Source: a virus
DNA length: 23,990 nt
Virus record (IMG/VR): IMGVR_UViG_3300030118_002996
Coordinates: 1 to 23,990 of that record
Reading direction: 5' to 3' (one strand)
In this document: positions 1 to 23,990 of the stretch, in pieces
Layout: the number at the start of each line of letters is the position of its first letter
Numbering within the stretch: the stretch's first letter is position 1
Made by a program: the position numbers and the translations under genes
Notes under the pieces: model-generated
What the model was told of the DNA's origin: nothing
Seen by the model: only the letters and a program-made list of their open reading frames with translations
Databases searched by the model: none

Positions 1-208
1 TGGTTTTCTTCTTTTTGCCTGTGACATTTTGTTTGGTGCGTGATTTAGAGACAGCTTTTATATCAATAAACTCTCCTTTCCTGTAGGCTTCAGCAGTCCT
101 TTTGATTTCAGCCGCTTTCGCAGCCCTGTTTTTAGAACCAGATAAGTATTTTTTAGCAATACCTGTCTTTTTGTCTTTAGGAACTCGCCTTAGTTTCTTC
201 CTTTTCAC
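1..208 (-). CDS. Small Lys/Arg-rich phage protein, 3' part outside window
   Basis: A GTG start at 208..206 follows an AAAAAGG Shine-Dalgarno at good distance and opens a frame that stays open to base 1, so the end of the gene is missing. The visible 69 residues are strongly basic (KRKKLRRVPKDKKTG at the start, SKSRTKQ further on) and contain an Ala-rich stretch, GSKNRAAKAAEIKRTAEAY, likely helical. Short proteins of this style occur in the head-gene region of marine phages; that is recollection, and no function follows from the sequence. It overlaps the 3' end of the 38-codon gene at 177..293 in another frame, as in the tightly coupled genes around it. It may bind nucleic acid because of its charge, but that is inference. 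Confidence 0.55.
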   Translation of the reverse strand, partial: MKRKKLRRVPKDKKTGIAKKYLSGSKNRAAKAAEIKRTAEAYRKGEFIDIKAVSKSRTKQNVTGKKKKT

Positions 209-293
209 TTGTTACCTTTTTAGATTTTTTAGGAGAAGCTTTTGGTTCTTTCTTTGGCTCATCATAAGATTGAACTTTAAATTGGTATCCCAT
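177..293 (-). CDS. 38-aa Lys/Ser-rich micro-protein
   Basis: Starts with ATG inside a TAATG overlap with the stop of the 24-aa gene upstream and overlaps the start of the next gene. This is the tight coupling seen throughout the leftward unit. The product begins MGYQFKVQSYDEPKK and continues as a Lys/Ser/Pro-rich, probably unfolded tail (KASPKKSKKVTSEKEE). I do not recognise a family. The start overlap and the SD-bearing downstream gene are the main reasons to call it real; the low-complexity tail limits confidence. Confidence 0.45.
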   Translation of the reverse strand: MGYQFKVQSYDEPKKEPKASPKKSKKVTSEKEETKASS

Positions 294-367
294 TACTTTT
301 TACCTCCCTTCTTTTTCTTCTTTGACTTTGGCTTCATAGTAGAACCATACCCAACACCTTTAGGCAT
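293..367 (-). CDS. 24-aa glycine/lysine-rich micro-protein
   Basis: ATG at 367..365, stop overlapping the next ATG (TAATG). The product is MPKGVGYGSTMKPKSKKKKK plus a short GGKK tail. Tiny MPKG.GYG..+Lys proteins are common beside phage head genes, so I call it coding on style and on the start-stop overlap. The same frame is open upstream without an ATG for about 20 more codons (KKQLRTAKGSKIK...), so a longer form from a TTG near 440 is possible. That would start inside the decayed repeat array. Function unknown. Confidence 0.4.
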   Translation of the reverse strand: MPKGVGYGSTMKPKSKKKKKGGKK

Positions 368-435
368 AACAAAAAAAGTAGCTGTCTTTATCTTACTTCC
401 TTTTGCCGTTCTTAGCTGTTTTTTAAAATAAAGCT

Positions 436-1138
436 TTTTTACCAACAGCAGTATTATTGTTACCAATAGTAATTACCAATAGCTGTATTATTGTTACCAT
501 TAGTATTTACCAACTGCTGTATTCTTGTAAGTCGTTGTATGACCAATAGCAGTATTATGCTTACCACTCGTAGCAGTTAAAAGCCTTGCAATAACTACGT
601 TTTGTGTAAAATAACCGATTGCTGTGTTTTACTTCCATGCAATTTAACCTACTGCCGTATTATATGTACCGCTTGTATTTCCTACTGTTGTGTTTTTACC
701 AAAAGCAAAAAAACCTACTGCTGTGTTTTTGTATTTAAGATATTTACCCAACTGCTGTGTTTTTAGTGCCGGTTGTATTTTAGATGCAAGTAATTAAACC
801 AATAACTGTATTTTTATAAAACCATTGATATGACTGTAATTTTAGGCTGTATTCTATTTAAAGTAATTTAACCAACAGCAGTATTATGGTTGCCGGTTGT
901 ATTTTTAATTGAAGTGTTATAACTAGTAGTTGTATAAAGTAAAACCATTGATATAACTAGCTTTTAGTAAACAAATCCTACTGCTGTATTATGTGTACCT
1001 GATGTAAAACCTATAGCTGTATTATGTGTTCTCGTTGTATATCCTATTGCAGTGTTTTATGTACCTATCGTATTTCCTACGACTGTATTTTAGATCCTTG
1101 CAACAAAACCTATTGCAGTATTTTATGCACCAATTGTA
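436..1138 (-). repeat. Decayed array of about 16 NTAVG-coding repeat units
   Basis: Read on the minus strand, a core of the form AAT ACN GCN GTN GGT (Asn-Thr-Ala-Val/Ile-Gly) recurs at plus positions near 442, 475, 509, 541, 613, 647, 682, 713, 748, 799, 871, 976, 1010, 1042, 1075 and 1108. The step is 31 to 36 bp, with gaps that are near multiples of this. Complete units read like GGT AAC AAT AAT ACT GCT, which resembles the G-N-N-N-T-A-V-G repeats of phage tail fibres and surface adhesins. No long ORF exists. Several units have TAA just before the conserved Asn (near 1083-1122, and in the unit near 613), TAA also follows the core in two units, and the frame shifts repeatedly because steps of 32, 34 and 35 are not multiples of 3. 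A companion repeat (ATATCAATGGTTTTA) occurs twice, near 820-835 and 945-956. The stretch holds no convincing gene. It reads as a broken fibre gene or a non-coding reservoir of fibre repeats. Confidence 0.75.
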
Positions 1139-1139
1139 T

Positions 1140-1271
1140 TTACTTCCTTTTACGTTTTTTAGCACTTGATAAAGCGATAGCCTGTGCTTGTTTTAATGTT
1201 TTACCTTCCTTCATTAACAAACGAATGTTTGCAGATATAGCCTTCTGTGATTTGCCTTTCTTAAGTGGCAT
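1140..1271 (-). CDS. 43-aa basic phage protein (MPLKKGKS type)
   Basis: ATG at 1271..1269 overlaps the stop of the 52-aa gene upstream (TAATG); TAA at 1142..1140. The product MPLKKGKSQKAISANIRLLM continues with KEGKTLKQAQAIALSSAKKR. This is the familiar small phage/bacterial pattern MPL.KGKS...S.NI...M..GK...QA.AIAL..A+K, which I recognise from many phage genomes but which has no proven role. It sits after the minor head gene, a usual place for small virion-associated or DNA-binding proteins. It is the last clearly intact gene before the repeat array. Confidence 0.7.
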   Translation of the reverse strand: MPLKKGKSQKAISANIRLLMKEGKTLKQAQAIALSSAKKRKRK

Positions 1272-1429
1272 TATTTAAAAAACTTTCCAGCATTAATATC
1301 TTTTACAAAAGACTTAAAATCTTTTGCTTTTGAAGCTTCTTCAATACATTTTCTTCTTTCTTTCATATCCAAGTGCAGAGTTGTCATTAACTGTGCAAGC
1401 TCTCTTGAAAAGAAAGGATCATCAATCAT
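1271..1429 (-). CDS. 52-aa conserved-style hypothetical
   Basis: The ATG overlaps the stop of the MuF-ART gene (TTATGA) and its own TAA overlaps the next start (TAATG), so it is fixed in place by two coupled junctions. The product starts MIDDPFFSRELAQLMTTLHL and continues DMKERRKCIEEASKAKDFKS, ending NAGKFFK. It is helical and charged with one Cys and no membrane segment. I do not recognise a family. Being wedged between the minor head gene and the small basic protein suggests a head-assembly or virion role, an inference from position only. Confidence 0.65.
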   Translation of the reverse strand: MIDDPFFSRELAQLMTTLHLDMKERRKCIEEASKAKDFKSFVKDINAGKFFK

Positions 1430-3639
1430 AATTTAACTGTATCACTTACCACTATAGCTGATCTGTTGAGTATCACCCAGTAATCTGCGTCAAAGTGTAT
1501 TAATTCAGCACCACCTTCAACTAATTTATCTACTAAAGGCAAAGGCACTTGATATCCATCTATTCCAAGTATGGTGCAAGCTTCCCCTACTGACTCAATT
1601 TTGTAGCCTGTTAGTTTTTCTGCTTTTGCAATCGTTTCATCTTCCCATTTTCCAAAGGTTTGTTTATACCAATCGGAGTCTGGATATGCGTGTTCATTCT
1701 TTAAATTTTTTGTACTTGAACCCTTTTTCCAAGTTTTGAAGTTTGCATCTTTTTTTAATCCAAATGCAGTAATTCTTTTTTGCTTTTCAGCAACTGATAA
1801 TTTAGGTGCAAAGGCATTACTCTGGGTATAATGTTCAGCAATTTCAATAGCATTTTTTGTACTCTTTGATAAACTTGCTTTTGTTCCATGAAAGTTTCTA
1901 GCAGCAGCATAAGTTCCATTGCCATATAGACCTTCACCAGCATAATAATTATCACCTCCTTTACCGATACCCTTAAACTGATCATTCCATCTATCATCAG
2001 AAACTCCTCGATACAAAACAAGGTTTTCACCATCAGCACCCTTAACTAAATCTTTTCTATTTTTTAATGCTTGAACATTTTTAACTCTATCTGGTCTTTT
2101 ATTGAATCCTTGCTTCCAGAAAAGATAATCATTATACATTGGTGAGTTTTTATCAACTACTTTTTCAATACTTAAACCTTGCTCTAAAGATTGAATTTTA
2201 AAATCAATCGGCCCTGTATATGGGTTTTTTATACCTCTTGCTGTTTGTATTTTTATCTCATGCTCTCTGTACTTTTTAAGATCAGCCAACAACTCTTTTT
2301 CAGTTAGTTTTTTGAGTGGCTTTGATTTAACAAAGTCAGATGCCTTAGCAGTTCCTACAACCGCTTTAGGCTTGGGCTTTGGTTTGATATTTGTAGGCTT
2401 ACCATAGATTCTTTGTAAATCTTTCAGACTTCTTTCACTATCATCATCACGAACAAATTTTTTTATTGCTTTCTGTCCAGATCCTTCCTTCTTTGCCAAC
2501 CTCTTAAAATACTGAACTTTCTTTGCATTGCCTAAAGTTTTAACCTGTAGCTTTTTATCTTGTTGTAAAAGCCAATCACCATATTTCGTATCTTGTGGCA
2601 CTCTACCTGTTGCACTTGGTCTAGTAACAACCTTTCCTACTGGTGGCTTTTCCAAACTTGGATATTTCTTCTGCAATCCATCAAAGTCAACGACAGGAAC
2701 AGTGGTAGATCGACAATTAAAGTGCTGTGGTGGTGTAGGGCCTTTGTTGTATGCAAACTGTTTGCCATCAAGATCTCTGCAAACTGCACTTGTTCTGTTA
2801 TCTAAGGTTGCAACATATTCATATTTAGGGGCAACTTTACTATTTGCAGCATACACCGCCTGTGATGCCTGATTCTGTACTTGATTAACAGATGTTCTTA
2901 CTATTGTTCTTATTTGATGATTAGCAAGTTTTGTTCTTTCACCGCCAGCAAGTGCTAATTGTCTTGAAGTTTTAGCTTTTTGACCAAATTCTAAATTTCC
3001 AATCATTCGTCTTGCTATTTCTTGTGTTGATTCTCCGCTAAAAACCCCTTGTCTAATATTTCTTGCAAGCAACTCATGTTGCTTTGTTGCTATACCACGA
3101 AAAGCTTTCTCTACTGTGTCTCCATTTGGAAGGGTTTGCATTGCTCCCTGTCTTGCAGTAAGTTCAAACTTTCCAGAACCAAACCTTTTAAAATCATCTT
3201 CTGTAAATTCTTTACTGGTAAATATATTTACTTGTGTTGGATCTGTTTTAACAAAAGATTCTGCATATTTTCTACTAACAGCAACAGAATTTATGGGTAC
3301 ATTACCAGACTTTACAACTTTTTTTAATTCATTCTCTATAAATCCAGCCTGTACTTCTGCCAGTCCTTCGATTTCTTTAATCATTTTTTGAGTTGTAAGC
3401 CTTGACCAAGTATCTAAACTTATTTTTGACTGTTGAATTATTGCTCTTAATCTTTTTCTTGTCTGTGGTGCTATTACAATCCCTGCCCCAGCTTGTGCTT
3501 GTCTAATGTTTATCTGTTTTAGTTTCTTTGTTGCTTCAAGAATTACATCATTGTATGCCTTTTGAAAATCCTTTGCAACAGCATTACTATATCTGTTTAA
3601 ATCAATAGTCTCTCTGAAAAATGCTTCTGGTGTACTCAT
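1426..3639 (-). CDS. Mu F/SPP1 gp7-type minor head protein with C-terminal ADP-ribosyltransferase-like domain
   Basis: 737 residues. The N-terminal 240 are helical and head-morphogenesis-like. Residues about 243-305 carry the Phage_Mu_F signature: IRTIVRTSVNQVQNQ, then YVATLDNRTSAVCRDLDGK and PPQHFNCRSTTVP. A basic Lys/Pro linker (about 417-428, KPTNIKPKPKPKA) leads to a C-terminal region (about 536-731) with LVLYRGVSDD (Arg544), GEGLYGNGTYAAA (568-580), an ILGIDGYQV stretch (691-698) and the closing YWVILNRSAIVV (720-731). That order (YRG, G-x-G-x-Y, xYWVILNRSA) is what I associate with ADP-ribosyltransferase domains fused to MuF proteins. I see no clear ExE/QxE, so activity is uncertain. 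A family member of SPP1 gp7 type sits at the portal vertex and can enter the cell with the DNA. The gene lies 3 bp after portal, the normal order, and is longer than MuF-only proteins because of the added domain. Confidence 0.85.
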   Translation of the reverse strand: MSTPEAFFRETIDLNRYSNAVAKDFQKAYNDVILEATKKLKQINIRQAQAGAGIVIAPQTRKRLRAIIQQSKISLDTWSRLTTQKMIKEIEGLAEVQAGFIENELKKVVKSGNVPINSVAVSRKYAESFVKTDPTQVNIFTSKEFTEDDFKRFGSGKFELTARQGAMQTLPNGDTVEKAFRGIATKQHELLARNIRQGVFSGESTQEIARRMIGNLEFGQKAKTSRQLALAGGERTKLANHQIRTIVRTSVNQVQNQASQAVYAANSKVAPKYEYVATLDNRTSAVCRDLDGKQFAYNKGPTPPQHFNCRSTTVPVVDFDGLQKKYPSLEKPPVGKVVTRPSATGRVPQDTKYGDWLLQQDKKLQVKTLGNAKKVQYFKRLAKKEGSGQKAIKKFVRDDDSERSLKDLQRIYGKPTNIKPKPKPKAVVGTAKASDFVKSKPLKKLTEKELLADLKKYREHEIKIQTARGIKNPYTGPIDFKIQSLEQGLSIEKVVDKNSPMYNDYLFWKQGFNKRPDRVKNVQALKNRKDLVKGADGENLVLYRGVSDDRWNDQFKGIGKGGDNYYAGEGLYGNGTYAAARNFHGTKASLSKSTKNAIEIAEHYTQSNAFAPKLSVAEKQKRITAFGLKKDANFKTWKKGSSTKNLKNEHAYPDSDWYKQTFGKWEDETIAKAEKLTGYKIESVGEACTILGIDGYQVPLPLVDKLVEGGAELIHFDADYWVILNRSAIVVSDTVKL

Positions 3640-3642
3640 TCA

Positions 3643-5067
3643 TCAGGCCGCGTCTTCTGTTTCGTCATCATCATCTGTAGCTGGTTCTTCTGGTGGTTCC
3701 ATTTCTACCAACCCTCCACTTTGCGTGCTTTCCATTTCTTCCTCAATATCAAAGTCATCACCAAGAATTTCTCCAGCAGACAATTGGTTTAGAAGTGTCT
3801 CTTGTGAAATAGTGCCAGCAGTAAACAAGGTTAATAGACTTGTTATCTCTTGAGGCTCAAGCCTTGTAGAAACAAAGTCTCTATTTACAAAGCTGCTACC
3901 AGCATTAGGTTCATTTAAATATTCGCTATGAAACCTGAGGCAGTTATCAATTAAATCTTGCATCTGTTGAGCAATAACCATCATTGTGCTGTCATTCTGT
4001 GATCTATCTATTCGTTTGGCCTCTGCTGATTCTCCTACTAATTTTTGACCAAGCACCGCAGCTAACGATAAAGTATTGATCTGCTCTTTGAGATCACCAA
4101 GCCTTTGGAACTGGCTGTCATAGCTATCTCCTGATGGGCTTACATATTCAAGTCTAGATTCTGGTGGTAATGCCAAAGCTTCACTTGGGCCTGTTGTTAT
4201 CTCATCAGCGTTTGGATAACCAAAGACAGCAAGTAATGGAACAGAACTGATATGCAAAATATTATCCAAGTCTGATTGAATCTGGTAATGTTTAAGATTT
4301 AACTCTGCTATGTCATACAAGGGGCTGCGTGACTCATAAAAACCTACCCTGTTGGAATATGCCACAGCAAACGGAATCTTGTCTTTAAGGCTCATTTCAC
4401 CCTCATCAAATAATTTATATTCACTATTCTTTTTATCTTTTCTATGGATCTCATATCTGCCACGCTCTAAAACTCTTATTTGCTTAACTTGCTTTTCTCC
4501 ATACTTTCCATCAGGTTCTACAACATTCTCCAACAACCTTAACTGTGTGAGTTGTCTTGCACCATCTATGATTTCACTTCTCCACCCAAGAATATTTCGT
4601 GGTGAATATGTCACCCAATAAGGTCTGGTCTTATCTCCATCTTTAGGTGCATCTACAAGCACACCACAATGCCCGAAGGAAATCGCTGTTCTAGCTGTTT
4701 CATATAGCCAGACATTCAGATCATTTCCTTCTAGGTCAACATCAAATAATTGTTCTCTTACTAAGTCAGAAACGTCATCAAGCCTTACTGGTTTTCTTGT
4801 GAGCATACCAGCCAGCATCTTTTCAATTCTCTGCAAGTAAGGAACAACAGTTGATCTCGATAACCTTACGTCATAACTATCATCTGTTTCTCTTGCCTCC
4901 TGTGGCAGATACTTTCTATGTTCACTTCTAATCTTATATGTGCCTTCCTTCAAGTCTGTGATCAAATCCCAAAACTGTGCCATTCGTTGATATGCCGCAT
5001 TTGGTGATTCAACAGTCGATACAGCCTGTGTTATAGGTTGGTTATAAATATTTAATGAGCTATACAC
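3643..5067 (-). CDS. Portal protein (DUF4055 type)
   Basis: 474 residues forming the dodecameric ring at one head vertex through which DNA passes. The start is GTG at 5067 with an AGGA Shine-Dalgarno 7 bases upstream. Early residues (MAQFWDLITDLKEGTYKI, then YLPQEARETDDSYDVRLSRS and MLAGMLTRKPVRL) match what I know of DUF4055 portal-like proteins. The middle has the AELNLKHYQIQSDLDNILH helix and an LPPESRLEYVSPSG segment, and the C-terminus is an acidic tail rich in Glu/Asp (EPPEEPATDDDDETEDAA). It follows large terminase by 26 bp and precedes the MuF gene, the canonical TerS-TerL-portal-MuF order, which strengthens the call. Confidence 0.9.
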   Translation of the reverse strand: MYSSLNIYNQPITQAVSTVESPNAAYQRMAQFWDLITDLKEGTYKIRSEHRKYLPQEARETDDSYDVRLSRSTVVPYLQRIEKMLAGMLTRKPVRLDDVSDLVREQLFDVDLEGNDLNVWLYETARTAISFGHCGVLVDAPKDGDKTRPYWVTYSPRNILGWRSEIIDGARQLTQLRLLENVVEPDGKYGEKQVKQIRVLERGRYEIHRKDKKNSEYKLFDEGEMSLKDKIPFAVAYSNRVGFYESRSPLYDIAELNLKHYQIQSDLDNILHISSVPLLAVFGYPNADEITTGPSEALALPPESRLEYVSPSGDSYDSQFQRLGDLKEQINTLSLAAVLGQKLVGESAEAKRIDRSQNDSTMMVIAQQMQDLIDNCLRFHSEYLNEPNAGSSFVNRDFVSTRLEPQEITSLLTLFTAGTISQETLLNQLSAGEILGDDFDIEEEMESTQSGGLVEMEPPEEPATDDDDETEDAA

Positions 5068-5093
5068 AGTTTTTCCTCATAGTATCATTACTT

Positions 5094-6434
5094 TTAATAT
5101 ATTCTAATTCCTGTCGGCCGCCCTGCACGAGCAAACAATGGATTAAATTCTCTCCATACGACATATCCTAAGGCATCTGCCATGTGGTCATAGCCAGATT
5201 CTTTGTCTGGTTCTCCTTTCTCATTGTATGACTGTAATTCCATAGATTCTATTAGCTTTCTGCAACTGGCATGGATATGTAAACGGGTTTCCCCTTTGCC
5301 GTTACATAAAAGAGCCTGTACGGAAGAAACCCTGTCTCTGACTGGCGGATTGCTGCGTGGCGACTGATTACTGAACCCATACGACTCCAGAATGGCAATA
5401 TCAGTTTGGCTACTGTTTGTACTCCTGTTTCCTCCACTGGCATCTGGGTAAATATATATTTTATTGTAAGGGTATCTGGCTTTTATTTCTTGAGCAAGTG
5501 CATCTGTGTCATGAGCTTTAGTTATTTCATCAAATATTAATAATTTTTGATCTTTTACAATTCCAACAACAGCGTTCATGTTTCCTATGTTGAAGTCAAT
5601 ACCAATGCGTAATGGTTCTATCTGTATCTCTTGTTTTTCTGTAATTACGTTTTGTGACCTTTCAAAACGATCATAAACTTGACCAGTTGTAAGGTTTACA
5701 AACTCTCCATTTAAATAAGCTTGTAACATTGATGGATCATAGTTCGCTTGCATACGTTCTATAAAATCTTCTGGCAAATGTGGATTGTCTTGCGTCCGCA
5801 TCTTGATTAAATGCCTGTCCTTACGTTCCTTTGCTTCATCAGTACCAAAAGTGTTATATAACCAGCGAAAGCCTTCTGGTGTTGAAGCTGCACAGAACTG
5901 TCTGACATTACCAGCCCTTAATCGTCCAAGTATTTTAGGAAAAGCCCTGTTTGCAATAGATGGACTTACAACATCTATTTCATCTACCAAGACATGAGAT
6001 AAATTTAAACCTATTATTCTTGACCAGTTTTCAAAAGATCTGCATAACAGCTTGCTATCTCCCTCTTGAAAATGAATTGTGTACTCAGGTAAAGGACTAG
6101 CTCTAAAGGTATATGGTATTTCATATTGCTCTAAAAATTGTTCAAAGTCTGTTTGCCAAATGTCTCTGATTAATGGGGCAGTTGGTTCCATAACCGCCCC
6201 GATATAACCTATATTCTGTGCTGCTAGTTTTATAGCCATACTGCACAAAGCTCTAGTTTTACCAGCACCATAACCAGCAGATAAACCAACAATTTCTGAT
6301 TGATTATCAAAGAACTGTTGCTGCGGTGGATGTAAATCTGTTCTTATACGATTTAGAAGCTCATTTGTATCAATATCAATGCTGTGACTGCCTATGTGAT
6401 CTAATATAGAACCTTCTCTGGAAAGTATGCTCAA
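5094..6434 (-). CDS. terL: Large terminase subunit (ATPase and nuclease)
   Basis: 446 residues; packages DNA into the prohead and cuts concatemers. Visible motifs: Walker A SAGYGAGKT (52-60), Walker B HVLVDEIDVV (147-156), coupling motif AASTPEG (182-188), then a RNase-H-like nuclease with IGIDFNIGN (Asp280), IYIYPDAS (Asp331) and GYDHMADALGYVVW (Asp416 and Asp420). Length is normal for the family. The start is a TTG at 6434..6432 that overlaps the TGA of small terminase (TTGA) and has AGGTGA just upstream; no ATG lies nearby in frame. The TTG overlap implies translational coupling to terS. Confidence 0.93.
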   Translation of the reverse strand: MSILSREGSILDHIGSHSIDIDTNELLNRIRTDLHPPQQQFFDNQSEIVGLSAGYGAGKTRALCSMAIKLAAQNIGYIGAVMEPTAPLIRDIWQTDFEQFLEQYEIPYTFRASPLPEYTIHFQEGDSKLLCRSFENWSRIIGLNLSHVLVDEIDVVSPSIANRAFPKILGRLRAGNVRQFCAASTPEGFRWLYNTFGTDEAKERKDRHLIKMRTQDNPHLPEDFIERMQANYDPSMLQAYLNGEFVNLTTGQVYDRFERSQNVITEKQEIQIEPLRIGIDFNIGNMNAVVGIVKDQKLLIFDEITKAHDTDALAQEIKARYPYNKIYIYPDASGGNRSTNSSQTDIAILESYGFSNQSPRSNPPVRDRVSSVQALLCNGKGETRLHIHASCRKLIESMELQSYNEKGEPDKESGYDHMADALGYVVWREFNPLFARAGRPTGIRIY

Positions 6435-6754
6435 GACATCACCTGACCAACTTTTGCCATTGAATTTATGCAGCCTAATGCAACAGATAATTGACCACCT
6501 TTTCTCGCCTCCTGTTGTAATGACGCATATTGAGCTAAAACTTCCGCAGTAAATTGTCGCCTGTCAATATCAAAATCTTTTTTCAAAATAGCTCTGGCAT
6601 CTTGCATGTAATTATCTGCTGTTCTTTCCGTTACACCATATTCATCTGAAACAAATTGTATTATTTCTGATCTTGTAGTTCCAACAGATAAAAGCTTTGC
6701 AACTTTATTGACTCTAAAGTTATGTTCTGTCTTACTGGATCTACCTTTTGCCAC
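6431..6754 (-). CDS. terS: Small terminase subunit
   Basis: 107 residues. It recognises the packaging site on the genome and hands it to the large subunit. The N-terminal half reads as a helix-turn-helix region (residues about 12-55: VNKVAKLLSVGTTRSEIIQF, then YGVTERTADNYMQDARAIL), followed by a helical oligomerisation part ending LGCINSMAKVGQVMS. The start is GTG at 6754 without a good Shine-Dalgarno. Its stop overlaps the TTG of terL, and terL identity plus position make this call firm even though TerS sequences diverge widely. The packaging site itself is not visible. Confidence 0.8.
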   Translation of the reverse strand: MAKGRSSKTEHNFRVNKVAKLLSVGTTRSEIIQFVSDEYGVTERTADNYMQDARAILKKDFDIDRRQFTAEVLAQYASLQQEARKGGQLSVALGCINSMAKVGQVMS

Positions 6755-6775
6755 TAAATTAAGGATTTTATTAAT

Positions 6776-6895
6776 CTAAATGTAGCTTGAATTGCTGGTT
6801 TTTGTCGATTTTTCTTGTTTTTCCCAGTGTTTTAATAATATTTTTAACTCAATTATTCTTAACTGTGCTGCTTTTATTTTTTCTTCTACTTTCAT
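6776..6895 (-). CDS. 39-aa charged helical micro-protein
   Basis: The ATG overlaps the stop of the 105-aa gene (GAATGA), and a GGAG lies about 6 bases upstream (GGAGTGGGAATG), a good start signal. The product MKVEEKIKAAQLRIIELKIL plus LKHWEKQEKSTKTSNSSYI has heptad-like Leu/Ile spacing over residues 6-22, so a short coiled coil is likely. Ends 21 bp before small terminase. No family recognised. Confidence 0.6.
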   Translation of the reverse strand: MKVEEKIKAAQLRIIELKILLKHWEKQEKSTKTSNSSYI

Positions 6896-7209
6896 TCCCA
6901 CTCCTTTGGATGACCACTGCTTAATTGTATTGTGTAGTCTTTAAGATCCTTTAACTGCATACCAACTAATTTATCTGTATTCCATTTTTCATCTTCAAAA
7001 GGTATTAATTGAACACTGACATCACTTAATTCATATCCAGTCCATTCCCATTTATTTTTGGGGTTTTCAAATAATCCATCAAATTCAATAGAAAAATTAT
7101 AAATACGGTATGAGACTTCTTTTTCTACTCCATCCACTTTTATATATTTATAAACATAAGCACCTTTTAAGGCATCAAGTGGCAAAGAAGATTCTGCATC
7201 AAGTTTCAT
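6892..7209 (-). CDS. 105-aa hypothetical, mixed alpha/beta
   Basis: I choose the ATG at 7209, which overlaps the upstream stop (CTATGA); an upstream in-frame start at 7269 would overlap the previous gene by 64 bases. The product begins MKLDAESSLPLDALKGAYVY and has alternating hydrophobic strands with many aromatic residues (VSYRIYNFSIEFDGLF, WEWTGYELSDVSVQLIPF), ending SSGHPKEWE. There is no Cys, no membrane segment and no recognised motif. It is coupled on both sides by ATGA overlaps in the chain between the initiator and terminase, so it may be a regulatory or packaging accessory protein, but nothing in the sequence shows that. Confidence 0.65.
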   Translation of the reverse strand: MKLDAESSLPLDALKGAYVYKYIKVDGVEKEVSYRIYNFSIEFDGLFENPKNKWEWTGYELSDVSVQLIPFEDEKWNTDKLVGMQLKDLKDYTIQLSSGHPKEWE

Positions 7210-7682
7210 AGTGATTTCATAGTAAAGTTTGCAAGTTTGTCTTTCACCTCTTGTATTTCTGGTGAACAATTAATAAGGTTTTTCTCTGGATTTTTTTTGT
7301 GTTGATTCATAACTTTATTCATAAACTTTGCAGTTTTAGACCAACTTTCTTTTCTCATGTTGTGGATTTCTCGAACAACATTAATGTCAATATCAACTCC
7401 GTAGAAGTTTCTAATAACACCATTTTCATTCCTATAGCCTTTACAGACTAATTGGTTGTCTTGGTCATAAGTTGCATTAGCAGCAGCGCAGTAACATATA
7501 AGGGCTAAATCCTGTCCACCACAGTGTTTTCCTGAGTCATCCCTGTCGTAATCAGGCAAGTGTTGATTGATTAATCCATCAGAATTGTGTATTATTCCAG
7601 AATCATTACAGGCAAAACATTCATATTTAGGTGCATGAAAAGTTATTTCCCTGTCGATAGGTCGTCTTTTATAGCTTTTCAT
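7206..7682 (-). CDS. 158-aa protein with N-terminal Cys cluster (possible zinc site)
   Basis: ATG at 7682 with a strong purine-rich Shine-Dalgarno (AAGGAAGG, about 8 bases away). Cys22 and Cys25 (YECFACNDSG) with Cys54 (GKHCGG) and Cys63/Cys65 (LICYCAAANA) could bind zinc; CxxCNDSG resembles the first half of a DnaJ-type zinc knuckle. The C-terminal half is helical and basic (IHNMRKESWSKTAKFMNKVM). No known family. It is the second gene after the initiator and joins the next gene by an ATGA overlap. A nucleic-acid-binding role is plausible from zinc ligands and charge, but unproven. Confidence 0.65.
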   Translation of the reverse strand: MKSYKRRPIDREITFHAPKYECFACNDSGIIHNSDGLINQHLPDYDRDDSGKHCGGQDLALICYCAAANATYDQDNQLVCKGYRNENGVIRNFYGVDIDINVVREIHNMRKESWSKTAKFMNKVMNQHKKNPEKNLINCSPEIQEVKDKLANFTMKSL

Positions 7683-7817
7683 TTATTTAACCTTCCTTTC
7701 TTCTAAATCTTCAAATGGGTTCATTTCTTCCCATTTACCATTTTTAAAAATTTTAATTTTATCTGGTTCATTTGTATTAAAACAAATCTGACCTTCAACA
7801 GGTAAATCGTTTTCCAT
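7683..7817 (-). CDS. 44-aa acidic/charged micro-protein
   Basis: ATG at 7817, five bases after the initiator stop; its TAA abuts the next ATG. The product MENDLPVEGQICFNTNEPDK continues IKIFKNGKWEEMNPFEDLEE. The GQI...NGKWEE layout looks like a small beta-hairpin protein and loosely resembles the 56-aa product at 15531-15701 (PYIGQIYYSPDNDKTFEF). No Shine-Dalgarno is seen, so translation may be coupled to the initiator gene. Function unknown. Confidence 0.55.
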   Translation of the reverse strand: MENDLPVEGQICFNTNEPDKIKIFKNGKWEEMNPFEDLEERKVK

Positions 7818-7822
7818 GGGTG

Positions 7823-8590
7823 TTAAAAAGGGGTGTTTTTGGGTTTACTAAATGTAGGTGCTTTTCTTGTAGCTGTCAATAAATATTGCTCATATTGACC
7901 ATTTTTGATCCAGCGGTGGGCATCACTGAATAAAGGAGTAAACTTATCAGCCTTAAGTGACTTTCTTCTGGCTCTTATATCGGCCTCAAGGCAGCCTTTA
8001 AGTTTATCCCTTGTCTTTGTATCTAATTTCATAAATTCGTTATATGCAAGCTTTTTTGACAGAGATATAGTTCTCATATCTTTTGGAATTTCTAAATAAG
8101 TTTGCCAGAAAGAATTAAAGCTTTTATTTTTATAGTTATTTGTTTTAGTTATATTGTTTTTCTTAGGGTGTAGCTGTGACACCACCCCAGTCTTTGTCTG
8201 ACACCCCCCTAGTGTCTGTGTGATACTACCCCCGTTTCTCTCTGACACTACCCCAGTTCCTGTAAGATACCCCCCTGTAAAAGTAGGATCTTGAACTGGT
8301 AATGCCTTGCATTGACTCCAGATTGTTACTCTATAGCAGTTTGTTTTCTGGTTATGCTCATCAATCCTATATTGCTTTTGCAATAGTTTTAACTCAACTA
8401 ATTCATTGACAGTTCTAATTACTGTAGATCTGGACATCATTGCATCCTTAGCAATAGTGGCATAACTGGGCCAAATGTTTGGATAATAACTTTGAAGAAC
8501 CCAAAGAACCATTAGCTGATGTGGTGTTACCTTTCCTTTTAAAGATGATGGAAGTGCTATAAATGGTGTATTTTCTGGTATAAAACTCAT
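7823..8590 (-). CDS. Replication initiator, lambda O-like (winged-helix N-terminus)
   Basis: 255 residues. Residues about 20-90 form a helix-turn-helix region of the helix_turn_helix_36/RepA-O type: VTPHQLMVLWVLQSYYPNIW, PSYATIAKDAMMSRSTVIRT, VNELVELKLLQKQYRI. Residues about 100-150 are a Gly/Thr/Val-rich linker (TGTGVVSERNGGSITQTLGG) whose DNA carries five 22-bp tandem repeats. Residues about 155-240 are helical and basic with an SLSKKLAYNEFMKL segment and the closing DAHRWIKNGQYEQYL, like the C-terminal part of phage O-type initiators. In lambda, O binds iterons located within its own gene and recruits the helicase loader; the same plan is inferred here. ATG at 8590 lies 3 bp from the divergent rusA-like start and no Shine-Dalgarno is visible. 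No helicase or loader gene is in the window. Confidence 0.72.
   Translation of the reverse strand: MSFIPENTPFIALPSSLKGKVTPHQLMVLWVLQSYYPNIWPSYATIAKDAMMSRSTVIRTVNELVELKLLQKQYRIDEHNQKTNCYRVTIWSQCKALPVQDPTFTGGYLTGTGVVSERNGGSITQTLGGCQTKTGVVSQLHPKKNNITKTNNYKNKSFNSFWQTYLEIPKDMRTISLSKKLAYNEFMKLDTKTRDKLKGCLEADIRARRKSLKADKFTPLFSDAHRWIKNGQYEQYLLTATRKAPTFSKPKNTPF
8108..8159. other. AT-rich stretch beside the iterons (putative unwinding element)
   Basis: Directly after the iteron block on its downstream side the coding strand is almost only A and T with few G/C (plus-strand TTTTTATAGTTATTTGTTTT and neighbours), encoding NITKTNNYKNKSFNS. In lambda-type origins an easily melted AT-rich segment borders the iterons, so this is the likely duplex-unwinding element if the iteron block is an origin. 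AT-richness alone is common in this genome, hence moderate confidence. Confidence 0.5.
8160..8269 (-). repeat. Five 22-bp iterons, putative replication origin
   Basis: On the minus strand T-A/G-T-C recurs at exactly 22-base steps (starting at 8269, 8247, 8225, 8203 and 8181). Each of the first four is followed about 11-19 bases later by a G-run. The shared core reads ACTGGGGTAGTGTCA with one to several mismatches per copy; the fifth copy is only half conserved. The period of 22 is not a multiple of 3, so the three reading phases are used in turn and the repeat cannot come from a repeated peptide. Selection on DNA is the simpler reading. The location inside the O-like gene between its two domains, next to an AT-rich stretch, copies the layout of the lambda origin. 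Confidence 0.75.
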
Positions 8591-8593
8591 TTT

Positions 8594-9073
8594 ATGGAAT
8601 ATTTAATAACGATCAAAGATATTGAAGCTGCACCACAGGGCAGTAAAAAATTTGTTGGCAAAAACAAGAAGGGACAACCATTGATGATTGACACCTGTAA
8701 TCGCTTGAAATCATGGCGGGATCAGGTTGGTGTTATGGCGAAGTTGTGTTGTGTGGACGGTATTATTGAAGAACCTGTAGCAATAGAAGTTACGTTTTAC
8801 TTTAAACGTCCGAAACTTCACTATGACTCAAAAAATTTATTAAAGCAAGATGCTCCAACTTATGTAACAAACAGACTTAAAGGTGATATAGATAAACTGT
8901 TACGAGGGTTACTTGATGGGCTTACTGGATCAGCATTTGCTGACGATAGCCAAGTCGTAAAAATATTTGCAGTGAAGAAATATTGTGATTTAAAATCTAA
9001 AATAACAGCAACAATAAAAATTAAAACTATTGATGAGAAAGAGAATCTCATTTGTGGCCTGTCCCGAATGTAA
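8594..9073 (+). CDS. rusA: RusA-type Holliday junction resolvase
   Basis: 159 residues. Cuts four-way junctions made during recombination or replication, before packaging. The RusA signature is clear: GDIDKLLRGLLDGLTG (about 97-112) followed by AFADDSQVVK (114-123); Asp98/Asp100, Asp108 and Asp117/118 fit the metal-binding acidic cluster. The N-terminus has the usual short strand then a P-x-G-S-K-K loop (APQGSKKF) and a hydrophobic-aromatic strand ending FKRP. The start at 8594 leaves three bases to the divergent initiator start; no Shine-Dalgarno is evident. The length is slightly above E. coli RusA because of a short C-terminal tail that overlaps the next gene. Confidence 0.9.
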   Translation: MEYLITIKDIEAAPQGSKKFVGKNKKGQPLMIDTCNRLKSWRDQVGVMAKLCCVDGIIEEPVAIEVTFYFKRPKLHYDSKNLLKQDAPTYVTNRLKGDIDKLLRGLLDGLTGSAFADDSQVVKIFAVKKYCDLKSKITATIKIKTIDEKENLICGLSRM

Positions 9074-9233
9074 AATATTTACTTTTCAAAAAATTATCAG
9101 CACAGTTGTAGATGATGAGCACAGAATACTTAGAAGGAGAAATTGCCTTGACTGCGGTCACAGATGGTACACAGTACAACAGCCAGAGGTTAGTGTAGAG
9201 AATATAACAACATCAAAATTTTTAAATAATTAA
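9033..9233 (+). CDS. Zinc-ribbon protein resembling the NrdR N-terminal domain
   Basis: 66 residues. Cys10 and Cys13 (ACPECK) and Cys38 and Cys41 (RRRNCLDCGHRWYT) make a CPxC...RRR.C..C..RW.T zinc ribbon as in the N-terminal part of NrdR, the repressor of ribonucleotide reductase genes. The ATP-cone domain of NrdR is absent, so it is a stand-alone ribbon, perhaps a DNA-binding regulator. I chose ATG 9033, which overlaps rusA by 41 bases; GTG at 9054 would trim seven residues and keep all ligands. Its stop lies immediately before the structured 121-bp element. Confidence 0.75.
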   Translation: MRKRISFVACPECKIFTFQKIISTVVDDEHRILRRRNCLDCGHRWYTVQQPEVSVENITTSKFLNN

Positions 9234-9354
9234 TCGGGTGATAGATCGGCTCTTCGCATAGCCGCCCTGCTTTTCCTATGTGTTGCTTTAGGTTTTGTAT
9301 GGCTTTCAAGTTAGTACAATCCCACTTAGAAAAACTAACTATCAGGCTACCCGA
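9234..9354. other. Structured 121-bp element between convergent genes (ncRNA or terminator candidate)
   Basis: The ends pair: TCGGGT (9234-9239) with ACCCGA (9349-9354), and GATAG (9240-9244) with CTATC (9339-9343), leaving a 5-base bulge AGGCT on one side. Inside lie CGGCT/AGCCG (9247-9251/9260-9264), a weak CCTA/TAGG pair (9275-9278/9289-9292) and GTTAG/CTAAC (9310-9314/9335-9339, sharing one base with the outer stem). It fills the whole gap between the rightward zinc-ribbon gene and the leftward 54-aa gene. There is no ORF and no T-run typical of an intrinsic terminator. A small structured RNA is possible on either strand. Confidence 0.4.
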
Positions 9355-9519
9355 CTAAAGTTTGTTAAGTGCATTTTCTAAACCAAAACAAATTCTGGCT
9401 ATAATGCCAGCATCTAAATGTTCTGGAAAAGGGCCAAGTGATTTAGTAGATGGGTTTTTACTAAGAAACTGTTTAAGTTTTAAACAATCCTCAGCCCTTA
9501 GTCGCACAGATATGTCCAT
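9355..9519 (-). CDS. 54-aa hypothetical
   Basis: ATG at 9519, TAG at 9357..9355. The product MDISVRLRAEDCLKLKQFLS, KNPSTKSLGPFPEHLDAGII, ARICFGLENALNKL reads as two or three amphipathic helices, with DISVRLRAEDCLKLKQFL resembling the start of a ribbon-helix-helix or similar small DNA-binding protein. That resemblance is weak. It lies 15 bp after the 120-aa gene and is the last gene of the leftward early unit. No Shine-Dalgarno is obvious. Confidence 0.55.
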   Translation of the reverse strand: MDISVRLRAEDCLKLKQFLSKNPSTKSLGPFPEHLDAGIIARICFGLENALNKL

Positions 9520-9534
9520 AAGACATATATACCA

Positions 9535-9897
9535 TCACCATAGCGGATCATCAAATGGTGGAACTTCGTAATCATCTTTTTGTTCGTTTTCAAAAACTAA
9601 AAGATCAAAACATGAATATAAAAATTTATCTCTGAATGTCTTTTGAAAATCTGCATTTTTCATAAGCATTGTAATTAAAATTCTTGAAACGATTTGAACT
9701 TTTGGATTTTTTGAATACATATTTTTAAAGGTTGTTTTGAATAGCTGAATATCACCTTTAATGATGCGTTCAATCTCATCTTTAAATTCATGCTTTACAG
9801 CAAGCTCTGAAAGATGTCTTGCCTCTTCAATGTCGGGAGTGACAGCAGCCTCTGTCATAAGTGCTTGAGCAAGTTTTAGTCTTTGATCTTTGTTCAT
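9535..9897 (-). CDS. 120-aa helical hypothetical
   Basis: Strong AGGAGG Shine-Dalgarno 7 bases before the ATG at 9897. The protein is almost entirely helical and charged: MNKDQRLKLAQALMTEAAVT, DIEEARHLSELAVKHEFKDE, VSRILITMLMKNADFQ, with an acidic end (DDYEVPPFDDPLW). No Cys cluster or membrane segment and no family recognised. It begins 11 bp after the 89-aa gene. A role in early host takeover is possible from its place downstream of the divergent control region, but nothing specific can be said. Confidence 0.65.
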   Translation of the reverse strand: MNKDQRLKLAQALMTEAAVTPDIEEARHLSELAVKHEFKDEIERIIKGDIQLFKTTFKNMYSKNPKVQIVSRILITMLMKNADFQKTFRDKFLYSCFDLLVFENEQKDDYEVPPFDDPLW

Positions 9898-9908
9898 TAC
9901 TTTTCCTC

Positions 9909-10178
9909 CTAGATGGCTTGCTCGAACTCATGACTTTCAACAATAGGCTGGACTATAAAAACTGCTGTCCAGATATGTTCTTCGTCATAGTCTTTCAAAA
10001 TATCTAACAATTTGTACCTGATGTTGAATTGTGAATTATTGTCCTTTGATAATTTTTTATAAGTAGTTAAAAAATGATATTTGTCGCTAGTCTCTAAACG
10101 ATTCCAGACTTCATAATCTTTGATTATGGCATTAAGACTTAAAAACAATACGTCTTTTTCGTCATTTGTAAAATTCAT
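9909..10178 (-). CDS. 89-aa helical hypothetical
   Basis: I start at ATG 10178 (MNFTNDEKDVLFLSLNAIIK). An in-frame GTG at 10214 would add 12 residues, but it sits within a terminator-like hairpin, so the shorter form is preferred. The protein is helical and aromatic-rich (DYEVWNRLETSDKYHFLTTY, EEHIWTAVFIVQPIVE) with no motif I recognise. The hairpin upstream suggests its expression is reduced relative to the 181-aa gene, or that a separate promoter exists. The upstream Shine-Dalgarno is weak. Confidence 0.6.
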   Translation of the reverse strand: MNFTNDEKDVLFLSLNAIIKDYEVWNRLETSDKYHFLTTYKKLSKDNNSQFNIRYKLLDILKDYDEEHIWTAVFIVQPIVESHEFEQAI

Positions 10179-10200
10179 TTTGTTTAAGGGGTGATAGGTG

Positions 10201-10228
10201 AATAAAGACCCCACCAGTTGAGGTGGGG
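10201..10228 (-). terminator. Rho-independent terminator or attenuator, leftward
   Basis: A perfect 7-bp stem CCCCACC/GGTGGGG (10209-10215 and 10222-10228) with a 6-base loop. On the minus strand it is followed by TCTTTATT. It lies 9 bp after the 181-aa gene stop and before the 89-aa gene start, so it likely ends or attenuates the first leftward early transcript. Confidence 0.7.
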
Positions 10229-10237
10229 ATGATAGGT

Positions 10238-10783
10238 TTACTTTTCTTTATGAAACTCAATGCAGTTTGAATAGCGGCCATTGACCTTTGCTATGTAGAA
10301 CTCATTGTTGATAATAACTTTATCTCCATCTGCTACTGCTCTTAAGCTGTGCATACGTTGGTTTGCCCTGATTTGCTCTTTGCTGTAGTGACTGCATATC
10401 ATTGAACCAGCGTTGATGCCTACATAAACACCATCACATAAATGCAAACTTACATTCCAGATTGTGTTTCTGTCATAGATGCGTTTCTCACCAGTTGGCC
10501 TGTAAGTGCCTTTGTGTAAATCTGGCTTGCCGACTCTAACTTTAAATTCAGTTTGCCAGTCAAAAGAATCTTTGCTGACTTCAAGTGTTTGATAAAGTGG
10601 CTCACAAACTGTTTCATAGTCTTTAGCAGTTGCCTCACAGTGCTGCATTGTTGAATAGTAAAACTCAGGATTATCGGTCTGGTTTTCTTTAACCATTTGA
10701 GTAAGAGCTTTGATGCAATCTTGTGCAAACTCTTTTTTCTCTTGGGTTGTCATTGTCATGGCTTTAGCGAAGTAGTTGAACAT
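10238..10783 (-). CDS. 181-aa hypothetical, first gene of leftward early unit
   Basis: Begins at 10783 (MFNYFAKAMTMTTQEKK); a start at the ATG for MTMTTQEKKEFAQD (10759) is also possible since no close Shine-Dalgarno marks either. The first half is helical (FAQDCIKALTQMVKENQ, MQHCEATAKDYETVCEPLYQ) and the second half beta-rich with basic loops (TYRPTGEKRIYDRNTIW, GVYVGINAGSMICSHYS, DGDKVIINNEFYIAKVNG). Five Cys are spread out without a CxxC pair. No family recognised. It is the first gene read from the leftward promoter and is followed by a terminator hairpin, so it may be made in larger amounts than the genes beyond it. Confidence 0.65.
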   Translation of the reverse strand: MFNYFAKAMTMTTQEKKEFAQDCIKALTQMVKENQTDNPEFYYSTMQHCEATAKDYETVCEPLYQTLEVSKDSFDWQTEFKVRVGKPDLHKGTYRPTGEKRIYDRNTIWNVSLHLCDGVYVGINAGSMICSHYSKEQIRANQRMHSLRAVADGDKVIINNEFYIAKVNGRYSNCIEFHKEK

Positions 10784-10808
10784 GGGGCCAATCTCTCGAC
10801 CTCATATA

Positions 10809-10838
10809 AATATAATAACATACTTTTCCACAATGCAA
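10809..10838 (-). promoter_or_regulatory. Probable leftward promoter
   Basis: On the minus strand TTGCAT (10838..10833) and TATATT (10814..10809) are 18 bases apart; an alternative -10 is TATTAT (10817..10812) with a 15-base spacer. Transcription would begin just before GAGGTCGA (10803..10796), mirroring the rightward promoter. The -35 is poor, so the exact hexamers are uncertain. Confidence 0.4.
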
Positions 10839-10897
10839 CCTATATAACTTATATTTATATAGTTATGTTATGAAATTGTAATAAGTTGCATAAGTTA

Positions 10898-10926
10898 TTG
10901 ACATATACTTAAGGATAAATTATTAT
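10898..10926 (+). promoter_or_regulatory. Rightward sigma70-type promoter
   Basis: Consensus -35 TTGACA (10898-10903), 17-base spacer, -10 TATTAT (10921-10926); the start is expected near 10933. It would give a roughly 35-base leader containing GAGGTCGA and the AGGT Shine-Dalgarno of the 71-aa gene. This is the best promoter in the window and likely drives 10968-15701. Confidence 0.8.
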
Positions 10927-10967
10927 AAATACATGGCCGAGAGGTCGATCTTCGTTAGGTATTTTAA

Positions 10968-11183
10968 ATGACTGACAAACCTGAGTACATCATCTGGGGC
11001 AAATGCCCAAAGCTTACAAAGCATGATGATGAAGTTATCCTTTACACACAAGCTACAAGCTACAAACATGCAAAGTATGTCATGGATCAGTTACAGATTC
11101 AGCATCAATGCACAGAGACAAGAATACAAGTTCTTGATCCAACAGAAAAACCAAACTTTAACAAAATTATCTGTTTCAAATGA
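10968..11183 (+). CDS. 71-aa hypothetical, first rightward early gene
   Basis: ATG at 10968 follows an AGGT Shine-Dalgarno and the consensus promoter, so it leads the rightward operon. The product MTDKPEYIIWGKCPKLTKHD, DEVILYTQATSYKHAKYVMD, QLQIQHQCTETRIQVLDPTE has a beta-alpha-beta look with two Cys, and reads like small phage proteins that begin with a short strand and a W.K.. turn. No function known. It joins the next gene by an ATGA overlap. First-operon position suggests early, abundant expression. Confidence 0.7.
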   Translation: MTDKPEYIIWGKCPKLTKHDDEVILYTQATSYKHAKYVMDQLQIQHQCTETRIQVLDPTEKPNFNKIICFK

Positions 11184-11524
11184 TTAACCAAAAACAACTA
11201 CTCAAACAAATAGAAACTTACGCAGCTAAATGCGACCAAGCCTTAATTGATTGGCAAAAAGGTGAGCCACTTGAAATGGGTGACAACTGCACTATTCATA
11301 AAGGCAGAAAATACTACGAAATCATAAGAGGTAGAAAAGGTCACTGCTGTCACATGGGTTACGTTGAAATTGCAACTGGAAATCTTTGTAAAGAGCAAAG
11401 ACAAGCTGCACGTTGGAATTTACTAAACAACACAGATGCAAATTTACTTTTTGCGAATGTTAGACCTTTTGGGCATCATCTTTATGCAAATGAGGCAAAA
11501 AAAATCAGAGGGGCGCAAAAATGA
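11180..11524 (+). CDS. 114-aa hypothetical with Cys/His residues
   Basis: ATGA overlaps at both ends. The N-terminus is helical (MINQKQLLKQIETYAAKCDQ), then NCTIHKGRKYYEIIRGRKGH and CCHMGYVEIATGNLCKEQRQ. The beta-strand YYEIIRG and the segment Cys-Cys-His...Cys could hold a metal, but spacing does not match a known zinc finger. The pattern GRKYYEI...G..GYVEIATGNLCK..RQAARWNLL resembles small phage proteins that describe no known function. The C-terminus (PFGHHLYANEAKKIRGAQK) is basic. Confidence 0.65.
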   Translation: MINQKQLLKQIETYAAKCDQALIDWQKGEPLEMGDNCTIHKGRKYYEIIRGRKGHCCHMGYVEIATGNLCKEQRQAARWNLLNNTDANLLFANVRPFGHHLYANEAKKIRGAQK

Positions 11525-11796
11525 CCTCTACTCTTAAAACACAAGCTGAAAAAGATCAGCACAAGAGAGCCAGATTTAAGGCTCTCAGGCTTCCAAGAGT
11601 CAAGGCCGTAGTCAAAAGACATAGGCAGTTACAAAACCTAGCTAATCAAAGTAACTACAAATTCACCAAAGATGAAGCTATGCAAGCTGTCAAACTATAT
11701 GAACTCATGCTTGAAGAAGCAAAAGAGGCATGGCTTGAAGTTGACTCTTACAACTTAGAAAAATTATTTAAACCAGATACTACGGAGCTTGACTAA
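11521..11796 (+). CDS. 91-aa basic helical hypothetical
   Basis: Coupled to its neighbours by ATGA upstream and TAATG downstream. The N-terminal half is very basic (QAEKDQHKRARFKALRLPRV, KAVVKRHRQLQNLANQS), the C-terminal half acidic and helical (EAMQAVKLYELMLEEAKEAW). Such polarity suits nucleic-acid binding plus self-association, though no family is recognised. Confidence 0.65.
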   Translation: MTSTLKTQAEKDQHKRARFKALRLPRVKAVVKRHRQLQNLANQSNYKFTKDEAMQAVKLYELMLEEAKEAWLEVDSYNLEKLFKPDTTELD

Positions 11797-11933
11797 TGGG
11801 CAATTTTCTAATGATGTTGGCAGCCTCAGGGCTGCTATACACCTCACTCTCACACACATTGATGGATATGACCAAGCATGATTGTTTGGTCAATAACCTA
11901 CCTACCGCTTGTAAAACTTACTACTCCAAATGA
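11796..11933 (+). CDS. 45-aa micro-protein with hydrophobic N-terminus and two Cys
   Basis: ATG overlaps the preceding TAA (TAATG) and the TGA overlaps the next ATG (AAATGA), so it fills the gap exactly. The product is MGNFLMMLAASGLLYTSLSH, TLMDMTKHDCLVNNLPTACK, TYYSK. Residues 4-18 form a hydrophobic segment that could be a signal anchor, and Cys30 and Cys39 could form a disulfide if exported. There is no positive charge before the hydrophobic stretch, which weakens a signal-peptide reading. No family known. Its precise fit between coupled genes is the main evidence that it is real. Confidence 0.6.
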   Translation: MGNFLMMLAASGLLYTSLSHTLMDMTKHDCLVNNLPTACKTYYSK

Positions 11934-12331
11934 ACCAAGAACACCTAAACCGCCTTGACTTCACTAATGAAGCTTTGAACAAATGGCTCAATGATTGTCC
12001 TTTTCCTATTACAAACTTCAGACAAATGACCTTTGAAACAAAAGGGCAAAAGCAAGTTGAAATACTTGTTGATATACCAATAGAAAAAACAGCAGCAAAT
12101 TTAGCTCATTATGGTCTTAAGATTGACCAAAAAACTGCCGACTTAGAACAGCAATACCTTAAAGCTGATATACGACATAAAGAACTTATCGCACAAAGCT
12201 TAAAGCTTGAAATGGAGGGTAAAGTATTAGAGCAAAGAAAAGTTGATGATGAATCACATAAAGCTTGGAGATTAGTTCATGATCTTGGACAACAACTTTC
12301 TGATTTATGCGAAAAGGAGCAAAAGATATGA
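11930..12331 (+). CDS. 133-aa coiled-coil hypothetical
   Basis: ATGA-coupled to the 45-aa gene. Residues 1-60 form a small globular part (NKWLNDCPFPITNFRQMTFE, QVEILVDIPIEKTA); residues about 70-130 are a long charged helix with heptad hydrophobics (KTADLEQQYLKADIRHKELI, AQSLKLEMEGKVLEQRKVDD), a likely coiled coil. The final codons contain AAGGAG, which also acts as Shine-Dalgarno for the next micro-gene. Unknown function in the early operon. Confidence 0.65.
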   Translation: MNQEHLNRLDFTNEALNKWLNDCPFPITNFRQMTFETKGQKQVEILVDIPIEKTAANLAHYGLKIDQKTADLEQQYLKADIRHKELIAQSLKLEMEGKVLEQRKVDDESHKAWRLVHDLGQQLSDLCEKEQKI

Positions 12332-12429
12332 ACAAAAAATACCCCCAAAAGCCACCCCTGACCTTTGGGAGTACCTTGTATTTTCCTTTTCACCTAATGC
12401 CCCAACACCAAGAGGCACTCACATTCTAA
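12328..12429 (+). CDS. 33-aa micro-protein
   Basis: An AAGGAG Shine-Dalgarno lies 8 bases before the ATG, which overlaps the upstream TGA; TAA is two bases before the next ATG. The product MNKKYPQKPPLTFGSTLYFP, FHLMPQHQEALTF is proline and aromatic rich, and I recognise nothing in it. A competing frame through the same bases (12279-12431) has no supported start. The strong Shine-Dalgarno favours this frame. Confidence 0.5.
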   Translation: MNKKYPQKPPLTFGSTLYFPFHLMPQHQEALTF

Positions 12430-12431
12430 CA

Positions 12432-12647
12432 ATGAATATAGACAAACAACTTAAAACTTTGGAAATGGCAATACTACATGGAAGTCATTTTGAAAAAAAG
12501 CTTGCTGATGCTGGCATTGCTGCTGATCCAATAAACAGGGCAAAGATTTTTAAATTTTTCCCTAGTTTGGTTGAAAAATATGGCCCTCAAAGTGCCATTT
12601 ATAAATCAACTTTTAAATTTCAACGACAGTTGAGGATTGTAAAATGA
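12432..12647 (+). CDS. 71-aa hypothetical
   Basis: I start at ATG 12432 (MNIDKQLKTLEMAILHGSHF); the frame is open upstream to 12279 but that would overlap the 133-aa and 33-aa genes. The protein is helical and basic, with KKLADAGIAADPINRAKIFK and FPSLVEKYGPQSAIYKSTFK. It ends in an ATGA overlap with the exonuclease gene. It could be a small partner of the recombination proteins that follow, but only its position suggests this. Confidence 0.6.
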   Translation: MNIDKQLKTLEMAILHGSHFEKKLADAGIAADPINRAKIFKFFPSLVEKYGPQSAIYKSTFKFQRQLRIVK

Positions 12648-13450
12648 CTGACTACATACAAGGCCATGATGTACCAGAGAACATTTATAGGGCTGCTAAA
12701 GACTGGGCTGCCAGCGATCTCAAATCTGTAGTTGATTATGGATTAGAGGCTACATATATCAGGAAATTTGGTAAGGATAATCCACCAAAAACCACTACTC
12801 CAGCTATGAAGTTTGGTTCAATGATCCATAAATTTATTCTTGAACATTCTGACTTTAAAAATTGTTATGGTCTTTTAGATGATAAAAGGTCAAAAGTAGG
12901 GAAAGCAAAAGCCCTTGTCATGCAAGAAAAAGGGATTGAAACTTATACATCAGCAGAATTAGACACACTTATTGGTATTGAACAATCCCTATATAAAAAT
13001 GATTTTGCTGCTTCAGTTTTAAACAATTTCTCTGGTAAAGCAGAACAGTCTTACTGGTGGACTCACAGTGGAACAGGCTTGCCATGTAAAGCCCGCTGTG
13101 ACTATGTGGTTGACGACATGGTGATCGACCTTAAAACAACTGGCGAGGGTGGTGCAAACCCCGACAAATTTACTAGAACCATAGTAAATTTTCATTACCA
13201 TTTACAAGCCGCTCACTATTTGCAAGCAACTGGAGCTAAACGCTTCATATTTATTGCAGTAGAAAAAGTGTTTCCCTACTCAGTGGGAATTTACCAACTT
13301 TCACCTAATTTTATTGAGAAAGGTTATGAACTCCAAAAGCAGACGCTTCACCAAATACTTGAAGCATCTAAAACTAAATTCTGGCGAGGATATACAAACG
13401 CAAGTCCAGATGGAATCCAAACACTTACACCCCCTAGCTGGCTCAAATGA
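12644..13450 (+). CDS. PDDEXK exonuclease, RecE/DUF3799-like
   Basis: 268 residues, starting by ATGA overlap. Motifs of the RecB-like PDDEXK fold: FGSMIHKFILE (about 57-67), the G-x-x-x-H element; KAEQSYWW (133-139) with Glu134; GLPCKARCDYV (145-155) with catalytic Asp153; and IDLKTT (161-166) with Asp162 and Lys164. The NFHYHLQAAHY helix (182-192) is the usual Gln-containing helix after the active site. Family members resect double-stranded ends 5' to 3' to expose single strands for an annealing protein, which is encoded two genes downstream. The length fits the phage form without the long RecE N-terminus. Confidence 0.85.
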   Translation: MTDYIQGHDVPENIYRAAKDWAASDLKSVVDYGLEATYIRKFGKDNPPKTTTPAMKFGSMIHKFILEHSDFKNCYGLLDDKRSKVGKAKALVMQEKGIETYTSAELDTLIGIEQSLYKNDFAASVLNNFSGKAEQSYWWTHSGTGLPCKARCDYVVDDMVIDLKTTGEGGANPDKFTRTIVNFHYHLQAAHYLQATGAKRFIFIAVEKVFPYSVGIYQLSPNFIEKGYELQKQTLHQILEASKTKFWRGYTNASPDGIQTLTPPSWLK

Positions 13451-14321
13451 ATCAGAGAAGCCACATTTTGAAGTCATGGACATTACACCAGACATGGCAA
13501 AAAAAATACTTACTCACAGAAACAAGAACAACAGGGGTCTTAAATATACCAACCTCGCAAGACTTACCAAAGCTATTGAGAATGGTGAATGGAAAGTAAC
13601 AAATCAAGGCATAGCTTTTGACAAAGATGGCAACTTAATTGATGGTCAGCATAGACTTGCTGCCATATTGCAGAGCCGTAAAACTGTGAAGATGCTAGTT
13701 GCAACCAACATGGATGCTGGAATCTTTGATGTTGTAGATACTGGATCTAAAAGAACAATCGGTGATGCTTTAGATATTCTCGGATCTGAAGATGGCCGAA
13801 CTATTTCTGGAGCTCTAAAAATTACCTATTGTTATTATCATCATCCAGACAGGACATGGGGTGGTAATTCAATTTCCATGCCCTCTGCTCCTGAGATTGC
13901 AAAAGTTTATTCAGAAAGACAAGAAGAGATCGAGGCTTTGCTTTCAGTAATAAAGAAAAAACGCAAAAACTTTAAATGTTTTTCAAATAGTCTTGGATTA
14001 GCAGTAACTTTGCTTTGCATGGATGCGGGTTGGTCTGATATACAACTTTGGGAGTTTTGGGATGCTGTTACTGTTGGAGCAAATTTATCTCCTGAGAGTG
14101 TTGTTCTTTCCTTTAGAAATCAACTTTCAGATCCATATTTTAGAAAGAGACATTATGGAACACAAAGATACATCCTTAATGCTTTTATAAAATGCTTTAA
14201 CCAGTATGTGCAAAATGAACCTATGGTCAAATTCGTTGCACCAAAACATGACACCAAACTGTATAAGGTACAAAAACCAAAAAAACAACAAACATCAATC
14301 TTAGAGGTAATTAAAAAATGA
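13410..14321 (+). CDS. DGQHR-motif protein, ParB/Srx-like fold
   Basis: Start chosen at ATG 13410 (303 residues; MESKHLHPLAGSN), giving a 41-base overlap with the exonuclease. ATG 13476 (MDITPDMAKKIL) is the alternative, but it removes FEV of the F-x-V-x-x-ITP-x-MA motif seen in related phage proteins. DGQHRLAAI (78-86) is the ParB/sulfiredoxin-like signature, preceded by IAFDKDGNLI. The rest is helical and aromatic with GSKRTIGDALDILG (about 109-122). Members are common in actinophages and marine phages near replication genes; whether they bind DNA or nucleotides is unproven. ATGA overlap with the annealing gene follows. Confidence 0.75.
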   Translation: MESKHLHPLAGSNESEKPHFEVMDITPDMAKKILTHRNKNNRGLKYTNLARLTKAIENGEWKVTNQGIAFDKDGNLIDGQHRLAAILQSRKTVKMLVATNMDAGIFDVVDTGSKRTIGDALDILGSEDGRTISGALKITYCYYHHPDRTWGGNSISMPSAPEIAKVYSERQEEIEALLSVIKKKRKNFKCFSNSLGLAVTLLCMDAGWSDIQLWEFWDAVTVGANLSPESVVLSFRNQLSDPYFRKRHYGTQRYILNAFIKCFNQYVQNEPMVKFVAPKHDTKLYKVQKPKKQQTSILEVIKK

Positions 14322-14962
14322 CAATCTCAACAATGGAAAGACCAAATCTTGAAAACGTCATCAAGAATGAAGATGTTTATGAGAAAGCTGGCCGCAAATA
14401 TTGCAAATGGTCAAGAATTGCATATTATCTAAATAATTATGCAAAAGGCTGGAATTTCCAACTAAAACTCAACTCAGAATCGCCTACAAGCCCTTCCTTT
14501 TTTGATGCGGTATGGAAAGCACCTGACGGATCTGGCTATTTGATGTGCTATTTCACAGATCCAAATGGCGGTGAAACTGGTTTGTTTCCCTATGCCATTA
14601 TGGACAATCGCAACAATCCCATCAAAATTGACAGGATTTCTGCAAGGGATATATCAGATTCACACCGCAGAGCTTTGGCCGCCTGTGCTGCTTTTACCTT
14701 TTCTCTGGGTTATGAGCTATGGGCATTTAATGAAGTTGCAAGTGTAACTGAACAACAAAAGCCACACAAAGCAAGATCAGCACAGCCCATACAAAATGTC
14801 TTTATTGCTGCAAAAACAGCTATCGAAAAAGAGACAGACCTACAGCGGTTGTTATCGCATGAAACAAATTTAGAAGTGCGATATACTCAAGGAAAAATCA
14901 CTCAGGATGAATATACAGTTCTTAGTGATTTAGTAACTACAAAAAAAACTGAACTAGCCTAA
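14318..14962 (+). CDS. Single-strand annealing protein, DUF1071/Sak-like
   Basis: 214 residues. Conserved features: GRKYCKWSRIAYYLNNYAKG (25-44), the strand GSGYLMCYF, PYAIMDNRNNPIKIDRI (91-107), and ARDISDSHRRALAACAAFTF (109-128) followed by SLGYELWA (129-136). This order, with a central M-D-x-R-N and a helix before G-L/Y-ELWA, is the DUF1071 family, which belongs to the Rad52-like annealing proteins. It would anneal complementary strands made by the exonuclease upstream. Residues after 150 are a helical, charged extension likely for partner contact. The operon order exonuclease, DGQHR, SSAP, SSB-like is consistent. Confidence 0.75.
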   Translation: MTISTMERPNLENVIKNEDVYEKAGRKYCKWSRIAYYLNNYAKGWNFQLKLNSESPTSPSFFDAVWKAPDGSGYLMCYFTDPNGGETGLFPYAIMDNRNNPIKIDRISARDISDSHRRALAACAAFTFSLGYELWAFNEVASVTEQQKPHKARSAQPIQNVFIAAKTAIEKETDLQRLLSHETNLEVRYTQGKITQDEYTVLSDLVTTKKTELA

Positions 14963-15180
14963 TGACAGTCACTGAAACTCAGTACTTAACTACTCAACAA
15001 TTAGCAGAAAGGTATGGGCTTAGTCCTAATACCATCAAAAGTTGGCGGGCTAGAGAATATGGCCCTGAGTATTATGAGCTTCCTTTTGTTGCTTTTGGTA
15101 CTCCCAAAATTAGATACCAACTACACAAAGTCCTCGCATGGGAAGAGGCAAACGAAATCACCCCTATCAAACCTTTTTAA
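14962..15180 (+). CDS. Small helix-turn-helix DNA-binding protein (excisionase/MerR type)
   Basis: 72 residues, TAATG-coupled to the annealing gene. The segment YLTTQQLAERYGLSPNTIKS plus WRAREYGPEYY (residues 8-38) is an HTH_17-type helix-turn-helix with the W-R-x-x-x-G-P wing typical of excisionase-like regulators. The end (YQLHKVLAWEEANEI) matches the standard helix following the wing. No integrase is in the window, so a regulatory role is as likely as excision. Confidence 0.75.
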   Translation: MTVTETQYLTTQQLAERYGLSPNTIKSWRAREYGPEYYELPFVAFGTPKIRYQLHKVLAWEEANEITPIKPF

Positions 15181-15182
15181 CA

Positions 15183-15527
15183 ATGGCAAACACCCCAGCT
15201 TTTATGGCAAAACTTAGAATTGTTGGCAATAATAGCCAAAATCAAAATGCTCCAGAAAAAAATGTAATTATAGATTTCACCTGTGAAGAGGGTGAAAAAG
15301 CTGCAAAGTGGATTTTGCAAGCTGTAGATAATGCAAAAATGGATGGCACAAAAATTCGTGTTTATAAGAGTAAATCAGATTATGATGAGGTCGCTGGATT
15401 TTCGCTTTGGGGCGGCATGTGGGGCAACACTGGCAGAATACAGCCTATGCCTCACAAAGAAGCCTCTGAGAGGACTGTAAATGTACAAGCGAACCAGCCT
15501 GAGCTACCAGATGATCTCCCTTTTTAA
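15183..15527 (+). CDS. SSB-like protein with DDLPF C-terminal tip
   Basis: 114 residues from ATG 15183, two bases after the previous stop; ATG 15204 (MAKLRIVGNN) is possible. The body has alternating strands (KNVIIDFTCEEGEKAAKWIL, DGTKIRVYKSKSDYDEVAGF) that could be an OB-like fold, but I see no clear match to canonical SSB. The last residues ELPDDLPF copy the SSB tip (DDIPF), the short acidic peptide with terminal Phe by which SSB recruits partners. Placed next to the annealing protein it is probably the phage single-strand binding protein, or a mimic of the host SSB tip. Confidence 0.55.
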   Translation: MANTPAFMAKLRIVGNNSQNQNAPEKNVIIDFTCEEGEKAAKWILQAVDNAKMDGTKIRVYKSKSDYDEVAGFSLWGGMWGNTGRIQPMPHKEASERTVNVQANQPELPDDLPF

Positions 15528-15530
15528 ATT

Positions 15531-15701
15531 ATGAAAACTATAACTTTTCCTGTTAATCCTTATATTGGTCAAATTTATTATTCACCAGATAATGATAAAA
15601 CCTTTGAGTTTTTAGAAGTGACAAGGACAGATGAATTAACTGGAATTGTTGAGGAATCTGGAGTCTGGTTTGATATAACAGACAGAGATTTAGTCCCTTA
15701 A
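15531..15701 (+). CDS. 56-aa acidic hypothetical
   Basis: ATG three bases after the SSB-like stop; TAA at 15699-15701. The product MKTITFPVNPYIGQIYYSPD, NDKTFEFLEVTRTDELTGIV, EESGVWFDITDRDLVP has beta-strand character with aromatic and acidic residues and loosely resembles the 44-aa product at 7683-7817. It is the last intact gene of the rightward early operon. Function unknown. Confidence 0.6.
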   Translation: MKTITFPVNPYIGQIYYSPDNDKTFEFLEVTRTDELTGIVEESGVWFDITDRDLVP

Positions 15702-15912
15702 AGGTAGAGGCATGACGATCTATGATTCCAAGATCAAAAGCTGCTCTTTTACAATTTTGAGGTCTATTGCCCTTATTGCCTAGCTTGTGACTGTGTCAAT
15801 CCAGCACATCAACTTTGTAAAAAGATATGAGTTCCCTTCGAGGATTGCTAAGTGGGCAAAAGGTCAAAATCCCTAATAGGCTTAGTAATAAGCATAACAG
15901 TCAGTAAGTCCT
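15702..15912. other. 211-bp convergent gap with a Cys-rich ORF lacking a start
   Basis: Between the rightward operon and the leftward NblA-like gene. On the plus strand 15726-15830 is open in one frame and ends KKI-stop, encoding FYNFEVYCPYCLACDCVNPA. This CPYC..CDC arrangement looks like a real zinc ribbon, but no ATG, GTG or TTG opens the frame and TGA precedes it, so it may be a broken gene. A short hairpin GCTTA/TAAGC lies near 15881-15894 without a clear T-run, a poor terminator candidate. Nothing else is evident. Confidence 0.35.
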
Positions 15913-16197
15913 CTATTTTTTATTAAATAAAACATACATCAAGCGACTAATAAAAGTTGCTTTTTTTTTGGTTTGTTTTTCTTCTAATTTAAAAATATAA
16001 TCTTGCTGGTCACAAATTATTTCAAGTGCCATACTAATAAAATGTCCCTGCTTACAACCTGTTCTAAGTAATTCGATTGCATATTCTCTTAATTCTTTTT
16101 TGTCGTTTTGTTTATTTATTTTTTGAATTTGTTTCTCTAGCTCAAACTCTTCCTCAAGACTCATCTTGGAGTTGAGAGCTTTTATTATCTGTCTCAT
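15913..16197 (-). CDS. NblA-like protein (phycobilisome degradation adaptor family)
   Basis: 94 residues; ATG overlaps the upstream stop (AAATGA). Residues about 12-60 (MSLEEEFELEKQIQKINKQN, KKELREYAIELLRTGCKQGH) follow the NblA pattern: a SLExEF start, a turn, then a second helix with the EYxxELLR run that matches E-F-L-V-x-L-Y-R in NblA. NblA is about 60 residues and bridges phycobilisomes to Clp protease. This version has an 11-residue N-terminal addition and a C-terminal basic extension (KQTKKKATFISRLMYVLFNK). Similarity is judged by eye. If right, it indicates a phycobilisome-bearing host; if wrong, it is a short helical hairpin protein of unknown role. Confidence 0.45.
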   Translation of the reverse strand: MRQIIKALNSKMSLEEEFELEKQIQKINKQNDKKELREYAIELLRTGCKQGHFISMALEIICDQQDYIFKLEEKQTKKKATFISRLMYVLFNKK

Positions 16198-16355
16198 TTG
16201 ACTGGGAATAGCTTTTCTTCAATCATCTTGACTATGGCATCGTCCACGTCATTATCTGATTTTGCTGCCAAATCTTGTAAGAGTGACAAACAAGCTCTCC
16301 GTAAAGATTCCGATTTTCCGAACTTGATGAAAAGATTTATAAGAAATTTTGACAT
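16194..16355 (-). CDS. 53-aa hypothetical, upstream of NblA-like gene
   Basis: ATG at 16355, TGA overlapping the next ATG. The product MSKFLINLFIKFGKSESLRR, ACLSLLQDLAAKSDNDVDDA, IVKMIEEKLFPVK is helical, with an amphipathic first helix that may touch membrane. It reads like the small helical proteins that accompany phage lysis or early genes. No family recognised. The coupling means it is co-translated with the NblA-like gene. Confidence 0.65.
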   Translation of the reverse strand: MSKFLINLFIKFGKSESLRRACLSLLQDLAAKSDNDVDDAIVKMIEEKLFPVK

Positions 16356-16389
16356 TTGTTTTGGTGTTCTTTTTCAAACATACCAAAAA

Positions 16390-16551
16390 TTATTGAATCT
16401 TGCCTTCTAAACGACTAACCGCCTGACTAAGGCTATTTAATCTATTATAAATATCAATAATTGTTTTTTCTCTTCTATTGCTCATGTTGGAAAGAACCAT
16501 GACAAACGCTGTTGCTGCCGCACCAATTAACGCTGCTTGAACCTCTGGCAT
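16390..16551 (-). CDS. 53-aa single-TM protein, holin-like
   Basis: ATG at 16551 and TAA at 16392..16390. Residues 4-20 (VQAALIGAAATAFVMVL) form one membrane segment, followed by basic SNMSNRREKT and a helix with heptad-like spacing (IIDIYNRLNSLSQAVSRLEG) ending in KIQ. A short N-terminal membrane segment plus charged coiled tail is a frequent build for small holins or lysis accessory proteins, but the sequence alone does not prove this. It heads the leftward three-gene unit and is divergent from the membrane protein at 16598 with a 46-bp gap. Confidence 0.6.
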   Translation of the reverse strand: MPEVQAALIGAAATAFVMVLSNMSNRREKTIIDIYNRLNSLSQAVSRLEGKIQ

Positions 16552-16597
16552 TGCTTTAATCTGTAATTATGCCTATTATTGCTAATAAAACTATACT

Positions 16598-17023
16598 ATG
16601 GCAGATAAAACAACAGAAAAAGAGCAAAAAATACAACAAACAGAGGATGATAAACCAGATTATCAAGAAAAAATAATGTTTTTAGTTAGCACTACTGCTC
16701 AAGGAGCTATCCTTGCATGGTGTCTTATAGTTTTGTCGCTTGGGTATATAAAGCTTCCTAATAAATTAGGAAATTTAGAAATTCCAGATCAGCCAAGAGT
16801 GGACTCGACTTTTGCTGCGGGGTTACTGGGTAACATCCTTGCTGGCTGGGGTGTTTCTGTAGGGGCTGCTAGTAGTGCAAAAAAGAAAAAGAAAGAAAGT
16901 GAAACAGCAAATAGTGTCGGCAACTCCTCTGGACAGCAGACTATAATAATTAGGCAGCCAATAGAATTAATAACAAGTAAACCAGAAGTCGTAAAAGTAG
17001 AACCTACAAAACCAAAACCATGA
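16598..17023 (+). CDS. Two-TM membrane protein (holin-like candidate)
   Basis: 141 residues. A charged N-terminus (MADKTTEKEQKIQQTEDDKP) precedes two hydrophobic segments, about residues 30-48 (STTAQGAILAWCLIVLSLGY) and 69-88 (AAGLLGNILAGWGVSVGAAS), then a basic KKKKKES run and a polar Pro/Lys tail. The layout is compatible with a holin or a small inner-membrane protein; no enzyme motif is seen. The next gene starts within its stop (CATGAAA), and both neighbours downstream are exported proteins, so the unit looks like an envelope-directed set. No Shine-Dalgarno is obvious. Confidence 0.7.
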   Translation: MADKTTEKEQKIQQTEDDKPDYQEKIMFLVSTTAQGAILAWCLIVLSLGYIKLPNKLGNLEIPDQPRVDSTFAAGLLGNILAGWGVSVGAASSAKKKKKESETANSVGNSSGQQTIIIRQPIELITSKPEVVKVEPTKPKP

Positions 17024-17385
17024 AAAAATTTATTATTTTAGCTTTTTTCTTCACAAGTCCAGTATTTGCAAATGGGACTCCAACTTGGACTACTGGCTCA
17101 AGTAATCGTACAGAGAATACTACTCAGACAATAACCCGCAGCGTTGTCACAGAAAAATATGGGGCTGCAATTAATTCTTGGGAAGCTTCAAATATAGAAG
17201 TAACCTCTGCTAGTTCTGGAGGAATTGCTCATTCTGATGCAATATTTACACCAAAAACTGTAACTGACGATTGGTCTTTATCCATTACTACAAGAGCAGC
17301 AAGTCAAATGATTGAAAAAATTACACAGAATGACTCGATCACAACTACTAGCGTTATCACTTCTCTCAGCGTCTTTAGTCAGTAG
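17020..17385 (+). CDS. Exported protein, unknown
   Basis: 121 residues. A signal peptide is clear: MKKFIILAFFFTSPVFA (1-17), with a likely cut before NGTPTW. The mature part is Thr/Ser-rich with beta-strand character (ENTTQTITRSVVTEKYGAAI, DDWSLSITTRAASQMIEKIT), as in small secreted or outer-surface phage proteins. No family recognised. Its 3' end overlaps the signal peptide region of the next gene in another frame. It may act on the cell envelope during lysis or exclusion, as inferred from export only. Confidence 0.7.
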   Translation: MKKFIILAFFFTSPVFANGTPTWTTGSSNRTENTTQTITRSVVTEKYGAAINSWEASNIEVTSASSGGIAHSDAIFTPKTVTDDWSLSITTRAASQMIEKITQNDSITTTSVITSLSVFSQ

Positions 17386-17890
17386 CTCAGTTTTAGCAGA
17401 GGGTGAGACTGATGTAATTGCTCAACCCAATGCTGTAGGTAATTCATCAATAATTAATCAAAACATGAATATAAATCAAGGAGCTACAAGCAAGAATCAG
17501 TTTGGAAATTTAGTTTGCTCACAACCTAGTATGAGCTTTACCCCTTTTTATACTGGTAATGATGCTCAAGGTGAAGAGACATACAGCATAAATGAAGGAT
17601 GGGGCGGTCAAATTTCTTTTATGATTCCTTTAGGAGCTAATAATAAAATCTGTTCAGACTTAGCAGCCGTAAAGCTAAAATTAGCCAAAGAAGAATTAAG
17701 CAAAAATATATACGATAAAAATCTTGTAAGGGTTTTGAAGTGTTCACAACTCCATGCTTCGGGATATATGATAAATCCTAATTCAGAGTATGCTTATCTT
17801 TGTGCAGATGTAATAAATATAAGAGCTTACGTTAGAGCTAATCCTGAGATTTTTTCTTCAGAGAAGAAACCTCTTTCTTCAAAACCTTAG
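17330..17890 (+). CDS. Exported Cys-containing protein, unknown
   Basis: 186 residues from ATG 17330; TTG 17312 would add six residues (LKKLHR) and give a more basic N-terminus, so it is a serious alternative. The signal peptide is MTRSQLLALSLLSASLVSSS plus VLA, with a likely cut before EGETD. The mature part has repeated Asn (NSSIINQNMNINQGATSKNQ), then an aromatic strand region (TPFYTGNDAQGEETYSINEG) and four Cys that could form disulfides (LVCSQPS, KICSDLA, LKCSQLH, YLCADVI). The final 53 bases overlap the convergent 163-aa gene. Function unknown. Confidence 0.7.
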   Translation: MTRSQLLALSLLSASLVSSSVLAEGETDVIAQPNAVGNSSIINQNMNINQGATSKNQFGNLVCSQPSMSFTPFYTGNDAQGEETYSINEGWGGQISFMIPLGANNKICSDLAAVKLKLAKEELSKNIYDKNLVRVLKCSQLHASGYMINPNSEYAYLCADVINIRAYVRANPEIFSSEKKPLSSKP

Positions 17891-18329
17891 TAATTATTTT
17901 TTTGAATATTTTTTTAAGTTGAGCAACCACAGCTTGAGCAGCGATTCCTCCAGCTACTGTAACCACTGATGCTGTACCAGCCGCAACAACAGAGCTTGCT
18001 ATTACTTCGGGTGCTGGAATGGGAAACTCGCCCCAAAATGGTATATTGAAAGTACCTATAGTTTCTACATTTGAAGTATCTTCTAAGTTTTTTGGGAGGT
18101 TCAGCGGTATCTCTTCTTGCTTTATACCTTTTACTTCCTCGCCTTGCTCCTTTTCTTCTTCAGAAGTTTTTGCCCGATCTTCTTCCAAACCCGACTGAAC
18201 TTGTTCCAGACTTGGGAGTAACAAAGGATCTAAAAAAGGTTCTTCCGCTAAAGGGGGATAAAATATTGTTTTAGGTGGATTGAGTATATTGTTTGTGTCT
18301 GGTAAGTTTGGGTAGTATATATCGTTCAT
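17838..18329 (-). CDS. Protein with acidic middle and hydrophobic C-terminal segment
   Basis: 163 residues; I use ATG 18329 since the codon before it is TTG. The N-terminus is Pro/Leu-rich (MNDIYYPNLPDTNNILNPPK), the middle very acidic (SGLEEDRAKTSEEEKEQGEE), then FWGEFPIPAPEVIAS leads to a hydrophobic stretch AAGTASVVTVAGGIAAQAVV (about 117-136) and a basic amphipathic tail. The segment GEFPIPAPEV...VVAAGTAS resembles virion or tail-module proteins seen in marine cyanophages, as far as I recall. It overlaps the opposing exported-protein gene by 53 bp. The opposite strand's hydrophobic ORF (18071-18274) is an antisense shadow. Confidence 0.65.
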   Translation of the reverse strand: MNDIYYPNLPDTNNILNPPKTIFYPPLAEEPFLDPLLLPSLEQVQSGLEEDRAKTSEEEKEQGEEVKGIKQEEIPLNLPKNLEDTSNVETIGTFNIPFWGEFPIPAPEVIASSVVAAGTASVVTVAGGIAAQAVVAQLKKIFKKIITKVLKKEVSSLKKKSQD

Positions 18330-18368
18330 CAATGTTAAGAGAAATTTTAATTAAATTAGCAGCCCCCC

Positions 18369-18599
18369 TTAGTTTGACTGTTCTTGCTTTGATTGTTGCT
18401 TTAGCTCCACTGTACCTGTTGGCTGGGATTCTTGTTCGATCTTCTTCAACAACATTTCCTTCGCCTGTAAACCGCCCTCAATCATTAAAATAGTTCTGTT
18501 AGCTTCAGCCAAAACTTTTTCTGCCTGTTCTTTTGTTTTAACTTGTCTTGCTAGTTCTTCCTTCCACTCAAGAATTTGCTTTTGAATAATGTTTTTCAT
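18369..18599 (-). CDS. 76-aa coiled-coil protein
   Basis: ATG at 18599, four bases after the tail-fibre stop (TAA at 18603-18605). The product MKNIIQKQILEWKEELARQV, KTKEQAEKVLAEANRTILMI, EGGLQAKEMLLKKIEQ is one long heptad-patterned helix with a polar Gln/Ser tail. Small coiled-coil proteins that follow tail-fibre genes are common in marine phages. It may be a structural or assembly partner of the fibre gene upstream; no specific family is known. Confidence 0.7.
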   Translation of the reverse strand: MKNIIQKQILEWKEELARQVKTKEQAEKVLAEANRTILMIEGGLQAKEMLLKKIEQESQPTGTVELKQQSKQEQSN

Positions 18600-18602
18600 A
18601 CT

Positions 18603-19928
18603 TTAGACGATAGTGTAAGTTTCACCAGAACCAACAGTAACAGTAACACCACTTGCAATTTCTATTGGCCCTGCACTCATGGCATTTTTGCCATTAGTTA
18701 CAGTATAGTTTGAAGTTATACTCTGAGCATTTTCATAAACAGCCCCACCCGCCACAGTTGCAGAAACATTTGTTAAATTTGCTCCACTAACTGCTGGCAA
18801 CGTAGATGGAAAACGTGCATCAGGGATTGTTCCAGATGATAGATTACTTGCATTTAAAGAAGATCCAGTAATATATCCAGCACCGTTTGTGATTGCGTTG
18901 TTATTAAGAGATATGTTTGCTGACCCATCAAAGCTAACCCCTGCAATAGTCCTTGCAGTTTCAAGGGCTGTCGCTGTCGCTGCATTTCCTGTTGTGTCCT
19001 GATTAAGAGTTCCAACGACAAAATCTAAAGTTCCGTCACCATCTTGGTATGTAACTGAAATTCCTGTCTCAGTGTTACCAGTGACCATCCCTCCGACAAT
19101 ATCTTGGACTTGCTCATTAGTTAAAGTCGCAGTTATAAACCCTGCTCCATTTGTTAATTGATTCGTATTTGTGACATTAGTTGCCCCTGTAGCAATTCCA
19201 TCTAATTTATTTTTGAGTGTAGTTGTAAAGTTATTATCTGTTTGACTGGCAACAACGAAATCAAGAGTTCCGTCACCGTCTTGGTAAGTAACAGAAATAC
19301 CAGTTTCCGTATTACCAGAAACCATGCCACCGACAATATCTTGAACTTGTTCATTTGTCAGAGTTGCTGTGATATATCCAGCCCCATTTGTGATGGCATT
19401 ATTATTTAAAGATATATTTGCTGTACCATCAAACGAAACTCCAGCTATGGTTCTTGCAGTTTCCAAAGCTGTTGCAGTTGCCGCATTTCCTGTAGTGTCT
19501 TGATTCAAAGTTGCTACTCTTGCCGCTGCTAAAGTCCCCGAACTAATGTTTGAGGCATTTGTAGTATCGGTTGTTGCTGAAGTCGCAAGACCCAGCATAG
19601 TTCTTACCGCACTTGGAGCAATTTCTTCAATAATTCCAGCACCAGAACTATCTCTGCCTAAAAGTCGATCAGTTGCTGATACATTTTGAATTTTTGCATA
19701 AGTTACAGCATCATTATCTATAGTGAATGTCCCACCTGAGTTCGATACTGTAATATCGCCTTTATCACCATCATCAATCCCACCACCTGATATTTCAGCT
19801 ACAGAATTATCATCTTTTTTTGTAAATAACTTACCAGAATCTGTCCTGATGGCTATTTCACCAACTATTAAATCACTAGCACTTGGGTCACTACCGCTAC
19901 CAGTTTTTAGTTTAATTGTATTTGGCAT
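18603..19928 (-). CDS. Tail-fibre-like protein with two pairs of internal repeats
   Basis: 441 residues with a strong AGGAGG Shine-Dalgarno eight bases before the ATG. N-terminus MPNTIKLKTGSGSDPSASDL plus GEIAIRTDSGKLFTKKD is the usual attachment region of marine phage fibres. Internally, unit A (NQDTTGNAATATALETARTI ... NNNAITNGAGYIT) and unit B (LTNEQVQDIVGGMV ... GISVTYQDGDGTLDFVV) each occur twice in the order A-B-B-A. The C-terminus (TNGKNAMSAGPIEIASGVTV, TVGSGETYTIV) is shared with the gene cut at the right edge. It is probably a trimeric fibre for host binding; no chaperone domain is obvious. Confidence 0.8.
   Translation of the reverse strand: MPNTIKLKTGSGSDPSASDLIVGEIAIRTDSGKLFTKKDDNSVAEISGGGIDDGDKGDITVSNSGGTFTIDNDAVTYAKIQNVSATDRLLGRDSSGAGIIEEIAPSAVRTMLGLATSATTDTTNASNISSGTLAAARVATLNQDTTGNAATATALETARTIAGVSFDGTANISLNNNAITNGAGYITATLTNEQVQDIVGGMVSGNTETGISVTYQDGDGTLDFVVASQTDNNFTTTLKNKLDGIATGATNVTNTNQLTNGAGFITATLTNEQVQDIVGGMVTGNTETGISVTYQDGDGTLDFVVGTLNQDTTGNAATATALETARTIAGVSFDGSANISLNNNAITNGAGYITGSSLNASNLSSGTIPDARFPSTLPAVSGANLTNVSATVAGGAVYENAQSITSNYTVTNGKNAMSAGPIEIASGVTVTVGSGETYTIV
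18870..19520 (-). repeat. Protein-conserved, codon-scrambled repeat pairs within fibre gene
   Basis: Unit A copies lie near 18881-19020 and 19381-19510; unit B copies near 19015-19140 and 19255-19375. By eye, unit B copies differ at about twenty-odd of roughly 124 bases but only at about two residues (Ser/Thr and Tyr/Phe). Unit A copies differ at many third positions with very few residue changes. The changes are mostly synonymous. Confidence 0.7.
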
Positions 19929-19947
19929 GAGCTTTTACCTCCTAGCT

Positions 19948-21216
19948 CTAGTATGTGCCGCCATTAATATCAAAACCAGATGTAGCTCCGTCCTCAAGAA
20001 ATGTCACAAGGTCTGAGAGAGCCACTTGCTTCATTGTTCCGTTATCGTTCATAACCATACGATCTGCTGTTGCAAGAGTGGTTGACGTTGCAGATGTTCC
20101 ACCGTCCATGACGTTCAATTCAGCAGTCGTTACCGTTGCACCATCAAGAATTTGAACTTCGGCCTCTGATAAATCTGCTAAAGCGGCTGCTGTAGTTTGC
20201 CCCATAGTTGCAAGCTCTGTTAGCTTGTCTGAATGAGGTTCAACATCAGTTCCAATTACTAAGCCCAAAGCTGTCCTTGCTGCTGATGCTGAAGTCGCTC
20301 CAGTTCCACCATCAGATATTGCTAGTGTTCCAGTAATCGAACTTGCTGCAAGATCAACAGCTATTTTTGATGATTCAATTACAAGGCCACCATTTGATTT
20401 AAGATCAACAGATAAAGTATTACCACTCTTTGACAGCCCATCAGATGCCACCACCTGACCCGCTCCCGAAAACTGAACGAATGACAAATTATTCGTCCCG
20501 ACAACCGCTGATCCCTTGTCCGAACTACAAACAAAGCCATTATCGGCATTTACAGTACCTTTCTCAACAAAAGTGAACATTCCAGCCGCATCAGCCCCAG
20601 CAGCTAAATCATCAGCCCTTGCTGGTGAAGATCCAACGATATAGATACCATTTTCCGAAGCAGTTGACTGATCTTTTACAAGAACTCGATCATTTGTTGA
20701 AAGAGATACACCGTCTATAGTGTCACCGTTATTAAGAGCAGTTGCAATTGTAATGTTTCCTGTGGTTGCGGCAGTACAACTGTCTTTAATATCTAATCCT
20801 TGACTGACTCCGTCTACATAGGACTTACTTGCCGCATCACCATCAGCAGTTGGTGTAGCTAAGTTTGTAATCTTTTGACTGTTAAGACTTACAGATCCAT
20901 CAGGGGCAGTAAACTCATTTAACTTTAATAAATCAGCAGCAACTAAAGCTCTAAACGTAGGAGCAGCCGCAGATCCAGTTGTAGGGCCTGATAAAACAGT
21001 ATTTGCAGTTCTTGTATCTGTCTTATTAAAAAACGCTCCAGCACCACCTACAGTAATGATTGAGCTTGCAGATGGTGGGGTAGATCCATTATCACCAAAA
21101 CCATAATATAATTTTAAATCTGCTTCATTAAATGCTAATTCTGATGGAGATAAGCTAGATGGGGCACCAGCAGATCCACTAGCTGCTCTTTTTTTAATTC
21201 TTATAGTATTAGACAT
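19948..21216 (-). CDS. Tail-fibre-like structural protein
   Basis: 422 residues. N-terminus MSNTIRIKKRAASGSAGAPS plus LSPSELAFNEADLKLYYGFG resembles the attachment segment of the 441-aa fibre. Then comes a long beta-rich part (DGVSLSTNDRVLVKDQSTAS, ENGIYIVGSSPARADDLAAG) and the C-terminal segment EAEVQILDGATVTTAELNVM, DGGTSATSTTLATADRMVMN and GTMKQVALSDLVTFLE, which I know from marine cyanophage structural proteins. It is probably a virion surface or tail-fibre protein. GGAGGT lies 12 bases before the ATG. Two residues or strands are not enough to assign a receptor. Confidence 0.75.
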   Translation of the reverse strand: MSNTIRIKKRAASGSAGAPSSLSPSELAFNEADLKLYYGFGDNGSTPPSASSIITVGGAGAFFNKTDTRTANTVLSGPTTGSAAAPTFRALVAADLLKLNEFTAPDGSVSLNSQKITNLATPTADGDAASKSYVDGVSQGLDIKDSCTAATTGNITIATALNNGDTIDGVSLSTNDRVLVKDQSTASENGIYIVGSSPARADDLAAGADAAGMFTFVEKGTVNADNGFVCSSDKGSAVVGTNNLSFVQFSGAGQVVASDGLSKSGNTLSVDLKSNGGLVIESSKIAVDLAASSITGTLAISDGGTGATSASAARTALGLVIGTDVEPHSDKLTELATMGQTTAAALADLSEAEVQILDGATVTTAELNVMDGGTSATSTTLATADRMVMNDNGTMKQVALSDLVTFLEDGATSGFDINGGTY

Positions 21217-21219
21217 GAT

Positions 21220-21438
21220 CTAAAAATTACCTCCATTAACAAGTGTGAGTTTAGTTGTCGTTGTATCTGCTTTAAATGTATCAGAAGATGAGTCGTAGTA
21301 AATAATAGAGTCATTTACTTTGTTAGAACCATCAAAGATAAAACCAGCAGCGGCTGGGCCTTGAGGCCCTGCTGTTGTGATTTCAACTGTGGTCACATCT
21401 GATACTTGACTTACAGTTACAGAATTAGGACTGCTCAT
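21220..21438 (-). CDS. 72-aa fibre-like protein with GPQGPA segment
   Basis: Starts at 21438, overlapping the 113-aa gene by ATGA. Residues MSSPNSVTVSQVSDVTTVEI, TTAGPQGPAAAGFIFDGSNK show one GPQGPA collagen-like step, then a D-S-I-I-Y-Y-D segment typical of virion fibre pieces. It looks like the N-terminal module of a fibre made as a separate short protein. Its final codons contain the GGAGGT that serves the next gene. Confidence 0.65.
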   Translation of the reverse strand: MSSPNSVTVSQVSDVTTVEITTAGPQGPAAAGFIFDGSNKVNDSIIYYDSSSDTFKADTTTTKLTLVNGGNF

Positions 21439-21776
21439 GCTGTGTAACCTTCGCTTATATATAGTGTACCTTCTAAATAATAATTTTTGTCGCCACTTGG
21501 TTCTGTTAATAAAACATCATATTTAAGTTCATTTGGACTAAATGTTGCTGTTTGTGTATCAGTAAGTTTTATATCTACTATTCCGCTTGTTCTATTCGTA
21601 TAAGCAACAGTCCAATCCGCAAATTTTGTTGATCTATCTTCGTTATAAACCTGAGCCGCAACAGTATATCCAGTCAAGTTAATTGCATCACCGTTACCAT
21701 CTTTAAATGTAAGTTTTAAAGGGAAATCAGCCCTGCGTTGTACTGTGAAATCTTTCTGGGCTGGATTAATTGCCAT
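21435..21776 (-). CDS. Ig-like/BppU-like virion protein
   Basis: 113 residues: MAINPAQKDFTVQRRADFPL, KLTFKDGNGDAINLTGYTVA, QVYNEDRSTKFADWTVAY, NRTSGIVDIKLTDTQTATFS, and LKYDVLLTEPSGDKNYYLEG. The order (R-x-x-D-F-x-L-x-x-x-F-x-D-x-x-G-x-x-x-N-L-T-G) is that of the BppU-type/Ig-like domain in baseplate or fibre proteins of many phages. It is likely a virion accessory at the tail tip. The TAA directly abuts the ATG of the 86-aa gene's 3' end and is joined by ATGA to the next. Confidence 0.7.
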   Translation of the reverse strand: MAINPAQKDFTVQRRADFPLKLTFKDGNGDAINLTGYTVAAQVYNEDRSTKFADWTVAYTNRTSGIVDIKLTDTQTATFSPNELKYDVLLTEPSGDKNYYLEGTLYISEGYTA

Positions 21777-22037
21777 TTAACTATAAGGTGATGAACCAAG
21801 TATATCAGTTTTCCATTGTGCCTTTAATGCGTCAGCATCACTAGCAGCAGCTATTCCAGAATCAGCAGGAGCGTCTCTTAGTGCTTGTTTTTTAGCAACA
21901 ATATCTGTAGTTGATGCACCTGTTTCTAGTGCTTTTTGAAATTCTATGTCAAGTTCTGCAAATTTTGGTTTTCTCGCATTTCTGATATTTGTTTTATGAA
22001 TTTCTCTAGCTTTTGCCATGTCAATACCAAATCCCAT
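21777..22037 (-). CDS. 86-aa phage protein (MGFGIDMAKAREIHK type)
   Basis: I start at ATG 22037, where GGAG lies 7 bases upstream; a longer frame to 22124 would overlap the 66-aa gene and adds a non-native hydrophobic stretch. The product MGFGIDMAKAREIHKTNIRN, ARKPKFAELDIEFQKALETG, ASTTDIVAKKQALRDAPADS is a helical protein of a type I recognise from tail-fibre regions of marine phages. Function unknown, perhaps a tail-fibre assembly partner. It is the last part of a tight cluster with the Ig-like gene. Confidence 0.7.
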   Translation of the reverse strand: MGFGIDMAKAREIHKTNIRNARKPKFAELDIEFQKALETGASTTDIVAKKQALRDAPADSGIAAASDADALKAQWKTDILGSSPYS

Positions 22038-22041
22038 AGTT

Positions 22042-22242
22042 TCACTCCGTATAAGTCCAAGCATTTCTGAAACTCCTATCAGTAGGAATAGCAGACTTGT
22101 CAACAGTATAGACTGTCTTACCACTAGGGCAATCTTTATCTTTTATTTGATCTAAAGATAAATCTGTATTATCTGCTGGAACAACAATAGAAATACTACC
22201 GTCATCATTAGCATAGATAAATCTTTTGTCTGAATTTGCCAT
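22042..22242 (-). CDS. 66-aa hypothetical beta-rich protein
   Basis: ATG at 22242, TGA at 22044..22042 inside the Shine-Dalgarno of the next gene. The product MANSDKRFIYANDDGSISIV, VPADNTDLSLDQIKDKDCPS, GKTVYTVDKSAIPTDRSFRN ends AWTYTE. The end (SFRNAWTY) is a motif of small virion-assembly proteins of marine phages, as far as I recall. It may be part of a fibre or its chaperone. No firm function. Confidence 0.65.
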   Translation of the reverse strand: MANSDKRFIYANDDGSISIVVPADNTDLSLDQIKDKDCPSGKTVYTVDKSAIPTDRSFRNAWTYTE

Positions 22243-22271
22243 AAAGTTTTTCTTTAAGTATATATTAAAAA

Positions 22272-22649
22272 TTAAATATCTCCAAAAACTGCAACTATGA
22301 CAGGATCAGCGTCACTTTCACCACTTGGAAGTGCTGACATTACAACACAGCTTGTAGTTGTAAAATCATTTGTGGTTATAAAAGTATCATAAGAAGCAGT
22401 CGTATCTCGGTGAGCACCTCCATTCACTGCTGCAAAATTTGCATTTGCCATTGTGATCGAAAAGTTAACTTTATAAACTCCTGTAGCCGTATCAGTGATA
22501 GAACTTACATTATAACTATCATGAATTGAAACAGCCCCAACACCCTCTAAGTTAACCCATACTTGTGCTCTTCCGCTGCGAATTTCCTCTGGTGTTGAAC
22601 TAGAACTACCGCTTGTATTTTGTATTGTGTTGACTTTAAGTGTTGACAT
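22272..22649 (-). CDS. Tail-fibre-like protein, paralogue of next gene
   Basis: 125 residues. The start MSTLKVNTIQNTSGSSSSTP, then AQVWVNLEGVGAVSIHDSYN and VSSITDTATGVYKVNFSITM match the 132-aa gene upstream closely (A-K-L-W-V-N-F-N-G-T-G-T-V-A-I-R-D-S-F-N). The fold looks like a beta-rich head domain on a short N-terminal stalk anchor (M-S-T-L-x-V-x-T-I). It is likely a virion surface or adhesin protein. It joins the upstream paralogue by TAATG. The variable second half (MSALPSGESDADPVIVAVFG) suggests receptor-linked change. Confidence 0.75.
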   Translation of the reverse strand: MSTLKVNTIQNTSGSSSSTPEEIRSGRAQVWVNLEGVGAVSIHDSYNVSSITDTATGVYKVNFSITMANANFAAVNGGAHRDTTASYDTFITTNDFTTTSCVVMSALPSGESDADPVIVAVFGDI

Positions 22650-23047
22650 TAGTTATCCCCAAAAATAAGGACTCCAACTATAGCAGAATCAGTTTCTGAA
22701 GCTGGAAAATCAGGATCACCAAAAGTCTCACAACTCACGTTACTTGTATTTAAATTAATAAAAGTAATACCATCAAAATGACCTACCGTTGCACCATCTT
22801 GTGAGTTCATACCAACAACAAGGTAATTTGTATTTGACATTGCATTAGAAAAATTGATTGTATATTCACCAGTTGCATTATCTGAAATAGAACTTACATT
22901 AAAGCTATCTCTGATCGCTACTGTTCCAGTTCCGTTAAAATTTACCCATAATTTTGCAAGCTGCCCCTTTTCTGTTCCACTTGTATTTTGAAATACTGGT
23001 GCTGCGGAAGAAACACTTTTAATTGTACCGACTGCTAATGTACTCAT
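22649..23047 (-). CDS. Tail-fibre-like protein, paralogue of previous gene
   Basis: 132 residues: MSTLAVGTIKSVSSAAPVFQ, NTSGTEKGQLAKLWVNFNGT, GTVAIRDSFNVSSISDNATG, EYTINFSNAMSNTNYLVVGM. Same architecture as its neighbour, with the V-S-S-I-S/T-D-x-A-T-G motif and a short hydrophobic end (GVLIFGDN). Tandem paralogues like this probably arose by gene duplication and give more than one host-binding tip. Its stop overlaps the paralogue start; its own start overlaps the stop of the assembly-like gene upstream (ATGA). Confidence 0.75.
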   Translation of the reverse strand: MSTLAVGTIKSVSSAAPVFQNTSGTEKGQLAKLWVNFNGTGTVAIRDSFNVSSISDNATGEYTINFSNAMSNTNYLVVGMNSQDGATVGHFDGITFINLNTSNVSCETFGDPDFPASETDSAIVGVLIFGDN

Positions 23048-23370
23048 GGCTTTGGATTTGCGTCTTTAACGGATTTAATGTGGGTTGCCCACGTTCCAGT
23101 TGAATCTAGTTTACCAGCGACAATATCTTTGTACAACATATCTAATTGGTCGCCTATCTCAGCATAATAAGTCCCCGTTTTTTTAAGGCCAGTACCACCT
23201 GTTCTATCAGAGCGGTATTTTAATTTATTTAATTCTGTTCTTGCTGCATTTACTAAAGTTTGATCTATGGTGACTAAATTATCTGATGCATCATAGCAAC
23301 CAGCATCATGATTAATTTTTTCAACATTTGGATATGCTTTAAAAATTGCCTCTGAATCTTCCCAAGCCAT
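23044..23370 (-). CDS. Tail-fibre assembly-like protein
   Basis: 108 residues with features of phage tail-fibre assembly or fibre-linked proteins: MAWEDSEAIFKAYPNVEKIN, then KYRSDRTGGTGLKKTGTYYA, EIGDQLDMLYKDIVAGKLDS and WATHIKSVKDANPKP. The IGDQLDMLYKD...W..HI..VKD.NPKP ending is the common pattern of small phage fibre-tail proteins, so I judge it a fibre chaperone or fibre-linked protein. The N-terminus forms a short beta segment. Coupled to its neighbours by ATGA and TAATG. Confidence 0.75.
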   Translation of the reverse strand: MAWEDSEAIFKAYPNVEKINHDAGCYDASDNLVTIDQTLVNAARTELNKLKYRSDRTGGTGLKKTGTYYAEIGDQLDMLYKDIVAGKLDSTGTWATHIKSVKDANPKP

Positions 23371-23870
23371 TATGCACTTACCTCCATTAAAGTCATAAAA
23401 GAACAGCCCGAAGTTGAGCCATTTCTAAAATTAATTGTAAAGTTTTCTGAAACTTGCATCTGTACTTTATATGTTGTTGATGATGTTGTAGCAATTCCTG
23501 TATCTAAATACAAGGCGGTTATCGGTGCAGCACCCCTGTTAGACTCAAATGTTCCATCAACAAGACCTATATCGTCAGAAGGGACACTATTTCCACTATT
23601 TCCAATGTCTAATGTAGTTGAACCTCTTACAAGTTTAACCGTAAATCGTGCATCACCACTTGGACAACAACGAACACCAAAATGACAAAGAATATGATTA
23701 GATGAAGATTGCGGTGTAATTGTGCAAGATAGACCTATGTCATGATAACTATCTGCACTAAAACTTGAATGTGTCTTAAAAATAGTATGCTGTATTTGAA
23801 TTATCCCACCTTGTGATCCAGATGGAAGGCCTCCTCTTGGGATTATACTGTCAACTTTTAATTGGCTCAT
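23370..23870 (-). CDS. Virion surface protein, MSQLKVDSI type
   Basis: 166 residues: MSQLKVDSIIPRGGLPSGSQ, GGIIQIQHTIFKTHSSFSAD, then SSNHILCHFGVRCCPSGDAR and FNFRNGSTSGCSFMTLMEVS. MSQLKVDSIxPxGGxPSGxxGGIIQ starts are very common in tail-fibre regions of marine cyanophages. Its beta-rich domain with five Cys would sit at a fibre tip. The start at 23870 has no clear Shine-Dalgarno; TAATG joins it to the assembly-like gene. Confidence 0.75.
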   Translation of the reverse strand: MSQLKVDSIIPRGGLPSGSQGGIIQIQHTIFKTHSSFSADSYHDIGLSCTITPQSSSNHILCHFGVRCCPSGDARFTVKLVRGSTTLDIGNSGNSVPSDDIGLVDGTFESNRGAAPITALYLDTGIATTSSTTYKVQMQVSENFTINFRNGSTSGCSFMTLMEVSA

Positions 23871-23889
23871 AAATCTATTATATACACTT

Positions 23890-23990
23890 TTATACTACAG
23901 TCCATGTTTCTCCAGAACCAACTGTAACGGTAACTCCGCTTTGAATAGTTATTGGACCAAAACTTCCAGCATTTTTGCCATTAGTTATCG
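23890..23990 (-). CDS. C-terminal end of a second tail-fibre gene, cut by window
   Basis: Only the final 33 residues are visible: ITNGKNAGSFGPITIQSGVT, VTVGSGETWTVV, stop at 23892..23890. They are nearly the same as the end of the 441-aa fibre (VTNGKNAMSAGPIEIASGVT, VTVGSGETYTIV). So another fibre with the same C-terminal module starts beyond base 23990. This shared tip could be a trimerisation or receptor module. Confidence 0.75.
   Translation of the reverse strand, partial: ITNGKNAGSFGPITIQSGVTVTVGSGETWTVV

Follow-up and report, generated by a model that had tools for sequence, protein, structure and literature searches.

The question raised by this locus is how DNA resembling part of a tail-fibre gene came to be broken in every frame while keeping its motif. 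The DNA analysed (the window, 23,990 nucleotides) is a 24-kb IMG/VR virus record, and the contig is a genome fragment of a cyanophage akin to MED4-184, MED4-117 and P-HS2, with head morphogenesis, portal and terminase genes assigned by PHROGs. It carries an array whose repeat is the DNA of the commonest phage tail-fibre motif, yet with stops and frame breaks. The explanation favoured here, with a probability of about 0.6, is that a 32-bp viral module has been amplified in tandem into an array that is mobile and untranslated; when in frame, this module is the NTxGxxNTAVG repeat of tail fibres.

Structure of the array

The array extends over positions 442..1139 on the minus strand and was delimited, from its cores, spacing, stops and junctions, as a run of NTxGxxNTAVG modules with 16 cores and no open frame. 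A sequence-only reading had claimed that about 16 units retain the core N-T-A-V/I-G, and on the minus strand there are indeed 16 cores with at most one mismatch, 13 of them exact, whereas dinucleotide shuffles of the array stretch gave a mean of 0.003 exact cores. Its statement that the window holds no intact NTAVG gene also stands, there being no core outside the array within the window. The cores have their first bases at 1122, 1089, 1056, 1023, 990, 885, 812, 761, 727, 694, 661, 628, 556, 523, 489 and 455, giving core-to-core steps of 33, 33, 33, 33, 105, 73, 51, 34, 33, 33, 33, 72, 33, 34 and 34 bp. Most steps are of 33 bp and the range is 33 to 105 bp, rather than the 31-36 bp originally proposed. 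Its first element is a half-module, ATACAATTGG, immediately following the upstream gene's stop codon (1142-1140), and its last is a full core ending at 442.

The long gaps consist of decayed units and a recurring 72-bp unit type. One such unit (557..628, minus strand; a core plus ACACAAAACGTAGTTATTGCAAGGCTTTTAACTGCTAC) was the probe that retrieved the same array in other contigs, and a degraded unit of this type (TTTGTTTACTAAAAGCTAGTTATATCAATGG...) joined to a decayed unit (887..985, minus strand) is common to L086, L088, L089 and L116. The longest open stretch in the array is 49 codons in any frame, which bears out the claim that no long reading frame exists; the cause given for it, TAA codons before the conserved Asn, was only partly right, TAA lying immediately 5' of Asn in just 4 of 16 units and the remaining breaks being 1-base shifts (the 34- and 73-bp steps) and stops within the gaps. 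A separate 22-bp tandem repeat (3.7 copies) occurs at 8177-8257, within an ORF at 7823-8590.

It might be supposed that the array is translated after all, with TAA read as an amino acid and programmed frame shifts, and the stops do lie where other units have polar NAN codons, 109 of 140 being TAA followed by A. This is scarcely credible, as the contigs hold no tRNA that would read TAA, the array has no in-frame start codon, its frame changes at the 34- and 73-bp steps and the neighbouring genes use TAA as a normal stop. An antisense reading was rejected: antisense frame 0 has few stops, but conservation there falls on its wobble positions. Pfam gave no match for the unit translations.

Insertion between two intact genes

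At this position, site A, the array is flanked on its left by an intact small gene (1140..1271, minus strand; MPLKKGKSQ...KRKRK, 43 aa, phrog_2423) and on its right by another (293..367, minus strand; MPKGVGYGSTMKPK..., MPKGVGYG..., 24 aa) that is kept beside the first in relatives. After the last core comes a decayed second copy of the upstream gene's 3' end (393..438, minus strand, the bounds being approximate; it ends GGCAAAAGGAAGTAA), which was recognised by comparison with the empty sites of L006, L008, L041 and P-HS2 and forms a direct repeat flanking the array. The two small genes are directly adjacent, with no array between them, in phage isolates and in 42 of the 44 relatives at whose loci both flanks were measured, from which it follows that no resident gene decayed at site A. 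The array is an insertion between two intact genes and not a decayed resident gene.

The suggestion that a fibre or adhesin gene had recently decayed here is therefore not supported: the site is empty in those isolates and relatives, all such arrays found are broken and their cores are still conserved. A broader form of the idea, that a former gene of 33-nt repeats is now a pseudogene spread by descent, would fit the clearly decayed state of some units, but is improbable given the empty sites, the occurrence of the same broken arrays at unrelated sites and the lack of an intact version in any relative, no intact orthologous gene having been found at site A. In addition, change at the fixed core positions is much rarer than at wobble positions and also falls below that at codon position 2 of the neighbouring genes.

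The possibility that sequencing or assembly error disrupted an intact gene, which had also been raised, carries next to no weight. Repeats are hard to assemble, but contigs from other metagenomes, namely L116, L088 and L042 (93.5%, 91.8% and 88.5% identical over aligned bases), have this array too, its stops and frame shifts included, and since these breaks are shared by independent contigs read errors are refuted. The genes neighbouring the array in the window are also open and intact. The head morphogenesis protein encoded nearby differs in length among close relatives, with 737, 747 and 416 aa in the window (1426-3639), L033 (1416-3659) and L042 (1370-2620) respectively; the first ~410 residues are kept, while the C-terminal region differs or is absent, as if domains had been swapped.

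Distribution and mobility of the arrays

Pattern scans revealed ~20 distinct frame-broken arrays, and every array of this kind that was found is frame-broken. The family occupies at least three unrelated intergenic sites in marine cyanophages. Besides site A, these are site B, where terL and a small gene occupying the terS position flank the array (in one orientation in L086, L087 and L091, in the opposite one in L103/L107), and site C, after an intrinsic terminator (L089/L093, L112 and L117). One 31-kb contig carries two arrays, at sites A and C. No array was found among isolate phages (50,697 records searched).

The array of L086 at site B is 90% identical over 1054 bp to that of L088 at site A and 93% identical over 780 bp to that of L089 at site C, with no match between the flanks in either case. 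Identity of 90-93% over blocks of 0.8-1.05 kb at sites whose flanks are dissimilar means that whole arrays move. The divergence of arrays also fails to track that of their flanks: between the window and L088 the spacers differ by 10% and the third codon positions of flanking genes by 35%, whereas between the window and L106 the respective values are 21% and 15%. The arrays are thus mobile both between phages and between genome positions.

At sites A and B the arrays have a half-module, NTxG, at the start and a full NTAVG core at the end, and these module-bounded ends indicate that the structural unit is the 32-bp module NTxGxxNTAVG, with the consensus AAYACNNNNGG-N7-AAYACNGCNRTNGG. A check for terminal repeats found the direct repeat of the gene end at site A; inverted cores were confined to part of the site-C arrays and of the single copies. 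No recombinase or terminal structure able to move the array was identified, and a non-systematic look at the ORFs neighbouring arrays noted no transposase candidate. The array was probably spread by homologous recombination.

A role as a promoter array was rejected, promoter-like (sigma-70) sites numbering 0 against 3.5 expected in the window array and 4 against 5.2 in L087. At site C in L089 a promoter-like TTGACA-18-TATAAT lies just downstream of the array.

The coding form in tail-fibre genes

The same module occurs in intact fibre genes, where it has a 51-nt period and is open over all or most cores. A stop before Asn was found in none of 815 cores in coding fibres, as against 79 of 263 (~30%) in arrays. 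The search for an intact NTAVG fibre in relatives, proposed as a check on the initial interpretation, was successful: the contig of L037, whose portal protein is 94% identical to that of the window phage, encodes a 957-aa S74 fibre with the 51-nt module, and its site A has no array. The phage NTAVG/NTTG fibres with a Peptidase_S74 end (e.g. the 957-aa protein in L119) share with the array the NTxGxxNTAVG module and a similar codon use, but have an intact frame, a 51-nt period and a YQALYS-like spacer and lie within a gene, whereas the array has no frame, a 33-nt period and an intergenic position. The array thus has the module of these fibres without their open frame or their 51-nt period. As to origin, the early link to fibre repeats looks right, the module being shared with intact 51-nt fibre genes, and derivation of the module from such repeats is the most likely course.

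The codon before Asn also differs. In arrays it is mostly TAA, CAT, TAT, AAT, AAG or AAA and almost never NAC, while coding fibres often have NAC, which argues against a simple recent refreshing of the arrays from fibres. No donor fibre with matching DNA was identified, and no intact coding gene with 33-nt units was found in the window's phage family. A coding NTAVG fibre was present in 3 of 7 lake phages bearing the slot and in 0 of 6 with the slot empty, numbers too few to decide.

These observations bear on the proposal, also made from the sequence, that the array is a silent cassette store donating repeat units to an expressed fibre gene by gene conversion. Broken donor copies occur in other gene-conversion systems, and fibre genes with the same module do exist, one of them in a close relative. 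The proposal is nevertheless weakened, to the point of being doubtful, by the lack of a 33-nt-unit gene, by the mismatch of periods (51 nt in fibres, 33 nt in arrays), by the stop that ~30% of array units would introduce and by the difference in the pre-Asn codon. The window, from a contig that is a fragment, contains no recipient gene, and the relative with the 51-nt fibre has no array.

Conservation without translation

Within the cores of 33-bp units, codon positions 1 and 2 are fixed (except V/I) and position 3 is near-saturated, and the pattern is equal in stop-flanked and other units. Counting substitutions per codon position, another of the checks suggested earlier, gave rates of 0.068, 0.022 and 0.197 at core positions 1, 2 and 3 between arrays, and recently diverged unit pairs showed 10, 3 and 32 substitutions at these positions. 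Between pairs of site-A arrays the fixed core positions differ by 0-7% and the wobble positions by 6-45%, third positions of the flanking genes differing by 13-58%.

As such a pattern could arise if an old pool of units were shuffled in tandem, single-copy modules were examined. A single-copy setting was found downstream of the RusA gene, where the module is present in 20 of 80 loci of one phage group, 17 of the copies being distinct. These differ by 2.6% at the fixed core positions; the value for wobble positions is 39% and that for ungapped flanks 59%. The fact that they were retrieved by pattern could bias the ratio ~2-fold, not 6- to 15-fold. The RusA gene of the same phages differs by 8% at position 2 and 35% at position 3. 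The untranslatable module, single copies included, retains codon-like conservation. The cause would be a continuing influx of coding-derived modules or else selection on the module as such.

Such selection might act on the module as a DNA- or RNA-level signal (for protein binding, recombination or packaging) that tolerates change at every third base, the arrays then being clusters of sites. This is a minority possibility, although the strongest of the alternatives. The constraint seen in noncoding arrays and in single intergenic modules speaks for it, several copies adjoin terminase genes, and conservation of the middle A of the pre-Asn codon is stricter in arrays than in coding fibres. However, wobble at exactly every third base and a fibre-like codon use are hard to explain without a coding past, and the gene context of the modules is inconsistent. 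Nor is there a fold, Rfam or promoter signal: on both strands RNA-fold z-scores are near 0 for most arrays, with no general signal, and Rfam gave no match for arrays.

Origin and significance

The preferred reading, of an untranslated mobile expansion of a fibre-type module, can be set out as a series of steps. One or a few modules would have been transferred out of a fibre-type repeat gene, through short-homology or illegitimate recombination, into intergenic DNA, where they may have expanded by unequal recombination or slippage. Whole arrays were copied between phages and between non-homologous intergenic positions, as the identity of arrays at sites A, B and C shows. These arrays are not ORFs: stops are concentrated at the codon before the second Asn, and 1-base shifts recur. 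The pattern of fixed positions 1 and 2 and a free position 3 in the core may be maintained by re-supply through recombination, from coding repeats or from a shared pool of variants, or by selection on the DNA module. The likeliest role is a putative one as near-neutral, recombinogenic repeat DNA that yields no gene product and provides homology shared between phages at gene borders.

As the motif is preserved in arrays that move, a coding-type repeat seems to persist as untranslated mobile DNA. The opposite direction, in which the module is primarily a virus-specific mobile intergenic DNA element maintained at the DNA level and the ubiquitous tail-fibre NTAVG repeats are its in-frame, domesticated form, is unlikely; if true, it was a mobile intergenic element that gave rise to the repeat proteins. 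The findings point to an exchange of short modules in which mobile intergenic repeats and the tail-fibre genes of phages, determinants that contribute to host range, both take part, and they suggest a possible way for phages to have homology in common at gene borders and to swap genes there. Conservation of the codon type in untranslatable intergenic viral DNA is unexpected, and is a warning that coding-like conservation alone is no proof of a gene.

Comparison with known systems

Small mobile repeats and mobile coding repeats are already known (PMC2229807, PMC10969869, PMC2996958), and a search of one literature collection found no paper on NTAVG intergenic repeats. PARCELs are, like the array modules, short repeats with protein-like constraint that have spread by horizontal transfer and shuffling. 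They are, however, built on a 25-residue amphipathic motif in open frames and are found in microbes, whereas the array module has 11 codons, contains stops, has no open frame and is viral. Rickettsia palindromic elements, REP and MITE-type repeats (PMC2229807, PMC10969869) resemble the module in being short, mobile and intergenic, sometimes intragenic, and the array shares with MITE and REP elements the presence of copies at unrelated sites (A, B and C). The module differs from REP and MITE-type repeats in its codon-style conservation, its having been found in viruses only and the lack of any consistent terminal inverted repeats, target duplication or linked transposase in the copies seen. In halovirus HF2, a tailed virus that also has repeats between its genes, the repeats carry promoters and keep their positions (PMC8707807), while the arrays are not enriched in promoters and change position. 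What is unusual in the present case is that a repeat containing stops, and met in this analysis in viruses only, still evolves as if coding.

Modules in other aquatic viruses

One search pattern had a TAA codon standing in frame ahead of the second Asn, so that a match is noncoding in that frame. It matched in 35 stretches of viral contigs and had 0 matches in 85,000 prokaryote genomes, a collection in which two patterns were tried and neither matched. The new matches were intergenic and came from aquatic phages of several unrelated groups; they were either solitary or formed small arrays whose spacers were arbitrary. An inverted core lies on the 5' side of some modules (L204/L217, L215 and L112/L117). 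The noncoding copy in L214 has kept a YDAGC spacer like that of fibres; both of its x codons are TAA, and one T has been inserted.

A number of minor observations were made on the surroundings of these modules. Intergenic modules occur near an actual or likely small terminase subunit gene in L210, L216/L219, L100, L109, L118 and L105 (phrog_51 in L216), which may hint at a connection with packaging regions, and a second intergenic palindrome-like sequence, CCCGAACAATTG(T)..CGGGTT, adjoins modules in L097, L100, L105, L109, L113, L203 and L206. At a contig end, L140 has an array of the NTxGxxNTAVG module with a 39-bp period (3001-3152), downstream of a methyltransferase-like ORF and with no open frame. 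In L222-L301 the DNA downstream of the RusA gene has, at a distance of ~30-250 bp, an intergenic slot that GTTTAAAC palindromes often delimit. Its content varies by phage, comprising the NTxGxxNTAVG module, 9-bp repeats (GTCAGTTTC, GTTACACCC) or small palindromes (AGCTCACCCGGTGAGCT), and it looks like a cassette slot.

Follow-up and report, generated by a model that had tools for sequence, protein, structure and literature searches.

Tandem palindromes within an O-like initiator gene form the probable replication origin of a marine phage

Phage replication origins are seldom located from sequence. In the linear virus record of 23,990 bp analysed here (the window, from an incomplete genome), a regular array of repeats lies inside the gene for an O-like replication initiator, raising the question of whether this gene contains the origin at which its own product acts. 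Profile matches in the window include terminase, portal, RecE-like exonuclease, RusA and the O-like initiator, and the source is a marine phage with relatives among the Prochlorococcus phages, the host being assigned solely from those relatives. The initiator gene (7823–8590, minus strand) encodes 255 amino acids and matches phrog_270 'replication initiation protein' (6e-17) and Pfam HTH_36 (3e-9). Its relatives, with 45–98% identity, are found in viral contigs and in the Prochlorococcus phages MED4-184/P-HS2.

The divergent neighbour is a RusA-like resolvase gene (8594–9073, plus strand; PF05866, 5e-14). The start codons of the two genes stand head to head at 8590–8594 with 3 bp between them, as they do in MED4-184 and MED4-117 (5 bp), so any promoters must sit within the genes; a promoter scan near 8590–8594 yielded a single minus-strand promoter-like site, not above chance. 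Elsewhere in the window, TRF reports tandem arrays at 439–528 and 973–1065, outside large genes, with 34-bp and 33-bp units that have the word AGCTGTATTAT in common. The unannotated stretch 9236–9360, bounded by a zinc-ribbon ORF and by the minus-strand ORF that follows, contains a terminator-like hairpin (9247–9264), and an Rfam search that included this stretch returned no match.

The array within the initiator gene is composed of five imperfect 17-bp palindromes of the type RGTGTC-N5-GACACY, located at 8167–8271 on the minus strand and separated by 5-bp G-rich spacers. Counted from the start codon, the units are GGTATC-ttaca-GGAACT (8255–8271), AGTGTC-agaga-GAAACG (8233–8249), AGTATC-acaca-GACACT (8211–8227), GGTGTC-agaca-AAGACT (8189–8205) and GGTGTC-acagc-TACACC (8167–8183). 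A preliminary description, made from the letters alone, had reported five units at exactly 22-bp steps beside an AT-rich stretch in an O-like gene. Both the step and the AT-rich border are borne out, and the interval that it gave, 8108–8269, spans array and AT-rich block to within a few bases. It had seen direct repeats, whereas each unit also has the palindromic form 6-N5-6, an inner gap of 5 scoring best among gaps of 0–11. TRF recovers a 22-bp unit in 3.7 copies; the array was detected by TRF and lag scans, and not by a direct-repeat search by itself.

In principle the repeats could reflect a minisatellite, or a linker peptide that is itself repetitive. This explanation would suit the variable number of units among relatives and the disorder of the linkers in the structural model, but it is contradicted at the level of the bases. 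At a lag of 22, 59 of 88 positions match, a score reached by none of 1000 synonymous shuffles that keep the peptide (mean 39.9, maximum 51); the bases rather than the peptide are therefore under selection. Similarly, when all lags of 10 to 40 are considered, none of 300 codon-order shuffles attains the observed score. Chance does not account for five sites that keep a 22-bp register. Only four other iteron matches occur in the window, each with two mismatches, which is within chance for scattered sites.

Comparison with relatives leads to the same result. A scan of viral contigs for relatives of the initiator gave 80 loci, and further scans with marine relatives gave largely the same ones. By our count from the lag table, which covers lags of 15 to 35, a lag of 22 scores highest at 77 of these loci; at the remaining three (L050, L052 and L053) it is still among the top three. 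Unrelated linker peptides (GG-VVS, SQGYDRESQG, TTPVVENYPPSTPQ, SQGYDRESQGVCQ and TTPVVENYPPSTPQRPPQ) are encoded on one constant 22-bp plan, RGTNNN-N5-NNNACY followed by a 5-bp spacer, in which the inner triplet is lineage-specific. Apart from this plan, the relatives vary: they have four or five units, and their linker peptides, reading phases, spacer strands and half-sites differ. The preliminary description had argued that 22, not being a multiple of 3, rules out a repeated peptide, and its codon-phase argument stands, since other phages have arrays of this kind in each of the three codon phases. It had also named relatives that keep the linker peptide without the 22-bp period as evidence against an origin; what is found is the reverse, relatives that lose the peptide and keep the period. 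A repeated peptide or minisatellite, which would in addition leave the palindromy and its covariation with the protein unexplained, is accordingly rejected, and we regard its probability as negligible.

Arrays and codons share the same bases because the sites lie in the reading frame, and two codes are thus superimposed. Five-unit genes have steps of 22, 22, 22 and 22 bp, while four-unit genes of the same class have steps of 23, 22 and 22 bp and a linker 21 bp shorter; the loss of a unit was therefore accompanied by the gain of a single base, which keeps the frame. Coding constraint is also visible in the class C relatives (e.g. L029 and L058), where TGAC is found in unit 2 of 11/11 genes and in unit 3 of 0/11, the position at which TGA would be an in-frame stop. 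In distant members the lag-22 autocorrelation is weak: shuffles reach it 2 times in 1000 for L058 and 8 times in 1000 for L048, and in MED4-184 the lag-22 peak is not the leading one. For these three the evidence rests on the palindromes.

In most classes the spacers contain GGGG or CCCC tracts, and G-tracts recurring every 22 bp might themselves be the functional element, as a G-quadruplex or another secondary structure. The tract strand, however, flips between arrays and even within one array (CCC in class B, GGC in class C, CG in class F), and the units of phage lambda are free of such tracts. This reading is therefore rejected as very improbable.

Next to the array lies an AT-rich block (8120–8166, minus strand; codons 142–157), a candidate duplex-unwinding element. 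It is 81% AT, compared with 66% in the two protein domains, and contains imperfect repeats of 13–14 bp (TRF repeat 8125–8160); a block of this kind adjoins the array in every relative inspected. A comparison of synonymous variation along the gene, suggested in the preliminary description, gives the lowest value of the gene in the AT block (0.052) and a low value in the array (0.122), against 0.386 in the N-domain and 0.269 in the C-domain. The AT block is thus itself under selection at the DNA level.

Array and block are situated between two domains of the initiator. In the AlphaFold model (mean pLDDT 63.6), the N-terminal winged-helix DNA-binding domain (residues 23–92; 8315–8524, minus strand) is composed of helices 23–34, 43–50 and 54–66 and strands 70–76 and 82–88. 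Foldseek relates it, with a probability of about 1, to the DnaD N-terminal domain and to MarR-type folds (E 1e-3 to 1e-2, with no match under 1e-3), and a PDB sequence search with the initiator returned no relative; from the model, only the winged-helix class of this fold is certain. The recognition helix comprises residues 54–66 (8393–8431, minus strand), with the codon of Ser55 at 8426–8428. The linker that covers the array (residues 93–150) is predicted to be disordered. It is followed by a C-terminal helical domain (residues 156–241; 7868–8125, minus strand) with confidently modelled helices, which is presumed to bind a partner.

Taken together, these features make it very probable (close to nine in ten, in our estimate from sequence comparison) that the array and the AT block constitute a phage replication origin built like ori-lambda, with the iterons inside the initiator gene. 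The N-terminal winged helix would bind each of the five 17-bp sites in its own gene, presumably as a dimer, at a site spacing of about two helical turns. The assembled nucleoprotein would strain the DNA and open the adjoining AT-rich block, and the C-terminal domain might then recruit the host replicative helicase, by analogy with known systems. No helicase, loader, DnaC or P family was recognised among the scanned window ORFs, nor a helicase, loader or P homologue in the MED4-184 annotation, and the recruitment step is therefore unsupported. A DnaC or helicase gene lies next door in some relatives of the N-domain, and a neighbouring P loader gene is a trait of lambda itself and not of every O-like system. 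GC skew of the window and of MED4-184 gives no clear origin signal and tracks gene direction.

The array might instead be an operator or copy-control site, at which the initiator represses or handcuffs while the true origin lies elsewhere. Plasmid iterons serve in copy control too, the palindromes would suit a repressor-like dimer, and the fold of the initiator resembles MarR-type regulators. On the other hand, the array adjoins a conserved AT block and sits between the domains of an initiator, an arrangement that fits an origin rather than an operator, and the start codon has no other good site nearby, the remaining matches in the window being at chance level. We thus consider an operator or copy-control site unlikely and the in-gene origin the better account.

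The protein and its sites are statistically linked. Among 107 unique genes, with half-sites binned into classes by our own scheme, no column outside the linker says more about iteron class than residue 55, which accounts for 0.78 of the class entropy, a value inflated by shared descent. The iteron class is the same as that of the nearest N-domain neighbour in 100 of the 107 genes, and as that of the nearest C-domain neighbour in 47; the N-domain and the iterons travel together, and the C-domain is exchanged independently.

Scanning viral contigs by DNA alone for pairs of GTGTC-N5-GACAC units spaced 22 bp gave 88 stretches, most of them in O-like genes with Ser usually at helix position 3. Among viral and genome-contig loci, an ORF of 90 amino acids or more covers the array at 91, and a helix-turn-helix aligns upstream at 75 of these. 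A prediction set beforehand, that Arg at helix position 3 accompanies GTGAC, was borne out: Arg is present in 14 of 15 independent representatives with GTGAC arrays and in 4 of 27 with GTGTC arrays (Fisher 7.5e-7; a crude similarity cut was used to separate representatives, and the value only partly corrects for descent). A predicted pairing of GTCGT with SRDK failed, the one lineage found being unrelated, with the helix GRQAV. Predicted prophage genes with SRST or SRSS form a minority of the 24 genome-contig matches to the GTGTC pattern (e.g. in three Novosphingobium contigs), most of which fall outside O-like genes. A tree built from the columns outside the motif shows about 13 changes of iteron label, but only four pairs lie on supported branches; about 2.8 of these agree and none opposes (p = 0.25, underpowered). 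Given the crude similarity cut and the few supported pairs, the link is strong as an association, and correlated evolution is not yet proven; for binding of the repeats by the initiator, the covariation offers indirect support.

Two GTGTC-N5-GACAC units at 22 bp were also observed outside O-like genes, immediately upstream of a gene encoding a product with the sequence KAAPTTYVxxF (or KVPATHYALHF) in Myxococcus, Deltaproteobacteria, Granulicella and Acidobacteria contigs (L331, L336, L339, L340, L344 and L345), where they are perhaps the operator of an unrelated regulator.

These data raise the wider proposal, for which we see even odds, that in O-like winged-helix initiators generally a few helix residues, above all position 3 (Ser55 in the window), would form a readable half-site code pairing Ser with GTGTC and Arg with GTGAC, and that the N-domain and iterons would be one cassette moving between C-domains, letting the origin specificity of uncultured phages be predicted from sequence. 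A literature search found neither this site family nor a recognition-helix code for O proteins; subscription papers were mostly outside its coverage, and earlier reports are possible. The paired changes in helix and site amount to a natural mutagenesis series, and a joint change of specificity in initiator and origin is therefore directly testable. Our analysis indicates that an origin can be read directly from this DNA, and that the same plan recurs in many distant phages, detected by DNA pattern alone.

The closest architectural parallel is ori-lambda within gene O, as the preliminary description had proposed. In both, tandem 6-N5-6 palindromes lie between the N- and C-terminal domains with an AT-rich region adjoining, and the annotated lambda iteron TCCCTC-aaaac-GAGGGA fits the same frame. 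Lambda iterons are inverted repeats bound by O dimers, and O opens an adjacent 40-bp A+T-rich region (PMC5043065). Extra iterons lengthen O in Stx phages, which include variants with six (PMC7466680), and added iterons likewise lengthen the initiator among the relatives of the window. Given this geometry and the biology of lambda O (PMC5043065, PMC7466680), the window most likely works like ori-lambda. The two differ in half-site (TCCCTC in lambda, RGTGTC in the window), in recognition helix and in steps (20/24/23 bp from the annotated lambda starts 535, 555, 579 and 602, compared with a strict 22 bp), and a P gene stands beside lambda O. The earlier view that iterons and initiator are not recognisably those of lambda thus holds for half-site and helix but not for the palindrome geometry, which is lambda's.

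Nearer to the window in sequence, the initiators of MED4-184, P-HS2 and MED4-117 are 45–46% identical to that of the window and have the same RusA neighbourhood and AT block, but contain three iterons of the RGTTCA type, with helix CRTKV and steps of 22 and 23 bp. In the MED4-117 record (L083, 8001–8769) the initiator is annotated as two ORFs, the frame breaking in the C-domain. Plasmid iterons are generally located outside the rep gene. The P1, R6K and pSC101 origins resemble the window in having repeats that bind the initiator, are phased and adjoin an A+T-rich region. Most plasmid iterons, however, are direct repeats to which monomers bind (PMC5043065).

In cultured phages, Ayreon, AsXd-1 and PhiR49_2 (SKRSVM) have GTGCA/GTGAA units at 21–24 bp steps. 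This survey picked the best triple by similarity, so that Vibrio phages, BUCT708 and BZS1 are weak and only suggestive; MagusPhagus gave no unit triple. In the mEpimmI group, mEp554 (SKST) carries AGTGTC-N5-GACACC units with the same half-site as the window, while mEp010, mEp013 and mEp044 (SKRT), whose proteins are 73–88% identical to that of mEp554, carry GTGAC units; mEp021 (NKST) has GTGGC units. A search of the 2025 paper on this group (PMC11893012) for six terms relating to replication origins and iterons found none of them. The initiators of mEp554, mEp010, mEp013 and mEp044 show steps of 22–23 bp and an array placed as in the window, with 28–36% protein identity to its initiator and a different C-terminal part. 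The preliminary description had suggested an independent or divergent origin. Divergence is upheld and an isolated invention is not: the half-site is found again in mEp554, a phage of E. coli, and in numerous uncultured phages, so the array of the window is a divergent representative of a type that is widespread.
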